Source: Coriobacteriaceae bacterium (GTDB lineage Bacteria > Actinomycetota > Coriobacteriia > Coriobacteriales > Coriobacteriaceae). From it: 64,000 nucleotides of DNA. Location of the stretch: the NCBI GenBank assembly GCA_015062655.1, contig SUUG01000015.1, positions 62,001-126,000 of the forward strand. Reading direction: 5' to 3'. Under the pieces are notes generated by a model. That model did not search any database. It saw only the letters and a list, made by a program, of their open reading frames with translations, and had not been told where the DNA came from. Below are positions 1-64,000 of the stretch, piece by piece (the first letter of the stretch is position 1; every line of letters starts with the position of its first letter). A program made the position numbers and the translations under genes.

Positions 1-327
1 CGCGACACGGTGGCGCGCCTCATTGAGGCTCCCGCGCTCGGCGGCCGCGTCGTCGCGATCGAGAACCGCTACTTCGGCGGCAACGTCGACGTGACGGGCC
101 TCATCTGCGCCGAGGACGTCCTCGCCCAGCTCCCGGACGAGCTGGCGGGCATTATGCTCATTCTGCCCTCCATCATGTTCAACGCGGCGGGCCTCACGCT
201 TGACGGGTATCATCGAGACGACCTGCTCCAGCGCCTGGAGCAGCGCGGGGCGCGCCCCCGCATCGCACCGACCACTCCGAGCGAGCTCATCGAGGTCCTG
301 GAGCAGGACCTCGGCGTCGCGCGCTGA
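1..327 (+). CDS. DUF512-domain protein, C-terminal part (partial)
   Basis: Only the last 108 codons are inside the window; the gene enters from the left edge and ends with TGA at 325-327. The visible part matches the C-terminal DUF512 region of the PDZ/radical-SAM/DUF512 family: a block reading AIENRYFGGNVDVTGL, then a LILPSIMF strand and a short acidic tail. In many Firmicutes and some Actinobacteria this gene lies directly before der, as here (19 bases before the der start), which supports the call. Its molecular role is not established. The N-terminal portion that would carry the radical-SAM cysteines is outside the window, so that part cannot be confirmed. Confidence 0.8.
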   Translation, partial: RDTVARLIEAPALGGRVVAIENRYFGGNVDVTGLICAEDVLAQLPDELAGIMLILPSIMFNAAGLTLDGYHRDDLLQRLEQRGARPRIAPTTPSELIEVLEQDLGVAR

Positions 328-346
328 CCGTATAGAGGAGCTGCAT

Positions 347-1687
347 ATGAAACCCATCGTCGCGATCGTGGGCAGGCCGAACGTCGGCAAATCCACCCTC
401 GTCAACCGCATCGCGCAGTCGCACGACGCCATCGTGCACGAGAGCCGCGGCGTCACGCGCGACCGCAGCTACCACGAGGCCGACTGGAACGGCCGCTCCT
501 TCGCGCTCGTCGACACCGGCGGCATCGAGCCCATGAAGAGCGATGACGTCTTCGCGAGCTCCATCCGCGACCAGGCGCTCGCCGCCGCCGAGGAGGCCGA
601 CGTGATCCTGTTCGTCGTGGACGGGTCGGTCGGCGTGACCGAGGAGGATGAGAGCGTCGCCCGCATGCTCAAGCGCGTGAAGACGCCGGTGTTCCTCCTC
701 GTCAACAAGCTCGACAACCCCGCGCGCGAGGACGAGGCGCTGTGGCCCTTCTACTCCTTGGGCGTCGGGGAGCCGCGCCCGCTCTCGGCGCTGCACGGCC
801 ACGGCACCGGCGATTTGCTCGACGAGATCGTCGCCCTCCTCGGGGAGCAGGTCGACGATCTCGTCCCCGCCGATGACGACGCGCTTTCGGTCGCGATTAT
901 CGGCCGGCCGAACGCGGGCAAGTCCTCGCTGTTCAACAAGGTGATCGGGTCGGACCGCTCGATCGTGTCCGACATCGCGGGCACCACGCGCGACGCCATC
1001 GACACCGTGGTTGAGCGCGACGACCGCCGCTACCGCCTCGTCGACACCGCGGGCATCCGCAAGAAGAGCACGGTCTACGAGAACATCGAGTACTACTCGA
1101 TGGTGCGGGGCCTGCGCGCGATCGACCGCGCCGACGTGGCCCTGCTCGTGGTGGACGCCACGACGGGCATGACCGAGCAGGACCAGAAGGTCGCCAACCT
1201 CGCCATCGAGCGCGGCTGCGCCCTTGTCATCCTGCTCAACAAATGGGACCTGCTGCATGAGGACCGCGAGCGCGAGCAGGTCATGGAGACGGTCTCCCGT
1301 CGCCTGACCCTCGCTCCCTGGGCGAGCGTGCTGCGCGTCTCGGCCCTCACGGGCCGCTCGGTCGAGAAGATCTGGGCGCTCATCGACGCCGCGGCGGCGG
1401 CCCGTGCCTCGCGCATCTCCACGGCGAAGCTCAACCAGTTCCTCACCGACCTGCGCGAGTTCGGCCACACGGTCGTCGACGGCAAGCGCCGCCTGCGTAT
1501 GCACTACGCCACCCAGGTCGCGGTGCGCCCGCCCACCTTCGCCTTCTTCGTGAACCACACCGATCTCGTCACCGACAGCTTCCGCCGCTACGTGGAGAAC
1601 CGCCTGCGCGAGAAGTTCATGCTCGACGGCACCCCCGTCCGCCTGCACTTCCGCAAGAAGAACGACTCGCGCGAGAAGGAGGTGTAG
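347..1687 (+). CDS. der: Ribosome biogenesis GTPase Der (EngA)
   Basis: Essential double-GTPase that assists maturation of the 50S ribosomal subunit. Two G domains in tandem are visible: a first P-loop GRPNVGKST at residues 9-17 with DTGG at 57-60 and NKLD at 120-123, and a second P-loop GRPNAGKSS at 186-194 with its own DTAG and NKWD motifs. A KH-like domain fills the C-terminal 80 residues. At 446 residues it has the usual family length. The ATG at 347 is preferred because an AGAGGAG ribosome binding site lies at 334-340; the frame is open further upstream but without homology. It begins a compact series with plsY and gpsA. Confidence 0.97.
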   Translation: MKPIVAIVGRPNVGKSTLVNRIAQSHDAIVHESRGVTRDRSYHEADWNGRSFALVDTGGIEPMKSDDVFASSIRDQALAAAEEADVILFVVDGSVGVTEEDESVARMLKRVKTPVFLLVNKLDNPAREDEALWPFYSLGVGEPRPLSALHGHGTGDLLDEIVALLGEQVDDLVPADDDALSVAIIGRPNAGKSSLFNKVIGSDRSIVSDIAGTTRDAIDTVVERDDRRYRLVDTAGIRKKSTVYENIEYYSMVRGLRAIDRADVALLVVDATTGMTEQDQKVANLAIERGCALVILLNKWDLLHEDREREQVMETVSRRLTLAPWASVLRVSALTGRSVEKIWALIDAAAAARASRISTAKLNQFLTDLREFGHTVVDGKRRLRMHYATQVAVRPPTFAFFVNHTDLVTDSFRRYVENRLREKFMLDGTPVRLHFRKKNDSREKEV

Positions 1688-1693
1688 GCCCGT

Positions 1694-2368
1694 ATGGCTG
1701 CCGGTGGCCTCGCGGTGGGGCTCCCCGTCGTCGGGGGGCTCATGCTCGCGTCCTATCTCATCTGCGGCATCCCCTTCGGCCTCATCCTCTCCCGCGCCCT
1801 CGGGCACAAGGACCTGAGGTCGGCCGGGTCGGGAAACATCGGGACCACCAACGCGCTGCGTGTGGCCGGTCCGCGCATCGCCGCAGCAACGCTCATCTTC
1901 GACGTGCTCAAGGGGACGTTGTGCGTGGCCGCCGCCCGCCTGCTCGCCGCGCGCTCGGGCCAGGGGGACGGCGACGGCCTGCTCGTGGCGCTCGTCGCCC
2001 TCGCGGCGCTCTACGGGCACATCTTCTCGCCCTACCTGGGCTTTCACGGCGGCAAGGGCATCGCCACCGGCGTGGGCGTCCTGCTCGGGTTCTCCTGGCC
2101 GCTCGCCCTCGCGCACCTCGCGATCTTCATCGCCGTCGTGGCGCTGACGCGCTACGTGTCGCTCGGATCCGTCGTCACCGCGGCATTCCTGCCGCTCACC
2201 GTTTGCCTCCTCGCGCCCCCGACGGGGACGGCGGCCCACCTCGTGTGGATCCTGCTCGGTGCGACCGTGATCTGGGCGCACCGGGGCAACATCGCGCGCC
2301 TGCGCGCGGGGACCGAATCCAAGCTGTCCTTCAACAAGCGAGTCACAGAAAAGGATGATGCGTCATGA
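1694..2368 (+). CDS. plsY: Glycerol-3-phosphate acyltransferase PlsY
   Basis: Membrane enzyme that transfers an acyl group from acyl-phosphate to glycerol-3-phosphate, the first step of phospholipid synthesis. The 224-residue product has about five hydrophobic segments and the three PlsY signatures: SGNIGTTNALR near residue 50, GHIFSPYLGFHGGKGIATG near 110-130, and a late loop with the HRGNIARL motif. The family is usually 190-220 residues. It starts 6 bases after der and overlaps gpsA by four bases (ATGA), so the acyltransferase and the enzyme that makes its substrate are probably translationally coupled. Confidence 0.95.
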   Translation: MAAGGLAVGLPVVGGLMLASYLICGIPFGLILSRALGHKDLRSAGSGNIGTTNALRVAGPRIAAATLIFDVLKGTLCVAAARLLAARSGQGDGDGLLVALVALAALYGHIFSPYLGFHGGKGIATGVGVLLGFSWPLALAHLAIFIAVVALTRYVSLGSVVTAAFLPLTVCLLAPPTGTAAHLVWILLGATVIWAHRGNIARLRAGTESKLSFNKRVTEKDDAS

Positions 2369-3372
2369 GGATCGCGCTGATCGGCGCCGGCTCCTGGGGA
2401 ACGGCCGTCGCCGGCCTCGCCGCGGCCGGAGCCGACGAGGTGAGCGTCTGGGCCCACGAGCCCGCCGTCGCCGCCGGGATCAACGATGCCCATCGAAACC
2501 CCAGCTACCTCACGGATTACGATCTGCCCGCCAACGTCGTCGCGAGCTCCGTGCTCGAACGCGCGCTCGACGGGGCGGACGGCATCATCTTCGCCACGCC
2601 CTCGGCGCACCTGCGCGCCGTCGCCCGCGACGCCGCCGACTGGATCGGCCGCGACACGCCGATCCTGTGCCTGGCCAAGGGGATCGAGGCCGACACCGGC
2701 CTGCTCATGACTGAGATCCTCGGCGAGGAGCTGGGCCATCCCGAGCGGATCGCGGCGCTTTCCGGCCCCAACCACGCCGAGGAGGTGTGCCGCGGGAGCC
2801 TGTCGGCGGCCGTCATCGCCGCCGAGGACGCCGCGGTCGCCGAGTTCTTCAAGGCCGTGCTGAACGCCCCCGCCTTCCGCGTCTACGTGAGCCACGACGT
2901 GGTGGGCGTGGAGATGTGCGGGGCGGCCAAGAACGTGATCGCCATCATCTGCGGGATCGCCGCCGGCTCGGGGCTCGGCGACAACACCCTCGCCCTGATC
3001 ATGACCCGCGGGCTCGCCGAGATCAGCCGCCTCACCCATGCGCGCGGCGGCGACCCGATGACCTGCATGGGGCTCGCCGGCATGGGCGACCTCGTGGCGA
3101 CCTGCACCTCCGAGCACTCCCGCAACCGCATGTTCGGCGTCGCCTTCGCCGAGGGCGTGACCCTCGAGGAGTACCAGCGGCGGCGGCACATGGTGGTCGA
3201 GGGGGCCGCGGCGGCCGTCAGCGTCTCTGCGCTCGCCCGCTCGCTCGGGGTGGACGCGCCGCTGACGTTCGCGCTGGACCACGCGCTGTGGCACGGCGGA
3301 TCGATCTCGGAGGCCCTGGAGCGGCTGACCGACCGCATCCCCACCTCCGAGTTCTACGGCATCGACGAGTAA
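2365..3372 (+). CDS. gpsA: NAD(P)H-dependent glycerol-3-phosphate dehydrogenase
   Basis: Soluble dehydrogenase that reduces dihydroxyacetone phosphate to sn-glycerol-3-phosphate, the substrate of PlsY encoded just upstream. The Rossmann motif GAGSWGTA is at residues 7-14. The catalytic-domain signatures SGPNHAEEV, the GVEMCGAAKNVIAI segment with the conserved lysine, and GLAGMGDL all follow in order. The 335 residues match the family. The ATG overlaps the plsY stop codon, so no separate ribosome binding site is needed. A terminator is not evident before rpe, 31 bases further on. Confidence 0.97.
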   Translation: MRIALIGAGSWGTAVAGLAAAGADEVSVWAHEPAVAAGINDAHRNPSYLTDYDLPANVVASSVLERALDGADGIIFATPSAHLRAVARDAADWIGRDTPILCLAKGIEADTGLLMTEILGEELGHPERIAALSGPNHAEEVCRGSLSAAVIAAEDAAVAEFFKAVLNAPAFRVYVSHDVVGVEMCGAAKNVIAIICGIAAGSGLGDNTLALIMTRGLAEISRLTHARGGDPMTCMGLAGMGDLVATCTSEHSRNRMFGVAFAEGVTLEEYQRRRHMVVEGAAAAVSVSALARSLGVDAPLTFALDHALWHGGSISEALERLTDRIPTSEFYGIDE

Positions 3373-3403
3373 GCTGACCGGCCACCGAAGCATTGGAGCG
3401 AAC

Positions 3404-4087
3404 ATGTCTTGCACCGTGAAGATCGCACCCTCCATCCTCTCCGCCGACATGGCGCACCTGGCGCGCGACCTCGATCGTATCGCCGGCGCCGACTACATCC
3501 ACTTTGACGTCATGGACGGCCATTTCACCGGCAACCTGACCTTCGGCGCCGACATCCTGCGCGCCGTGAAACGGGTGAGCGACGTGCCCTGCGACGTCCA
3601 CATGATGGTCACCGACCCCGACCATATGGCCGACTGGTTCCTCGACGCCGGCGCCGACATCGTGACCGTGCACTGGGAGGCCTCGACCCACCTCAACCGC
3701 ACGCTCGCGCACATCCGCGAGCGCGGCGCCGAGGCCGGCGTGGTCCTGAATCCGGCCACCCCCGTGAGCCTGCTCGAGGCCGTCATCGAGGACGTGGACA
3801 TGGTGCTGCTCATGAGCGTGAACCCCGGCTTCGGCGGCCAGCGCTTCATCTCGGGCACGCTTGCGAAGATCCGCGAGCTACGGGCCATGTGCACCCGTCA
3901 CGGCGTGTCGCCCAAGATCGAGGTCGACGGCGGCATCTCCCGCAAGAACGTGGCCGAGGTCGTGTCCGCCGGCGCTGACGTGATCGTGGCCGGCTCCGCC
4001 GTGTTCGGCGCCGAGGACCCCGCCGCCGAGGTCGAGGTCCTGCGTGAGCTGGGGTCCGCGGCTGCCCGCGGGGACGTGCGCGCATGA
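3404..4087 (+). CDS. rpe: Ribulose-phosphate 3-epimerase
   Basis: Interconverts ribulose-5-phosphate and xylulose-5-phosphate in the pentose phosphate pathway. The 227-residue product is a complete TIM barrel of the family: APSILSAD near the N-terminus, the metal-binding HFDVMDGHF block, MSVNPGFGGQ, and EVDGGIS with the catalytic aspartate, ending in the phosphate-binding GSAVFG. The ATG at 3404 has a weak GGAGCG site upstream. The stop codon overlaps the start of the cysteine desulfurase gene by four bases, which opens a chain of overlapping genes running to coaBC. Confidence 0.96.
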   Translation: MSCTVKIAPSILSADMAHLARDLDRIAGADYIHFDVMDGHFTGNLTFGADILRAVKRVSDVPCDVHMMVTDPDHMADWFLDAGADIVTVHWEASTHLNRTLAHIRERGAEAGVVLNPATPVSLLEAVIEDVDMVLLMSVNPGFGGQRFISGTLAKIRELRAMCTRHGVSPKIEVDGGISRKNVAEVVSAGADVIVAGSAVFGAEDPAAEVEVLRELGSAAARGDVRA

Positions 4088-5253
4088 ACCGCCCGGCACC
4101 CGTCAACCTCGATTACGCCGCGTCCACGCCGCTTCGCCCCGAGGCGCTCGCGGCGATGGCCGCCTACGACGCCTCCGATATCGCCGGCGCGAACCCCAAC
4201 TCGCTGCACACCCTCGGCCGCCGCGCCCAAGCCGAGCTCGAGGGGGCTCGCCGCGCGCTTGCCCGCACCTTCGGCGCGCGTGCGCGCCCCGATGAGGTGG
4301 TCTTCACCGGCGGGGGCACCGAGGCCTGCGCGCTCGCGCTCATCGGCTGCGCCCGCGGCGCGCGCGAGAGGGACCGCCGGCGCGATCGCGTGATCGTCTC
4401 CGCCATCGAGCACGACGCCGTCCTCGACAACCTCGCCGCCTTGCGCGACCTCGGCTTCACGGTCGACACCCTGCGACCCGCCCGCGACGGCCGCATGCGC
4501 CCCGACGAGCTCGCCGCGCTCATGGGCCCCGACGTCGCGCTCGTCACCTGCATGTTCGCCAACAACGAGACGGGCGTCATCCAGCCCGTCGCCGAGATCT
4601 CCCGCATCGCCCATGCGGCGGGCGCCCTCGTGTTCGCCGATGCCGTCCAGGGGTGGCTGCATGCGCCCCTCGACGTCGCCGAGCTCGGCGTCGACGCCCT
4701 CGCGGTCGCCGGCCACAAGGTGGGCGGCCCGGTGGGGGCCGGTGCGCTCTACCTCAGGACCCGCACGCCGTTGCGCCCCCTCATCCAGGGCGGGGGTCAG
4801 GAGCGCGGCGTCCGCCCGGGAACCCAGGATCTCCGCGCGGTGCTCGCCCTCACGGCGGCGGCCGAGGCCGTCCACGCACGGCTGGCATCTGACGCCGAGC
4901 GCGTGGGAGCGCTGTCCGAGCGCCTCTACGCGCGGCTCGGCGCCCATCCGGCCATCCACCCCACGATGGGCGACCCCGCCGCCGTTCCGAGGCTCCCGGG
5001 CATCGTCTCCGTCTTCGTCGAGGGCTTCGAGTCCGAGGACCTCATTTTGCAGCTCGATGTCGCCGGGTTCGAGGTCTCGGCCGCCTCGGCATGCTCGAGC
5101 GGATCGCTCGCGGCGAGCCATGTGCTCACCGCGATGGGGATCGGGCGCGAGCAGGCCCTGGGGTCGCTGCGCGTCTCCTTCGACGACCGCGTCGACCCGG
5201 CAGACCTCGACCGCTTCGCCGACACCCTGCTCGAGATGGTGGGATCCGCATGA
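4084..5253 (+). CDS. Cysteine desulfurase (NifS/IscS family, class V aminotransferase fold)
   Basis: PLP enzyme that removes sulfur from cysteine as a persulfide for iron-sulfur clusters or thiolated tRNA. The N-terminal LDYAASTPLRPEA, the TGGGTEA cofactor loop, ANNETGV, the lysine motif AGHKVGGPVG that binds PLP, and the catalytic cysteine loop ASACSSGS are all present in a 389-residue protein. It is a group I enzyme by loop length. No IscU or MnmA gene follows; the next gene is Nif3-like, so its sulfur acceptor cannot be read from context. ThiI at 57.8 kb is one possible partner elsewhere in the window. Confidence 0.93.
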   Translation: MNRPAPVNLDYAASTPLRPEALAAMAAYDASDIAGANPNSLHTLGRRAQAELEGARRALARTFGARARPDEVVFTGGGTEACALALIGCARGARERDRRRDRVIVSAIEHDAVLDNLAALRDLGFTVDTLRPARDGRMRPDELAALMGPDVALVTCMFANNETGVIQPVAEISRIAHAAGALVFADAVQGWLHAPLDVAELGVDALAVAGHKVGGPVGAGALYLRTRTPLRPLIQGGGQERGVRPGTQDLRAVLALTAAAEAVHARLASDAERVGALSERLYARLGAHPAIHPTMGDPAAVPRLPGIVSVFVEGFESEDLILQLDVAGFEVSAASACSSGSLAASHVLTAMGIGREQALGSLRVSFDDRVDPADLDRFADTLLEMVGSA

Positions 5254-6062
5254 AGATAGCCGAACTCGAAAAGGCGCTCTTTTTGCGCTTCCCCCGCGAG
5301 GATGCGGAGGACTGGGATAACGTCGGCCTGTCGTGCGGGCGTCCCGGCGCCGAGGTGGCCGCGATCGCCTGCGCCCTCGACGCGAGCCTGCCCGCGATCG
5401 AGGCCGCGGCCGAGGCGGGGGCGAACGTGCTGCTCACCCATCACCCCATCCACCTCTCGGCTCCCGATGCCGTCGTCGATGCCGGGCGGTCGCATCCGGC
5501 GAGCTCGCCGGCGCTGTTCCGTGCGATCGAGGCCGGCGTCTCCGTGATCTCGCTCCACACGAACCTCGACCGGTCCCGCGAGGCGCGTGCGATCCTCCCG
5601 CAGCTCATGGGACTCGAGGCCCGCTCATCGCTCGAGTTCCCCGCCGATCCGGCGAAGCCCGGCCTCGGCGCCGTCGCGAACGCGGAGGGCATGACGCTCG
5701 GCCGCCTCGCGGCGCGCGCGGCCGCGGCCTTCGGCGGAGCCCCGCGCGTGTGGGGCGGGCCCGATAGCGAGATCCGTCGGGTCGCCTTCCTCGGCGGGTC
5801 GCTCGGGCATCTCGGCGACGCCCTCGTCGGCGCCGGCGCCGAGGCCGTCGTCACGGGAGAGGCCGGCTACCACGTGTGCCAGGACCTGCTCCTGCGCGGT
5901 GTCGGCGCCATCCTGCTCGGGCACGATCGCTCGGAGCGGCCGTTCGTGAATATCCTGCAGGAGGCCGCCGCGCAGATCTGCCCCGCGGCCCGCATCGTTA
6001 CAATAGACGGCCCCCAGCAGTGGTGGACCCAGCCGGAGATAGAAGAAGGAGGGCGCTCATGA
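5250..6062 (+). CDS. Nif3-like metal-binding protein (YbgI/YqfO family)
   Basis: Member of the widely conserved Nif3 family, often annotated GTP cyclohydrolase I type 2, although its cellular role is unsettled. The 270-residue product shows the family pattern: WDNVGLSCG near the N-terminus, the metal ligands THHPIH and SLHTNLD, and the C-terminal GEAGYHVCQDLL and LLGHDRSERP segment that completes the dinuclear metal site. The long PII-like insert of Bacillus YqfO is absent, so this is the short form. It overlaps the desulfurase stop and the following zinc-ribbon gene by four bases each. The Nif3/zinc-ribbon pair is also seen in Mycobacterium (Rv2230c/Rv2229c). Confidence 0.9.
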   Translation: MKIAELEKALFLRFPREDAEDWDNVGLSCGRPGAEVAAIACALDASLPAIEAAAEAGANVLLTHHPIHLSAPDAVVDAGRSHPASSPALFRAIEAGVSVISLHTNLDRSREARAILPQLMGLEARSSLEFPADPAKPGLGAVANAEGMTLGRLAARAAAAFGGAPRVWGGPDSEIRRVAFLGGSLGHLGDALVGAGAEAVVTGEAGYHVCQDLLLRGVGAILLGHDRSERPFVNILQEAAAQICPAARIVTIDGPQQWWTQPEIEEGGRS

Positions 6063-6774
6063 GCGTCGGACCCGTCCTTGTCGATATCCAAAAGCTCGAC
6101 CTCGCGCTCATGCGCGACACGGCGACGCTGAAAGACATGCCCGAGATCCGCGAGCTCGCCCGCAAGCGCCGCGCCTACCTCAAGCTCAAGTCGCAGTCGA
6201 CGCGCCTCGCCGCGCAGCGCAAGGACATCGAGACCGACCTTGCCGACCTCGCGGAGGACGAGCGCGCCTGCAAGGCCGCTGTGGGCGAGGCCGAGGCCGG
6301 TGCGGACGGGCTCGACTACCGCGCGGTCCAAGACCTCGAGATCCGCCTCTCAGACCTCGCCAAGCGGCTCGAAAAGATCGCGCGCGCCCGCCTCTCCTGC
6401 GAGGCCGACCTCGCCGAGCAGGTGCGCCGCGAGGAGCAGCACGCCTCCGTGATGGCGGCGCTCGAGGAGGCCGTCAAGGTCGAGACGCGCGCGGCCCGCG
6501 AGATCGCCGCCGAGCTCCAGGAGCGGATAAACCGCAACCGCGCCGAGCGCGAGCGCCTGGCGGGGCAGCTCCCCGCCGAGGAGCTCGACCGCTACGAGGC
6601 GGCTCGGAAGCGATTCAACGGACTGGCCGTCGAGGTGCGCGAGGGCACCGTGCCCTCCGTCTGCCGCACCGGCCTCTCCGCCGCATCCGTGTCCGATCTC
6701 GACCGCGCCGGCGAGGTGGGGGAGTGCCCCTACTGCCACCGGATCCTCGTGACCCTGCCTAACGAGGAGGAGCT

Positions 6775-6778
<4 letters not shown>
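6059..6778 (+). CDS. C4-type zinc-ribbon protein with long coiled coil
   Basis: A 239-residue protein, mostly a charged alpha-helical coiled coil (about residues 10-180, rich in E, K, R and A) ending in a zinc ribbon whose visible cysteines include the CPYCHRIL pair near the C-terminus and a further cysteine about 20 residues before it. This is the family often encoded after Nif3. Proposed nucleic-acid roles for homologues are not proven, and I infer no reaction. The ATG overlaps the Nif3 stop (ATGA). Its own stop overlaps the GTG start of coaBC, so all are probably on one message. Confidence 0.85.
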
Positions 6779-8001
<1,223 letters not shown>

Positions 8002-8004
8002 TCC

Positions 8005-8033
8005 TTGCGCTTCCGGGGTGATTTGAGTAGAGT
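8005..8033 (+). promoter_or_regulatory. Probable promoter of tRNA-Pro
   Basis: TTGCGC at 8005-8010 and TAGAGT at 8028-8033 are separated by 17 bases, placing a start site near 8040, about 23 bases before the tRNA. A second possible -10 (TATTCT) lies at 8033-8038. Read by eye. Confidence 0.55.
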
Positions 8034-8062
8034 ATTCTCTGCTGCTTGCGAAGGCAGTGCTT

Positions 8063-8139
<77 letters not shown>

Positions 8140-8148
8140 TCGAAGCGA

Positions 8149-8177
8149 GAGCCCAGGGTGACCCCCTGGGCTTTTTT
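8149..8177 (+). terminator. Rho-independent terminator after tRNA-Pro
   Basis: AGCCCAGGG and CCCTGGGCT flank a short loop and run into six T residues, ten bases after the tRNA CCA end. This is the best stem plus U-tract on the left side of the window. Confidence 0.9.
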
Positions 8178-8310
8178 CTATCGCTGCTGACCGCCGATGA
8201 TCTGAGCCACCGCCTTGCCCTGCATTTCGTGATTCAACCCGCTCTTGAACAACCCCCATGAACTTTCTGAAGTCATGCGGGCGGCTCTAGCCCGTCCGTC
8301 CCCGAATGGG

Positions 8311-8316
8311 TAGAAT
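8311..8316 (+). promoter_or_regulatory. Possible -10 element before the PgsA-like gene
   Basis: TAGAAT lies 37 bases before the GTG start at 8353, with no good -35 at 17 bases upstream. A similar GGGTAGAAT word overlaps the end of that gene at about 9060, before the FHA gene. Weak evidence. Confidence 0.3.
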
Positions 8317-8352
8317 CTTTTCATCTATGACCGCCATCGACAGGGGAGCGCC

Positions 8353-9069
8353 GTGAGTTTACGGAAGAAGATCAAGAAGGAGCTCATCGGCACCTCCGAT
8401 TATCCCTCCAACAAGATCTTCACGGTCTCGAACTGCATCACCTTCGCGCGGCTCATGCTCACCCTGGTGTTCCTTTACCTGTTCACCCATGACTTCGACC
8501 GTCATATCGCGCTGCTCGTCTACGCCATCGCCGCCTCCACCGATTGGCTCGACGGCCAGATCGCCCGCATGACGCGCACCGTGAGCTGGCTCGGCAAGAT
8601 GATGGATCCGGTGGTCGACCGCGCGCTCCTGTTCACAGGCGTCTTGGGCCTCGTCGTCCGCGGCGAGCTCCCGTTTTGGGTCTGTGCCGTCATCATCGGC
8701 CGCGACGCCTACCTCGCGCTCGGCAACTTCATCGTGAGGCGCTTCCACCGCCGCCCCATCGACGTCGTGTACACCGGCAAGATCTCCACGGCGCTGTTCA
8801 TGGCCGGCTTCACCCTCATGCTTTTGGGCCTGCCGGTCCTCGACGGCTTGGGGCTCACCTCGGCCGCCTGGCTCCCCGGCCTGAACGCCGCGCCCGCGCC
8901 GCTCGGCATCTTCTTCGTCTACCTCGGGATCCCGTTCTCCCTCCTCACCGCCGTCATCTACACGGTCAAGGGGTACCGCGCGGCCCGCCGCGCCATCGAG
9001 CACCCCGAGGCCGAGGAGGACTTCCTCCACCCGGACATCGTCGAATCCGATGCCGCTGGGGTAGAATAG
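8353..9069 (+). CDS. CDP-alcohol phosphatidyltransferase family protein (PgsA-like paralog)
   Basis: Integral membrane enzyme of phospholipid synthesis that joins a CDP-activated lipid to an alcohol. The diagnostic aspartate motif is intact: D64WLDG68xxAR, then G81xxxD85xxxD89. Four to six hydrophobic segments follow in a 238-residue protein. The alcohol substrate cannot be told from the sequence; a second, more typical PgsA is encoded at 29.2 kb. The start is GTG with an AGGGGAG ribosome binding site at 8342-8348. The PgsA paralog, FHA, MerR order resembles the Mycobacterium Rv1822-Rv1828 region, which supports an actinobacterial origin. Confidence 0.88.
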   Translation: MSLRKKIKKELIGTSDYPSNKIFTVSNCITFARLMLTLVFLYLFTHDFDRHIALLVYAIAASTDWLDGQIARMTRTVSWLGKMMDPVVDRALLFTGVLGLVVRGELPFWVCAVIIGRDAYLALGNFIVRRFHRRPIDVVYTGKISTALFMAGFTLMLLGLPVLDGLGLTSAAWLPGLNAAPAPLGIFFVYLGIPFSLLTAVIYTVKGYRAARRAIEHPEAEEDFLHPDIVESDAAGVE

Positions 9070-9102
9070 AGTTCGTTTTCACACTGCGCAGAGGAGCCTG
9101 CT

Positions 9103-9537
9103 ATGTCCGACATGTTCCACAACCAGCCCGCGGCTGCCGACGCGGTTGACTCGACGCGCGTCTTCCGCCTTCCCCTTGACGACGCCACCGCTCCCGACCT
9201 GCTCAAGAGCGCTCAGATCACCAAGCCGGTCCTGTCGATCATCAAGGGGCCGCAGACGGGCAACGTCTTCGAGCTCGAGGGCGAGCTCACCACCATCGGG
9301 CGCGATCCGGCCAACGGCATCTTCCTGAACGACATGACGGTCTCGCGCAGCCATGCCAAGGTCATGCGCACGGCCGCCGGCATGGTCATAGAGGACCTCG
9401 GCTCGCTAAACGGCACCTGGGTTGACGGCGCCATCGTCAACTCCGCCCCGCTCCATGACGGCTCCTCGGTGCAGATCGGCACCTTCACGCTGATCTACCA
9501 CGAGATGGCCCCGTCGATCATCGAGACCGGTGAGTGA
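9103..9537 (+). CDS. FHA-domain protein, GarA/OdhI-like
   Basis: Small cytosolic phosphothreonine-reading protein of 144 residues. The FHA core spans roughly residues 42-132, with GRDPANG (66-72), SRSH (81-84) and SLNGT (101-105), the residues that contact phosphothreonine. The N-terminal tail carries DSTRVFR (16-22), which lines up with the ETTSVFR phosphorylation segment of mycobacterial GarA. In GarA/OdhI, phosphorylation there makes the tail bind its own FHA domain and releases 2-oxoglutarate/glutamate enzymes. The neighbouring MerR gene overlaps by four bases, as expected for the GarA locus. Function in this organism is inferred. Confidence 0.88.
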   Translation: MSDMFHNQPAAADAVDSTRVFRLPLDDATAPDLLKSAQITKPVLSIIKGPQTGNVFELEGELTTIGRDPANGIFLNDMTVSRSHAKVMRTAAGMVIEDLGSLNGTWVDGAIVNSAPLHDGSSVQIGTFTLIYHEMAPSIIETGE

Positions 9538-10361
9538 GCGTGGCCGAGCGTAGCTATCTGAGCATCGGGCAGGTCGTGAACCTGCTGCGCGGAGCCTACC
9601 CCGACCTCTCCAACTCCAAGATCCGCTTCCTGGAGGACGAGGGCCTCATCACGCCGCACCGCACGCCCAAGGGCTACCGCCAGTACTCAAAGGAGGACGT
9701 CGACCGCCTTGAGGTCATCTTGCACCTCCAGAAGACGCGCTACATGCCGCTGAACGTCATCAAGGACCGCCTCGAGGGCGCGCCCGACCTCTCCCAGCTC
9801 GCGTTTGAGGTGGGCCTGCTCTCAGACGCCCCCATGAAGACCGAGCCCAAGGAGACCAAGCAGAAGCTCCATCCCATCGAGGACCTCCCCGACATGCTCG
9901 GGGTCGAGATCTCCTTTTTGCGCTCGCTCGCCGAGAACGACCTCATCCGCATCATCAAGAGCCCGCAGAACCGCGAACTCGTCGACGGGCGCGAGTTCGT
10001 GATCATCCGCTACGCCTCCGAGCTCGCCCGCTTCCATATCGAGCCGCGCAACCTCCGCCAGTACGTCTCGGCCGCCAACCGCGAGTCGACCATGTTCGAG
10101 CAGGTGCTCATCGGCATGCTCGGCATGGACACCTCGGACGAGGACCGCGCCGCCAAGCTGGAGCGCGCGTTCACGAAGCTTCACGACCTCACCGACGGCG
10201 TCCGCACGGCGCTCATCCGCAACCGCGTCTTCGAGTCCCTGAACGCCGAGATCGACGATGCCGACGTGGACGCCGTCGACGACGCGATCACCGCCCGCGC
10301 GAAGGCCATGGCCGCCGCGGACGGGGAGGGGGACGCCTCGCCGGCCCCGCGCGCCCGTTGA
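9534..10361 (+). CDS. MerR-family transcriptional regulator with C-terminal second helix-turn-helix-like domain
   Basis: A 275-residue DNA-binding protein. The N-terminal MerR winged helix runs from SIGQVVNLL to the recognition region LEDEGLITPHRTPKGYRQY, followed by a helix rich in DRLEVILHL. A second helical domain near residues 115-160 (LGVEISFLRSLAENDLIR) is like the effector part of Mycobacterium Rv1828, which also lies next to garA. No metal-binding cysteines are present, so it is not a metal sensor of the classic type. Start may be GTG 9534 (overlapping the FHA stop) or GTG 9540. Its target is not visible here. Confidence 0.85.
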   Translation: MSVAERSYLSIGQVVNLLRGAYPDLSNSKIRFLEDEGLITPHRTPKGYRQYSKEDVDRLEVILHLQKTRYMPLNVIKDRLEGAPDLSQLAFEVGLLSDAPMKTEPKETKQKLHPIEDLPDMLGVEISFLRSLAENDLIRIIKSPQNRELVDGREFVIIRYASELARFHIEPRNLRQYVSAANRESTMFEQVLIGMLGMDTSDEDRAAKLERAFTKLHDLTDGVRTALIRNRVFESLNAEIDDADVDAVDDAITARAKAMAAADGEGDASPAPRAR

Positions 10362-10412
10362 GGCCGCGAGCCGTTCTCACACCGACACCGCAGATCCCAC
10401 GAAAGGCCGACC

Positions 10413-10946
10413 ATGTCCCAGATCGATTTCGAGTCGCTCATCGCCGACATCCCCGACTACCCGGAGCCCGGCGTGGTGTTCAAGGACATCACCCCGCTCT
10501 TCGCCGATCCCGAGGGCCTGCGGGGCCTGGTGACCGATCTCGCCGACCACTTCCGCTCCGCCGGGGTCACCAAGGTCGTGGGCCCGGAGGCGCGCGGCTT
10601 CATGACCGGCACGCCGGTGGCCTACGAGCTCGGCGCCGGCTTCGTGCCCGCGCGCAAGCCCGGCAAGCTCCCGCGTGAGACCCGCGCCGTGAGCTACGAC
10701 CTCGAGTACGGCTCCGACACGCTCGAGATCCACGCCGACGCCATCGTGCCGGGCGACCGGGTCCTCATCGTCGACGACCTTGTCGCCACCGGCGGCACGG
10801 CGGCCGCCACCGGCAAGCTCGTGCAGGAGCTCGGCGCGGAGCTGGTGGGCTACGCCTGCATCCTGGAACTCGCCTTCCTGAATCCGCGCGAGACCCTCAA
10901 GACGGCCGGCGACCACGAGCTCTACAGCCTCGTCACGGTCGACTGA
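10413..10946 (+). CDS. apt: Adenine phosphoribosyltransferase
   Basis: Salvages adenine to AMP using PRPP. The 177-residue product contains the N-terminal IPDYPEPGVVFKDITPLF, the substrate region GPEARGF, RKPGKLPRET, and the PRPP-binding loop VLIVDDLVATGGTAAA, all in family order and at family length. An AAAGG site precedes the ATG. The gene is followed by a strong inverted repeat at 10972-11012. Neighbours (FHA, MerR) give no functional link; it may have its own promoter in the 50-base gap before it. Confidence 0.96.
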   Translation: MSQIDFESLIADIPDYPEPGVVFKDITPLFADPEGLRGLVTDLADHFRSAGVTKVVGPEARGFMTGTPVAYELGAGFVPARKPGKLPRETRAVSYDLEYGSDTLEIHADAIVPGDRVLIVDDLVATGGTAAATGKLVQELGAELVGYACILELAFLNPRETLKTAGDHELYSLVTVD

Positions 10947-10971
10947 CGCGATCCCCCGAGCGCATCTTTGG

Positions 10972-11012
10972 GCCCGCACCCATCGCAGCGAACTGCGGTG
11001 GGTGCGGGCCTT
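10972..11012 (+). terminator. Terminator-like hairpin after apt
   Basis: Arms of about 18 bases (GGCCCGCACCCATCGCAG and its complement with one mismatch) enclose a CGAA loop. It is followed by TTCGCTC rather than a clean U-tract, so termination may be partial or Rho-aided. Confidence 0.65.
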
Positions 11013-11116
11013 CGCTCACCGAGGAGCTTCCACGCTCACCGGATGCCTGCATAAAACCTCGATCATCTCGTATATGCTAGAAGGGTATGCGAAACCCGGC
11101 ACAGAAAGGGGCGGCT

Positions 11117-12523
11117 ATGATGGACGCCGAGTTCAACCAGCGCATCGACACATGGATCGAGGAGAACTGGGAGACGGTCGTCACCGAGATCGAGACCTTG
11201 GTGAACATCCCCAGTCAGGAGGACCTCGAGCGCGCGGGGGAGGGCATGCCGTTCGGACCCGGGCCGCGCCGCGCCCTCGACGCCGGACTCGACCTCTGCG
11301 AGCGGCTCGGCATGCGCGCAGAGAACCATGAGGGCTATGTCGGCACCGCCGACTACCCGGGCGAGGACGACTCCAAGAAGATCTGCCAGATCGCGCACCT
11401 CGACACCGTGCCCTGCGGACCCGGTTGGACCCAGGATCCGCACCGCATGACCCGCCGCGAGGGCTACCTCATCGGTCGCGGCACCCTCGATGACAAGGGC
11501 CCCTTCGTTGTCGGCCTCTACGCGATGCGCTTCTGGCATGAGCAGGGCGTGCGCTTCCCCTACACGATGCGCATGATCGTCGGATCCAACGAGGAGACCT
11601 CCCTGCGCGACGTCGAGTACTACCTCGAGCACTTCGAGCAGCCCACGTTCCTGTTCACGCCCGACGCACAGTTCCCGGTCTGCTACGGGGAGAAGGGCAT
11701 CTACCAGGGAGTCTTCACCTCGGGTGAGATCGTGAACGGCAAGATCGCGCACTGGCGCGCCGGCGAGGCGTTCAACGCCATCCCCACCGATGCGAGCGTG
11801 ACCGTCCGTGGCGCCCTGGCTGACCTGCCCGAAGCGCCCGGCATCGCGCTCGCCGAGGCCGGCGACGGCCTGGTGCTCGTCTCCGCGAAGGGCCGCGGCG
11901 GACACGCCAGCCAGCCTGAGGGCAGCGTGAACGCGATCGGCATGCTCGTTGACTACCTGCTCGAGCACGACCTCGTGACCGCCGCTGAGCGCCGGTTCCT
12001 GGAGCTGCAGAAGGCCCTCATCGATGACTACACGGGCGCCGGCGTGGGCGTGGCGGCCTCCGACGAGCTCTTCGGCGACCTGACGATCATCGGAGGCATG
12101 GCCTGGATCGAGGACGGCCGCATCCGCCAGTCCGTCGACTCCCGTTACCCCACGACGTTCAGCCGCGCCCAGTTCGAGCAGGCCCTCACGGCGACCGCGG
12201 CGCGCTACGGCGCCACCTACGAGACGGACAACGACACCGAGCCCTTCCATATCGATCCTGCCGGTGAGGAGATCCAGCGGCTCATCCGCGTGTACAACGA
12301 GGTGACCGGCGAGGATCGAAAGCCCTTCACCATCGGCGGGGGCACCTACGCCCGCGAGTTCAAGAACGCCGCCGCCTTCGGTCCGGAGATGCCCTGGCGC
12401 GAGGACCCCGCCTGGGTCGGCCCGATGCACGGGGACGACGAGGGGGTCTCGGAGGACCTGCTCAAGTCCGCGTTGAAGATCTACATCCTCGCGATCAAGG
12501 AGCTCATGGAGATCAGCTACTAG
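11117..12523 (+). CDS. M20 family dipeptidase (Sapep/PepV type)
   Basis: Cytosolic zinc dipeptidase of the M20 family, 468 residues from the chosen start. Visible motifs are AHLDTVP (metal-binding His and Asp), GRGTLDDKGP, the catalytic-glutamate segment GSNEET, DAQFPVCYGEKG typical of the Sapep/PepV subfamily, RGGHASQPEGS, and a C-terminal GGGTYAR followed by the late histidine in GPMHGDDEG. The ATG at 11117 follows a GAAAGGGG site; an in-frame ATG at 11087 would add ten residues. The gene stands alone between two terminator-like hairpins, so it is probably monocistronic. Its peptide substrate is unknown. Confidence 0.92.
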   Translation: MMDAEFNQRIDTWIEENWETVVTEIETLVNIPSQEDLERAGEGMPFGPGPRRALDAGLDLCERLGMRAENHEGYVGTADYPGEDDSKKICQIAHLDTVPCGPGWTQDPHRMTRREGYLIGRGTLDDKGPFVVGLYAMRFWHEQGVRFPYTMRMIVGSNEETSLRDVEYYLEHFEQPTFLFTPDAQFPVCYGEKGIYQGVFTSGEIVNGKIAHWRAGEAFNAIPTDASVTVRGALADLPEAPGIALAEAGDGLVLVSAKGRGGHASQPEGSVNAIGMLVDYLLEHDLVTAAERRFLELQKALIDDYTGAGVGVAASDELFGDLTIIGGMAWIEDGRIRQSVDSRYPTTFSRAQFEQALTATAARYGATYETDNDTEPFHIDPAGEEIQRLIRVYNEVTGEDRKPFTIGGGTYAREFKNAAAFGPEMPWREDPAWVGPMHGDDEGVSEDLLKSALKIYILAIKELMEISY

Positions 12524-12535
12524 CGAGAGGACGCA

Positions 12536-12565
12536 GCCGCGGGATCCGTGATTCGATCCCGCGGC
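12536..12565 (+). terminator. Terminator after the dipeptidase gene
   Basis: GCCGCGGGATC (12536-12546) and GATCCCGCGGC (12555-12565) form a perfect 11-base-pair stem with an 8-base loop, followed by CTCTTTG. It also lies 20 bases past the end of the opposing DUF1836 gene. Confidence 0.75.
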
Positions 12566-12585
12566 CTCTTTGCCTCAGATGCCCC

Positions 12586-13197
12586 TCAGCGCTCGAACCC
12601 GGTGAACCTGAGGTAGGTGAGGAGGAACGCCTTTGAGGTGAACGCCGCCACGGCGCTGCGCACCAGCAGCGACTCGCGGGTGACGACGCTCGCGGTATCG
12701 GGCGGTGTCGGTGCGGACGCCGAGAAGGCCGCCCTCACCGCCTGGGAGAGCTCCACGCCCACGTAATCGAAGGCGACGGCGACGGGGTAGCTGACGGCCT
12801 GGATGCGGAGCATCCGCTTGATGGCCGGAATGGGCAGGAACTGCTTGAAGATGCAGATGATGATCAGCCGCGCGATCTGCTCGCGGCGGTAGAGCTTCTT
12901 CTGAGGTGCCGGCACCAGGCCGGTCTTCACGTAGTTGTTGATCATCGACGGCGTGAGCCAGGGCCCGTCGCTCGCGTCCGCGAGAGGGGAGAGGACCTGC
13001 TCGATGTAGGCGATCACCTGCTCGCGATAGAGCGGCAGGTCGGGGAGCTCATCGAAGGCGGGGAGTTGAAACGCCCGGGCCGCCCGGGCGACCTCGGAAT
13101 CCAGGAAGTCGTCGGGGAGCACCGTCGGCGCGATGTCGCGCGGGGTGATCTTCGCCGAGACGTCGGACATGGGTATAACGGGTCTTGTGGGTTTCAT
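12586..13197 (-). CDS. DUF1836 domain protein (MerR-like winged helix, putative regulator)
   Basis: A 203-residue cytosolic protein. The DUF1836 core covers roughly residues 50-160: a lead helix, then the winged-helix block LTPSMINNYVKTGLVPAPQKK, followed by LYRREQIARLIIICIFKQFL. This is related to the MerR fold, so a DNA-binding regulator is likely, but no target is proven for the family. The ATG at 13197 has a GGGAGG site four bases upstream. The gene is divergent from degV, and the 141-base AT-rich gap between them holds a dyad at 13247-13285. Regulation of degV, itself or both is an inference. Confidence 0.85.
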   Translation of the reverse strand: MKPTRPVIPMSDVSAKITPRDIAPTVLPDDFLDSEVARAARAFQLPAFDELPDLPLYREQVIAYIEQVLSPLADASDGPWLTPSMINNYVKTGLVPAPQKKLYRREQIARLIIICIFKQFLPIPAIKRMLRIQAVSYPVAVAFDYVGVELSQAVRAAFSASAPTPPDTASVVTRESLLVRSAVAAFTSKAFLLTYLRFTGFER

Positions 13198-13246
13198 CGA
13201 TCCTCCCTTCGGGCTCCTCTAGCCTAGCGCAGGTGATGATCGATTT

Positions 13247-13285
13247 CTAGTTTTGATAATACTGTCATATGGTTTTCAATACTAG
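13247..13285. promoter_or_regulatory. Candidate operator dyad between DUF1836 and degV
   Basis: CTAGTTTTGA (13247-13256) and TCAATACTAG (13276-13285) are inverted copies with nine of ten bases matching, separated by 19 AT-rich bases that include CATATG. The spacing resembles sites of MerR-like dimers. It lies upstream of the likely degV -10. Confidence 0.5.
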
Positions 13286-13299
13286 ATTGTGGAACGCGC

Positions 13300-13305
13300 T
13301 ATACT
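13300..13305 (+). promoter_or_regulatory. Probable -10 element of degV
   Basis: TATACT lies 33 bases before the degV ATG. No good -35 is present at the usual distance, in keeping with an activator-dependent promoter next to the dyad at 13247-13285. A GGAAAGG ribosome binding site follows at 13323-13329. Confidence 0.5.
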
Positions 13306-13338
13306 GTTCACACTGACGCCGACGGAAAGGTCGTTCCC

Positions 13339-14205
13339 ATGTCATGGTGCATCGCTGCTGACTCCAGCTGCAACCTCAGGTCGTTCGAGCCAGCAGCGTC
13401 CGATACCAGCTACCGCCTCGCCCCCTTGAAGATCAACGTGGGCGGCACCGAGTACGTCGATGATCGGCAGCTCGATGTGGACGCCTTCCTCGATGCCATG
13501 GCCGATGAGAAGACGGCCTCCTCGAGCTCCTGCCCGAGCGTGGGGGAGTGGGCCGAGATCTTTTGCGCCCATGACAACGTCATCGCGATCGCCATCTCCG
13601 AGGACCTCTCGGGCAGCTACGAGGCCGCCTGCACGGCCCGCAACATCGTCATGGACGATTACATGCGCGAGCATGACGGCGTGATCGCCGAGAAGAACAT
13701 CTATGTCTTGAACTCGCGTGCCGCCGGCGGCAAGCTCGAGGTCATCGTCCGACTATTAGATAGGTACCTAACAACTAATCCAAGCTTCGACGAGGCCGTG
13801 GCCATGGTCGAGCAGCTGGAGGCCTCCTCGCAGGTCCTGTACTCGCTCAGCCGCTACGAGAACCTTGCGAAGAACGGGCGGATGCCGCGCCTCGTGGGGG
13901 CGGTGGCCACCAAGCTGAGCATCCGCATCCTGGGCACTGCGAGCGCCAAGGGGGCCATCAAGATCGTCGGCCCCACGCGCGGCGAGAAGAAGATGTACCG
14001 CAAGATCATGGACACCATGGAGGGCGACGGCTACCGCGGCGGGCTGGTCTACATCGACCATGTCCGCAACCTCGCGGGCGCCGAGGCCCTGAAGCGCGCG
14101 ATCATCGAGCGTTGGCCCGCCGCCGAGGTCGAGGTCATCGCCTGCGGCGGACTCTGCTCGTATTACGCCGAGGAGTCCGGTCTCATCATCGGCTACGCGT
14201 GGTGA
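13339..14205 (+). CDS. DegV family fatty-acid-binding protein (FakB-like)
   Basis: Cytosolic protein that binds a single fatty acid; in Firmicutes it presents it to the kinase FakA for phosphorylation. The 288-residue product has the N-terminal ADSSCNL segment, the SSSSCPS block that corresponds to the conserved T-S-x-P-S loop, the SEDLSGSYEAA motif, and NGRMPRLVGA near residue 190. No FakA gene is visible in the window. Codons from 13750 to 13785 are strikingly unlike the rest of the gene (CGA CTA TTA GAT AGG and so on) and form a palindrome. A terminator follows at 14227. Confidence 0.9.
   Translation: MSWCIAADSSCNLRSFEPAASDTSYRLAPLKINVGGTEYVDDRQLDVDAFLDAMADEKTASSSSCPSVGEWAEIFCAHDNVIAIAISEDLSGSYEAACTARNIVMDDYMREHDGVIAEKNIYVLNSRAAGGKLEVIVRLLDRYLTTNPSFDEAVAMVEQLEASSQVLYSLSRYENLAKNGRMPRLVGAVATKLSIRILGTASAKGAIKIVGPTRGEKKMYRKIMDTMEGDGYRGGLVYIDHVRNLAGAEALKRAIIERWPAAEVEVIACGGLCSYYAEESGLIIGYAW
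13755..13779. repeat. AT-rich palindrome and rare-codon run inside degV
   Basis: TAGGTACCTA at 13761-13770 is a perfect ten-base palindrome flanked by ATTAG (13755-13759) and CTAAT (13775-13779). It falls in a stretch of about twelve codons that use TTA, CTA, AGG, ACA, ACT, AAT and CCA, which are rare in the surrounding genes. Confidence 0.7.
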
Positions 14206-14226
14206 GCGGTCTGAGATCGTCGGTTG

Positions 14227-14260
14227 GGTGCCCTGCGATGCGAGCACGGGCGCCTTTCTT
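14227..14260 (+). terminator. Terminator after degV
   Basis: GGTGCCC (14227-14233) pairs with GGGCGCC (14248-14254) with one G-U pair, followed by TTTCTT. It lies 21 bases after the degV stop. Confidence 0.65.
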
Positions 14261-14319
14261 GTACGGGCATGGCCGGACGAGGGGGGCTGCCGTCCGTATT
14301 TGCGTTTCCCGTCCATCTC

Positions 14320-14353
14320 TCTACTTTACATAACATATATTATCAGTAATTAG
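14320..14353. other. AT-rich island between degV and trxB terminators
   Basis: A 34-base segment of very low GC (TTTACATAACATATATTATC at its core) lies between two terminators pointing toward each other. TTTACA could be a -35, but the -10 that would go with it (AATTAG) is poor and no gene follows on the + strand. No function assigned. Confidence 0.35.
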
Positions 14354-14403
14354 GTGGAGAGCGCAGGAAGCGAGACGCTATCAGACTCGCGTCAATCAAA
14401 CAA

Positions 14404-14429
14404 AGCCCCGGTACCTGCGCACCGGGGCT
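14404..14429 (-). terminator. Terminator of trxB
   Basis: AGCCCCGGT and ACCGGGGCT form a nine-base-pair stem. Read on the - strand it is followed by TTTGTTTG, giving a proper U-tract 31 bases after the trxB stop. Confidence 0.85.
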
Positions 14430-14459
14430 CCCTCGTCAGCGATGTTCGCGCGAAGCGCG

Positions 14460-15410
14460 TCAGTCGAGCAGTTCGGACTCCTCAAGATAATGGTAGGCGT
14501 TGGTCGCCGCGATGGCGCCGTCGGCCGCCGCCGTGATCACCTGACGCAGGACCGTGTGGCGGATGTCGCCTGCCGCATAGAGGCCCGGGGTCTTGGTGGC
14601 CATGAGCTCATCGGTGACGATGCCGCCGTCGGGCGCGGTCTCCACGAGGTCGCGCACGAGGTCCACGCTCGGGATGTAGCCCACGGCGACGAAGATGCCG
14701 AAGGTGCCGGGCTCGAAGGTCTCCGTGGTGAGGTCGCCGGTCGCGTTGTTTCTGAAGGTGATCTCGGTGGGCATGGGGCCGCCCGCCACCTTCACGATGC
14801 TCGTCTCGAACATGACGTCGATGTTGTCCTGCTTCTCGACGCGCTGCACCATGCCGCGCGGGGCGCGGAACTCGTCGCGGCGCACGACCATCGTGACCTT
14901 CTCGGCGATGCGCGAGAGGTAGATCGCCTCCTCGCAGGCCGTGTTGCCGCCGCCGATCACAAAGACGTGCTTGTTGCGGTAGAACATGCCGTCGCAGGTG
15001 GCGCAATACGAGATGCCGCGACCGCGGAAGGCGTCCTCGCCCTCGAAACCGCCGGGGCGCGGGGTGGCGCCCATCGCGGCGATGAGGGCCGGGACCTCGA
15101 TCTCATCTTGGCCCGTCTTGATCTTGAACGTGCCGTCCTCGGTGCGCTCGATGCCCGTGACCATGGCATAGACGGTTTTGGAGCCCGCCGCCTCGGCGTG
15201 CTCCTGCATCTTGGTGCCGATCTCGGCACCCGAGATGTTCGGGATACCCGGGTAGTTGTCGATCTCATCCGAGGTGGCGATCTGGCCGCCCGGCATGCCC
15301 TGCTCGATGACCACGGGACGAAGGCTGGCGCGCGCGGCGTAGAGGGCGGCCGAGTACCCGGCCGGTCCCCCGCCGACGATGGCGACGTCGTAGGTGAAGC
15401 TCTTGCTCAC
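14460..15410 (-). CDS. trxB: Thioredoxin-disulfide reductase
   Basis: FAD enzyme that reduces thioredoxin with NADPH. The 316-residue product has the FAD motif GGGPAG (13-18), the redox pair C136-A-T-C139 in SYCATCDG, the NADPH motif GGGNTA (153-158) and the C-terminal GLYAAGDIR. The start is GTG at 15410 because a GGAGGAA ribosome binding site precedes it; the frame is open another 120 codons upstream, but that stretch is not homologous. It has its own terminator and lies divergent from the GT28 gene. No thioredoxin gene is next to it. Confidence 0.95.
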   Translation of the reverse strand: MSKSFTYDVAIVGGGPAGYSAALYAARASLRPVVIEQGMPGGQIATSDEIDNYPGIPNISGAEIGTKMQEHAEAAGSKTVYAMVTGIERTEDGTFKIKTGQDEIEVPALIAAMGATPRPGGFEGEDAFRGRGISYCATCDGMFYRNKHVFVIGGGNTACEEAIYLSRIAEKVTMVVRRDEFRAPRGMVQRVEKQDNIDVMFETSIVKVAGGPMPTEITFRNNATGDLTTETFEPGTFGIFVAVGYIPSVDLVRDLVETAPDGGIVTDELMATKTPGLYAAGDIRHTVLRQVITAAADGAIAATNAYHYLEESELLD

Positions 15411-15480
15411 GGTTCCTCCATTCAAAGTGCGAACATCCCCCTGATACCCATTTGCAGTAATCATGAGCTCATCCAATCCG

Positions 15481-15488
15481 TATACAAT
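15481..15488 (+). promoter_or_regulatory. Probable -10 region for the GT28 gene
   Basis: TATACAAT at 15481-15488 lies about 53 bases before the preferred ATG at 15541. A TTGCAG at 15452 is too far (23-25 bases) to be a standard -35. Confidence 0.4.
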
Positions 15489-15540
15489 GGAATGGACGCA
15501 ATCCACCTCCGTCCGCGTAGAAAGGCCCCCGGCAACGCGC

Positions 15541-16782
15541 ATGTCCGATGAAACCCCCCAGGCAGCACACCCGGTCATCACCGTCATGCACGCCTCCGTG
15601 GGCTCCGGCCACAAGGCGGCCGCCATGGCCATCGCCGGCGCGGTCAAGCGGCTGCGCGGGAGCCACGGCGTGCCCGCCGATGCCGAGGTCGAGGTCATCG
15701 ACATCCTCGACTGCGGCCGCATCCCGCTGGACGGCAACAAGACCGCCGCTTCCTTCACCGGGGCCACACGGCCCATCTACGACATCACCTGGCGCTACAC
15801 CCTGACCGGGCGCCTCCTGTGGGGCGGTGGCACGGGTTGGTCGAGGGTGATGTTCCCCTCCTTCAACGACTACGTGCGCCAGAAACGGCCGATCGCCGTG
15901 ATCTGCACGCACATCACAGCCGCCAACGTGGCGGTGGGGGCGCGCATGATCACCGGCATCGACTATCCGCTGGTCTGCGTTCCCACCGACTACGAGATCG
16001 AGGGCTGGTGGCCGCATAAGGAGTGCGACCTGTTCTGCGTCGCCACCGACTTCATGGCGGAGACCCTGCGCCCCCGCAAGGTCGATCCGGCGCGCATCCG
16101 GGTCACGGGCATCCCGGTGCGCCAGGGTTTCGAGCGCGATGAGGACCCTGCCGCGTGCCGCGAGAAGTTCGGCCTTCCCCAGGACCGCACCATCGTGCTC
16201 GTCATGGCCGGCGCGGGCCTGCCCCAGCCCTATGTCCTCTTCCGCGCCGCTATCGAGCAGACCCTCCCCTTCCTCAGGCGTTTCCACCGCATGCACTTCG
16301 TCTTCCTGCCCGGCCGCGACACCACCTACTCGGGAAACCTCAAGGCGATCTTCGCCGGCATGAAGCTCTCAAACGTCAGCGTGATGGACTACGTGGACGA
16401 CATGGCCTCGCTCATGCACGCCTCTGACCTCGCGATCTTGAAGTCGGGCGGCCTCACGGTGACCGAGTGCCTGTGCGCCCGGCTTCCGATGGTGCTGCTC
16501 GGCAAATCGTACGGGCAGGAGAAGGCCAACACGACGCTGCTCACCTCCTACGGGGCGAGCATGCACGCCACCACGGCGACGGAGCTCATATCGACGCTCG
16601 ACCGCCTCCACGACCATCCTGAGGCCCTGAACGCCCTGCTCGTGAACGCCGGGGCCCTGCGGCGCCCCGGCGCCGCCGAGGACATCGTCAAGGCCACGAT
16701 GGAGCTCGTAGGCGTCCCGGTGGAGCGTGAGCGCCACTTCGCCGAGTTCTACTGGGGCGGCAAGCCGGCCCACCTGCGGTAG
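15541..16782 (+). CDS. GT28-type glycolipid glycosyltransferase (MGDG synthase/UgtP-like)
   Basis: Processive or single-step glycosyltransferase that probably glycosylates diacylglycerol at the inner membrane face. The N-terminal half matches the MGDG-synthase domain: VMHASVGSGHKAAAMAI with the conserved GSGHK, then a THITAANVAV segment. The C-terminal half is Glyco_tran_28_C-like, with VMAGAG, DDMASLMHASDLAILKSGGLTVTE and a PMVLLG strand. It is 413 residues from ATG 15541; the frame is open to 15463 but the extra residues look unrelated. The exact sugar and acceptor are not decided by sequence. It is followed by a bidirectional terminator. Confidence 0.85.
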   Translation: MSDETPQAAHPVITVMHASVGSGHKAAAMAIAGAVKRLRGSHGVPADAEVEVIDILDCGRIPLDGNKTAASFTGATRPIYDITWRYTLTGRLLWGGGTGWSRVMFPSFNDYVRQKRPIAVICTHITAANVAVGARMITGIDYPLVCVPTDYEIEGWWPHKECDLFCVATDFMAETLRPRKVDPARIRVTGIPVRQGFERDEDPAACREKFGLPQDRTIVLVMAGAGLPQPYVLFRAAIEQTLPFLRRFHRMHFVFLPGRDTTYSGNLKAIFAGMKLSNVSVMDYVDDMASLMHASDLAILKSGGLTVTECLCARLPMVLLGKSYGQEKANTTLLTSYGASMHATTATELISTLDRLHDHPEALNALLVNAGALRRPGAAEDIVKATMELVGVPVERERHFAEFYWGGKPAHLR

Positions 16783-16801
16783 GGCGCGTGCCCCTCCTAA
16801 A

Positions 16802-16840
16802 CGAAGAGCCTCCTGAGACGATCTCCCAGGAGGCTCTTCG
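16802..16840. terminator. Bidirectional terminator between GT28 gene and dut
   Basis: CGAAGAGCCTCCTG (16802-16815) and its exact complement (16827-16840) form a 14-base-pair stem between two converging genes. T-rich tails are short on both sides (CTTCAC and GTTTAGG). Confidence 0.75.
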
Positions 16841-16862
16841 CTTCACAGCTGGAAAAACGGGC

Positions 16863-17306
16863 TCACTTCACGCCGCTTGAGCCGAAGCCGCCCGACCCGC
16901 GATCGGTCTCGTCGAGCTCGTCGACCTCCTCCAGCGTGACGACGGGCACCTCCTGGATCACGAGCTGGGCGATGCGCTCGCCGCGCTCGATCATGATCTC
17001 CTCGCCCGGGTCGAGGTTGACGCAGATGACCTTGAGCTCGCCGCGGTAGTGGGCGTCGATGAGGCCGGGGGTGTTGGCGATGGACAGGCCGCGCTTGAGG
17101 GCCTGGCCGCTGCGCGGCTGGACGAAGCCCGCGAAGCCGTCCGGGACCGCGATGGCCAGGCCGGTTGCGATCAGCGCGCGGCCGTGCGGCGGGATGCGCA
17201 CCGACTCGTTGGCGCGCAGGTCGAGGCCGGCATCGCCGGCGTAGGCGTAGGACGGCAGCTCGACGGTCTCATCGAGCCGCTTGATCTTGACGGAGATCTC
17301 ACTCAT
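16863..17306 (-). CDS. dut: dUTP diphosphatase
   Basis: Trimeric dUTPase that hydrolyses dUTP to dUMP, keeping uracil out of DNA. The five family motifs are present in 147 residues: AGDAGLDL, the phosphate loop PRSG, the uracil pocket GLIDAHYRGELK, RIAQLVI, and the glycine-rich C-terminal arm RGSGGFGSSG. It starts three bases after the nrdR stop. The order LysM gene, nrdR, dut suggests a nucleotide and division unit downstream of the SOS promoter region, though nrdR and dut may also have their own promoter in the 68-base gap before nrdR. Confidence 0.97.
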   Translation of the reverse strand: MSEISVKIKRLDETVELPSYAYAGDAGLDLRANESVRIPPHGRALIATGLAIAVPDGFAGFVQPRSGQALKRGLSIANTPGLIDAHYRGELKVICVNLDPGEEIMIERGERIAQLVIQEVPVVTLEEVDELDETDRGSGGFGSSGVK

Positions 17307-17309
17307 GGG

Positions 17310-17753
17310 TCACCTCAGCTTGTCCAGTTCCGAGAGGAACTCGTCGACGTCTTTGAAATCGCGGTACACGGATGCGAACCTGATATAGGCCACCTTGTCG
17401 ATCGGCTCCAAGCGCATGAGGACCATGTCGCCGATCTCATGCGAGGTGACCGAGGTGCGCGTGCGCGAGCGCAGCTCCCGTTCGATATCGTCTATGAGGG
17501 CGTTCAAGGTGGCGAGATCCATATCGCGCTTGGCGGTGGCCCGCATGAGGCCGACCATCAGCTTGTTGCGGTCGAACGGCTGGGTGGCCCCGGAGCTCTT
17601 CACGACCTCGATGGGATCCTCGCAGCGCTCGAAGGTGGTGAACCGGTACCCGCATCCGCGGCACTCGCGCCGCCGCTTGATGGTGTTGGAAGAATCTTGC
17701 ATGCGGGAATCGACCACGCGGGTGTTTGCCCCGCCGCATTTGGGACAGTGCAC
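17310..17753 (-). CDS. nrdR: Transcriptional repressor NrdR
   Basis: Nucleotide-sensing repressor of ribonucleotide reductase genes. The N-terminal zinc ribbon has the CPKC and CRGC pairs (residues 3-6 and 31-34), followed by the YRFTTFER segment, then an ATP-cone domain with VVKSSGATQPFDRNKL. The 147 residues fit the family. GTG at 17753 is chosen since an AAGGAGG site precedes it. No nrd genes are in the window and I saw no obvious NrdR box pair here. The position next to the LysM gene and lexA matches Mycobacterium Rv2718c-Rv2720. Confidence 0.96.
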   Translation of the reverse strand: MHCPKCGGANTRVVDSRMQDSSNTIKRRRECRGCGYRFTTFERCEDPIEVVKSSGATQPFDRNKLMVGLMRATAKRDMDLATLNALIDDIERELRSRTRTSVTSHEIGDMVLMRLEPIDKVAYIRFASVYRDFKDVDEFLSELDKLR

Positions 17754-17821
17754 GTTGCCTCCTTCTGGTCTCGGGTACCGGATTAGGATACCACGCGCCA
17801 AAGGCGCGGCGCCGCTAGGGC

Positions 17822-18271
17822 TCAGCGCGCGGGGACGCTCACGACCTGCCCCGGTATAAGTCCGGCGCGCTCGAGGCCGTTGCGCTCCTGGATGAGCAGG
17901 ACGAGGTCGTCCGTGGTGAGGCCCTCGGCCGGATGGGCCTCGGCAAGCGACCACAGGGAATCCCCGGGCGCCACCGCGACCTCCTCGAAGACGATGGCCT
18001 CGATCGCGTTCGCGCGCGCCGCGCCGCGGACGACGGCGAAGGTGACGACCACGGCGACGAGCGCCGCCGTAAGCGCGAGGGCGCCGGCGATGCGCAGGTG
18101 CGACGTTGGACGCGGGCCGGCGGCGGGAGCTGCGGCCCGCTGGGGTGCCGCAGCAGCAGGTGCGGCTGCGGTGCTACCCTTGCCTCCCTCGATGACCGTG
18201 AGACGAGGACGGGGGCTCGGCGCGGGGACAGCGAGGGCGAGGTTGCCCCGGGTCAGCGTGATGTTGCTCAT
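17822..18271 (-). CDS. LysM membrane protein, probable SOS cell-division inhibitor (ChiZ/DivS/YneA-like)
   Basis: A 149-residue protein with a cytoplasmic Ala/Pro-rich N-terminus, one membrane helix (about 60-82) and an extracellular LysM domain (about 97-148, starting VAVAPGDSLWSLA). The same architecture divergent from lexA is found for YneA in Bacillus, DivS in Corynebacterium and ChiZ (Rv2719c) in Mycobacterium, all SOS-induced brakes on division. Here LexA-like sites lie inside and just after its promoter (-35 TTGACA, -10 GATAAT), which fits. The ATG at 18271 has a GAGAGGAG site. The role is inferred from architecture, position and operators; no enzymatic domain is evident. Confidence 0.82.
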   Translation of the reverse strand: MSNITLTRGNLALAVPAPSPRPRLTVIEGGKGSTAAAPAAAAPQRAAAPAAGPRPTSHLRIAGALALTAALVAVVVTFAVVRGAARANAIEAIVFEEVAVAPGDSLWSLAEAHPAEGLTTDDLVLLIQERNGLERAGLIPGQVVSVPAR

Positions 18272-18341
18272 AGCGGCTCCTCTCAATGGCGTGTCTGCAC
18301 CAAGAGATATACCAAGGCGTCCGGACAAACTGGGTGGCACT

Positions 18342-18355
18342 GGAACGGATGTTCG
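18342..18355. promoter_or_regulatory. LexA-like box 1
   Basis: GGAACGGATGTTCG contains GAAC-N4-GTTC exactly. It covers the expected transcription start of the LysM gene. Confidence 0.8.
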
Positions 18356-18361
18356 TGTATC

Positions 18362-18389
18362 ATTATCTCCGAACAGATGTTCCTGTCAA
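18362..18389 (-). promoter_or_regulatory. Promoter of the LysM gene
   Basis: On the - strand TTGACA (18389-18384) and GATAAT (18367-18362) are separated by 16 bases. This near-consensus promoter holds LexA-like box 2 fully within its spacer. Confidence 0.8.
18370..18383. promoter_or_regulatory. LexA-like box 2
   Basis: CGAACAGATGTTCC contains GAAC-N4-GTTC exactly. It lies between the -35 and -10 of the LysM gene promoter, 28 bases from box 1. Confidence 0.85.
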
Positions 18390-18397
18390 CAAAAATC

Positions 18398-18411
18398 AGA
18401 ACGTTTGTTTG
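18398..18411. promoter_or_regulatory. LexA-like box 3
   Basis: AGAACGTTTGTTTG matches GAAC-N4-GTTC with one mismatch. It is again 28 bases from the previous box and overlaps the likely lexA -35. Confidence 0.65.
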
Positions 18412-18432
18412 GTTTCACTACGAACACATGAT
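18405..18432 (+). promoter_or_regulatory. Possible promoter of lexA
   Basis: TTGTTT (18405-18410) and CATGAT (18427-18432) with a 16-base spacer. It is weak, but both elements overlap LexA-like sites, as expected for autoregulation. Confidence 0.45.
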
Positions 18433-18434
18433 CC
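18421..18434. promoter_or_regulatory. LexA-like box 4 (degenerate)
   Basis: CGAACACATGATCC has an intact GAAC half and GATC in place of GTTC. It lies 23 bases from box 3, breaking the 28-base phasing, and overlaps the likely lexA -10. Confidence 0.45.
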
Positions 18435-18450
18435 GAAGGGTTTGAGGCTG

Positions 18451-19089
18451 ATGGCGCGCAAGATCACCAAACGGCAGATGCAGATCTACGAGTACATCAA
18501 GGGGTACCAGCAAAAGAACGGCTATCCGCCCAGCGTGCGCGAGATGGCCGGCGCGGTGGGACTCTCCTCCCCCTCCACGGTCCACGCCCATCTGAGCGCC
18601 CTTGAGGACCACGGCCTCATCAAGCGCGACGCCTCCAAGCCCCGCGCCCTCGAGGTCTTCAACGAGGACGGCACCTCCGCGAAGCTCGCGGCCGTGGAGA
18701 GCGCCCCTGACCGCGGCACCGTCGCCTTGCCCCTGATTGGCCGCGTCGCGGCGGGCCTCCCCATCCTCGCCGAGCAAAACGTCGAGGACACCTTCACCCT
18801 CCCCGTCGAGATCGCAACGGACTCAAGCTCCTTCGTCCTCGAGGTGCATGGCAACTCGATGATCAACGCCGGCATCTTCAACGGCGATTTCATCATCGTG
18901 CGCGAGCAGCGCAGCGCCATGAACGGCGAGATCGTCGTCGCGATGATCGAGGGCGAGGCCACCGTCAAGACCTTCTACAAGGAGCGCGGCCGCGTGCGCC
19001 TGCAGCCCGAGAACGACACGATGGAGCCCATCTACGCCGAGAACCCGCAGATCCTCGGCAAGGTCGTGGCCCTGCTCAGGCGCTTCTAG
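18451..19089 (+). CDS. lexA: LexA SOS repressor
   Basis: Self-cleaving repressor of the DNA-damage response. The N-terminal winged helix (1-65) includes YPPSVREMAGAVGLSSPSTV. The cleavage site A101-G102 lies in GRVAAGLP, and the catalytic pair is S136 (GNSMINAGIFNGD) and K173 (ATVKTF), giving a complete autoprotease in 212 residues. The ATG at 18451 is used; the frame is open upstream through the operator region. Four LexA-like sites precede it, so autoregulation is expected. The DUF1624 gene follows after three bases and is probably cotranscribed. Confidence 0.97.
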   Translation: MARKITKRQMQIYEYIKGYQQKNGYPPSVREMAGAVGLSSPSTVHAHLSALEDHGLIKRDASKPRALEVFNEDGTSAKLAAVESAPDRGTVALPLIGRVAAGLPILAEQNVEDTFTLPVEIATDSSSFVLEVHGNSMINAGIFNGDFIIVREQRSAMNGEIVVAMIEGEATVKTFYKERGRVRLQPENDTMEPIYAENPQILGKVVALLRRF

Positions 19090-19092
19090 CGC

Positions 19093-19836
19093 ATGGCCTC
19101 CCACGAGCGCATTGTCCCGCCTGCCGAATCTGAGGGGCGTCGGCGCGTTGCGGCCTTCGATACCCTGCGGGGCTTCACGCTCCTGTCGATGGTGCTCTTC
19201 CACGCCTGCTATGATGCGGCCTATCTGTACGGCTACCCGCTGCCCTGGTTCACTTCAGGCCCGGTGCAAGGAGTCTGGCGCGCCAGCATCAGCTGGGTCT
19301 TCCTCTTCCTTGCGGGATGGATGACCGCGCACTCCCGTAGCAATATTCGACGGGCCGCTCGCTACGGCGCCGCCGCCCTCGCTGTCTGGGCGGTTACCTC
19401 GATCGCTTCGGTTGATGCCGCCGTGAACTTCGGTATCCTCTTCTGCATGGCCGCCTCGACGCTCATATACGCCTTGCTGCAGCGCCTCTTCAAGCGTGCG
19501 CCCATGCTATTGGCGGCCGCGATCTGCCTGATCCTGTTCGCGGCGCTCTGGCATGTGCCCCGAGCAACCTACGACATCGCAGGGCTCAGCTGGCTCGGTT
19601 TCCCCTCCCCGTCGTTTCGCTCGGGAGACTACTACCCCCTCATTCCCTTCACATTCATGTACCTTGCCGGTGCTTTCGCGGCCAGAGCCCACCAGGTGAA
19701 GTCAAATGGAAGGTATCCCGCGTGGATGTGTCGAGAGCACTGCCGACCGCTCACTTGGATCGGCAGGCGGAGCCTGGCCGTCTATCTCATCCATCAACCG
19801 CTTCTCATCGGTCTATTCCGGCTGTTTGCGAGCTGA
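19093..19836 (+). CDS. DUF1624 (heparan-alpha-glucosaminide N-acetyltransferase-like) membrane protein
   Basis: A 247-residue membrane protein with about six to seven hydrophobic segments. The opening RVAAFDTLRGFTLLSMVLFHACYD is the typical start of the DUF1624 family, with an arginine and a histidine in the first membrane segment as in membrane acyltransferases. The end (TWIGRRSLAVYLIHQPLLIG) also matches acyltransferase-like families. Its substrate in bacteria is not known. It begins three bases after lexA, so it is likely transcribed from the lexA promoter, which would link it to DNA damage. It converges with hflX, only four bases away. Confidence 0.8.
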   Translation: MASHERIVPPAESEGRRRVAAFDTLRGFTLLSMVLFHACYDAAYLYGYPLPWFTSGPVQGVWRASISWVFLFLAGWMTAHSRSNIRRAARYGAAALAVWAVTSIASVDAAVNFGILFCMAASTLIYALLQRLFKRAPMLLAAAICLILFAALWHVPRATYDIAGLSWLGFPSPSFRSGDYYPLIPFTFMYLAGAFAARAHQVKSNGRYPAWMCREHCRPLTWIGRRSLAVYLIHQPLLIGLFRLFAS

Positions 19837-19840
19837 TCAC

Positions 19841-21130
19841 TCAGTCGCGCGAGAACCGCTCGAGACGCGCCGCCATGCGCGGGGAGGCCTTGAGCACCAC
19901 ATGGGTGCCCTCCTCGCGGTATGACTCCTCGAGGATCCGGCACTGCTCATGGGCGAGCGCTAACGTCGCGGACTCGCGGTAAGGAATCAAAACGCTCATC
20001 AGTCGCTCTGAGAGCGAGGCCTCGCGGGCGATGCGCTCCTCAAGCTCTCCCGCGCCCCAACCGCGCTCAGCCGAGAAGAGCACGGCCGCCGGGTTCGAGG
20101 CGCCGAGGTAGCGGCGCTCGTCCTCGTCGATCAGGTCGATCTTGTTGAACACGGTGAGCGACACGCAGTCGCCGGCGCCGATCTCGTCGAGCACGCGCTC
20201 CACGGCCTCGAGGTGGCGGCGCCAGTCTCCGCCCGACGCATCCACGACCTTCAAGATCAGATCGGCCGAGCGCACCTCGGCGAGCGTGGATTTGAAGGCC
20301 TCGACGAGGCTGTGCGGCAACTTCTGGATGAACCCCACGGTGTCGGTGACCGTGATCTGGCGACCGCCGGGCAGCGCGTGGGAGCGCGTCGTGGGGTCGA
20401 GGGTGGCGAAGAGCTTGTCCTCGCTCAGCACATCGGATCCGGTGAGCCGGTTCAGAAGCGTCGACTTCCCCGCGTTCGTGTAACCGGCCAGCGCCACCCG
20501 GTACGCGCTCGAGGTGAGACGCTCCTTGGCCTGCACACCGCGGCGTCGCTCGATCTCGCGCAGCTGCCTGCGCAGGGCGGCGATGCGGTCGCGGATGAGG
20601 CGGCGGTCGACCTCGAGCTGGCTCTCGCCCTGCCCGAAGCGGCTTCCGATGCCGCCGCGGGTCTGCTCCTTCGCGAGATGGCTCCACATGCCGCGCAGGC
20701 GCGGCAGGAGGTACTGCAGCTGCGCGAGCTGGACCTGGAGTCTCCCCTCGCGCGTGCGCGCATGCAGGCCGAAGATATCGAGGATGAGCGCCGTGCGGTC
20801 GATGACCTTCACCGGCTCACCGAGCGCCTTCTCGAGATAGGACTGCTGCGAGGGGCTGAGGTCGTCGTCGAAAATCACGACGTCGATATCAAGGCGAAAG
20901 ACCATCCCGCGGACCTCCTCCACCTTGCCCGATCCTATATAGGACCGCGGCACGGGATGGTCGAGGCGCTGGGTGAGCCGGGCGACGACCTCGGCGCCCG
21001 CCGTGGCCGCCAGGCGCTCGAGCTCGTCAAGGGAGCGCTCGAGCGGCCATGAGGCGGTGCGCGTCTCGACGCCGATGACGAGCGCGCGCTCAGGAACCGG
21101 TGCCGTCGAGACGCTCTTGAACCGACCCAT
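19841..21130 (-). CDS. hflX: Ribosome-associated GTPase HflX
   Basis: GTPase that splits stalled or heat-damaged 70S ribosomes. The 429-residue product has the N-terminal HflX domain with SYIGSGKVEEVRG and VIFDDDLSPSQQ, the glycine-rich linker region ending GGIGSRFGQGESQLEVDRR (helical arm), and the G domain with P-loop GYTNAGKST, DTVGFIQKLP and NKIDL. The ATG at 21130 lies two bases past the miaA stop, so it is coupled to miaA, as in many bacteria. It is the last gene of a - strand run that begins with rny. Confidence 0.96.
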   Translation of the reverse strand: MGRFKSVSTAPVPERALVIGVETRTASWPLERSLDELERLAATAGAEVVARLTQRLDHPVPRSYIGSGKVEEVRGMVFRLDIDVVIFDDDLSPSQQSYLEKALGEPVKVIDRTALILDIFGLHARTREGRLQVQLAQLQYLLPRLRGMWSHLAKEQTRGGIGSRFGQGESQLEVDRRLIRDRIAALRRQLREIERRRGVQAKERLTSSAYRVALAGYTNAGKSTLLNRLTGSDVLSEDKLFATLDPTTRSHALPGGRQITVTDTVGFIQKLPHSLVEAFKSTLAEVRSADLILKVVDASGGDWRRHLEAVERVLDEIGAGDCVSLTVFNKIDLIDEDERRYLGASNPAAVLFSAERGWGAGELEERIAREASLSERLMSVLIPYRESATLALAHEQCRILEESYREEGTHVVLKASPRMAARLERFSRD

Positions 21131-21132
21131 GC

Positions 21133-22056
21133 TCACTCCCCAAGGGCGGCGACGATGCGCGCCGCCGCCCCATTGATGCCGCATTCGTCCATATTGATCC
21201 AGGTCATCCGACCATCGCCGCGGCACCATGACAGCTGGCGCTTCGCGTAGCGGCGGCTGCGGCGCTTGATGAGGTCGATCGCCTCGTTAAGACTCGTCTT
21301 GCCCGCGAGCGCATCGATAATCTCCTTGTAGCCGATCGCCTGACGCGCGGTGAGCGCAGGAGCGGCGCCCGCGTCGATCAGGTGGCGCACCTCGTCGACG
21401 AGGCCCGCCTCGACCATCGCGTCGACACGGGCGTCGATGCGCTCGTACAGGCGCGCGCGGTCCATCGTGAGCGCGAACCACCGCGCCTCGTAGCGCGCCC
21501 GCGGCGCGGAGAAGCCGCCCGCCTGCTCGGCGTATGAGACGCCCTCCTCCCCCATCTCAAGGGCGCGGACGGTGCGGCGGACGTTATGGGGATGGATGAG
21601 GGCGGCGCTGGCGGGATCGCGCTGCGCGAGGAGGGCGTGGATGCCCTCGGCGCCGAGCTGATCGGCGAGCCGCATATAGCGCGTGCGGACCTCGCTGTCG
21701 ATGACGCCGCGGGGAAAGTCCATCTCATCGAGGGCAGCGCGGAGGTAGAGCCCGGTCCCGCCGCAAAGCACCGCCGGTTTACCGGCGGCGAGGAGCTCGT
21801 CGATGACCGCGCGCGCATCGTGCTGAAACCGGGCGGCGGAGTAGGCGTCATCGGGGTCGACGATGTCGATGAGATGGAGCGGAACGCGGCGATCGGCCGC
21901 GGGCGTCTTAGCGGTCCCGATGTCCATGCCCCGGTACACCTGCATGGCGTCGGCGGAGATGACCGAGGTCTTGAGCTGCAGGGCCACCTCCTCGGCGACC
22001 GCGCTCTTCCCCACCGCGGTGGGGCCCGTGATCGCCATGACGAGAGGTTCGCTCAT
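21133..22056 (-). CDS. miaA: tRNA dimethylallyltransferase
   Basis: Adds a dimethylallyl group to N6 of adenosine 37 in tRNAs that read U-initial codons. The 307-residue product has the P-loop GPTAVGKS, ISADAMQVYRGMDIGTAK, the GGTGLYLRA segment, and the C-terminal QAIGYKEI and RRYAKRQLSWCRGD motifs. It overlaps miaB by four bases, so the enzyme of the first step (MiaA) and of the following methylthiolation (MiaB) are made together, in the order miaB-miaA-hflX. Confidence 0.97.
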   Translation of the reverse strand: MSEPLVMAITGPTAVGKSAVAEEVALQLKTSVISADAMQVYRGMDIGTAKTPAADRRVPLHLIDIVDPDDAYSAARFQHDARAVIDELLAAGKPAVLCGGTGLYLRAALDEMDFPRGVIDSEVRTRYMRLADQLGAEGIHALLAQRDPASAALIHPHNVRRTVRALEMGEEGVSYAEQAGGFSAPRARYEARWFALTMDRARLYERIDARVDAMVEAGLVDEVRHLIDAGAAPALTARQAIGYKEIIDALAGKTSLNEAIDLIKRRSRRYAKRQLSWCRGDGRMTWINMDECGINGAAARIVAALGE

Positions 22057-23411
22057 CGAGCCCCGCCTTCGAGCTCGCCAAAGAGGTACCAGGTGCGCGC
22101 CGTGTCCACATGGACATCGACGATCTTTCCGACGTAGTCCTCAACGCGAGCGCACGCGGGCAGCGGGCAGAGCACCGTCTGGTTCCAGGGGCTTTTGCCC
22201 TGGAGCTTCGAGGCATCCTTCTTAGAGGGACCCTCGATGAGGGCGGGCACCGTCTGGTCGAGTGAGCCCTGGTTGTATTCGAAGGCGGTGGACTCGATCA
22301 CCTTCACGAGGCGGTTGAAGCGGTCGAGGATGACCTCGCGGCTCGTGGGGTCGTCGATCTTCGCCGCCGGCGTTCCCTCGCGCTTGGAGTAGATGAACGT
22401 GAACGCCTGGGCGTAGCGCACGCGCTCGGCGAGCGAGAGGGTCTCGGCGAAATCCTCTTCGGTCTCGCCGGGGAAACCGACGATGATGTCGGTGGTGAGG
22501 GCGATGCGCGGGATGCGCTCCCGGACGGCGTCCACGAGCTCGATGTAGTGCTCGCGCGTGTAGCGGCGGTTCATGAGCTTCAAGATGCGGCTGGAGCCCG
22601 ACTGCACGGCCAGGTGGAGGTGGGGCATGACCGCGGGGACCTCGGCCATGGCGTCGATGGTCTCGGGCAGGAGGTCTTTGGGGTGGGACGAGGTGAAGGT
22701 GATCCGCTCCACGCCGGTGTCCGCGACGCGTCGCAGCAGCTCGGCGAACCGAGACGAGCCGAAGAGGTCGCGCCCGTAGGAGTTAACGTTTTGACCGAGC
22801 AGGGTGACCTCGCGGACGCCCGATCGCACGAGCACCGTGACCTCGTCGACGATCTCCTGCACAGGCCGGCTCTTCTCGCGGCCGCGCACGTAGGGGACGA
22901 TGCAGTAGCTGCAAAAATTGTTGCATCCGGTCATGATCGGGACCCAGGCGTGATAGCTGGTCGCGCGGTGCCAGGGCATGCTCGTGGCACCGGCCTCCTC
23001 GCGCTCCTCGGTGCGCACCTGGCGGCCGCCCTCCTCGAAGGCCCGGGCGATCAGGTCACCCACGTGCGCGATCGAGTGCGTGCCGAAGATGACGTCCACG
23101 TTGTCGACGTTGGTGAGCAGGCCCTCGCCGTCGCGCTGGGCGATGCAGCCGCCCACAGCGATGACGCGCTTGCCGCCCGGGGGCGCAGGCAGGCTCTTGC
23201 AGGAGCTGCACTGGCCGTAGAGGCGCGTGTCAGCGGCCTCGCGGACGCAGCAGGTCATGAAGATGACGATGTCGGCGTCGGCGGGCTCGGCGACTTCGAG
23301 GGCCCCGAGCGAGTCGAGCAGGCCGCTCACGCGCTCGGAGTCGTGCAGGTTCATCTGGCACCCGAACGTGCGGATGCTATAGGTCTTGCCTTGCAGCGTT
23401 GTTTGCGGCAT
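22053..23411 (-). CDS. miaB: tRNA-2-methylthio-N6-dimethylallyladenosine synthase
   Basis: Radical-SAM methylthiotransferase that completes ms2i6A37 in tRNA. The 452-residue protein has the N-terminal UPF0004 domain with cysteines in FGCQMN, TCCVREAAD and GGCIAQ (auxiliary cluster), the SAM-cluster motif CNNFCSYC followed by IVPYVRGREKSRP, and a TRAM domain at the end. It is one of three methylthiotransferases in the window (with RimO and MtaB); the RGREKSRP signature separates it from the others. SpoVS precedes it by two bases. Confidence 0.96.
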   Translation of the reverse strand: MPQTTLQGKTYSIRTFGCQMNLHDSERVSGLLDSLGALEVAEPADADIVIFMTCCVREAADTRLYGQCSSCKSLPAPPGGKRVIAVGGCIAQRDGEGLLTNVDNVDVIFGTHSIAHVGDLIARAFEEGGRQVRTEEREEAGATSMPWHRATSYHAWVPIMTGCNNFCSYCIVPYVRGREKSRPVQEIVDEVTVLVRSGVREVTLLGQNVNSYGRDLFGSSRFAELLRRVADTGVERITFTSSHPKDLLPETIDAMAEVPAVMPHLHLAVQSGSSRILKLMNRRYTREHYIELVDAVRERIPRIALTTDIIVGFPGETEEDFAETLSLAERVRYAQAFTFIYSKREGTPAAKIDDPTSREVILDRFNRLVKVIESTAFEYNQGSLDQTVPALIEGPSKKDASKLQGKSPWNQTVLCPLPACARVEDYVGKIVDVHVDTARTWYLFGELEGGAR

Positions 23412-23413
23412 TG

Positions 23414-23743
23414 CTATCCAACTCGTTGAACGTCAGCGGGGTCCACCTGGGGCGGCTGTCCCTCGATGCCCGTGCGCGAGAGGTGGTGCACGTACACGGA
23501 GAGGCGGATGGCCGTGCGGGACTCCCCGTTGATCAAGATGTCTGAGAACACGGGAGCGCAGGAGATATCGAATCCGGTGGGGATCAAAAACCCGCGCGCG
23601 ATGGCGATCGCCTTGATAGCCTGGTTCACCGCGCCGGCCCCGACGCACTGCATGTTGACGGGGACGCCGTCTTTCACCATGCCGGCGATGGCCCCGGCGA
23701 CGGAGGCGGGCGACGACTTGGACGAGATCTTGAGGAACTCCAC
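23414..23743 (-). CDS. spoVS: SpoVS family protein
   Basis: Small Alba-fold protein, possibly nucleic-acid binding. The first 88 residues (EFLKISSKSSPASVAGAIAG, then GAGAVNQAIKAIAIARGF) match Bacillus SpoVS closely in length and pattern. Another 20 residues (SRTGIEGQPPQVDPADVQ) extend beyond the usual 86. GTG at 23743 follows an AGGAG site. The rny-spoVS neighbourhood is also known from Bacillus and other non-related bacteria, here with a GHKL ATPase inserted. No sporulation genes are visible, so a vegetative role with RNase Y is more likely than sporulation. Confidence 0.88.
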   Translation of the reverse strand: MEFLKISSKSSPASVAGAIAGMVKDGVPVNMQCVGAGAVNQAIKAIAIARGFLIPTGFDISCAPVFSDILINGESRTAIRLSVYVHHLSRTGIEGQPPQVDPADVQRVG

Positions 23744-23815
23744 GGGTTCTCCTGCGATTCTAGTGCGTTGATGCTTGTTAACTGTATCGTATGGGGCCGG
23801 TGAGGGCAAGCCGGC

Positions 23816-24898
23816 TCACTCCTCCTGACCGAGGTCGAAGATGACGGTGATGCGCTCCCGGGAGACCCGGATCCGCGGGGTGCCCGAGAGGTTCAGGTAG
23901 TAGCGGGAGGCGAGGTCCGTGAAGTCGCGCTCGAGCGTCCGTGAGAAGGCCTCAAGGTCGTCCTTGGCGATCTTGAGGCCCCGGCGGTCGCGCTCGAGGT
24001 CCACGGCGGCGGGCGCCGTGCGGTGCCCGCGCTCGCGCAGCAGCCGGGCGGACACGCTTCTCAAGGGCTGGATCTGACCAGCGATGATGCGGTGCGCGGT
24101 GCGCTCCGAGATCTCGATGCCCACGCTCGCGGCGAGGCGGATCAGATCGGCGGCGTCGGCGGCCGTACCGAGGCGATCGACGACGGGCAGGTCTGCCGCG
24201 TCATCCATGAACAGCAGGCGGCTGGCGTCAAGGCGGCCCGCAGCGTGCGCGTAGAGGGTCGCCGCGACCTCGGTGGGCGTGCCGAGGTAGACGTCGCAGC
24301 CGCGCAGCTCCTCAAGGGCGAAATCGCAGGCGGCGCGGATGATGTTATGGGGCCCGCGCGAGCAGGCGTAGACGCCGTCCTCGCCCCGCTCAGCGACGGG
24401 CCAGCTCGATTGGTCGGCGCGCTCATGGAGGGTCTCGGTGTCCACGAGCACCCGAAACGACGAGCCGCGATCCGACCCCGAGGCGACAACCTCAGCCGTG
24501 CGGGCATTCTGCCTGATGGAGAACAGCGCCATGCCGCGTCCGTGGACGCCCCAGCGGTCCATGCGCATGGTCTCGAGCTTGGAGGTCACGCGGGCGTCGA
24601 AGATGCGCTCGCGCATGTCATCCGGCACGCCGCTGCCGTTATCGAGGAAGAGGAGGGTGCGGACACCCTCCTCCTTTGACGTGGCGATGTAGACGGCGGT
24701 GGCGCCGGCGTCGCGGGCGTTGCGAAGCATCTCGATGACGATGTCCTCGACATGCTGGATATCGTGCTTCGCCTGACGCCGCTCGGCTTCGGACACGCGC
24801 AGACGCACGAAGCCCTCGCCGAGGTTCTCCTCGACGCGGAGGTTGCCCTCCCCCGCCATCGAGGCGATGAATGAGATGAGGTCGCCCGAGGAACCCAT
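23816..24898 (-). CDS. GHKL-type ATPase of unknown function
   Basis: A 360-residue soluble protein whose N-terminal half carries a complete Bergerat ATP-binding fold: N box E56MLRNARDAG, DNGSGVP (86-92), GVHGRGMAL (117-125) and GSDRGSSF (141-148). There is no sensor, no histidine-phosphorylation helix, and no MutL, gyrase or Hsp90 C-terminal domain; the C-terminal half (200-360) is helical with many arginines and I do not recognise it. The ATG is one base from the rny stop and the gene lies before spoVS, so it is probably part of that operon. It could be an orphan protein kinase-like or chaperone-like ATPase; the function is open. Confidence 0.8.
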   Translation of the reverse strand: MGSSGDLISFIASMAGEGNLRVEENLGEGFVRLRVSEAERRQAKHDIQHVEDIVIEMLRNARDAGATAVYIATSKEEGVRTLLFLDNGSGVPDDMRERIFDARVTSKLETMRMDRWGVHGRGMALFSIRQNARTAEVVASGSDRGSSFRVLVDTETLHERADQSSWPVAERGEDGVYACSRGPHNIIRAACDFALEELRGCDVYLGTPTEVAATLYAHAAGRLDASRLLFMDDAADLPVVDRLGTAADAADLIRLAASVGIEISERTAHRIIAGQIQPLRSVSARLLRERGHRTAPAAVDLERDRRGLKIAKDDLEAFSRTLERDFTDLASRYYLNLSGTPRIRVSRERITVIFDLGQEE

Positions 24899-24899
24899 C

Positions 24900-26456
24900 T
24901 TACTTGGCGATGTCCGTCGCGCGGCTCTCGCGGATCACCACGACGCGCACCTGACCGGGGTACTCCATCTCCTCCTCGATCTGGCGGGCGATGTCGTGCG
25001 CGAGGACCGTCGACTGGGCGTCCGAGATCTTGTCGGGCTGCACCATGACGTGGACCTCGCGGCCGGCCTGCATGGCGTAGGTGCGCTCGACGCCCGCGTG
25101 GGCGTTGGCGATGGTCTCGAGCTTCTCGAGGCGCTTGATGTAGTTCTCGGCGGACTCGCGACGGGCGCCGGGGCGCGACGCGGAGATGGCGTCGGCGGCC
25201 TGGACGAGCACGTCGAGCACCGTGTTGGGCTCGATGTCGCCGTGATGGGCCTCGATGGCGTGCACGATCACGGGGCGCTCGCCGTAGCGGCGGCAGAGGT
25301 CGGCGCCGATGACGGCGTGCGGGCCCTCGACCTCGTGGTCGATGGCCTTGCCAAGATCGTGCAGGAGGCCGGCGCGCTTGGCGATGCGGGCGTCGACCTT
25401 GAGCTCGGTGGCCATGATGGCGCACAGCTCGGCGACCTCCATGGAGTGGCGCAGGACGTTTTGACCGAAGGAGGTGCGGTAGCGCAGGGCGCCGAGGGTC
25501 TTCACGAGCTCGGGGTGCAGGTCGTGGATGCCGCAGTCGAAGGCGGCCTGCTCTCCGGCCTCCTGGACGCGCTGCTCGACGAGGGAGGCGGCCTTCTGGT
25601 ACATCTCCTCGATGCGGGCCGGGTGGATGCGGCCGTCGGCGATGAGGTTCTCGAGCGCGACGCGGGCCGTCTCGCGGCGAACCGGGTCGAAGCTGGAGAG
25701 CACCACGGTCTCAGGGGTGTCGTCGATCACGAGGTTGACGCCGGAGACCTGCTCGAAGGTGCGGATGTTGCGACCCTCGCGGCCGATGATGCGGCCCTTC
25801 AGGTCGTCCGAGGGGATGTGGACCGAGGTGACGGTGATCTCGGCCGTGTGATCGGAGGCGCAGCGCTGGATCGCGAGCGAGATGATCTCCTGGGCGGTCT
25901 TCTGGGCCTCGGCGCGCACCTGCTGCTCCGACTCGCGGATGATGGCCGCAGCCTCGTGCGTGACCTCGGAGCGGACGTTGTCGAGCAGCTCCTTGTGGGC
26001 GTCCTCGCGCGTGAGGTCCGAGATGCGCTCGAGCTCGGCGGTCTGGCGCTGGAAGAGCTCCTCCACCTCGCGGCTGCGCTTATCGATCTTGCCCTGCTGG
26101 CTCGAGAGCTGGTGCTCGCGCTTGTCGAGGGCGTCGTTGCGGCGGTCGAGGGACTCCTCGCGCTGCATGACGCGGTTCTCGAGGGTGCGGATCTCGCTCT
26201 TTCGCTGCTTGTCCTCAGCCTCGGCGGCCTGACGGCTCTTGAGGATCTCCTCCTTGGCCTCGAGGAGGGCCTCCTTCTTGAGGGTCTCCGCCGCGCGGAT
26301 CGCCTCGGTCACGACCTGCTCCGCCTCAGCGCGGGCTGACTGGATCTTGTTGTCAGCCTCGCGGATGCTGCCGGATTTTGCCGTGCGCAAGGCGAACACC
26401 GCACCGGCGGCACCGACCGCGAGGCCGAGGATGCCGGCGATGATGATGAACTCCAT
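24900..26456 (-). CDS. rny: Ribonuclease Y
   Basis: Membrane-anchored endoribonuclease that starts mRNA decay. The 518-residue protein has an N-terminal membrane helix (3-23), a long charged coiled coil (to about 190), a KH domain with GRIIGREGRNIR, and an HD domain with the LLHDLGKAIDHE metal site and a late HHGDIEPNTV. All are typical, as is the length. The ATG has an AAAGGAGTG site. A near-consensus promoter sits 160 bases upstream. RNase Y is usual in Firmicutes and uncommon in Actinobacteria outside Coriobacteriia, so this gene helps place the organism. Confidence 0.97.
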   Translation of the reverse strand: MEFIIIAGILGLAVGAAGAVFALRTAKSGSIREADNKIQSARAEAEQVVTEAIRAAETLKKEALLEAKEEILKSRQAAEAEDKQRKSEIRTLENRVMQREESLDRRNDALDKREHQLSSQQGKIDKRSREVEELFQRQTAELERISDLTREDAHKELLDNVRSEVTHEAAAIIRESEQQVRAEAQKTAQEIISLAIQRCASDHTAEITVTSVHIPSDDLKGRIIGREGRNIRTFEQVSGVNLVIDDTPETVVLSSFDPVRRETARVALENLIADGRIHPARIEEMYQKAASLVEQRVQEAGEQAAFDCGIHDLHPELVKTLGALRYRTSFGQNVLRHSMEVAELCAIMATELKVDARIAKRAGLLHDLGKAIDHEVEGPHAVIGADLCRRYGERPVIVHAIEAHHGDIEPNTVLDVLVQAADAISASRPGARRESAENYIKRLEKLETIANAHAGVERTYAMQAGREVHVMVQPDKISDAQSTVLAHDIARQIEEEMEYPGQVRVVVIRESRATDIAK

Positions 26457-26493
26457 TACTCACTCCTTTTAACGTTCATAGCACATCAGATGA

Positions 26494-26518
26494 CGCCCAC
26501 CTGCCGAGCAGATGGGCG
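26494..26518 (-). promoter_or_regulatory. Hairpin in the rny 5' leader
   Basis: CGCCCACCTGC and GCAGATGGGCG pair with one mismatch around a CGA loop, 38 bases before the rny ATG. There is no U-tract, so it is more likely an mRNA stability or cleavage element than a terminator. Confidence 0.5.
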
Positions 26519-26617
26519 CTTGCATTTGCTTATGGGCGTCCACCCTGGAAAACGAGGGGGGACGATGTATCGATCTCATCGGGGATGAGCGCAAAACACA
26601 AAACAAATGACGTGATA

Positions 26618-26646
26618 ATCCTAGCCCTGAAGGGGGATTTTGTCAA
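26618..26646 (-). promoter_or_regulatory. Promoter of the rny operon
   Basis: On the - strand, TTGACA (26646-26641), a 17-base spacer and TAGGAT (26623-26618). The predicted start near 26611 leaves a leader of about 155 bases before rny. Confidence 0.75.
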
Positions 26647-26700
26647 CGTACTCACAGGTGGGCGCTCCCTTATGGGAGGCCGGGTCAAGATGCGCCGCGC

Positions 26701-26720
26701 GCGGGCGGAAAGGCGCCCGC
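26701..26720 (-). terminator. Hairpin after recX
   Basis: GCGGGCG and CGCCCGC form a stem five bases after the recX stop, with a GAAAGG loop. No U-tract follows, so intrinsic termination is uncertain. Confidence 0.45.
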
Positions 26721-26725
26721 GAACC

Positions 26726-27403
26726 TCATTTTTCGATCGACCGAAGGTGCTCCCCCACCGCGTCTGCCGCCAGCGCGAAGGAGAAGCCCTTCCCCATGAG
26801 GAAGCGGATCAGCTTCTCCCGGGGCCGCGTATCGGGGATGCGCCGGCGTGCGAGGAGCGCGCGGGCGCGGGCGGCGTCCTCCTCATCGGAGAAAAAGCGC
26901 TCGGGGTAGCCCGGCACCGTATCGAGGGGGACGCCCTTGCGGGAGAGCTCGAGCTCGATCTTGCGCTGCCCCCAGCCGCGGCGCTTGCGCTCCTCGATGA
27001 AATACGACGCGAACCGGGCGTCGTCGAGGTAGCGCAGGTCGCAGGCGCGCGCGAGCGTGGGCTCGATCTCCTCGGGACGGTAGCCGTAGGCGCGCAGCTT
27101 GTCCCTGACCTCCGCGACGCTGTGATCGCGCCGACCGAGCATCTCGGTGAGCTGCGCCATCGCGGTGCGGGCCTCGAGCGCGTGGATGCGGTCGAAGACC
27201 TCGTCAGCCTCGGCGGGAAGCGCCGGCCCGTCCTCGGCCAGCACGCGGGCGGCGCGCACGGGCACCACGATATCGAGGCGGGCGCCGTCCTCCAAGACGA
27301 CGGTGACCTCCGCCATGGGCTTCTTATGGGAGGAGGCCCCCCAGGCGGACCCCGCGGCGCCGCGCTTGGGGAGCCTGACCTCTATCGAGGTGGCCTGCGA
27401 CAC
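26726..27403 (-). CDS. recX: RecA regulatory protein RecX
   Basis: Modulator that binds RecA filaments and limits their activity. The 225-residue protein is mainly helical with three tandem RecX repeats; the signatures RDHSVAEVRDKLRAYGY, YLDDARFASYFIEERKRRGWGQRKIELELSRKGV and a last FLMGKGFS repeat are clear. An N-terminal stretch of about 70 residues precedes the first repeat. It starts with GTG 12 bases after the recA stop, so it is cotranscribed with recA under the SOS promoter. A weak ribosome binding site before it suggests coupling to recA translation. Confidence 0.92.
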   Translation of the reverse strand: MSQATSIEVRLPKRGAAGSAWGASSHKKPMAEVTVVLEDGARLDIVVPVRAARVLAEDGPALPAEADEVFDRIHALEARTAMAQLTEMLGRRDHSVAEVRDKLRAYGYRPEEIEPTLARACDLRYLDDARFASYFIEERKRRGWGQRKIELELSRKGVPLDTVPGYPERFFSDEEDAARARALLARRRIPDTRPREKLIRFLMGKGFSFALAADAVGEHLRSIEK

Positions 27404-27415
27404 GGAAGGACCCGC

Positions 27416-28516
<1,101 letters not shown>

Positions 28517-28549
28517 GCGGCACTCCTTCATCTCTTCGTTACCTCGTGC

Positions 28550-28578
28550 ATATTACTACGAACATCCGTTCGCGGCAA
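28550..28578 (-). promoter_or_regulatory. Promoter of recA
   Basis: On the - strand, TTGCCG (28578-28573), a 17-base spacer and TAATAT (28555-28550). The spacer contains a LexA box, so repression should block polymerase directly. Confidence 0.8.
28559..28572. promoter_or_regulatory. LexA box of recA
   Basis: CGAACATCCGTTCG matches CGAAC-N4-GTTCG exactly and occupies the recA promoter spacer. Confidence 0.9.
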
Positions 28579-28733
28579 GCGCTTCGGACCCATCCTATGA
28601 CGGGGGTTCTGACACGGGTGATATGGAGGCTGGCGAAATCTCAAACGAACCTGAGCCGCGTCTCACAACCGCAGGTCAAAAGCGGCCTAAGCGGCCCTGT
28701 CGACACCGGGCCGCCACGGGATCGACACGCAGA

Positions 28734-29234
28734 TCACATGGTTCGGCGGACAGCGTCGAGCAAAAGCTCGAGGGCGCGCCGGGCGGCGGCGCTCCTGACC
28801 TCGTTGCGCCCGCCGGTGAAGCGGCACCGCTCGACGCTCGCCTCAGCGCCAAAGCGAAGGCCGATGTACACGGTTCCCGCCGGATCCTCCGCCGTCCCGC
28901 CGCCGGGGCCGGCGTAGCCGGTGAGGCTCACGGCGACATCGGCGCAGAAGAGCTCCCGGGCGCGCTCGGCCATCTCGCGCGCGCAGGCAGCCGAGACGGC
29001 CGTGTGCTCGGCGAGCGTCGCCCCCGACACGCCCAGCACGTCGCGCTTGACGTCGTCGGTGTAGGTCACCGCGCCGCCCCGTAGGACCTCCGAGGCCCCC
29101 GGGATGTCGGCGATGAGCGCGGCGACGAGCCCCGCGGTGCAGGACTCCGCCGTGGCGAGCGTGAGCCCCGCGCCGCGGGCGGCCTCCACGAGCTCGCGGG
29201 CGAGCACGGCGGTGTGGCACGGCGCATCGGACAT
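28734..29234 (-). CDS. pncC: Nicotinamide-nucleotide amidohydrolase (CinA C-terminal domain, PncC)
   Basis: Deamidates nicotinamide mononucleotide to the acid form in pyridine nucleotide recycling. At 166 residues it consists only of the CinA C-terminal domain: LATAESCTAGLVAALIADIPGAS, then GGAVTYTDDVKRDVLGV, AVSLTGYAGPGGG and GTVYIGL. The N-terminal CinA (COG1058) domain is missing, so the competence-associated full-length CinA name would mislead. It is 10 bases after pgsA and 217 bases before recA; the pgsA-cinA-recA order is common, but here recA has its own SOS promoter. Confidence 0.92.
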   Translation of the reverse strand: MSDAPCHTAVLARELVEAARGAGLTLATAESCTAGLVAALIADIPGASEVLRGGAVTYTDDVKRDVLGVSGATLAEHTAVSAACAREMAERARELFCADVAVSLTGYAGPGGGTAEDPAGTVYIGLRFGAEASVERCRFTGGRNEVRSAAARRALELLLDAVRRTM

Positions 29235-29244
29235 GGCAGCCCCC

Positions 29245-29856
29245 TTACGGCTTGAAGACGATGTCGTGGGCTCCGACGAGGTACTGCACGCCCGAGACGA
29301 CCGTGAGCGCCACGGCCGCTATGAAGCACACGCTCGAGATCCAGTAGACGGCCACGCCGGCAGGCGTCTGACCGAGCGCCTCCCACAGCAAAAAGCCCGA
29401 GAGGGCCACCATGGTGGTCGCCGTCTTCCACTTGCCCAGGTTGTCGGCCGCGATCACCCGGCCGGCCGCACCGGCCACCATGCGCATGGCGCTCACGAGG
29501 AACTCGCGGGTGAGGATGATGAAGACCGGCGCCACGCCGACCACGCCCCGATCGAGCAGGATCAGCAGGGCCGAGAAGACCAGGAGCTTGTCGGCGATCG
29601 GGTCGAGGAACTTCCCGAAGTCGGTGATCTCCCCGCGCGAGCGGGCGAGCGAGCCGTCGACCTTGTCGGTGAGGCTCAGCGAAACATAGAGCACGAAGGC
29701 TACAGCGGCCTTCGCGGTGGCACCGAGGCCCAAAAACCCCGCCGGGAGCCCCGCGAAGAGCATGAACACCGGGATAAAGACGATGCGGACGCAGGTGACG
29801 ATGTTCGCCGGCGTCCAGATCGACGTCAGCTCCTTCGATGATGATGTCTCGGCCAT
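29245..29856 (-). CDS. pgsA: CDP-diacylglycerol-glycerol-3-phosphate 3-phosphatidyltransferase
   Basis: Membrane enzyme that makes phosphatidylglycerol phosphate from CDP-diacylglycerol and glycerol-3-phosphate. The 203-residue protein starts with TPANIVTCVRIVFIPVF and has the active-site motif DKVDGSLARSRGEITDFGKFLDPIADK with all conserved aspartates; four or five membrane helices are visible. It begins three bases after rimO. The typical PgsA opening and context (rimO, pncC, recA) make this the likely true PgsA, while the protein encoded at 8353-9069 is a paralog. Confidence 0.94.
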   Translation of the reverse strand: MAETSSSKELTSIWTPANIVTCVRIVFIPVFMLFAGLPAGFLGLGATAKAAVAFVLYVSLSLTDKVDGSLARSRGEITDFGKFLDPIADKLLVFSALLILLDRGVVGVAPVFIILTREFLVSAMRMVAGAAGRVIAADNLGKWKTATTMVALSGFLLWEALGQTPAGVAVYWISSVCFIAAVALTVVSGVQYLVGAHDIVFKP

Positions 29857-29859
29857 CTT

Positions 29860-31206
29860 CTACTCAGCCCCCACTGCCTCGCCGACGAGCTCATAGCAGA
29901 AGCTGTCGGTGAATCGAACCTTCAGGATGTCCCCGACGACGGCCTCGGCCACATCGAGATGGACGGCGCCGTCGGAATCGGGCGCCTGGAACCAGGCGTG
30001 GCCGATCAGCTCGGGGCCGTCGTCACCCTCCTCGATGCCGTCGACGATGACCTCGGCGACCTCGCCCACGTGCGCGGCCGTGGCCGCGAATCCGAGCGCC
30101 TCGGCGAGGTCCATCCCCGCCTGGGTCCGTGCGAGCTTGACGTCCTCGTCGATCTGGTCCTCCATGCGCGCCGCGCGCGTGCCGTCCTCACGGGAGTACG
30201 CGAAGACGCTCGTGTAGTCGAAGCCCATGTCCTCCATGAAGGCGAGCATCGCCTCGGCGTCCTCATCGGTTTCGCCGGGGAAGCCCGCGAGGTAGGTGGT
30301 GCGGATCACCATGTCCGGAACCTCCTCGCGCAAACGGGCGAACAGCTCGCGCAGCTCGACCTCGGAACCGCTGCGGTTCATGTCGGCGAGCACGCGCTCG
30401 CTCACGTGCTGCACGGGGATGTCGATATAGGGCAGGACCTCGGGCGTGTCGCGGATGGCGGCGATGAGGTCGTCGTCCATGCCCTCCGGCTGCAGGTAGA
30501 GCACGCGAATCCAGACGCGCTCGCCGCGCACCGCGCTCGCGACGGCGCGCAGCAGATCAGCGAGGGTGCGCGGGCCCTCCCCCGCTTCCTCGTCACTGAG
30601 GTCGCTCCCCCAGATACCGGTGTCCTGGCCGATGAGCACGAGCTCGCGCACGCCGCCGGCGACGAGCTCGCGGGCCTCGGCGATGATGCTCTCGGCCGAA
30701 CGGGAGCGGTAGCGGCCGCGGATGTAGGGGATCGCGCAGAAGCTGCAGAAGCGGTCGCAGCCGTCGGAGATCTTGAGGTAGGCGACCGCGCCCTCGACCG
30801 TTCGCTTCACGGCTGGCACGTGGCTCGGCACCTCGCGCTCGACCCCGAGCACGGCGTCCACGACGCCCACGATGCCGTCCTCCTCATCGGTGCGCACGAA
30901 GGCAGCCACCTCGGGGAGCTGGGCGGGCAGGTCGGAGCCGTAGCGCGACGGCACGCAGCCGCACATGATGATCCGCGTGCGGCGCACGTCCCCGTCCACC
31001 TCGGCGGCGAGGTCGAGCGTGGCCTCGATGCTCTCGCTCGTGGCCGCGGCGAGGAACGAGCAGGTGTTGATCAGGACGGCGTCGGCGTCAGCCGCCGAGG
31101 CGGCCTCCGTGTAGCCGGAGGCGGCGAGCAGGGAGCGCATGCGGTCGGTGTCGACCTCGTTCTTGGCGCATCCCAAGGTGATGTAGTGCAGCGTTCCGAG
31201 CGACAT
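29860..31206 (-). CDS. rimO: Ribosomal protein S12 methylthiotransferase RimO
   Basis: Radical-SAM enzyme that methylthiolates an aspartate of ribosomal protein S12. The 448-residue protein opens with HYITLGCAKNEVDTDRM, the RimO-specific signature, has auxiliary-cluster cysteines in NTCSFL and CGCVPSRY, the SAM motif CDRFCSFC followed by AIPYIRGRYRSR, and a C-terminal TRAM domain. It starts 14 bases after yajQ and ends three bases before pgsA, so it lies in the long rnj-to-pncC run. Confidence 0.96.
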   Translation of the reverse strand: MSLGTLHYITLGCAKNEVDTDRMRSLLAASGYTEAASAADADAVLINTCSFLAAATSESIEATLDLAAEVDGDVRRTRIIMCGCVPSRYGSDLPAQLPEVAAFVRTDEEDGIVGVVDAVLGVEREVPSHVPAVKRTVEGAVAYLKISDGCDRFCSFCAIPYIRGRYRSRSAESIIAEARELVAGGVRELVLIGQDTGIWGSDLSDEEAGEGPRTLADLLRAVASAVRGERVWIRVLYLQPEGMDDDLIAAIRDTPEVLPYIDIPVQHVSERVLADMNRSGSEVELRELFARLREEVPDMVIRTTYLAGFPGETDEDAEAMLAFMEDMGFDYTSVFAYSREDGTRAARMEDQIDEDVKLARTQAGMDLAEALGFAATAAHVGEVAEVIVDGIEEGDDGPELIGHAWFQAPDSDGAVHLDVAEAVVGDILKVRFTDSFCYELVGEAVGAE

Positions 31207-31220
31207 AAGCTATGGGCTTC

Positions 31221-31718
31221 CTAGCGGTAGTTGGTGAACTGGAGCGGCTGGCCGTAGTCCTTCGAGCGCAGCAGCGCGATCACGCCCTGCAGGGCGTCCT
31301 TCGAGGCGGAGAAGACGCGCAGCCGATCCCCCTCGATCGCGACCTTGACCTTCGCCTTGCTGTCCTTGATATCTTTGTTGATCTTCTTGGCCGTGGGCTG
31401 GTCGATGCCCTCGACGAGGCGGCCGATGACGCGGACGGAGCCGCCCGTCGCGGCCTGCGGCGAGCCCCAGCTCACCGCCGTGAGGTCGATGCCGCGCTTG
31501 ATGGGCTTCGAGTTCAAGATGTCGATGACCTGCTTCGAGACGAAGTCGGCCGGGGCCGACACCGTGATCGTGCGCTCGGGCTTGGAGAACTCGACGGAGG
31601 CGTTAGTGCCCTTGAGGTCGTAGCGCTGGGAGATCTCACGGACGGTCTGCTGGTAGGCGTTGTCGACCTCCTGGAGGTCCACCTCGGAGACGACGTCGAA
31701 ACTGGAGTCCTTGGCCAT
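31221..31718 (-). CDS. yajQ: YajQ family nucleotide-binding protein
   Basis: Small cytosolic protein of 165 residues in the YajQ family; some homologues bind cyclic di-GMP or nucleic acids, but a role here is not proven. It starts MAKDSSFDVVSEVDLQEVDNA and continues with QRYDLKGTNASVEF, both diagnostic. Two RNP-like repeats of beta-alpha units fill the rest, ending VIALLRSKDYGQPLQFTNYR. ATG at 31718 has a GAAAGGGG site, and the frame open further upstream is not homologous. It sits between the RodZ-like gene and rimO. Confidence 0.94.
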   Translation of the reverse strand: MAKDSSFDVVSEVDLQEVDNAYQQTVREISQRYDLKGTNASVEFSKPERTITVSAPADFVSKQVIDILNSKPIKRGIDLTAVSWGSPQAATGGSVRVIGRLVEGIDQPTAKKINKDIKDSKAKVKVAIEGDRLRVFSASKDALQGVIALLRSKDYGQPLQFTNYR

Positions 31719-31734
31719 GGTGGCCCCTTTCTCG

Positions 31735-33021
31735 TTACTGCTGGGTCGCGGTCTGGTCGGCGGCCGCCGTATCGGCGGTTCCCCCGGCGGAGGCGTCGGC
31801 CTGCTCGCCACCGGCCTCATCGGTGGCCGCCGCCGCGGGCTTCGGGACCTTGATCGTGATCCTGCCGATACCCGAGGAGCGGCTGTCGTAGCGGACCCGA
31901 TGCCCGTCCCGGGTGACCTCGACGTCGGCCGTGGAGTCGGTGGAGATCTCGATCGAGTCAGTCACCGTGTAGGTGTGGGAGAACCCCTTCGATACGCGGC
32001 CGGTCTCGGGCGCCAGCGCTCCGTCGACGCGGATCTCGACCCACGCGGTTGCGTCACCGGTGTAGGTGATGGCGACCTCGTACTGGGTGGGCTGGGGCTC
32101 GGCCTCGGTGCTGCCCTGGGGAGCCGTGATGGCGGCGGAGCCCGCAGCCGGGGCGCCGGAGGCGACCGAGGAGCCCGGCTTCGACGCCGATCCGGCGGCC
32201 GTGGCGGACGGCGTCGAAGGGCTCCCGGCGGGGGCCGCGGCCCTACCCGAGCAGCCCTTCAGAAGGACCAGCACGAGCACGATGACCAGCAAGGCTATGA
32301 GCCCGAGGCAGACCGGGATCAGACGGGGGTCCGACAGGACGCTCGACAGGTCGAAGCCGCGACGCGAGGTGCGGCCTCCCCTGCCGCGCCGGGGTGCGCC
32401 CCCCACGTAGGAGCCGCGCGCCCGGCCCCGGCCGCGCGGATCGCGCGTCGCCAGGGACCCTGCTCCGCGCTCGGGGCCGCGGCGGCCGCGGGCGGGCGGC
32501 ATGGCCGCCGTGCGCCCGTCGGCAACCTGGTGCGACCGGCCGGGGCCCGCCGGGGCCCGCCGGGGCCCCTCCCCGCCCGCGCGCGGGCGGTGTCCGGGAA
32601 CCATCTCATAGGGCGAGCGCGACTCCGGCACGTACCCGGCCTGGGGAGGCCGCTGGGCGAAGCGCGACCCGGCATCGCGCGTGTCGACCATGAGGTAGCG
32701 GCCCGTCGCGTTGGCCGAGCGCGGGCTCGCGTCCATCGCACCGGTGAAGTTGGCGGGCCCGGTCGCGTTCGGCGAGTGCTCGTAGGCGTAGAGGCCCTCG
32801 AAGTAGGCGTCGACCACCTCGCGGGGGTTGAGCCCCAAGAAGCGCGCGTAGCTCGAGATCATGCCCTGCGCGTAACCGCGCGGCGGCATCGCCTCGTAGT
32901 TGCCCGTCTCGAAGTACTCGATGATCTGCGGGCGCATCTTGATGGTGTTCGCGACCTGCTGGATGGACAGGCCCATCTGGCGCCGCCGGTTGAGCAGCAT
33001 GTCGCCGAAGCCCATACTCAT
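31735..33021 (-). CDS. RodZ-like membrane protein with N-terminal helix-turn-helix
   Basis: A 428-residue bitopic protein. Residues 5-70 form an HTH_25 domain (LSIQQVANTIKMRPQIIEYFE, then YAQGMISSYARFLGL). A long arginine-, glycine- and proline-rich linker (about 85-225) leads to one membrane helix (234-256). The outside part has an Ala/Ser/Pro-rich spacer and a DUF4115-like beta domain (about 325-395). This matches RodZ, which couples the MreB cytoskeleton to the wall, though the basic linker is unusually long. It starts directly after the ftsK stop. No mreB is in the window, so the partner cannot be confirmed. Confidence 0.85.
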   Translation of the reverse strand: MSMGFGDMLLNRRRQMGLSIQQVANTIKMRPQIIEYFETGNYEAMPPRGYAQGMISSYARFLGLNPREVVDAYFEGLYAYEHSPNATGPANFTGAMDASPRSANATGRYLMVDTRDAGSRFAQRPPQAGYVPESRSPYEMVPGHRPRAGGEGPRRAPAGPGRSHQVADGRTAAMPPARGRRGPERGAGSLATRDPRGRGRARGSYVGGAPRRGRGGRTSRRGFDLSSVLSDPRLIPVCLGLIALLVIVLVLVLLKGCSGRAAAPAGSPSTPSATAAGSASKPGSSVASGAPAAGSAAITAPQGSTEAEPQPTQYEVAITYTGDATAWVEIRVDGALAPETGRVSKGFSHTYTVTDSIEISTDSTADVEVTRDGHRVRYDSRSSGIGRITIKVPKPAAAATDEAGGEQADASAGGTADTAAADQTATQQ

Positions 33022-35670
33022 TTAGAACCCACCTCCGAGCTCCTCGTCGGTCAAGGGGCCCTCAAGCGCCTCGAGCGCCTGCAGGCCTTCCATATCGAGG
33101 AGCACCTCGCGCGGCTTGGAGCCGTCGGGCGGCCCCACCACGCCCTTCTCCTCGAGCATGTCCATGATACGCCCTGCGCGCGCGTAGCCCACCTTGAGGC
33201 GGCGCTGCAGGCCGGAAGTCGAGCCGAGCTGGGAGTCGACGACGATGCGCGCCGCATCCCACAGCAGCGGGTCGTCCTCGGCTGGCGCGTCTGCCGCGCC
33301 GGCTCCTCCCCCGCCCATGGCGGCGGGCGCCGCGGCCGAGAGGATCTCCTCATGGTACTCGGCGGCGCTGTGCTCCTTCACGAAGTCTACGACCGACACG
33401 ATCTCCTCGTCAGAGACGTAGCAGCCCTGGATGCGCTTGGGCTTGCCCCAGTCGACGCGCGAGAAGAGCATGTCGCCCTGGCCGGTGAGCTTCTCCGCCC
33501 CGGTCTGGTCGAGGATGACGCGCGAGTCGATGCCCGTGGCCACCGTGAGGCCGATGCGGTTCGTGATGTTGGCCTTGATGAGGCCGGTGACGACGTTCGA
33601 GCTCGGGCGCTGGGTGGCCACGATCATGTGAATGCCCGCCGCGCGGCCCAGCTGGGCGATGCGCACGATCGAGGCCTCGACGTCCTTGCCGGCCACCATC
33701 ATGAGGTCGGAGAGCTCGTCGATGACGATCACGAGGTAGGGCATCTTGGCGGGCGGGTTGTCGTACTTCTCGAACTCGCCGGCGGCCTGCTTCTCGTTGA
33801 AGGTCGCGATCTTGCGGACGCCGATGCGCTCGAAGATCTTGAGGCGCCGCTCCATCTCCGAGACGGCCCACTGCAGCGCGCTTGCCGCCTGCTTGGGCTC
33901 GGTCACGACGGGGACGTACAGGTGCGGCAGGCCGTCGTAGGGGGCGAACTCCACGCGCTTGGGGTCGATCATGATGAGCCGCACGTCCTCCGGGAACGTG
34001 CGCATGAGCAGCGACATCACGATGGAGCTGATGACGACCGACTTGCCCGAGCCGGTGGTGCCGGCGATCAGGAGGTGCGGCATCTTGGCGAGGTCGGCGA
34101 CCATCGGCGCGCCCTCGGCGTCGCGGCCGAGGGCGAACTCGAGCGGGCCGCCTCCCACGTAGGGCAGGATGTCGCCGAAGCTCACGGTCTGGCGCGTGCG
34201 GTTGGGGATCTCGATGCCCACGAGCGAGGTGCCCGGGATGGGCGCGAAGATGCGCACCGAGTCGGTGGCGAGGGTCAGGGCGATGTCGTCCTCGAGACTG
34301 TTGATGCGGCTCACGCGCTCGCCCTCGCCGGGTTGGATCTTGAAGGTCGTGACCGTGGGGCCGGCGATCCAACCCACCACGCCCGAGCGCAGCCCGAACT
34401 CCTGCAGGGTCGACTGGAGGGAGGACGCGGTCTGCTCGAGCTCCTTGCTCGTCGAGGCCGACTTGCCCGAAGCGGGGTTGTGCCGAAGCATCGAGGCCGG
34501 CGGCAGCTGGCGCTCGGGATCCTCGCCGTCCTCGGACGCGGCATCGGCAGATGCGGTTCTCGCGGCGGCGGGAGCGAGGAAGGCCGGGATGGGGCGCTGC
34601 TCGCCCGTGCTCGCGTCGAGGACGCGCGCCGGCTCCTCGACGCGCTTGCGCGGGGCGCGGGCCTTCGCGGGCGCGGGGGCGTCCGAGCCCGCGGGCGCCG
34701 GCGCCGCGAAGGGGGGCTCCTCGGGATCGTCCGCATCGGCGGCCGCGGCCGGCGCTGGCGCCTTGTGCTCGGGGATGGGTATGAGCGTGGTCTTGGCCTC
34801 CTCGGCGGCGACGGCCGCGGAGAGGTCCACGAAGGGGTCCTCCTCAGGCTCGTCGTCGGCGAGCACGGTCGTCTCACGGTTGCCGAGGTAGGTGGTCTCC
34901 TGCGTGCCGGCGTCGGCGTCCTCGTCGAGAAGCGAGCGCTGGCGGGGGCGCGCCTGGCGCGGGGTGGCCGGGGCCCCGGCGGGCTCGCCCCAGGGCCGGT
35001 CGTTCACGTCCACGCGGCGGCGGGCCGCGATCGCGCGGGCGCGCTCGGCGGCGCCCTGCACCACGTCGGAGATGGAGAAGCCAATGATCACGAGGCCGAG
35101 GACGCCGACGCCGACGGCGATGATGAAGGAGATGACCTTGCCGAGCGCCCCTTGCAGCGCGCTCGCCACGAAGGCGCCGAGGTAGCCGCCGGAGGAGGCG
35201 AGGTTGTCGGGCGCGAACATCGCCCGGGTGCCGAGGTCGGTGCCGGGCACCGCGAGCGACAGCGAGGTCAGCACCGCGATGAAGATGAGGGCCGCGCCCG
35301 CGACGGTGCGCGCCGAGACGGGAAGGCCGCCCCGCAAGAACAGCAGGGCGGCGACGGCGAGCAGCGCGAACGGGAGCACGTAGGCGCCCAGTCCGAATCC
35401 GAGGTGGTAGAAGCCGGCCACGGCCGCGGTGACGGGCGCCGTGGCGGGAGCGATGACGGCGATCAGGGACGCGAGCGCGATGACGGCGATGATGACGCCC
35501 GCGATGTCGCGGCCGGCGCCCTCGCCGAGCAGGGGCGCGAGCTCCGGCTTCGGCTCGGTGGCAGCGCGGCCCGCGTTCGCGCGCAGGCCGGCTCCGCCCT
35601 TGGCCTTCGCGGCCGATGCGCGCTTGCCGGAGTTGGCCGAGCGCTTTCGCGATCCCCCTGAAGACGCCAC
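33022..35670 (-). CDS. ftsK: DNA translocase FtsK/SpoIIIE
   Basis: Membrane-anchored ATPase that moves chromosome ends through the division septum. The 882-residue protein has a basic N-terminus, four membrane helices (about 50-200), a disordered Ala/Pro/Glu-rich linker (about 200-400), the motor with Walker A GTTGSGKS, Walker B LIMIDPKRVEF and IVIDELSDLM, the SSNVVTGLIKANI segment, and a C-terminal gamma winged helix (RRLKVGYARAGRIMDMLEEKGVVGP) that reads KOPS-like sequences. It begins one base after rnj and abuts the RodZ-like gene. Confidence 0.96.
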   Translation of the reverse strand: MASSGGSRKRSANSGKRASAAKAKGGAGLRANAGRAATEPKPELAPLLGEGAGRDIAGVIIAVIALASLIAVIAPATAPVTAAVAGFYHLGFGLGAYVLPFALLAVAALLFLRGGLPVSARTVAGAALIFIAVLTSLSLAVPGTDLGTRAMFAPDNLASSGGYLGAFVASALQGALGKVISFIIAVGVGVLGLVIIGFSISDVVQGAAERARAIAARRRVDVNDRPWGEPAGAPATPRQARPRQRSLLDEDADAGTQETTYLGNRETTVLADDEPEEDPFVDLSAAVAAEEAKTTLIPIPEHKAPAPAAAADADDPEEPPFAAPAPAGSDAPAPAKARAPRKRVEEPARVLDASTGEQRPIPAFLAPAAARTASADAASEDGEDPERQLPPASMLRHNPASGKSASTSKELEQTASSLQSTLQEFGLRSGVVGWIAGPTVTTFKIQPGEGERVSRINSLEDDIALTLATDSVRIFAPIPGTSLVGIEIPNRTRQTVSFGDILPYVGGGPLEFALGRDAEGAPMVADLAKMPHLLIAGTTGSGKSVVISSIVMSLLMRTFPEDVRLIMIDPKRVEFAPYDGLPHLYVPVVTEPKQAASALQWAVSEMERRLKIFERIGVRKIATFNEKQAAGEFEKYDNPPAKMPYLVIVIDELSDLMMVAGKDVEASIVRIAQLGRAAGIHMIVATQRPSSNVVTGLIKANITNRIGLTVATGIDSRVILDQTGAEKLTGQGDMLFSRVDWGKPKRIQGCYVSDEEIVSVVDFVKEHSAAEYHEEILSAAAPAAMGGGGAGAADAPAEDDPLLWDAARIVVDSQLGSTSGLQRRLKVGYARAGRIMDMLEEKGVVGPPDGSKPREVLLDMEGLQALEALEGPLTDEELGGGF

Positions 35671-35671
35671 G

Positions 35672-37378
35672 TTAGACCTCCATCAGCACGGGGATGATCA
35701 TCGGACGGGTCTTCGTGCGGTTCCAGATGAAGTTGGAGAACGAGTCGCGCACGGCCTTGCGCAGGGCGTCCGTGCCGCTCGCGGTGAAGTTGAACTTGCC
35801 CTTGTCGATGGTCTTCTTGATGGCGTCCGTGGCGTCGGCGACGAACTCGTCGTCGATCGTGAAGGGCACGCCGCGTGCGGAGAAGTCGACGGCGTCGATG
35901 CGCTTGCGCTTGAGCGAGACCACGGCCACGGCCGTGACCATGCCGTCGTTGGCCAGGCGCTGGCGGTCACGCAGGACGATGGGGTCGGCGTCGCCGATGC
36001 GCAGGCCGTCGACGTAGACCACGCCCGAGCCGATCGGGGTGCCGGGGCGCACCTGGCCGCCGCGCATCTCGAGGGGCTCGCCGTTGTCCATGATGAAGAT
36101 GCGCTCGCGCGGGATCCCCATCTGGGCGCCCAGGCGCGCGTGCGCCCGCAGGTGCACGGCCTCGCCGTGGACGGGCATGAAGAACTTCGGCTGGGTCATG
36201 GCGAGCATGAGCTTGAGCTCCTCCTGGCTGCCGTGGCCGGAGACGTGCACGAGGGCGCGGCTCTTGTCCACCACGTCGCAGCCGAGCTTGGCCAGGCTGT
36301 TGATGACCTGGGCCACGGCCTTCTCGTTGCCGGGGACCGGCGTGGCAGACAGGATCACGGTGTCGCCCTCATGGATCGAGAGGGTCTTGTGCTCGCCGTT
36401 GGCCATGCGGGAGAGCGCCGAGAGCGGCTCGCCCTGGGACCCGGTGCACATGACGACGATCTTCTCCTCCGGGATGCCGTTGATCTCGAAGGCGTCGATG
36501 AGGTCCTCCTCATCGATCTTGAGGTAGCCGAGCTCGCGAGCCACGCGGGTGTTCGTGAGCATCGAGCGGCCCGTGACCACGATCTTGCGGCCGCAGGCGC
36601 GGGCCGCGTCGCAGATCTGCTGCAGGCGGTGGATCTGGCTCGAGAAGGTCGCGACGAAGACGCGACCCTGGGCGTTCTTGATGGTCTCGAACAGCGACGG
36701 GCCCACGGAGGCCTCGGAGGGCGTGAAGCCCGGGCGCGTGGCGTTCGTGGAATCGGAGAGCAGAAGGTCGATGCCCTCGGCGCCGAAGCGCGAGATCGCG
36801 GCGTAGTCGGGGCGGACGCCGTCGATGGGCGTCTGGTCGAACTTGTAGTCGCCCGTGTGGAAGACCGTCCCCTGAGGCGTCTTGATGCGCAAGGAGAAGG
36901 CGCCCGGGATCGAGTGGGTGATGGAGACGAAGTCGACGCGGAAGCGGCCGAGGTTGACGTGGGACCCGCCCGTGACCTCGTGGAACTTCTGCCCGCGGAT
37001 GCGGAACTCGGCGATCTTGCCCTCGATCATGCCCAGGGTGAGCTTGCTCGAGAAGATGGGGACCTTGTTGTTGAGGTCCTTCAGGAGGTAGGGCAGGGCG
37101 CCGATGTGGTCCTCGTGGCCGTGGGTGATCACGATGCCGCGGAGCTTGTGCTCGTTCTCGAGCACGTAGGTGTAGTCGGGCAGGACGAGGTCGATGCCGG
37201 GCTGGTTGTCGTCGGGGAACATGAGGCCGGCGTCGACGAGAATCATGTCGTCACCGAGCTCGTAGGCCGTCATGTTCTTGCCGATGCCGTCAAGGCCTCC
37301 GAGCGGGATGATGCGAAGGGGCGCCCCGCCCTTCTTTCGGGTGGCGGCCTTCGTCTTGGGGTTCTTCGTTGTGGTCAT
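35672..37378 (-). CDS. rnj: Ribonuclease J
   Basis: Metallo-beta-lactamase-fold RNase with 5' exonuclease and endonuclease activity in mRNA decay and rRNA maturation. The 568-residue protein has the beta-CASP arrangement: HGHEDHIG (residues 86-93), further metal ligands in THSIPGAFSL and HTGDYKFD, the beta-CASP region, and the motif VHVSGHGSQEEL followed by FFMPVHGE. ATG at 37378 is the family-like start; the frame is open to 37591. An extended -10 promoter and a leader hairpin lie upstream. With RNase Y and PNPase also in this window, a Firmicute-style decay set is encoded. Confidence 0.96.
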   Translation of the reverse strand: MTTTKNPKTKAATRKKGGAPLRIIPLGGLDGIGKNMTAYELGDDMILVDAGLMFPDDNQPGIDLVLPDYTYVLENEHKLRGIVITHGHEDHIGALPYLLKDLNNKVPIFSSKLTLGMIEGKIAEFRIRGQKFHEVTGGSHVNLGRFRVDFVSITHSIPGAFSLRIKTPQGTVFHTGDYKFDQTPIDGVRPDYAAISRFGAEGIDLLLSDSTNATRPGFTPSEASVGPSLFETIKNAQGRVFVATFSSQIHRLQQICDAARACGRKIVVTGRSMLTNTRVARELGYLKIDEEDLIDAFEINGIPEEKIVVMCTGSQGEPLSALSRMANGEHKTLSIHEGDTVILSATPVPGNEKAVAQVINSLAKLGCDVVDKSRALVHVSGHGSQEELKLMLAMTQPKFFMPVHGEAVHLRAHARLGAQMGIPRERIFIMDNGEPLEMRGGQVRPGTPIGSGVVYVDGLRIGDADPIVLRDRQRLANDGMVTAVAVVSLKRKRIDAVDFSARGVPFTIDDEFVADATDAIKKTIDKGKFNFTASGTDALRKAVRDSFSNFIWNRTKTRPMIIPVLMEV

Positions 37379-37417
37379 GAGTCGAAATACGTTCCTTTCG
37401 TCTGGGGATCTCTGAAA

Positions 37418-37435
37418 ACGGCGGGAGCCCGCCGT
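37418..37435 (-). promoter_or_regulatory. Hairpin in the rnj 5' leader
   Basis: ACGGCGGG and CCCGCCGT form an eight-pair inverted repeat separated by AG, so the real loop is probably six bases. It lies 40 bases before the rnj ATG without a U-tract and may protect or regulate the message. Confidence 0.45.
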
Positions 37436-37491
37436 CAAACCGATCGATTTTCGCTCGCAGGGCAGCGTGCATGATGCGAGCACTTTGAACA

Positions 37492-37500
37492 AGTATAGCA
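37492..37500 (-). promoter_or_regulatory. Extended -10 promoter of rnj
   Basis: On the - strand TGCTATACT gives an extended -10 (TGn plus TATACT). The upstream side is GC-rich without a -35, consistent with an extended -10 promoter. The leader would be about 107 bases. Confidence 0.55.
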
Positions 37501-37650
37501 AGCGGGCGGGGGCGATGGGCCCCGCCCCGAGCGATCCCCCTCTATGTACCGAATCTACGGAGTACGCTGTCACGCGGTGTCGACCGCTCACCGGCCGTGT
37601 TCAACCGTTCGGGATATAACGCGAAGATGTTGTTAAAATAACAGAAAACA

Positions 37651-37665
37651 ATAATAGACTATTAT
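37651..37665. promoter_or_regulatory. Small AT palindrome, possible operator or -10 region
   Basis: ATAATAG and CTATTAT flank a single A. It lies 34 bases before the short ORF at 37699 and overlaps several possible -10 sequences; TTGTTA at 37630 could serve as a -35. Confidence 0.4.
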
Positions 37666-37698
37666 ATGTCTTGACCCGCAGCAGAAGGAGGAATGAAG

Positions 37699-37806
37699 AT
37701 GATTACTCGTCGACAGCTTCTCGGTGCAGGGGCAGAGTCAGTTTTATCTATTATATCTCATAACTATGACTCACACGAGCAGTTCAACTCCATTTCAACC
37801 TACTGA
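37699..37806 (+). CDS. Short AT-rich ORF with a twin-arginine-like start (remnant or small peptide)
   Basis: Thirty-five codons from ATG 37699 to TGA 37806. The product begins MITRRQLLGAGAES, which resembles the start of a twin-arginine (Tat) signal peptide, but the hydrophobic core and cleavage site that should follow are absent and the rest is polar. The ribosome binding site AAGGAGGA (37685-37692) is ideal, six bases away; an ATG at 37693 is also in frame but touches that site. Codons such as TTA, ATA and AGT-free runs of A/T differ strongly from neighbours. It could be the decayed start of an exported protein, or a small peptide encoded ahead of the 37822 gene. Confidence 0.5.
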   Translation: MITRRQLLGAGAESVLSIISHNYDSHEQFNSISTY

Positions 37807-37821
37807 CAGATCGGTGTCATT

Positions 37822-38184
37822 ATGAAATCGTTCGCACGGGCGATCTACGTCCTCTGCCTTCTGGGAACGACCGTGGGGGCCTCGATAACGCCCCCTGAAT
37901 ACTGGATTCTCCTCCTCATACCGCTCGCCGCAGGCACCGCGGCCGCGCTCATCGTCGACCGGGTGGGTGCGCTGGATTCGGCATCCTGCCTCATGCTGCT
38001 CGGCCTTGCCGGGACGAGGCTGGCCGGCCACATCCTGATCGGGGCGGCGCTTATGGTTCCGGCCCTGCTCGGCGTCGTGTACGCCATAGGGGCCCACCGC
38101 AAGGGCGCGGCGCTCGATCCCCGTGCGGGTCTGGCGATGCTCGCCCTCGATGCGGCCGCGGGTGTGGTCTCCGCCCTCATCTGA
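37822..38184 (+). CDS. Small integral membrane protein, unknown function
   Basis: A 120-residue, strongly hydrophobic protein with about four membrane segments (roughly 5-22, 28-46, 53-88 as two, and 103-119). The loops are short with few charges (one VDRVGALD and one GAHRKGAALDPR loop). I do not recognise a family. Codon use is the normal GC-rich type, unlike the short ORF 15 bases upstream. No clear ribosome binding site precedes the ATG, so it may depend on the upstream ORF for translation. It is the only + strand gene between 19.8 and 53 kb and ends at a hairpin shared with pnp. Confidence 0.6.
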   Translation: MKSFARAIYVLCLLGTTVGASITPPEYWILLLIPLAAGTAAALIVDRVGALDSASCLMLLGLAGTRLAGHILIGAALMVPALLGVVYAIGAHRKGAALDPRAGLAMLALDAAAGVVSALI

Positions 38185-38213
38185 GCATCGCCCGGCAATC
38201 TGCTGGAACATAA

Positions 38214-38252
38214 CGGAGCCGCCCCTCGCACCGATAGCGAGGAGCGGCTCCG
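38214..38252. terminator. Hairpin between the membrane-protein gene and pnp
   Basis: CGGAGCCGCCCCTCGC (38214-38229) and GCGAGGAGCGGCTCCG (38237-38252) pair over 16 positions with one mismatch. The two genes converge here; U-tracts are absent on both sides. Confidence 0.6.
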
Positions 38253-38272
38253 CCTGCCGATGAGGCCGGAGC

Positions 38273-40507
38273 CTAGGCGTCGTGGCGGCGACGCGGACGG
38301 CGGCCGCCGTTGTCGCCGGGGCTGCGGCGCGGACGGTCCTCGCCGCGGTCGGCGCGCGGACGACGCTCATGGCGCTCCCCGCCCGCTCGCCCGCCGTCGG
38401 CCGACCCCGCCGGCCCCTCGGGCTTGTTCAGGCGGTCGAGCGAGATCTTGCCGCGGTCGTCGACCTCGATGACCTCGACCTCGACCTCGTCGCCGACGTT
38501 CAGCACGTCCTCGACCTTCTCCACGCGGCCCTTGGCGACGCGGGAGATGTGCAGCAGGCCGTCCTTGCCGGGCAGCAGGTTCACGAAGGCGCCGAAGGGC
38601 TGGATGGAGACGACGCGGCCGGTGTAGACCTCGCCGACCTCGGGCACCTTGACAATGAGCTGGATGCGCTCGACGGCGGCCTCCACGCTCTCGCCCACGC
38701 CGCCGACGTAGACGGTGCCGTCCTCCTGGATGTCGACGGAAGCGCCCGTCTCATCCTGGATGCCGCGGATGACCTTGCCGCCCGAGCCGATGACCTCGCG
38801 GATCTTGTCGACGGGCACGGAGATGGAGACGATGCGCGGGGCCGTGGGGCGCGTCTCGGCGCGCGGGCCCTCGATCTGCTCGAGCATCTTGTCGAGGATG
38901 AACGCGCGGCCCTCCTTGGCTTGGGCGAGGGCCTGCGAGAGGATCTCAAAGGTGAGGCCCGTGGCCTTGTTGTCCATCTGCAGGGCCGTGATGCCCTGCT
39001 CGGTGCCGCAGACCTTGAAGTCCATGTCGCCGAGGAAGTCCTCGACACCCTGGATGTCGGAGAGAACGACCGTGGCGCCCTCCTCCTGGATGAGGCCCAT
39101 GGCGATGCCGGAGACGGGGCGCTTGAGCGGCACGCCGCCGTCCATGAGGGCCAGGCAGCTGCCGCAGGCGCTCGCCATGGAGCTCGAGCCGTTCGACTCC
39201 ATGACGTCGGAGACGACGCGCAGGGCGTAGGGGAACTCGTTCTCATCGGGCAGCACGGGCAGAAGCGCGCGCTCGGCGAGGTTGCCGTGGCCGATCTCAC
39301 GGCGCTTCGGCGCACCCATGCGGCCGGTCTCGCCGGTGCAGTAGGGCGGGAAGTTGTACTGGTGCATGTAGCGCTTGCCGTCGACGGGCTCGATGGTGTC
39401 CAGGCGCTGGCCCTCGTTGAGCATGCCGAGAGAGAGCACGGAGAGCACCTGGGTCTGCCCGCGCTGGAACAGGCCGGAGCCGTGGACCAGCGGCAGGTAG
39501 CCGGGCTTCACCATGATCGGGCGGATCTCATCGGCCGCGCGGCCGTCGACGCGCTCGCCGGTCTCGACGACCATCGTGCGCATGGCCTGCTTCTCGAGCT
39601 TCTTGAGCTGGACGGGGATGTCGCGCTCCCACGTCGCCTGCTCGTCCTCGGTGAACTCGGCGCGGATGGCCTCCTTGAGCGCGGCCACCTTGTCCTGGCG
39701 GGCGAGCTTGTCGGCGTCGCGCAGGGCCTTAGCCATCTCGTCGTAGTGGGCGAAGACGCGCTCGTGGACCTCCTCGGAGGGGACGTCGAGCGGGTACTCG
39801 CGCTTGACGATCGCGCCGTTCACGCGCTCCCACTCCTCGACGAAGGAGAGCTGGGCGTCGCAGAAGGCGCCGATGGCCTCCTGGCCGAAGCGCATGGCCT
39901 CGAGCATGTCCTCCTCGGAGATCTCATCGGCGCCGGCCTCCACCATGGAGATGAAGTCGCGGGTGCCGGCGAGCTCGAGGTCGAGGTCGGAGTTCTCGCG
40001 CTCCTCGTAGGTGGGGTTCACGATGAGCTCGCGCGTGTCGCGGTCGCGGCCGATGCGCACGCAGGCGAGCGGGCCCTCGAAGGGGACGCCGCCGAGCGTC
40101 ATGGCCAGCGAGGCGCCCATGGTGCAGATCACGTCGATGGGGTTCACCTGGTCGGCGACGAGCGAGGTGGCCACGATCTGGACCTCGTTGCGGAAGCCGT
40201 CGGGGAAGCTCGGGCGGATGGGGCGGTCGATCATGCGGGCCGTGAGCGTGGCCTTGTCAGACGCGCGGCCCTCGCGCTTGAGGTAGCCGCCGGGGATGCG
40301 GCCCACGGCGTACATCTTCTCGGCGAAGTCGACCGTGAGCGGGAAGAAGTCGTAGTTCTTCCGCTCCTTGGAGACGACCACCGTGGTGAGCGCCGTGGTG
40401 TCGCCCTGCTTGACGAGGGCGGCTCCGGTGGCCTGCTTGGCGAGCTCACCGGACTCGAGCGTGTAGGTCTTCCCGTACAGCTCGAAGGTCTTGGATACGA
40501 GTGTCAT
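38273..40507 (-). CDS. pnp: Polyribonucleotide nucleotidyltransferase (PNPase)
   Basis: Phosphorolytic 3'-to-5' exoribonuclease of mRNA decay. The 744-residue protein has two RNase PH domains (the first starting SKTFELYGKTYTLESGELA, the second VHGSGLFQRGQTQVLS), a KH domain with VIGSGGKVIRGIQDETGA, an S1 domain with GEVYTGRVVSIQPFGAFVN, and a C-terminal tail of about 40 residues rich in R, G, D and E. ATG at 40507 follows a GAGAGGAA site. Two leader hairpins precede it, and rpsO lies directly upstream, an order shared with many bacteria. Confidence 0.97.
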   Translation of the reverse strand: MTLVSKTFELYGKTYTLESGELAKQATGAALVKQGDTTALTTVVVSKERKNYDFFPLTVDFAEKMYAVGRIPGGYLKREGRASDKATLTARMIDRPIRPSFPDGFRNEVQIVATSLVADQVNPIDVICTMGASLAMTLGGVPFEGPLACVRIGRDRDTRELIVNPTYEERENSDLDLELAGTRDFISMVEAGADEISEEDMLEAMRFGQEAIGAFCDAQLSFVEEWERVNGAIVKREYPLDVPSEEVHERVFAHYDEMAKALRDADKLARQDKVAALKEAIRAEFTEDEQATWERDIPVQLKKLEKQAMRTMVVETGERVDGRAADEIRPIMVKPGYLPLVHGSGLFQRGQTQVLSVLSLGMLNEGQRLDTIEPVDGKRYMHQYNFPPYCTGETGRMGAPKRREIGHGNLAERALLPVLPDENEFPYALRVVSDVMESNGSSSMASACGSCLALMDGGVPLKRPVSGIAMGLIQEEGATVVLSDIQGVEDFLGDMDFKVCGTEQGITALQMDNKATGLTFEILSQALAQAKEGRAFILDKMLEQIEGPRAETRPTAPRIVSISVPVDKIREVIGSGGKVIRGIQDETGASVDIQEDGTVYVGGVGESVEAAVERIQLIVKVPEVGEVYTGRVVSIQPFGAFVNLLPGKDGLLHISRVAKGRVEKVEDVLNVGDEVEVEVIEVDDRGKISLDRLNKPEGPAGSADGGRAGGERHERRPRADRGEDRPRRSPGDNGGRRPRRRHDA

Positions 40508-40521
40508 TGTTCCTCTCATCT

Positions 40522-40575
40522 CCGTGCGCCGCATCGCGCACGGGCTTCCTCATGCCCGGGCGTTCGCACCCGGGC
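40522..40575 (-). promoter_or_regulatory. Two stem-loops in the pnp leader
   Basis: CCGTGCGC/GCGCACGG (40522-40529, 40536-40543) and GCCCGGG/CCCGGGC (40554-40560, 40569-40575) form consecutive hairpins 15 to 68 bases before the pnp start, after the rpsO terminator. In Escherichia coli pnp is autoregulated through leader hairpins; the same here is inference. Confidence 0.5.
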
Positions 40576-40604
40576 GGTGTAGGGCGCGATTTTTCGGGCC
40601 CCCA

Positions 40605-40635
40605 CATGAAAAGGGGCGCGGTCTGCCCGCGCCCC
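40605..40635 (-). terminator. Terminator of rpsO
   Basis: GGGGCGCGG (40613-40621) and CCGCGCCCC (40627-40635) form a nine-pair stem. On the - strand it is followed by TTTTCATG, 18 bases after the rpsO stop. Confidence 0.8.
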
Positions 40636-40652
40636 TGCATGCACAACGTTCG

Positions 40653-40931
40653 CTACTGGATGTTGTCGCGGATGCCGAGTTCCTTGATGAGCTCACGGTA
40701 CTCGTTGATGTCCTTCTTCTTGATGTAGGACAGCAGGCGACGACGCTTACCGACGAGCATCAGCAGGCCGCGGCGGGTGTGGAAGTCCTTCTGGTGGGAC
40801 TTCATGTGCTCGGTCAGCTCCTTGATGCGGTCGGTCAGGATGGCGACCTGGACCTTGGAGTTGCCGGTGTCCTGCGCGTTCTTGCCGAACTTGGCGGTGA
40901 GCTCCGCCTTGCGCTCCTTGGAGATGGTCAT
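40653..40931 (-). CDS. rpsO: 30S ribosomal protein S15
   Basis: Primary 16S-rRNA-binding protein of the small subunit platform. The 92-residue product contains the S15 signature throughout: [51 protein letters not shown], and the terminal [13 protein letters not shown]. Length is normal (88-90 typical, plus a few N-terminal residues). An AAAGGTGG site precedes the ATG. It has a terminator before pnp, so the pair is only partly cotranscribed. A promoter with an extended -10 lies at about 41040. Confidence 0.98.
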
Positions 40932-41035
40932 GGCGATCCACCTTTCTCATGACGGGGCAAAAGGGCCCCTGGATTCGCCCCGGACTGGGAGGCCGCCGGT
41001 GGAGCGGGCATCCAAGGTCGGGGTAGTACCGAGCC

Positions 41036-41062
41036 AGTGTAGCACATGGTCGACCCCGCCAA
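41036..41062 (-). promoter_or_regulatory. Promoter of rpsO
   Basis: On the - strand TGCTACACT supplies an extended -10 (TACACT at 41041-41036), with TTGGCG at 41062-41057 as a -35 at a short 15-base spacing (16 if TTTGGC is used). The leader would be about 98 bases. Confidence 0.5.
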
Positions 41063-41153
41063 AGGAAGCACACAGGTTGGAGCCGGCACGCGCGCGGGGC
41101 GAGGGGCGCGCGGTGGCACGGGAGCGGGTGCACAGGCGCCGACGGCGGCATGA

Positions 41154-41192
41154 GGGGTCGGTCTGACGAAAGCCCCCGCTGTGAACGTTCAC
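41154..41192 (-). repeat. Interspersed repeat copy A
   Basis: Read on the - strand: GTGAACGTTCAC, then a GGCGGGGACTT-like block (here AGCGGGGGCTTT), then GTCAGACCGACCCC. It is an inverted, imperfect copy of the unit at 41288-41323 and shares the GTGAACGTTCAC palindrome with copy B. Confidence 0.65.
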
Positions 41193-41203
41193 GGCGGGGA
41201 CTT
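41170..41203. repeat. Hairpin formed by copies A and B
   Basis: Seventeen-base arms centred between 41186 and 41187 match at 15 positions (AAGCCCCCGCTGTGAAC against AAGTCCCCGCCGTGAAC). There is no U-tract on either side. Confidence 0.7.
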
Positions 41204-41219
41204 ATGGCAAATCCCGTGC
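41181..41219 (+). repeat. Interspersed repeat copy B
   Basis: GTGAACGTTCAC followed by GGCGGGGACTT and then a diverged tail (ATGGCAAATCCC). Head-to-head with copy A, direct repeat with copy C. Confidence 0.6.
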
Positions 41220-41287
41220 ACCGAGCGTCAGTTTGCAGTACTTGAGATGTTCAAGAGGAGGCCGAAATCACGCAGGCGGTCGGATCG

Positions 41288-41323
41288 GTCGTGCATGGCG
41301 GGGACTTCTGTCAGACCGACCCC
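41288..41323 (+). repeat. Interspersed repeat copy C
   Basis: GGTCGTGCAT, GGCGGGGACTTCTG and TCAGACCGACCCC. Together with copy A it forms terminal inverted repeats of about 25 bases bounding a 170-base segment (41154-41323). Confidence 0.65.
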
Positions 41324-41395
41324 CTCCCCTGCCGCGGATCAGCCCCTTGCCGAAAGGCGGCGCGCAACCGACCACTCGTCCGACCGCGCCGCCCC

Positions 41396-42145
41396 TCAGT
41401 GCCCGAGCAGGAACTCGAGGGCGCGCAGGCGGGCGTCGAGATGCGTCGCGGCCCAGACGTGGGCGTGGGCGAGCAGAAGCGTCGCGGTCCGGGCGTCGAT
41501 CGCAGTCGCCGCGAGCTCGTCGAAACGCAGGCCGATGAGCGCGGCGAGCCAGCGGGCCTCGTTCGCGTCGATCTCCTCAGCGCCGGCCACGCTCGCAGCG
41601 CACGAGGCGCACAGCAGGCCGCCCGCCGCCGCGGAGAAATATGTCACAGCCTCATCGCCGCAGGCCACGCACGAGGTCAGATCGGGCCGATACCCGATGT
41701 GGGAGAGGAGCTTCATGATGTAGGCCGCCACGATGAGGTCGAGTGCGGCCCCCTCCCCCACCTTGCCGAGCACGGCGAGGGCGCGTTCGGTGAGGGGGTA
41801 CACGAAGGGGTCGCTGGCGTCCTCGAAGCAGCCGAGCGAGGCCGCCTCCACGATCGCGGCGCCGGCTGAGAGCAGCTCGAAGGAGGGCGCGGCGCCGAGC
41901 GGGGCGGCGATGAGCTCGGCCTGGGAGACGACGTCGAGGGCGCGCCCGCGCGCGAGCAGCAGGTCGACCGTCGAGCACACCTCGCAGCGGGCCGCCAGGC
42001 GGCTCCCGGGCTTGCGGGCGCCCTTCGCCACGGCGCGCACCTGGCGCCCGTCCTCGGCGAGCAACGTCACGATCAGGTCCGTCTCCTTGAGCTTGGTCTT
42101 GCCCAAGACGATGCAGCGGCTGCGGTAGGTGCGCGGGGCCGCCAC
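41396..42145 (-). CDS. recO: DNA repair protein RecO
   Basis: Recombination mediator that loads RecA on SSB-coated DNA with RecR. The 249-residue protein has an N-terminal OB fold (YRSRCIVLGKTKLKETDLIVTLLAEDGRQVRAVAKGARKP), a helical domain, and a four-cysteine zinc motif (C-VAC near 160 and C-ASC near 182). It starts three bases after era, giving the common era-recO pair. No terminator is evident after it; the repeat cluster begins about 70 bases beyond the stop. Confidence 0.94.
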   Translation of the reverse strand: MAAPRTYRSRCIVLGKTKLKETDLIVTLLAEDGRQVRAVAKGARKPGSRLAARCEVCSTVDLLLARGRALDVVSQAELIAAPLGAAPSFELLSAGAAIVEAASLGCFEDASDPFVYPLTERALAVLGKVGEGAALDLIVAAYIMKLLSHIGYRPDLTSCVACGDEAVTYFSAAAGGLLCASCAASVAGAEEIDANEARWLAALIGLRFDELAATAIDARTATLLLAHAHVWAATHLDARLRALEFLLGH

Positions 42146-42148
42146 GCG

Positions 42149-43162
42149 CTACTCCGCGTCCGGCGCGTAGCCGAACAGGCGGATGTCCCGGTCGGAGTCG
42201 CGCCAGTTCGGCTTCACCTTCACGGCCAGGTCGAGGAAGACCGAGCAGCCGTAGGCGGCCTCGAGGTCGTGGCGGGCGTCGGTGCCGATGCGCTTGATCA
42301 TCTCGCCGCGCCGCCCGATGAGGATCCCCTTCTGCCCCTCGCGCTCCACGTAGACGGTCGCGTGCAGGCGCATGAGGCCGCGCCGGGGACGTTCGATGGC
42401 GTCGCAGATGACGCCCACGGCGTGCGGCACCTCCTCCTTCGTGCGCAGGAGCACCTTCTCGCGCACGAACTCGGCCACGCGCCCCTCGTCCGTCTCGTCG
42501 CTGTCCATGCCCTCGGGAAACCAGCGCGGGCCCGTGGGGAGGAAGCGCTCGACGGCGCCCACGAAGGCCTCCACGTTGAAGCCCTCGGTGGAGGAGACGA
42601 CGACCTCGTCATCGAAGGCGACGTGCCCGCGCGCCGCGGCGATCTGGGCGGCCACCTGCTCGGGGTCGGCCCGGTCGGCTTTCGTGAGCACGAGGATCTT
42701 GGGCGCGCGGGCGGCGGCCACGTGCTCGGCCACCCAGGCGTCGCCGCGGCCGAAGGGGGCCGAGGCGTCGAGCACGAAGGCGATGACGTCCACGTCGCCG
42801 ATCTCGCCGAGCGCGGTCCGGTTGAGCTCGGCGCCGAGGCCGTCTTTGGGCTTGTGGAGGCCCGGGGTGTCCACGATCACGATCTGGCATCCCGGTCGGT
42901 TCACGACGGCGCGCAGGCGCCGGCGCGTGGTCTGGGCCACCGGGGAGGTGATCGCGACCTTCTGCCCCATGCAGGCGTTGAGCAGCGTGGACTTGCCCGC
43001 GTTGGGGCGCCCCACGAGGGCCACGAACCCGCTTTTGAACCCGGCGGGCAGATCCGGGTCGCCCGTCGCCCCGTCGGCCTGCTCCGCCATGCGGTCGAGC
43101 TCCTCGTCGCTCATCCCCGCGAAGGGGTCGAAGTCCGTGATCTCATCGAATGCGTCAGCCAT
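42149..43162 (-). CDS. era: GTPase Era with N-terminal extension
   Basis: GTPase that binds the 3' end of 16S rRNA during 30S assembly. The G domain starts with GRPNAGKST (51-59), followed by the switch region QTTRRRLRAV, DTPGLH and TKAD. The C-terminal KH domain has VYVEREGQKGILIGRRGEMIKRIG. At 337 residues it is longer than the usual 300, because of an acidic 44-residue N-terminal extension (MADAFDEITDFDPFAGMSDE and onward). The ATG at 43162 has an AGGAGG site at good distance, so the extension is probably real. Confidence 0.95.
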   Translation of the reverse strand: MADAFDEITDFDPFAGMSDEELDRMAEQADGATGDPDLPAGFKSGFVALVGRPNAGKSTLLNACMGQKVAITSPVAQTTRRRLRAVVNRPGCQIVIVDTPGLHKPKDGLGAELNRTALGEIGDVDVIAFVLDASAPFGRGDAWVAEHVAAARAPKILVLTKADRADPEQVAAQIAAARGHVAFDDEVVVSSTEGFNVEAFVGAVERFLPTGPRWFPEGMDSDETDEGRVAEFVREKVLLRTKEEVPHAVGVICDAIERPRRGLMRLHATVYVEREGQKGILIGRRGEMIKRIGTDARHDLEAAYGCSVFLDLAVKVKPNWRDSDRDIRLFGYAPDAE

Positions 43163-43198
43163 GTCGGCCTCCTGATGTTGCATGCTGCGCCGGCGGCC

Positions 43199-43576
43199 CT
43201 AGAGCCAGCCGAGCGCGTGGGCGTATACGAGCGACCCCACCACGGCCGCGGTGATCGAGAGCACGTAGACGCTCGCGGCGGCGATGTCCTTCGCGCGCTT
43301 GGCGAGCGGGTGGAGCTCCTGGGTCGCGAGGTCGACGGCGGCCTCGAAGGCGGTGTTGATGAGCTCGGCGTGGATCACCAGGCCGCAGCAGACGAGGATC
43401 ACGCACCATGACAGCGCGTCCAGCCCGATCGCGACGCCGGCGGCGATCGCGCCCGCTCCTATGGCGAGCATCACCTTGATGTTGCGCTCCGTCCTGACGG
43501 CGGTGAGGAACCCCTCGATCGCGAAGGAGAAGGAGCGGATGAACGTGGGGTGCTCTCTGTCCGAACCGGGGATCAT
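43199..43576 (-). CDS. dgkA: Diacylglycerol/undecaprenol kinase family protein
   Basis: Small membrane kinase of 125 residues with an amphipathic N-terminus and three membrane helices. The family signature HAELINTAFEAAVDLATQELHPLAKRAKDIAAASV (with the catalytic glutamates) is present. In Gram-positive bacteria this family mainly phosphorylates undecaprenol for cell-wall lipid carrier recycling, so that is the likelier substrate. It lies between ybeY and era, the arrangement common in Firmicutes, with 27- and 36-base gaps. Confidence 0.93.
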   Translation of the reverse strand: MIPGSDREHPTFIRSFSFAIEGFLTAVRTERNIKVMLAIGAGAIAAGVAIGLDALSWCVILVCCGLVIHAELINTAFEAAVDLATQELHPLAKRAKDIAAASVYVLSITAAVVGSLVYAHALGWL

Positions 43577-43603
43577 GTCGTCATCTCCTGTCGTGCGCGG
43601 GCG

Positions 43604-44093
43604 CTAGTCATCGATATGGCGGGTGGTCGGGCCGATCTCGACCGCGTCCTGGTCGTCGCCGCGGGCGCGGGCGAGCGCGCGCAGGACCTCGAGCTCGCGG
43701 GCCTCCATCGCGAGCGCCTCGCCCTCCTGCATGTGGTCGTGGCCGAGCAGGTGGAGGACGCCGTGGACGAGCATCAGGCGGAACTCGTCGGCGGCGTCGC
43801 CGCCGAAGCGGGGCGCCTGCTCGGCGATCCGGCCGGGCGCGAGGATGACGTCGCCGACCTCGACGACCTCGCCGGCGGGCACCTCGTCGCCGAAGGGCGA
43901 GTCGCACTCGAAGGAGAGCACGTCGGTGACGGCGTCGATGCCGCGCCAATCGCGGTTGAGCTCGCGGATCTCCTCATCCGTGACGATCGCCACCGAGACC
44001 TCGCAGGCGCGCCGGACGCCCTCCGCGGCGAGCACGGCGTCCACGGCGGCCTCGATCTCCTCGACCGCGACGGGGACGGCGAGCCCCGCCTCG

Positions 44094-44113
<20 letters not shown>
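43604..44113 (-). CDS. ybeY: Endoribonuclease YbeY (rRNA maturation factor)
   Basis: Metal-dependent RNase needed for 16S rRNA 3' maturation and 70S quality control. The 169-residue protein contains the zinc triad motif HGVLHLLGHDH and the preceding NRDWRGIDAVTDVLSF segment. It overlaps the end of phoH by 20 bases, so the phoH-ybeY pair is tightly coupled. ATG at 44113 is preferred, but a GTG three codons upstream is in frame. A C-terminal tail of about 25 charged residues follows the catalytic core. Confidence 0.95.
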
Positions 44114-45089
<976 letters not shown>

Positions 45090-45098
45090 CCGTCCTCC

Positions 45099-46376
45099 TC
45101 ACGCGCGTGACGGCATGCCGATGAGCGTGCCGTCGCCATCGATACCCATGATAGCAACGTTCACGAGCGCGCCGGGCGCGAGGGGCTCGTCCCCCTCGAT
45201 GCGGACGCGGTGGAAGGAGCCGAGGGTGCCCTCCCTCCCGCTCTCGATCACGGCCCGCTCCGAGGTGCCGATCCGGGAGCGCGCGTCGGCGAGGGCGAGA
45301 TCGGCCGCCAGCTCGCGCAGGTGCGAGGCGCGCTCAGCGCGGACGGGCGGCGGCACCTGGTCGTCGCGCTCCGCCGCCGGGGTGCCGGGGCGCTCGCTGT
45401 ACCGAAAGACGTGCATGCGCGAGAAGCCGATTCGGCGGCACAGGGCGAGCGTCTGCTCGAACTCGTCGTCCGTCTCCCCCGGGAACCCGGCGATGACGTC
45501 GGCCGACAGCGCGATGCCGGGAAGGCCGCCGCGCAGGCGCTCCGCCAAGGACTCGAGGTCGCCGGCCGTGTAGGGGCGCCGCATGCGGCGAAGCACCGAG
45601 GTCGCACCCGACTGCACGGGCAGGTGCAGAAACGGCGCGACGCGATCGCGCGAGCGGGCGAGACACGCGACGAGGCTATCGTCGACGTTCATGGGCTCGA
45701 TCGAGGAGATCCTGATCTGAGCGATCCGGGTGCGCTCGATCAGGGCGTCGATGAGGCGCGCGAGGTCCCAGGCTCCGCCCTCATCGTCGCGGCCCCGGTA
45801 GGCCCCGAGGTTCACGCCCGTGAGCACCACCTCGGCGACACCCGCGTCTGCCGCGGCCGCGACCTCGGCGATGACGTCGACAGGCGCCACGGAGCGCTCC
45901 GGACCGCGCGCCTTCCAGACGATACAGTAGCTGCAGCGGTGGTTGCAGCCGTCTTGGACCTTCACGCCCAGCCGCGAGCGGCCGAGGAGCTCCTTCAGGC
46001 CGGGGCCGTGCGCGGGCGAGGCCGCAGGGGCCTGGCCCAAGGCGGCCAGCGCCGCGAGCGCCACCCGGGACTTCTCGGGCTCGGCGATCACGCGGTCCGA
46101 GATCGCCCGGAGGGAGTCCCCATGCAGGTTGACGGCGCAGCCGGTGACGAGGACGAACGGGGTGCGGTCGCGGCCGAGCGCGCGGCGCACGGCCTTGCGG
46201 GTCTTCGCCTCGGCCTCGCCCGTCACGGCGCAGGTGTTGATGATGATGAGGTCGGCCTCATCCTCAGGTGCGAGCGCGAGGCCCGCCCGGGCGAGGTCGG
46301 CCGCGATGCGGTCGGACTCGACGCGGTTCACCCGGCAGCCCAGGTTCACCACGGAGACGCGGGGGTTCGCCGGCAC
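45099..46376 (-). CDS. mtaB: tRNA t6A37 methylthiotransferase MtaB
   Basis: Radical-SAM enzyme that converts t6A37 to ms2t6A37 in tRNA. The 425-residue protein begins VVNLGCRVNRVESDRIA, the MtaB-type version of the UPF0004 motif; further cysteines are in NTCAVTGEAEAKTRKA and TGCAVN. The SAM cluster motif is CNHRCSYC followed by IVWKARGPERS. A TRAM domain ends the protein. It uses GTG and starts five bases after dnaJ, an order often seen in Firmicutes. Confidence 0.94.
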   Translation of the reverse strand: MPANPRVSVVNLGCRVNRVESDRIAADLARAGLALAPEDEADLIIINTCAVTGEAEAKTRKAVRRALGRDRTPFVLVTGCAVNLHGDSLRAISDRVIAEPEKSRVALAALAALGQAPAASPAHGPGLKELLGRSRLGVKVQDGCNHRCSYCIVWKARGPERSVAPVDVIAEVAAAADAGVAEVVLTGVNLGAYRGRDDEGGAWDLARLIDALIERTRIAQIRISSIEPMNVDDSLVACLARSRDRVAPFLHLPVQSGATSVLRRMRRPYTAGDLESLAERLRGGLPGIALSADVIAGFPGETDDEFEQTLALCRRIGFSRMHVFRYSERPGTPAAERDDQVPPPVRAERASHLRELAADLALADARSRIGTSERAVIESGREGTLGSFHRVRIEGDEPLAPGALVNVAIMGIDGDGTLIGMPSRA

Positions 46377-46381
46377 CTCGG

Positions 46382-47524
46382 CTAGTCCATGATGTCGTCG
46401 ATGGCGTCGCGGATGCGGTCGCCGACCGTGCGCTTGCGCTCGAAGCTCTCGCCCATGACCTCCTCGTACTGCTCGAGCAGGCGACGGGCCTTGTCGGGCA
46501 GCTCCCGGGGGATCTCGATCTGGGCGCGCACGACGAGGCGGCCACGCGAGCCGCCGCCCCCGAGGCGCGGCATGCCGTGGCCGTCGATGGCGACGGGGTC
46601 CCCCATCTGGGTGCCCGCGGGGAAGCTGACCTCCACCTGCTCCCCCTCGAGGATGCCGTCGACCGTGAGGGTGCAGCCGAGCGCCGCCTGGACCATCGAG
46701 ATAGGCAGGCTGAGGTAGAGGTCGTCGCGGCTGCGCTGGAAGCGCTCGTGCTCCTCGACCTCGACGCTCACGATGAGGTCACCGGCCTCGGCGCCGCGGT
46801 GGCCCGCCTCGCCGTACCCGCTGATGCGGAGCTGGCGGCCGGTGGCGATGCCCGCGGGGATCTTCACGTCGAGCTTCTCATGGGTGGGCACGCGCCCCTC
46901 GCCGCCGCAGTCCTCGCAGGGGTGGTCGATGACGCTGCCCTCGCCGCCGCACTCGGGGCAGGGCGCGCTCGACTGCACCTGCCCGAAGATGGAGCGCTGC
47001 ACCTGCGTGACGACGCCCGTGCCGTGGCATCGCTCGCACTCGCGCTCCTCGGCGCCCCGGGAGAGGCCCGAGCCCTCGCAGGTCTCGCAGGGGGCGAGCC
47101 GGTCGTAGCTGATCGTCTTCGTGCAGCCGGCCGCCGCCTCCTCGAGGGTGACGCTGAGCGAGATCGCCATGTCGCGGCCGCGGCGGCGCTCCCGCCGCGA
47201 GCGGCCGGCGCCCGCCTGGCCGCCGAAGAAGGACGAGAACAGGTCGTCCATGCCCATCCCGCCGAAGATGTCGGAGAAGTCGACGTAGCCGCCGCCGGCC
47301 GGTCCGTCGACCGTGCCGTACCGGTCGTACATCGCCCGCTTCTGCTCGTCGGAGAGCACGGAGTAGGCCTCGTTGACCTCCTTGAAGCGCTCCTCGGCGT
47401 CGGGAGCGTCGGACACGTCCGGGTGCACCTCGCGCGCCTTCTTCAGGAACGCGCGCTTGATGGCGCGCTGGTCGGCGTCGCGATCGACGCCCAGCACCTC
47501 GTAGTAGTCCTTTGATTCCGCCAC
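46382..47524 (-). CDS. dnaJ: Chaperone protein DnaJ
   Basis: Hsp40 co-chaperone of DnaK. The 380-residue protein has a J domain (HPD in EVHPDVSD near residue 36), a short G/F region, four CxxCxGxG zinc repeats (CETCEGSG, CERCHGTG, CPECGGEG, CEDCGGEG), and full C-terminal substrate-binding domains. It is a complete type I DnaJ. The GTG at 47524 is used since the homology starts there (VAESKDYYEVLGV). No dnaK, grpE or hrcA lies next to it and no CIRCE element was seen upstream, so its regulation is unclear. Confidence 0.95.
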   Translation of the reverse strand: MAESKDYYEVLGVDRDADQRAIKRAFLKKAREVHPDVSDAPDAEERFKEVNEAYSVLSDEQKRAMYDRYGTVDGPAGGGYVDFSDIFGGMGMDDLFSSFFGGQAGAGRSRRERRRGRDMAISLSVTLEEAAAGCTKTISYDRLAPCETCEGSGLSRGAEERECERCHGTGVVTQVQRSIFGQVQSSAPCPECGGEGSVIDHPCEDCGGEGRVPTHEKLDVKIPAGIATGRQLRISGYGEAGHRGAEAGDLIVSVEVEEHERFQRSRDDLYLSLPISMVQAALGCTLTVDGILEGEQVEVSFPAGTQMGDPVAIDGHGMPRLGGGGSRGRLVVRAQIEIPRELPDKARRLLEQYEEVMGESFERKRTVGDRIRDAIDDIMD

Positions 47525-47642
47525 GATCTCGCTATCCCCTCTCGGCCAGACGGCCGTGGATCCGTTCCTACCCGCCCGCCCCCGGGGCGGACGATGCACC
47601 CATTATGCCCGGGCGCCCGCAACGTATGCGGCCGGTGCCGGC

Positions 47643-48737
47643 CTAATACGGGCCGATCAGGACCCGCTGGGAGCAGCTCGTGAACCAGACGAGGATGAGC
47701 GCCCAGATGAGGCTGTTGGCCGCCCCGTTCGCCATGGCGATGAGGCCGCGGCGCCACCACAGCGGAGAGCGCGACAGCGGGTTGGCCGCCGCGATGCCCG
47801 CGACGCCCACCGCGATGGGGACGAGGCAGATGAGAAGGAAGACCGACAAAACGCCGGAGAACGACGACAGCACGAGGAAGGGCAGGGCGATGCCGATGAG
47901 CCCGAACCCGGTGCGGGCGCGACCCTCGAGGCGCTCGGAGGCGACGCGGGCGCGGCCCACGAGGTCCCCGGTCGCGGCTCCGTTGGTGCCGGCGTGCCCC
48001 ATGCCGCGGACCCGAACCTGGTCGCCGTCATGGGAGTCCGCCGGGAAGGAGACGACCGCCTCGGAGACCACCTGGCGACGACCGGACCCCGCGCACTCGG
48101 GGCAGGGGTCGGCGACGACCTTGCCGGTGCCCCCGCACTCGGGGCACTGCATCTGGGCGGCGCCGGCGCCGAACAAAAACGACAGGTCAACGTTGATGGC
48201 GCCCGCGCCGCCGCAGGTGGGGCAGGTGCGGGTGTGCTCGCTGGCGACCGAGCCCGAGCCGTGGCAGTTGCCGCAGGTGTCGAAGCGGCGGTAGGTCACC
48301 GCGCGCCGCGCGCCCGCGCGGGCCTCCTCGCGCGTGAGGTCCACGTCGACGACGACGTCGGCGCCGGCCTCGGGGTTGTAGGCCGTCGCGGCGCGGCGAC
48401 GGCCGGCGCCCGCCATGTCGAACGGGAAGCCGAACGGGAATCCGCCCGCCTGGCCCGGGTAGCCCCCGGCCTGGGGCCGCGCCCCGGCGCCCGCGGCGGC
48501 GCCCGCGAACGGGGAGCCGGCGCGCATCGCGTCGTAGCGGGCGCGCTTCTGCTCGTCGGAGAGGACGGCGTAGGCCTCGGAGACCTCCTTGAAGCGCTCC
48601 TCGGCGTCCGGGGCCTTGTTGATGTCGGGGTGGAGCGCGCGGGCCTTCTTCTGGAAGGCCTTCTGGATCTCCTTCTTGTCGGCGTCCTTCGAGACCCCGA
48701 GGATCGCGTAGTAATCCTTTTGGTTCATCGCGGGCAT
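47643..48737 (-). CDS. Membrane-anchored DnaJ-like protein
   Basis: A 364-residue protein starting like DnaJ: J domain 7-70 with HPD at 36-38, a G/F-rich linker (72-110) and four CxxCxGxG-type zinc pairs (C155/C158, C172/C175, C198/C201, C212/C215). After only about 40 residues of C-terminal domain ([23 protein letters not shown]) it changes to three hydrophobic segments (about 277-295, 297-318 and 332-353). So most of the substrate-binding and dimerisation parts are replaced by a membrane module. Start may be residue 1 or the ATG three codons later; neither has a good ribosome binding site. It precedes dnaJ by 118 bases. The function is unknown. Confidence 0.82.
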
Positions 48738-48863
48738 GCGGGCGGGTGACCTCCCCGGTCGTAGGCGGTGTGCCTGGCGTCAGTCGATCTAGTGAGGATA
48801 CCCCACCGGCGCTAACGCATGCGGCGGGATCGGGAGAACCCACCCGGACGCCATGAAGGGACG

Positions 48864-50123
48864 TCATTCGTCGGCGGCGAGCCCCCAGAAGCGCCCGTAG
48901 AGCTCGTTGCCCATGAGCCATCCGAGCTCCGTGGGAGCGAGGCGCGCGCCCGCACCCGTGCCCATCCAGGAGGCGAGCCCGGTCTCGAGCGCCCAGCCGA
49001 TCGCCGCGTCGAGCGGGGCCGCCGGGATCTCGCGGCGGGCGCGGGCGAGGATGCCCGGCGAGATCCCCCGCGCCATCCTGAGGCCGAGCATGAGGTCCTC
49101 CGCCGCGGCCTCGCGGGCGTCAAGCTCCTCCACCTCGAAGGCGAGGTCGGCGATCGCGTGGGCGCGGGCCACCTCGGCGGGGCCGGAGGCGACGGTGAGC
49201 CGCACCCGCGCGGTCGACGCGGCCGGCGCGGGAAGGGAGGGGGCCGCCGCGCGCAGGGCCTCGTAGCCCTCCCGCTCGAGCATGCTCGCCGCGGCCGTGC
49301 CGAGCCCGAGGTAGGGCTCGCCCGTCCAGTAGGCGATGTTGTGCTCGCAAGCGCGGCCGGGCGCGGCGTAGCTCGCGACCTCGTAGCGGGCCAGGCCGCC
49401 TGCCGCGAGGCGCCGCCGCGCGGCCTCCATGTAGGACGCCTCGTCGTCGTCATCCGGCCAGGGGAGCCTGCCCGCCTCGCAGAGCCGCTCCATGGCCGTC
49501 CCCTCCTCGATGATCAGCGGGTAGCAGCTCACATGAGACGCGCCGAGGTCGAGTGCACAGACGAGCGAGTGCTCCCAGCTCGCGGGCGTCTGGTAGGGAA
49601 TCCCGCACATGAGGTCGACAGACGCCGCCAAACCCGAGGCGACGGCGGCGCCGAGGGCCGCGGCCGCGCGCTTGCTGTCGTGGATGCGGCCGAGGGCGGC
49701 GAGCTCGCGGTCGTCGAAGGACTGCACGCCGATCGAGACGCGGGTCGCCCCGGCCTCGCGCGCGACCGCGATGAGGTCGTCTGAGAGCGACTCGGGGTTC
49801 GCCTCGAAGGAGAGCTCCTCGACGGACCCCGAGAGCGCGACGGAGCCGATGAGGCCCGCGAGGTCGCGGGCGGGAAGCAGGCTCGGCGTGCCGCCGCCGA
49901 CGTAGGCCGTGCGCACCGCGGCCGTGAGCCCGCGCCCGCGCGCCTCCGCGACGATCCGCGCGAGCGCCGCGGCGTAGGCGGGCATGACCGGGTCGCCCGC
50001 GCGGGTGGCGGAGGTGGCAAAGTCGCAGTACCGGCAGCGAGAGGCGCAAAACGGCACATGCAGGTACAGGGCGCGGACAGGGGCCGCGGCGGCGGTCGCG
50101 GCTAAGACCGCGGCATGGCTCAT
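48864..50123 (-). CDS. hemW: Radical-SAM heme chaperone HemW (HemN-like)
   Basis: Radical-SAM protein proposed to deliver heme. The 419-residue protein starts with ALYLHVPFC and the cluster motif CASRCRYC followed by DF, then YVGGGTPSLL, SFEANPESL, VSIGVQSFDDREL and the C-terminal HemN domain. The fourth cysteine typical of true coproporphyrinogen oxidase HemN (CxxxCxxCxC) is replaced by F, which favours HemW. The ATG overlaps the dusB stop by four bases. The order lepA-dusB-hemW agrees with the lepA-hemW neighbourhood common in Gram-positive bacteria. Confidence 0.92.
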   Translation of the reverse strand: MSHAAVLAATAAAAPVRALYLHVPFCASRCRYCDFATSATRAGDPVMPAYAAALARIVAEARGRGLTAAVRTAYVGGGTPSLLPARDLAGLIGSVALSGSVEELSFEANPESLSDDLIAVAREAGATRVSIGVQSFDDRELAALGRIHDSKRAAAALGAAVASGLAASVDLMCGIPYQTPASWEHSLVCALDLGASHVSCYPLIIEEGTAMERLCEAGRLPWPDDDDEASYMEAARRRLAAGGLARYEVASYAAPGRACEHNIAYWTGEPYLGLGTAAASMLEREGYEALRAAAPSLPAPAASTARVRLTVASGPAEVARAHAIADLAFEVEELDAREAAAEDLMLGLRMARGISPGILARARREIPAAPLDAAIGWALETGLASWMGTGAGARLAPTELGWLMGNELYGRFWGLAADE

Positions 50124-51115
50124 GCCCCGGCCCGGGCGATGTCCTCGCGGATGCCCGCCACGAGCTCGACGAAGTCGAGGTGGGTCTCGCAGCGCACGGC
50201 GCGGCTCCGCCACCCGGCCGCATGGGGCATGCCCTTCAGGTACCAGGCCGCGAAGGTGCGGGCGCGCCGCATGTGGGCGCCCGTCTCATGGAGCAGGTCG
50301 AGGTGCTCGCTGAGCGCGTCCAGGCGCGCGTCCCAGCTGTGCTCCGCCGCCTCGGCGCCGCGTGAGAGCGCGAGCGCGTCCTCGAAGATCCAGGGGTTGC
50401 CGTAGCTCCCGCGCGCCACGAAGACAGCCTCGGCGGCCGTCTCGGCGAGCATGCGCGCGGCGGCATCGGGAGTGAAGACGTCGCCCGAGCCGATCACCGG
50501 CACCGAGACGCGCGCGGCCACGCGGTCGATCGCGCCCCAGTCGGCCTTGCCGGAATAGAGCTGGGACGCCGTGCGGCCGTGGACGGCGACGGCCGCGACC
50601 CCCACGTCCTCGAGGCGCGCGGCGAGCTCAGGGGCGGTCTCCGCGCCAAAGCGGAAGGACCGGCGCATCTTCACCGTCACGGGGACCCGCGCCTCGCGGA
50701 CGCAGGCGGCGGCGATCTTTTGCGCCAGGTCGGGGCGGTCTATGAGCGCCGACCCCTCCCCCTTCGTGATGACCTTGCGCGCCGGGCAGGCCATGTTGAT
50801 GTCGATGAGGGCAAGCCGGGCGCCCAGGCGCTCCTGGATGGCGGCGACAGCGGCTGAGAACTGGTCGGGCTTGCTGCCGAACAGCTGCACGGCCAGGTCG
50901 CCCTCCTCGGGCGCCGGCAGCAGCAGCTCCCAGGTGCGCTCGCTCGCGAAGGCGAGGCCGGCGACCGAGACCATCTCCGAGTAGGCCGTCCGCGCCCCGT
51001 GGCGGCGGCACATGATGCGGTAGGCGGCGTCGGTGACGCCCGCCATCGGGGCGAGCATGAAGGGCTGCTCCTCCCAGCGCGCACGCAGGCGGGCGCTCAT
51101 ATCGCGAGGCGCCAC
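50120..51115 (-). CDS. dusB: tRNA-dihydrouridine synthase
   Basis: FMN enzyme that reduces uridines in the tRNA D loop. The 331-residue product has LAPMAGVTDAAYR, the catalytic-cysteine region INMACPARKVITKGEGSAL, the FMN and tRNA contacts VTVKMRRSF and AVHGRTASQLYSGKADW, and the GSGDVF and ARGSYGNPW phosphate site. The subfamily (DusB) is judged from the NMACPARKV pattern. GTG at 51115 is used; an ATG five codons later is possible. It starts three bases after the lepA stop. Confidence 0.92.
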   Translation of the reverse strand: MAPRDMSARLRARWEEQPFMLAPMAGVTDAAYRIMCRRHGARTAYSEMVSVAGLAFASERTWELLLPAPEEGDLAVQLFGSKPDQFSAAVAAIQERLGARLALIDINMACPARKVITKGEGSALIDRPDLAQKIAAACVREARVPVTVKMRRSFRFGAETAPELAARLEDVGVAAVAVHGRTASQLYSGKADWGAIDRVAARVSVPVIGSGDVFTPDAAARMLAETAAEAVFVARGSYGNPWIFEDALALSRGAEAAEHSWDARLDALSEHLDLLHETGAHMRRARTFAAWYLKGMPHAAGWRSRAVRCETHLDFVELVAGIREDIARAGA

Positions 51116-51118
51116 AGC

Positions 51119-52927
<1,809 letters not shown>

Positions 52928-52934
52928 GGGGGCT

Positions 52935-52963
52935 ATGATACCGAAAGCGCGCCCGGTCTGCGA
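52935..52963 (-). promoter_or_regulatory. Possible promoter of lepA giving a leaderless mRNA
   Basis: On the - strand TCGCAG (52963-52958), a 17-base spacer and TATCAT (52940-52935). The start site would fall at or within a few bases of the lepA ATG, and no ribosome binding site is seen. Confidence 0.45.
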
Positions 52964-53015
52964 GCGGATGCTCGTGCGCATATGATGGTTACCAGCATGA
53001 ATCCACACCAACCCC

Positions 53016-53043
53016 TTGCGAGCAGCCAAAAGGATGGTATACT
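53016..53043 (+). promoter_or_regulatory. Promoter of rpsT
   Basis: TTGCGA (53016-53021), a 16-base spacer and TATACT (53038-53043) preceded by TGG, which gives an extended -10 as well. The leader is about 67 bases. Confidence 0.75.
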
Positions 53044-53116
53044 CTTCGCCTGTTTGACGGAACCGTGTCTCAGAGTCCGGAACAAACGGAATAAGATCGC
53101 GAAAGGAAACCAAGAA

Positions 53117-53377
53117 GTGGCTAACATCAAGTCCCAGAAGAAGCGCATCCGCACCAGCGAGGTGGCCCGCGTCCGCAACAAGGCCATCCGTTCCGAGCTC
53201 AAGACGCTGATCAAGCACGTCGGCGCTGCCGTGGAGGCCGGCGACAAGGACGCCGCCAACGCCGCCGCCACCCGCGCCTACCGCGCGCTGGACAAGGCCG
53301 TCGCCAAGGGCGTCATCCACAAGAACCAGGCCGCCAACCGCAAGAGCGGCGTGCAGAACCTGGTGAACTCGCTCTAA
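53117..53377 (+). CDS. rpsT: 30S ribosomal protein S20
   Basis: Small basic helical protein of the 30S subunit, 86 residues. The typical start [28 protein letters not shown] and the end [19 protein letters not shown] identify S20. The start is GTG at 53117, with GAAAGGAAAC upstream; the frame is open from 52982, but that stretch is the promoter and leader. The gene stands alone on the + strand between lepA and holA, with its own promoter and a strong terminator. Confidence 0.97.
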
Positions 53378-53401
53378 GCGCCCGACTCATCGCAGTCTTT
53401 G

Positions 53402-53429
53402 AAGCCCCGGCCCCGGTCGGGGCTTTTTT
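53402..53429 (+). terminator. Terminator of rpsT
   Basis: AAGCCCCG (53402-53409) and CGGGGCTT (53418-53425) form the stem, followed by a run of T (53424-53429), 24 bases after the rpsT stop. Confidence 0.9.
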
Positions 53430-53430
53430 C

Positions 53431-53494
53431 ATGCCGAGCGTTCGTAATCCGGCATTTTGAGCGCAAAATACGCCGGATTACGAACGCTCGGCAT
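53431..53494. repeat. 64-bp near-perfect palindrome
   Basis: Perfect 23-base arms (53431-53453 and 53472-53494, beginning ATGCCGAGCGTTCG) enclose a second inverted repeat ATTTTG-AGCG-CAAAAT, with only a two-base bulge (AC) between outer and inner stems. It directly follows the rpsT terminator and has no U-tract of its own. Confidence 0.9.
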
Positions 53495-53553
53495 CATCGA
53501 GACGCTCGGGATCGGTGGGATCGGAACGCGGCGCCGGCAGGATCCAAAAGGCG

Positions 53554-54507
53554 TCAGCCGGTGATGACCCGGGTGATCCAGAGTCTGAGGGCGAGGTTCG
53601 AGTCGCGCGAGCCCTTGAGGGCGAGCTCGAGATCGCAGGCGGCGTCCAGCGCGTCGGTGAGCTCGGCCATGGAGAACCGGCGCGACCAGATGAGGTGGTT
53701 CTTCACCTGCCAGCCCTGCACCTTCAGATAAGACGCCAGCTCCCGTCCCGCGCCGCGGGCGTCGAGCGCCTTCGCGACGATGAGCTCGCGGATGCGCCCG
53801 ACGAGCAGCATGTAGAGCCTGATCTCGGTGCCCTTCGGCTGGAGCTCCAATAGCTCGAGGGCGCGCGGGAGGTCGCGGGCGGCCAGCGCGTCCAGAAGGC
53901 CCCAGGGCTTCGCCTCGGCCGTGCGCACCACGAGCCGCTTCACATCGGCCACCTCGATGACGGGGGCGGGCACCTGCTGGGCGAGGCGGCGGAGCTCGTT
54001 CTCGAGCAGGCGGGTGTTCTCACCGGCGCGCTCGACGAGCTCCTCGGCGGCGGGCAGCGGCATCGTCTTGCCGAACGAGCGCGCCATGGCGGCCACCTGG
54101 GCCGGCAGCTCCCACGACTTCTTGGGCGCGCAGTTCACCACCGCCTTCGCGCCGATCTTGGTCACGGCCTTGTACAAGCGCGTGTTCTTCGCGAGCTTGT
54201 CGGCCACGAGCAGGCAGACCGTCGTCGGCGACGGGTTCGCGAGGTACTCGACGAGCGGCTCCGAGACGGCCTTGGCGAGCCGGTCGCAGCCGAAAAGGAT
54301 CACCAGGCGGAAGTCCGTGCCCATGGGCAGGGTGTTCAGCGAGGCGATGATGTCGTCGATGGCGACGTCGCGCGTCATGTCGCGCTCGTCGATGTTGAAC
54401 TCGGCCATGCCGGTGCCCTCGAGGCGGTCGCGCATCCGCTTGACCGCGACGGACCGCTTGAGCTCGTCGGTCCCCACGATCAGATATGCCGGCAGCAGGT
54501 CCTCCAC
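53554..54507 (-). CDS. holA: DNA polymerase III subunit delta
   Basis: Clamp-loader subunit that opens the beta clamp. The 317-residue product follows the HolA pattern: PAYLIVGTDELKRSVAVKRM at the start, RLVILFGCDRLAKAVSEPLVEYLAN, the long central helices with ENTRLLENELRRLAQQV, and AKPWGLLDALAARDLPRAL. GTG at 54507 gives the family-like start, but its GGGGGAG site is very close; an ATG at 54534 adds nine residues and would place it 15 bases after comEC. The comEA-comEC-holA order is widely conserved. Confidence 0.92.
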   Translation of the reverse strand: MEDLLPAYLIVGTDELKRSVAVKRMRDRLEGTGMAEFNIDERDMTRDVAIDDIIASLNTLPMGTDFRLVILFGCDRLAKAVSEPLVEYLANPSPTTVCLLVADKLAKNTRLYKAVTKIGAKAVVNCAPKKSWELPAQVAAMARSFGKTMPLPAAEELVERAGENTRLLENELRRLAQQVPAPVIEVADVKRLVVRTAEAKPWGLLDALAARDLPRALELLELQPKGTEIRLYMLLVGRIRELIVAKALDARGAGRELASYLKVQGWQVKNHLIWSRRFSMAELTDALDAACDLELALKGSRDSNLALRLWITRVITG

Positions 54508-54548
54508 GGCTCCCCCCGTCCTCTCAGGTCGCATTCCGTCGTCCCATA

Positions 54549-56918
54549 CTACCCCACTTCCGCGCGGCGGTCGCCCGCCGACGCCCTGACGCGCACCCCG
54601 TCGCGGTCTGGCTCGAGCACGACGTCGCCGGCGTCGATCGTGCACCAGAACGCGACACCCGCCCGCTCGAGGACGCCCACGGCCTCCCGGCTCGGATGCC
54701 CGTAGCTGTTGTCAGCCCCGGCGCTCGCGACCGCGACCTCGGGGTCGATCAACGCGAGGAACTCGGCGTCCACCGAGGCCTTCGAGCCGTGGTGGCCGAC
54801 CTTGAGCACGTCGATGTCACCCACCTCAGGCGCGTAGGCGAGCTCCTGGTCGAGCTCGGTGTCCCCGGTGAGCAGCGCGCGCATCCGCGATCCGCCGCGG
54901 TCGAACGAGACCGCCAGGCACAGCGAGTCGGCGTTCTTTTCCCCTCCCACCGACTCGAGGGGCCACACCACCCGGCAGGAGAAACCGCCCACCTCGATGC
55001 CGTCCCCGACCGCGACCTCATCGATCGGCCCCTTCCACGCGTCGCGCAGCTCAGGTGGGGCAAAGGCGGCGGCCCCGGCCGCCACGATGATGCGATCGGT
55101 CGGGACGCTCCGCAGCACCTCGGCGATCCCGCCCCAATGGTCGCGGTCCCAATGCGTGATCACGATCGCGTCGAGATGAAGGACGCGCTGGCGCGCGAGG
55201 GCCGTGGCGGCGCGCCCGTCCACGCCCGCGTCGACGAGCACCGCGGCCGCCCCGTCCCGGATGAGGATCGCGTCGGCCTGGCCCACGTCGAGCACGGAGA
55301 TGCCGGCCGGGGCCGCAAGGCGCCAGCGCCCCCACCAGAGGGCTCCCGCGATGACAAGGAGGGCGAGGGCGCGTGCGAGCACACGGGGCGGCACTTCCCG
55401 CCATGCGGCGAAGACGCCCGCCGCCACCGCGTAGACGCCGAAGGCGAACAAGGGACCGAGGTCGAGCGCGACCGAGGCGTAGGGCGCGTGGGCGAGCAGG
55501 GAGGCCCACGAGATCGAGAGGTTCGCCAGCCCCTCGAGGCACCAGACGACATCGAGGGAGGGCGCGAGCGCGGCAACCGGGAGCGCCGGCAGCCCGAGCG
55601 CGAGCAGCAGGCTCATGGCGGGACCTGCGATGAGGTTCGCCAGCGGGGCGATGAGCGAGACCGACCCGAACACCGGGGCCGTGATCGGGGCCGTCGCGAT
55701 CTGGGCGGCGAGCGTGCAGGCGAGCGGGCGGGCCAGGGCGCGCGGCAGGCGCAGCAGCTCCAGGTGGTGGGCGAGGTAGGGAGCCAGGGCCGTGATGAAC
55801 AGGACGCTCACGGAGGAGAGCTGGAAGCCCAGATCGTACACGCAGCCCGGATCGAGGGCGACGAGGAGGGTGACGGCGAGGGCGAGCCCCGAGAGGGAGT
55901 GCGGGCGCCGGCGCGCGAGCGCGGCGGCATGCGAGGCCGCGACCATCGCGAGCGAGCGCATCGCCGAGGGGGCGCAGCCGGTGAAGACGACGTAGGCCCC
56001 CATGAGGGCGATGAGCGCGCCCAGGCGGGCTACCCTCCTTCCGCGGACGGGTCGCAGCGCGCCCGCGAAAAGCGAGGCGATGAGCGCCAGATGGCTCCCG
56101 GACACCGCGACCAGGTGCGTGAGGCCCGCGGTCGAGAAGTCCTCGTAGGCGGCCTCGCGGGCCAGCTCGGTCGTGCGGCCGCAGATGACGCCGGCCACCA
56201 GCGCGCGCCCTGGGCTCCTTCTCGGATCCAGGACGGCAAGCAGCCGCCGGCGCAAGGCGGCGAGGGGGCCCGCGCCGTCTTCAGGCAGGATCCGGGTAAC
56301 GCGGACGGCGTCGAGCGCCGCCGCCTCGCCGCGCAGGTACCGCGCGCGCTCCCACTCCCCCTCCTCAAAGGGCCTCATGCGGCAGACCGCGGTGAGGGCG
56401 GTCCCGTCCTCGAGGGGCCGAGGCAGATTCAGCCGCACTTTGGCGGCGGCGCCTCCGTCGGCCGTCCGCATCACCGCCGACGCCGACGCGCCGCGGTCCG
56501 TGATCGACGGGTCCCCCCGGATGACGAGGACCCGCTCCCCCGGCGGCACCGATGCGATGACCGCGGCAGCCGCATCGGCGCGCGCCATCCACAGGCCGCT
56601 GGCCGCCGACGCCGTAAAGACGCCCGCGATCGCGCACGCGGCCCAGGGCAGCGCCCGGGACCGCCTGCCTCCCCTGTCGGGCCGGGGCTGCGGCGGGCAG
56701 GTGCGCGCCCGCGAAAACCTGACCGCGGCGAGCAGGAGGATCGAGCCGGCCGCCCCCGCAGCGAGGGCGCGGGCCGCTCCGTGCGGGAGCGGTGCGCCCG
56801 CGGCGTGCGCCCTCCATGCGAGCTCCAGCAACAGCGCCGCCGTCGCCACAGCCGAGGTGGCGCAGGCGGCCGACGCCGGCACATGGGGCCGCGGCCCCAG
56901 CTCGGCGGGCGCGCTCAC
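54549..56918 (-). CDS. comEC: DNA internalization protein ComEC/Rec2 family
   Basis: Large membrane protein that forms the DNA uptake channel in transformation. The 789-residue product has hydrophobic segments at the N-terminus, a DUF4131/OB-like outside region, the Competence domain with AGLTHLVAVSGSHLALI and many membrane helices, and a C-terminal metallo-beta-lactamase domain with ISVLDVGQADAILI and THWDRDHWGG. All parts are intact. It starts with GTG overlapping the comEA stop. Pilus genes are not in this window, so competence remains to be shown. Confidence 0.94.
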   Translation of the reverse strand: MSAPAELGPRPHVPASAACATSAVATAALLLELAWRAHAAGAPLPHGAARALAAGAAGSILLLAAVRFSRARTCPPQPRPDRGGRRSRALPWAACAIAGVFTASAASGLWMARADAAAAVIASVPPGERVLVIRGDPSITDRGASASAVMRTADGGAAAKVRLNLPRPLEDGTALTAVCRMRPFEEGEWERARYLRGEAAALDAVRVTRILPEDGAGPLAALRRRLLAVLDPRRSPGRALVAGVICGRTTELAREAAYEDFSTAGLTHLVAVSGSHLALIASLFAGALRPVRGRRVARLGALIALMGAYVVFTGCAPSAMRSLAMVAASHAAALARRRPHSLSGLALAVTLLVALDPGCVYDLGFQLSSVSVLFITALAPYLAHHLELLRLPRALARPLACTLAAQIATAPITAPVFGSVSLIAPLANLIAGPAMSLLLALGLPALPVAALAPSLDVVWCLEGLANLSISWASLLAHAPYASVALDLGPLFAFGVYAVAAGVFAAWREVPPRVLARALALLVIAGALWWGRWRLAAPAGISVLDVGQADAILIRDGAAAVLVDAGVDGRAATALARQRVLHLDAIVITHWDRDHWGGIAEVLRSVPTDRIIVAAGAAAFAPPELRDAWKGPIDEVAVGDGIEVGGFSCRVVWPLESVGGEKNADSLCLAVSFDRGGSRMRALLTGDTELDQELAYAPEVGDIDVLKVGHHGSKASVDAEFLALIDPEVAVASAGADNSYGHPSREAVGVLERAGVAFWCTIDAGDVVLEPDRDGVRVRASAGDRRAEVG

Positions 56919-57586
56919 ACCGTCACCCGGTCCCGGAGCCGCTCGAAGCGCTTCTCACCGATCCCGCTCACGCGCATAAGGTCCTCAGGAGATGAGAAGG
57001 GCCCGTTCGCAGTGCGGTCCTCGACGATCGCCCGGGCCGTCGCCGGCCCCACCCCCGGCAGGTCGGTGAGCTCCTCGGCCGTGGCCGCGTTGATGTTCAC
57101 GAGCCGAGCGCCCGTGGCGACCCCAGCGCCGGCCGCGCCCGCAGACGGAGGTGCCGCCGCGCCGGCCGCGACCTCGCCGACACGCGGCACCTGGATCTTC
57201 GTCCCGTCGGCCACGGGCGCCGCCCGGTTGACGGCCGAGACGTCGGCCTCGGCGGTGAGGCCGCCTGCAGCCGCGATGGCGTCAGCCACCCGCGAGCCCG
57301 GCGCCACCTCCACCACCCCGGGCCGCGCGACGGCGCCGCCCACGTCGACCACAAGCGGCGCCGCGGGCTCCGGCTTCGCCTCGGGCCGGGCGGATCCGGC
57401 GCTGGCCGCCATCTGTGCAGCCGGTCCCCCGCGCTCGATCAGCACCCCAGTGTCGCGGGCGCCCGCGGCGCCCACGGCGATCGCGATCGCCGCCGCCACC
57501 GCCGCGGCCGCGGCCATATGCTCGCGTCCTCGGACGAATCTCAGCGCCCGCTCAGCCACGCGCCTGGTATCTCTTTGCACCTGCAT
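56915..57586 (-). CDS. comEA: ComEA family helix-hairpin-helix DNA-binding protein
   Basis: Membrane-anchored DNA receptor for transformation. The 223-residue product has a single N-terminal membrane helix (about 26-45), an Ala/Pro linker, an SLBB domain (LVVDVGGAVARPGVVEVAPGSR onward), a second low-complexity linker, and two HhH motifs (VNINAATAEELTDLPGVGPATARAIVEDR and LMRVSGIGEKRFERL) that bind DNA. ATG at 57586 is chosen because GGAGGGAGG is five bases away; the GTG two codons earlier overlaps that site. It overlaps comEC by four bases. Confidence 0.94.
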   Translation of the reverse strand: MQVQRDTRRVAERALRFVRGREHMAAAAAVAAAIAIAVGAAGARDTGVLIERGGPAAQMAASAGSARPEAKPEPAAPLVVDVGGAVARPGVVEVAPGSRVADAIAAAGGLTAEADVSAVNRAAPVADGTKIQVPRVGEVAAGAAAPPSAGAAGAGVATGARLVNINAATAEELTDLPGVGPATARAIVEDRTANGPFSSPEDLMRVSGIGEKRFERLRDRVTV

Positions 57587-57636
57587 CGCCACCTCCCTCC
57601 TTCATAGTGGGCGATGCACGGCCCTCGGCGGGACGT

Positions 57637-57653
57637 CGTTGAAGATTTCAACG
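57637..57653. promoter_or_regulatory. Dyad at the comEA start site
   Basis: CGTTGAA and TTCAACG flank GAT, forming a perfect seven-base inverted repeat that overlaps the predicted comEA transcription start. Confidence 0.45.
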
Positions 57654-57657
57654 CGCG

Positions 57658-57686
57658 ACCTTACAGCCAGCTGTCCGAAACCTCAA
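57658..57686 (-). promoter_or_regulatory. Possible promoter of comEA
   Basis: On the - strand TTGAGG (57686-57681), a 17-base spacer and TAAGGT (57663-57658). Predicted start near 57651, leader about 65 bases. Confidence 0.5.
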
Positions 57687-57715
57687 ACGCCTGCTCGCAG
57701 GTGCCGCCGCACGCC

Positions 57716-57769
57716 GAGACGCCCCGAGGCGCCCTGAACATTCGGTCACAGGGCGCCTCGGGGCGTCTC
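57716..57769. terminator. Long hairpin after thiI
   Basis: Perfect 21-base arms (57716-57736 and 57749-57769, beginning GAGACGCCCCGAGG) with a 12-base loop, 29 bases after the thiI stop. No U-tract on either side, so it may be a Rho-independent-like barrier or an mRNA end protector. Confidence 0.6.
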
Positions 57770-57797
57770 ATAGGAGGGCTCAGCGCCCGCTTCAAGC

Positions 57798-59057
57798 TCA
57801 GTTCGCGGGGGCCTCCGGCAGCGGGTCGGCGGCGCGGGGCGCGAGGGCCTCATGGCGCGCGCGGATCTTTCGGGGCGGTCGGTAGGTGGGCGCCGTGAAG
57901 TCGACGTACTCCGCGGCGGCGACGAGCCCCTCGATCATGCCCTCGTGGTCGATGAGCTCCCAGGCCTCATGCACCTCGGCCAGACGGGCGTGCGTCTCGG
58001 GCCGGCGCGGCATGAAGAGGGTGCAGCAGTCCGGCGCCGTCTGCGTCGAGATCTCGTAAGTGCCGATCTGCTCGGCGCGCTCGATGATCTCCTGCTTGTC
58101 GCTGCCGATCAGCGGACGGAAGACCGGGAGGTCGACAACCTCGTTCACGGCCATGATGTTCTCCAGGGTCTGGGAAGCGACCTGGCCTAAGCTCTCACCG
58201 GTCACGATCGCTTTCGCCCCCTCGATGCGACCCAGGCGCTCCGTGACCGCGTACATGATGCGCCGGTACATGATCACGCGCAGGCCGCTCGGGCACGCGA
58301 TGGCGATCTCACGTTGCACGTCGCCGAAGGGGACCACGTAGAGGCGGCCCACCTGCACCTCGGGCGCGAGCGCGGCCACGATGTCCTGGACGAGGTACTC
58401 GCTCGTGTCGGGCGTCTGGGGGCGGCCGGAGAAGTGCACGGGCACGGGCACGGCGCCGCGGCGTGCCATCATCCATGTGGCGACCGGGGAGTCGATGCCC
58501 GAGGACAAAAGCGTCATGACCTTCCCGGCGCTCCCTTGCGGCAGCCCGCCGACGCCGCGCATGCTTCGGGCGTACACGTAGACGCTCCCCTGGACGACGA
58601 GCACGTAGACGATCGCGTCGGGGCCGTGCATCTGGACCCGCTTCTCGGGGAAGGCGGCGCAGAGCACCTCCCCCACCTGGCGGTTGAGGTCGAGCGAGGA
58701 GAGCTCGTAGTCGGTGTTGGAGCGACGGGCGTGGACCTTGAAGCTCTCGAAGGGGCCGAACTCCGTAAGGGCGTGCACGGCGGCATCGCAGTACTCGTCG
58801 GCCACGCGCCCGGTGTGGAAGGCGAGCGACACGCGGGCGACCCCGGGCACGCGCGCGATGAGGGCGCAGGCCTCCTCGGCCTGGCCAGCCTGAGAGAAGC
58901 TGACGAGGATATGGCCGGATATCCGGTTGATCGCTGCCACGGAAAAGGCGGCCAGGGCCGCCTTCAGGTTGTCCATGAGGATGCGCTCGAAACGGGCGCG
59001 GTTCTTGCCCTTGAGCCCTATCTCATGATAGTGGACCAGGCAGACGCGGCTGGCCAT
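57798..59057 (-). CDS. thiI: tRNA uracil 4-sulfurtransferase ThiI
   Basis: Adenylates and thiolates uridine 8 of tRNA; in some bacteria it also serves thiamine synthesis. The 419-residue product has an N-terminal ferredoxin-like and THUMP region (YHEIGLKGKNRARFER), the PP-loop LLSSGIDSPVATWMM, VTGESLGQVASQT, and the CCTLFMP segment. The C-terminal rhodanese domain of the Escherichia coli type is absent, as in Bacillus ThiI, so persulfide must come directly from a desulfurase such as the one encoded at 4084-5253. It starts three bases after rpoZ. Confidence 0.94.
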   Translation of the reverse strand: MASRVCLVHYHEIGLKGKNRARFERILMDNLKAALAAFSVAAINRISGHILVSFSQAGQAEEACALIARVPGVARVSLAFHTGRVADEYCDAAVHALTEFGPFESFKVHARRSNTDYELSSLDLNRQVGEVLCAAFPEKRVQMHGPDAIVYVLVVQGSVYVYARSMRGVGGLPQGSAGKVMTLLSSGIDSPVATWMMARRGAVPVPVHFSGRPQTPDTSEYLVQDIVAALAPEVQVGRLYVVPFGDVQREIAIACPSGLRVIMYRRIMYAVTERLGRIEGAKAIVTGESLGQVASQTLENIMAVNEVVDLPVFRPLIGSDKQEIIERAEQIGTYEISTQTAPDCCTLFMPRRPETHARLAEVHEAWELIDHEGMIEGLVAAAEYVDFTAPTYRPPRKIRARHEALAPRAADPLPEAPAN

Positions 59058-59060
59058 CGA

Positions 59061-59345
59061 CTAGGCCTTGGCCTCGGCACGGTGCCCGAGCGCTTCCTCG
59101 AAGATCCCGTGGTCGAACGAGATGTCGCCGTCGGCGATCTCGTCCATGGCCATGGAGATGGTGTCCTTGCCGGAGAGGGCGACCGTGATGTCGTCCACGT
59201 CCTGCACCGCGAGGACGCGGCTGTGCTGCTCGCGCAGCATGCTGTTGATGTCGCAGGCGCGCTTGGACGCGAGCGAGGCGAGGAGGAAGCGGTTGTTATC
59301 GGTCTGCTCGAGCAGATCGTCGATGGAGGGCTTGACGACTGACAT
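59061..59345 (-). CDS. rpoZ: RNA polymerase omega subunit
   Basis: Small subunit that helps assemble RNA polymerase around beta-prime. The 94-residue product contains PSIDDLLEQTDNNRFLLASLASKRACDIN, the conserved omega segment, followed by an acidic tail. It starts four bases after gmk with a GAAAGGTA site inside the end of gmk. The mihF-gmk-rpoZ order is the actinobacterial arrangement. Confidence 0.94.
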   Translation of the reverse strand: MSVVKPSIDDLLEQTDNNRFLLASLASKRACDINSMLREQHSRVLAVQDVDDITVALSGKDTISMAMDEIADGDISFDHGIFEEALGHRAEAKA

Positions 59346-59349
59346 GCAC

Positions 59350-59919
59350 TCAGTACCTTTCATAGCTGGTGAGGACGCGGATGAGCTCATCGGTCGCGCG
59401 ATCGAGGTCGTCGTTGACGATGCGGACGTCGTAGGCGGACGCGAGCGCGCACTCGCGCTCGGCGTCGGCGAGGCGCAGCGATAGCGACTCGTCCGTCTCG
59501 GACCCGCGCCCGATCAGGCGCGCGCGGAGCACCTTCATCGAGGGCGGCTCGATGAAGATGAGGACCGCGTCCGGGAAGCGCTCGCGCACGGCCAGCGCGC
59601 CCTGGACATCGATCTCCAAGATGAGCGAGCGGCCGGCGGAGAGGTTGCGGTCGACCTCCGAGGCGAGGGTGCCGTAGCGGTGGTCGTGGACCTGGGCCCA
59701 CTCGAGGAACTCCCCCGCATCGATGCGGCGGGTGAACTCGGCGTCGGAGAGGAAGTGGTAGGTTTCTCCATCGACCTCGCCGGCGCGGGGCGCTCTCGTG
59801 GTAGCGGAAACCGTCAGGCCCAGATGAGGGAGACGCCCGCGCACGCGCGCGACGAGCGTCCCCTTCCCTGCACCTGACGGTCCGGAGATGACGAAGAGCT
59901 TGGAGCTTCGAGAGCTCAC
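59350..59919 (-). CDS. gmk: Guanylate kinase
   Basis: Phosphorylates GMP to GDP. The 189-residue product has the P-loop GPSGAGKGT (13-21), the GMP-binding segment TVSATTRAPRAGEVDGETYHFLS, FLEWAQVHDHRYGT, and ILEIDVQGALAV. It uses GTG and overlaps no neighbour: mihF ends one base before it and rpoZ begins four bases after. The length and motif order are standard. Confidence 0.97.
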   Translation of the reverse strand: MSSRSSKLFVISGPSGAGKGTLVARVRGRLPHLGLTVSATTRAPRAGEVDGETYHFLSDAEFTRRIDAGEFLEWAQVHDHRYGTLASEVDRNLSAGRSLILEIDVQGALAVRERFPDAVLIFIEPPSMKVLRARLIGRGSETDESLSLRLADAERECALASAYDVRIVNDDLDRATDELIRVLTSYERY

Positions 59920-60228
59920 TTACTTGGTGAGCTGCTCGAGCAGCTGCTCACGCTGACGGACACCGAGGCCCTGCACGCGACGGGTGGCGGAGATGCCGAG
60001 CTCATCCATGATCTTGGCGGCCTTGGCCTTGCCGTAGCCCGGGAGCGACTCGATGAGGGTGGAGACCTTCATGCGCGAGGCGATGGGATCGTCCGAGTTC
60101 AGGACGGACTCGATGGAGATCTCGCCCTTCTTGATCTTCTCGCGGAGCTCGGCGCGGGCGTGGCGGGCGGCAGCGGCCTTCTCAAGGGCAGCCTTGCGCT
60201 GCTCGTCGGTGAGCTGGGGAAGTGCCAT
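59920..60228 (-). CDS. mihF: Actinobacterial integration host factor (mIHF)
   Basis: Nucleoid-associated protein found in Actinobacteria, unrelated in sequence to the IHF of Proteobacteria. The 102-residue product has LTDEQRKAALEKAAAARHARAELREKIKKGE, then VLNSDDPIASRMKVSTLIESLPGYGKAKAAKIMDELGI with the helix-two-turn-helix that binds DNA, ending RRVQGLGVRQREQLLEQL. ATG at 60228 has a GGAGG site five bases away. It leads the gmk-rpoZ-thiI run, and its presence is among the strongest signs of an actinobacterium. Confidence 0.95.
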   Translation of the reverse strand: MALPQLTDEQRKAALEKAAAARHARAELREKIKKGEISIESVLNSDDPIASRMKVSTLIESLPGYGKAKAAKIMDELGISATRRVQGLGVRQREQLLEQLTK

Positions 60229-60315
60229 TAGAACCTCCAATGTCGGTGATTACAAAGCTGTGAACGGCTAGAGAAATGCCTTCTAAAGCGCCCTCTGAAC
60301 CTGTAACGGTCATTC

Positions 60316-60344
60316 AGATTAGTCGATACCGGCGCAAGGTTCAA
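60316..60344 (-). promoter_or_regulatory. Possible promoter of mihF
   Basis: On the - strand TTGAAC (60344-60339), a 17-base spacer and TAATCT (60321-60316). The leader would be about 80 bases. Confidence 0.45.
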
Positions 60345-60400
60345 GCATTTGGGCAGTTGAATCGCCTAGCGGGTTGCTCCTCCATAAAACCTATACGAAG

Positions 60401-61168
60401 TTATCGCAGCTGAGAGGTGTCGTCCGCCGCGATCGCGGGACCCGGTGCCGATCCTGTGACCCCCTCGAGCGAGGTGGCGATCTCATCGAACGCGGCGAGG
60501 GGGTCGGGGGCCTCGGTGATGGGTCGGCCGATAACGATATGGCTCGCGCCGCGGCTCAGGGCCTCGGCGGGCGTGGCCACCCGGCATTGGTCCCCGCGCG
60601 CGGCGCCGGCCGGGCGCACGCCCGGGCAGACGATGAGCGCGTCGGGCCCCATGAGCTCCCTCATCCGGGCGGCCTCGAAGGGCGAGCACACGATGCCGTC
60701 CATCCCGGCGCCAAAGGCGAGGCGCGCGAGGCGCTCCACCTCCTGCTCCACGGGCGCGTCGACGCCGATGCTCGCGAGCGCGTCGACGTCCATGCTCGTC
60801 AGAATCGTGACGGCGATGACCCGGGCGCGCCCGCCCGGCCCGGCCGCCTGCCCCGCCCCCGCGCGGGCGGCGGCGAGCATGGCCGCGGAGCCCAGGCCGT
60901 GCGCCGTCAGCAGGTCGGCCCCGGCTGCCGCGGCGGCGCGCGCGGCGCCCTCCACCTGATGCGGGATGTCGTGGAACTTCAGGTCAACGAAGACGTCGAA
61001 CCCGAGCTCTTTCAGGGCGCGGACGATAGCCGGCCCCTCGGCGTAGTAGAGCGTCATGCCCACCTTGACCCAGCGCGCCCGCCCGGCGAGCATGCGGGCG
61101 AGCTCGAGGGCGCGGTCGCGCTCGCAGTCGAGCGCGACCATGATGCGCTCCTGCGGCCCGCCTACCAT
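60401..61168 (-). CDS. pyrF: Orotidine 5'-phosphate decarboxylase
   Basis: Final step of UMP synthesis. The 255-residue TIM barrel contains IMVALDCERDRALE, the catalytic DLKFHDIPHQVEGA, VTILTSMD, VCPGVRPAG and the phosphate-binding SHIVIGRPITEAPDP. This is the short bacterial type with the DxKxxD pattern. The ATG overlaps the end of pyrD by seven bases, so translation is coupled. It ends the pyrC-pyrK-pyrD-pyrF run; no terminator is visible before mihF. Confidence 0.96.
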   Translation of the reverse strand: MVGGPQERIMVALDCERDRALELARMLAGRARWVKVGMTLYYAEGPAIVRALKELGFDVFVDLKFHDIPHQVEGAARAAAAAGADLLTAHGLGSAAMLAAARAGAGQAAGPGGRARVIAVTILTSMDVDALASIGVDAPVEQEVERLARLAFGAGMDGIVCSPFEAARMRELMGPDALIVCPGVRPAGAARGDQCRVATPAEALSRGASHIVIGRPITEAPDPLAAFDEIATSLEGVTGSAPGPAIAADDTSQLR

Positions 61169-62085
61169 TCGAGGGCCCCCACGAGCTCGTTGATGTCGCT
61201 GACGCCCTGGGCGCGGGCCCACCCCTCGAGCTCCTCGAGGATGCGGATCGCGGCACCGGGCTCCACGAGGTTCGCCATGCCCACGCCCACGCAGGTCGCG
61301 CCCGCGAGGATGAACTCGGCGGCGTCCTCGCCGCTCATGATGCCGCCCACGCCGCAGATGGGGATCTCGACGACCTGCGCGGCCTCCCACACCATGCGCA
61401 CGGCGATGGGGTGGCACAGCGGCCCGGAGAGGCCGCCGGTGGGCTTGGAGAGCTTAGAGCGGCGCGTGCGCACGTCGATCGACATGCCCGGGATCGAGTT
61501 GATGAGGGTCAGGCCGTCGGCGCCGGCGTCCTCGAGGGCGCGCGCGATCTCAGGGACCCGCACCGGCGCCATCTTCACGAAGAGGGGCCGGTCGGTGACG
61601 CGGCGGCAGGCGCGCATGACGTCGGCCGCCCCCTCGGGGGTGGAGCCGCAGGCCGCGCCGCCCGCCGCGAGGTTCGGGCAGCTCACGTTGATCTCGAAGC
61701 CGGCGGCCCAGGGGCACAGCTCGCAGAAGAGCTCGAGCGCGGCGACGTACTCCTCGGTGGAGTGGCCCGCCACCTGGCAGATCACCTGGGTTCCGGAAGC
61801 CGTGAGATCGGCGAGCCAAGGGCCCGAGTCGCGCGCGAAGGCCTCGACGCCGGGGTTCTGCAGGCCGACGGAGTTCATCATGCCGCCGCGCACCTCGGTC
61901 ATGCGCGGCGCGGGGTTTCCGGCCCAGGGCTCGGCAGCGCACCCCTTCGTGGTGATGGCGCCGAGCCGGGAGACGTCCATGAGCTCGGAGAACTGCCAGC
62001 CGTACCCGAAGGTGCCGCTCGCGGTGTTCACCGGGTTCTTCATCTTCACGCCGCCGAAGTCGACGGCCGTCTTGAGCTCGCTCAC
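61162..62085 (-). CDS. pyrD: Dihydroorotate dehydrogenase, catalytic subunit (class 1B)
   Basis: FMN subunit that oxidises dihydroorotate to orotate; in class 1B it works with PyrK and uses NAD. The 307-residue product has FGGVKMKNPVNTASGTFG, ITTKGCAAEPWAGNPAPR, EINVSCPNL with the catalytic cysteine, VKMAPV, and the C-terminal GVGGIMSGEDAAEFILAGA. The cysteine base (not serine) in the active-site loop fits class 1. GTG at 62085 overlaps the pyrK stop by four bases. Confidence 0.96.
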   Translation of the reverse strand: MSELKTAVDFGGVKMKNPVNTASGTFGYGWQFSELMDVSRLGAITTKGCAAEPWAGNPAPRMTEVRGGMMNSVGLQNPGVEAFARDSGPWLADLTASGTQVICQVAGHSTEEYVAALELFCELCPWAAGFEINVSCPNLAAGGAACGSTPEGAADVMRACRRVTDRPLFVKMAPVRVPEIARALEDAGADGLTLINSIPGMSIDVRTRRSKLSKPTGGLSGPLCHPIAVRMVWEAAQVVEIPICGVGGIMSGEDAAEFILAGATCVGVGMANLVEPGAAIRILEELEGWARAQGVSDINELVGALEW

Positions 62086-62888
62086 CAGACCACCACCTTG
62101 GTCGCATCGAAGACCGGCCCGCACATGCAGGCCCCCTTCATACCGTCCACCGTCTCGACGTTGCAGGTGTTGCAGGCGCCGAACCCGCAGGCCATCATCC
62201 GCTCGAGCGAAGCCTCGCAGGGCACCCCTGCCGCGGCGGCCGCAGACGCGACCTTCTTCATCATGACGCCGGGTCCGCAGGTCGCCGCGTAGCCGTAGGC
62301 CTTGTTCGAGAGGAGCAGGGCCGCCGGGTCCGTGCAGAAGGCCTTCGTGCCCGCCGTTCCGTCGTCCGTGCACACGTGGACGTCACCGCAGGTGGGAAGC
62401 GCCTCGAGCTCGGGGACGCCCACCAGGCGGTTCGCGCTCGCGGCGCCGAGGCAGGCGTCGAAGGGGATCTCGCGGCGGGAGAGCTCGCGGGCGAGCGCGA
62501 CGATCGGCGGGATCCCGATGCCGCCTGCCACGAGCAGCGCCCGCTCGCAGGCCTCAGGTCCCGCAGGGACCCCCCAGCCGTTGCCGCCCGGGCCGAGCAC
62601 CGTGGAGGTGTCGTAGGGTGCCATCTGGGAGAGGCGGCGCGTGCCGTCGCCGACCACGGCGAACCAGATCTCGACGGTGCCGGCCGCGGGGTCGGCGGCG
62701 GCGTAGCTCAGCGGGATGCGGAGCAGCGATTGGGCGTTGCCGGGCACGGCGAAGTTCATGAACTGTCCCGGTCGCAGGGCGGCGGCGAGCGCCGGGGCCT
62801 CGATCGTGAGCGCGAAGACGGCGTCGGCGATCTCGATGTTCGAGACGACCGAGAACTCGTGCACGCGCGCCGGTGAGGGCGTGGGCAT
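62082..62888 (-). CDS. pyrK: Dihydroorotate dehydrogenase electron-transfer subunit
   Basis: FAD and 2Fe-2S subunit that passes electrons from PyrD to NAD. The 268-residue product has the ferredoxin-reductase FAD pocket (RIPLSYAAAD), the NAD-binding VAGGIGIPPIVALAREL, CGPGVMMKKVA, and a C-terminal cluster motif with cysteines in ACGFGACNTCNVE and GACMCGP. ATG at 62888 follows an AGGAGGGG site. A pair of alternative hairpins lies in the 108-base gap between pyrC and this gene. Confidence 0.94.
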   Translation of the reverse strand: MPTPSPARVHEFSVVSNIEIADAVFALTIEAPALAAALRPGQFMNFAVPGNAQSLLRIPLSYAAADPAAGTVEIWFAVVGDGTRRLSQMAPYDTSTVLGPGGNGWGVPAGPEACERALLVAGGIGIPPIVALARELSRREIPFDACLGAASANRLVGVPELEALPTCGDVHVCTDDGTAGTKAFCTDPAALLLSNKAYGYAATCGPGVMMKKVASAAAAAGVPCEASLERMMACGFGACNTCNVETVDGMKGACMCGPVFDATKVVVW

Positions 62889-62913
62889 GGATCCCCTCCT
62901 AATCTGTTGCGTC

Positions 62914-62985
62914 GGCGCCGCGCGGCCTGACCGCGCGGCGCCCTCATGGAAGCTATCGTAGGGCAAGCGGCGACGGCGCCGCGCG
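62914..62985 (-). promoter_or_regulatory. Mutually exclusive hairpins between pyrC and pyrK
   Basis: Three segments in transcript order: CGCGCGGCGCC (62985-62975), GGCGCCGCGCGG (62942-62931) and CCGCGCGGCGCC (62925-62914). The middle one can pair with either neighbour over 11-12 bases. No U-tract follows; the pyrK ribosome binding site lies about 15 bases after the last segment. Confidence 0.6.
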
Positions 62986-62996
62986 AGGCCGCTCCC

Positions 62997-64000
62997 CTAG
63001 CAGACGACCCCGTCCGCGAGCGTGCGCGCACCGCCCACGAAGACGTCGGTGGCGCGGCCGGTCAGCGCCTCGCCGTCGAAGCCGCAGTTGTCGGACTTCG
63101 ACTCGTAGCCGTCGGCGCCGACGGTCCAGGAGATCTCGGGGTCGAAGACGGTGAGGTCGGCCGTGGCGCCCGCCTCGATGCGGACGGGCTCGACGCCGAG
63201 GATCTCGCGCGGCTTGACGCTCATGAGCTCAACGAGGCGGCCGTAGCCGATGATGCCCGGCTTCACGAGATGGGTGATCATGAGGGCGAGCGACGTCTCG
63301 AGCCCGGTCATGCCGAAGGGCGCGAACGCGAACTCGCGCGCCTTCTCCCAGGCGGCGTGCGGCGCGTGGTCGGTCACGATCGCGTCCACGGTGCCGTCGG
63401 CCACGCCCTGGGCGAGCACGCGGGCGTCCTCGGCCGTGCGCAGCGGCGGATTCACCTTGTAGACCGTCGGGTAGGTGGCGTCGATCGCGTCCTCGGTGAG
63501 GAAGAGGTGGTGCGGGGTGGCCTCGCAGGTCACCGGCAGGCCCTCCTCCTTCGCGGCGCGGACGAGCGCGAGACCGCGGGCCGTGGTGATGTGCTGGATG
63601 TGCAGGCGGGCGCCGGTGAGCCGCGCCATCTGGATGTCGCGGGCGATCTGGACCTCCTCGCCCTCGGCGGGCCATCCGAGCATGCCCAGGCGGGTGGAGG
63701 CCACACCCTCGTTCACCTGGCCCTCGCCCACCAGGCTGTTGTCCTGGCAGTGGCTCATGAAGACCTTGCCGAACATCTTGCCGTAGTCCATGCAGGTGCG
63801 GACCATGCCTGCGTCCTGGATGCCGCGGCCGTCATCGGTGAAGGCGACGGCCCCGCGGGCGACCATGTCGCCCATCTCGGAGAGGGCCTCGCCCTTGAGG
63901 CCGCGGGTCATGGCGCCGGAGGGGTACACGCGGCAGTGGCCGACCTCGGCTGCCCGCGTCTTGACGTACTGGACCACCGCGCCGGTGTCGGTCACCGGAT
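62997..64000 (-). CDS. pyrC: Dihydroorotase (partial, N-terminus beyond window)
   Basis: Zinc amidohydrolase that cyclises carbamoyl aspartate to dihydroorotate. About 334 C-terminal residues are in the window; the start lies past the right edge. Visible are YPSGAMTRGLKGE, MSHCQDNSLV, the metal ligands in HIQHITT and EATPHHLFLT, the catalytic region VNPPLRTAEDA, IVTDHAPHAAWEK and the C-terminal substrate strand with KPREILGVEPVRIEAGATADLTVFD. The HxH metal pair near the N-terminus is outside. It leads the pyrimidine run on the - strand. Confidence 0.95.
   Translation of the reverse strand, partial: PVTDTGAVVQYVKTRAAEVGHCRVYPSGAMTRGLKGEALSEMGDMVARGAVAFTDDGRGIQDAGMVRTCMDYGKMFGKVFMSHCQDNSLVGEGQVNEGVASTRLGMLGWPAEGEEVQIARDIQMARLTGARLHIQHITTARGLALVRAAKEEGLPVTCEATPHHLFLTEDAIDATYPTVYKVNPPLRTAEDARVLAQGVADGTVDAIVTDHAPHAAWEKAREFAFAPFGMTGLETSLALMITHLVKPGIIGYGRLVELMSVKPREILGVEPVRIEAGATADLTVFDPEISWTVGADGYESKSDNCGFDGEALTGRATDVFVGGARTLADGVVC

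Follow-up and report, generated by a model that had tools for sequence, protein, structure and literature searches.

The closest described counterparts of the repeat analysed here are the REPINs, REP doublets that form a hairpin and are mobilised by a RAYT (PMC3116915). They have two invariant inverted ends and a less conserved spacer, for which length and hairpin capacity are the critical features (Bertels and Rainey 2011, PMC3116915). Distances within REPINs were described as 'perfectly conserved' (PMC3116915), and the spacer was called 'highly diverse' in a later paper (PMC8049555).

In the genus studied here REPIN-type systems are widespread, since many congeners have Y1/RAYT genes with REPs of their own. 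Many of the congener Y1 genes resemble RAYTs and carry an additional C-terminal part, and many of these RAYT-like genes are flanked by inverted REPs of roughly 29-37 bp that are particular to each gene. Most species of the genus hold between 1 and 5 Y1 transposase genes each (loci L152-L192). In the congener G051, a tRNA-like gene and the adjoining REP are duplicated in inverted orientation around a RAYT (L190, 1280-1445 and 2268-2433), with 99% identity over 166 bp. The genus may be Collinsella, for which our literature search found no report of repeats such as the one described below.

Here, we analysed a stretch of 64,000 nucleotides from a Coriobacteriaceae genome (hereafter the window), in which a 173-bp repeat element lies between rpsO and recO. 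Its parts and the flanking genes are as follows.

41153-41325, plus strand: whole element, T-L-R1-spacer-R2-T, 173 bp, one of 12 genomic copies
41153-41166, plus strand: left terminal part T, AGGGGTCGGTCTGA, consensus AGGGGGTCGGTCTGA, conserved wherever a copy has a left T
41167-41187, minus strand: arm L, CGAAAGCCCCCGCTGTGAACG, inverted relative to R1 and R2
41186-41206, plus strand: internal arm R1, CGTTCACGGCGGGGACTTATG, forming a palindrome with L, centre 41186/41187
41207-41289, plus strand: spacer, 83 bp, of fixed length and with a sequence nearly unrelated among copies
41229-41260, plus strand: AT-rich dyad core within the spacer, with approximate family consensus CnATTTGCATAtCTCngaTaTGCAAtTTnG and the centre of the dyad near 41244
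41290-41310, plus strand: arm R2, CGTGCATGGCGGGGACTTCTG, repeating R1 in direct orientation at a distance of exactly 104 bp
41311-41325, minus strand: right terminal part T, TCAGACCGACCCCCT
40653-40931, minus strand: rpsO, ribosomal protein S15 (PF00312), flanking gene outside the element
41396-42145, minus strand: recO (PF02565, PF11967), flanking gene outside the element

The element begins with AGGGG and ends with CCCCCT. Three related repeats had been noticed in the rpsO-recO gap from the sequence alone, and the arm comparison confirmed that they are real, two standing head-to-head on a palindrome and one being direct. L and R1 have the palindrome GTGAACGTTCAC in common, centred at about 41186/41187, and L is the most diverged arm within the window copy. 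Positions 41186-41209 and 41290-41313 are direct repeats (83%, spacing 104 bp), and 41154-41187 and 41290-41323 are 34-nt inverted repeats with 82% complementarity. The sequence-only reading had described a 170-bp segment (41154-41323) bounded by inverted repeats of about 25 bp. Both are present; the element proper is slightly longer, and the terminal inverted repeats, made up of L, R2 and the outer T extensions and ending AGGGGG, measure 34-36 bp.

A genome-wide search for further copies, as that reading had proposed, revealed a family of 12 dispersed elements in the 2.07-Mb genome, all intergenic. The repeat is not a product of chance, because the arm pattern gave 19 genome matches with up to three mismatches and the reversed control pattern gave none. 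A 24-nt terminal pattern gave 21 genome matches, every one inside one of the 12 elements. Copies were found on contigs C4, C10, C11, C12, C14 (which contains the window), C18 and C26, with five on C10 (near 15, 89, 121, 206 and 231 kb) and two on C26.

Within the reach of our searches, which are blind to relatives whose arms have diverged strongly, no copy was detected in the genomes of 39 relatives or in 65 family, 395 order and 396 phylum genomes. Nor was any detected in viral contigs or in phage and plasmid collections. Two scans of 84,980 GTDB species, from which the window's own genome or one very close to it may be missing, also gave no copy. Among the genomes searched the element was found only here, and it appears to be specific to this genome. 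Single matches in G100, G257, G359, G634 and G662 from the order and phylum searches (one per genome, 1-2 mismatches) were taken as chance, as were two weak arm-like matches, L060 and L061, which are coding-like stretches that resemble each other, come from two species and have no second arm nearby.

Nine copies have the three-arm form L-R1-spacer-R2, with T at both ends in eight of them; the ninth, C10:231, is without T beyond R2. The C12 copy is a double form (T-L-s1-L-R-s2-R-T), and those at C10:89 and C11 are truncated to two arms and lack the left T (L-spacer-R2-T). Arm identity between copies averages about 91%. Of the 11 spacers, 10 place R1 and R2 exactly 104 bp apart, and the one in C18 places them 102 bp apart. 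Ungapped identity between the 83-bp spacers averages 37%, as against 25% in circularly shifted controls, and most of this excess resides in the core at spacer positions 23-54, where pairwise identity is 44% against the 25% expected; the flanks outside the core are about 30% identical. The core is 56% A+T, compared with 38% in the rest of the spacer, and its dyad centre is at spacer position 37.5. Since the spacers have diverged with almost no change in length, spacer length is probably constrained.

Gene calls based on codon bias gave no called gene overlapping any of the 12 copies. The gene pairs flanking the copies are in the same direction in eight cases, convergent in two and divergent in two, and among the three-arm copies in same-direction gaps one is sense and four are antisense. 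Neighbouring genes, named with Pfam at all copies other than C10:89, include ftsY/ffh, tyrS, argG, pth, uvrC, ABC-protein and DeoR/HAD genes. The congener recO-rpsO and ftsY-ffh gaps that were readable are without the element, in species too distant for base-exact empty sites; this includes the recO-rpsO gap of G020, the congener with the most similar rpsO. Instead of a sole copy conserved base for base in relatives, we thus found 12 copies and congener gaps that lack them.

In several respects the family resembles the REPINs. Conserved inverted ends are held at a fixed distance around a diverse spacer, all 12 copies are dispersed in extragenic space, and the family is genome-specific, with double and truncated forms as in REP clusters. 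The differences are equally concrete. No end consists of a palindromic, folding REP, and only L and R1 fold, jointly: for single arms, folding does not exceed that of shuffled sequence (z 0.45 and 0.66), in contrast to two congener RAYT REPs (z -4.2 and -8.3). In full copies, the internal arm R1 forms a 40-bp palindrome with L, the consensus of which folds as a strong 19-bp DNA hairpin (-22.3 kcal/mol, z -8.5). The spacer pairing with compensatory changes known from REPINs was not seen here; on either strand the spacers fold no more than shuffles do (z about 0). Inverted repeats visible by eye in some spacers vanished under shuffle tests, and a spacer RNA hairpin was rejected. Arm complementarity is not in excess within copies relative to between copies (p 0.25 for L:R1, not a strong test given how conserved the arms are), so compensatory evolution is not supported. 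The element also differs from REPINs in its third internal arm adjoining the left arm, in the AT-rich dyad of its spacer core, no such core being described in PMC3116915 or PMC8049555, and in having only 12 copies.

The RAYT-linked REPs of congeners (e.g. TGGGAAAATAGGGACAGTCCCTTTTTTCCCA) are likewise short, inverted and intergenic, from the same genus, and GGGAC or GGGGAC is present in both types. They are, however, imperfect palindromes of roughly 29-37 bp flanking a RAYT gene, and their sequence is otherwise unrelated to the arms.

A cognate RAYT (a Y1 transposase), usually accompanied by flanking copies in REPIN systems, was not found. The Pfam model Y1_Tnp, which finds genes in 37 of the 43 genomes of the genus, had no match in this genome, where a gene could lie in a gap of the assembly (98.7% complete, 26 contigs). 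This genome is one of six among those 43 in which no Y1 gene was found. An alignment of nine congener RAYTs, searched without a positive control of its own, had no match either. Nor did the assembly yield an autonomous element that shares these ends, as all 21 terminal matches fall in the 12 short copies. From these searches, a REPIN-type transposase is apparently missing from this genome.

On balance, we consider it somewhat probable that the family is a genome-specific, non-autonomous, REPIN-like element, and we infer that it is mobile. A small non-autonomous mobile element had been one of two suggestions made from the sequence alone, and it gained support from the 12 dispersed intergenic copies in both orientations, their absence in relatives and the terminal inverted repeats. 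On present evidence the element is REPIN-like in organisation and is better not classed as a confirmed REPIN, because the RAYT, the palindromic single ends and the spacer pairing all fail, while the third arm and the core are extra. An enzyme supplied in trans would have scattered the copies, recognising the arms and depending on fixed geometry rather than on the spacer sequence, and mobilisation would probably proceed via DNA folded as a single strand, the route proposed for REPINs. In this reading the AT-rich core and the third, internal arm would be additional parts for recognition or folding. As no mobiliser is visible in the assembly, the family may have been orphaned after loss of its transposase, or may be moved by a different enzyme. 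If the element is indeed REPIN-like, its copies would form a population of such elements, having a conserved core and a third arm, in a genome without a detectable RAYT, although most species of the genus retain a RAYT and REPs of their own. It would offer a natural test both of whether elements of the REPIN type can survive or multiply when no RAYT is present and of where selection acts: on the arm sequence, on the distance between arms or on the core.

The main rival, which strikes us as rather unlikely, is a DNA site of fixed geometry, where one or two host proteins would bind R1, R2 and the AT-rich dyad core and bend or loop the DNA at scattered intergenic positions; the copies would then be functional nucleoprotein sites and not selfish. 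The conservation of arm sequence, arm spacing and core dyad next to a near-random remainder of the spacer fits this reading, as do a distance of 104 bp, close to ten helical turns, and a copy orientation that is independent of genes. Absence from every congener searched would nevertheless be unusual for a site with a host function, the terminal inverted repeats and the truncated and double copies resemble mobile DNA, and the core is weak at 44% identity.

A further reading, unlikely in our view, is a multi-site DNA substrate of a new, non-REPIN kind, in which three 21-bp arms and a central dyad, with strict spacing (ten helical turns) and freely varying filler, would be recognised by some recombinase, transposase or architectural protein of the lineage. 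The element may resemble cer-type Xer sites and the ends of Tn7, with their dyad core or their 20-22-bp arms repeated at a fixed spacing. In contrast to those sites, the core here is degenerate between copies, and the copies would therefore not readily recombine with each other.

It is doubtful that the family represents a MITE moved by a classical DDE transposase, with the autonomous partner now absent and the target-site duplications eroded. Like such MITEs, the elements are short, dispersed and non-coding, with terminal inverted repeats of 34-36 bp ending AGGGGG. A search for target-site duplications, also proposed by the sequence-only reading, found none beyond chance in the nine copies with two T ends, so that, as seen, the element does not qualify as a standard DDE-transposase MITE. 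The assembly contains no longer element bounded by these ends, 21 of 21 terminal matches falling in the 12 short elements, and the interior of a MITE would be expected to be as similar between copies as its ends, yet the spacers are nearly unrelated.

A transcribed structured RNA, such as an attenuator or terminator, is very improbable. The palindrome could form a strong 19-bp hairpin, and the whole window copy folds beyond shuffles (z -4.9), which its inverted repeats account for. The copies nevertheless lie in sense and antisense as well as in convergent and divergent settings, which argues against a cis-acting RNA; the palindrome is not followed by a T-tract, and we observed no covariation, no spacer folding and no match of the element to Rfam models at gathering score. 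A role of the element as an rpsO leader or attenuator was rejected, with 12 copies at unrelated genes in all orientations.

Finally, a decayed coding repeat, the other suggestion made from the sequence alone, can practically be dismissed: most arms are readable in the VHGGDFCQTDP frame, but the same peptide reads outward from each arm automatically because the arms are inverted repeats, no intact multi-repeat ORF and no ORF with coding-like codon use overlapping any of the intergenic copies was found, unrelated spacers separate the inverted arms, and some of the arm changes are non-synonymous in the peptide frame (e.g. CAG to CAC, TTC to ATC). The initial interpretation was thus partly supported, its mobile-element reading standing and its coding reading failing.

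Some of the congener recO-rpsO and ftsY-ffh gaps hold other hairpin repeats instead. Different hairpin repeats (TGTGCCCACGGGTTTGTCTCAG.. and CATGGGTTTGTTTCA..) were seen in the recO-rpsO gaps of G022, G021 and G015 (L105, L106 and L107, respectively), and in G022 a third half-copy about 60 bp further on resembles the L-R-spacer-R plan. In addition, the rpsO leader (about 40935-41045 of the window, minus strand) has a conserved GGTACC..CTTGGATGCTCGCTCCACCGGCGGCTTCCCAG..GGGCGAAT that is also found upstream of rpsO in congeners (L094, L096, L098-L102, L106, L111 and L121). No Rfam match was obtained for this leader. S15 leaders are known from other bacteria. With 13 predicted pairs, three of which have changes on both sides, the conserved rpsO leader is a candidate S15 autoregulatory leader.
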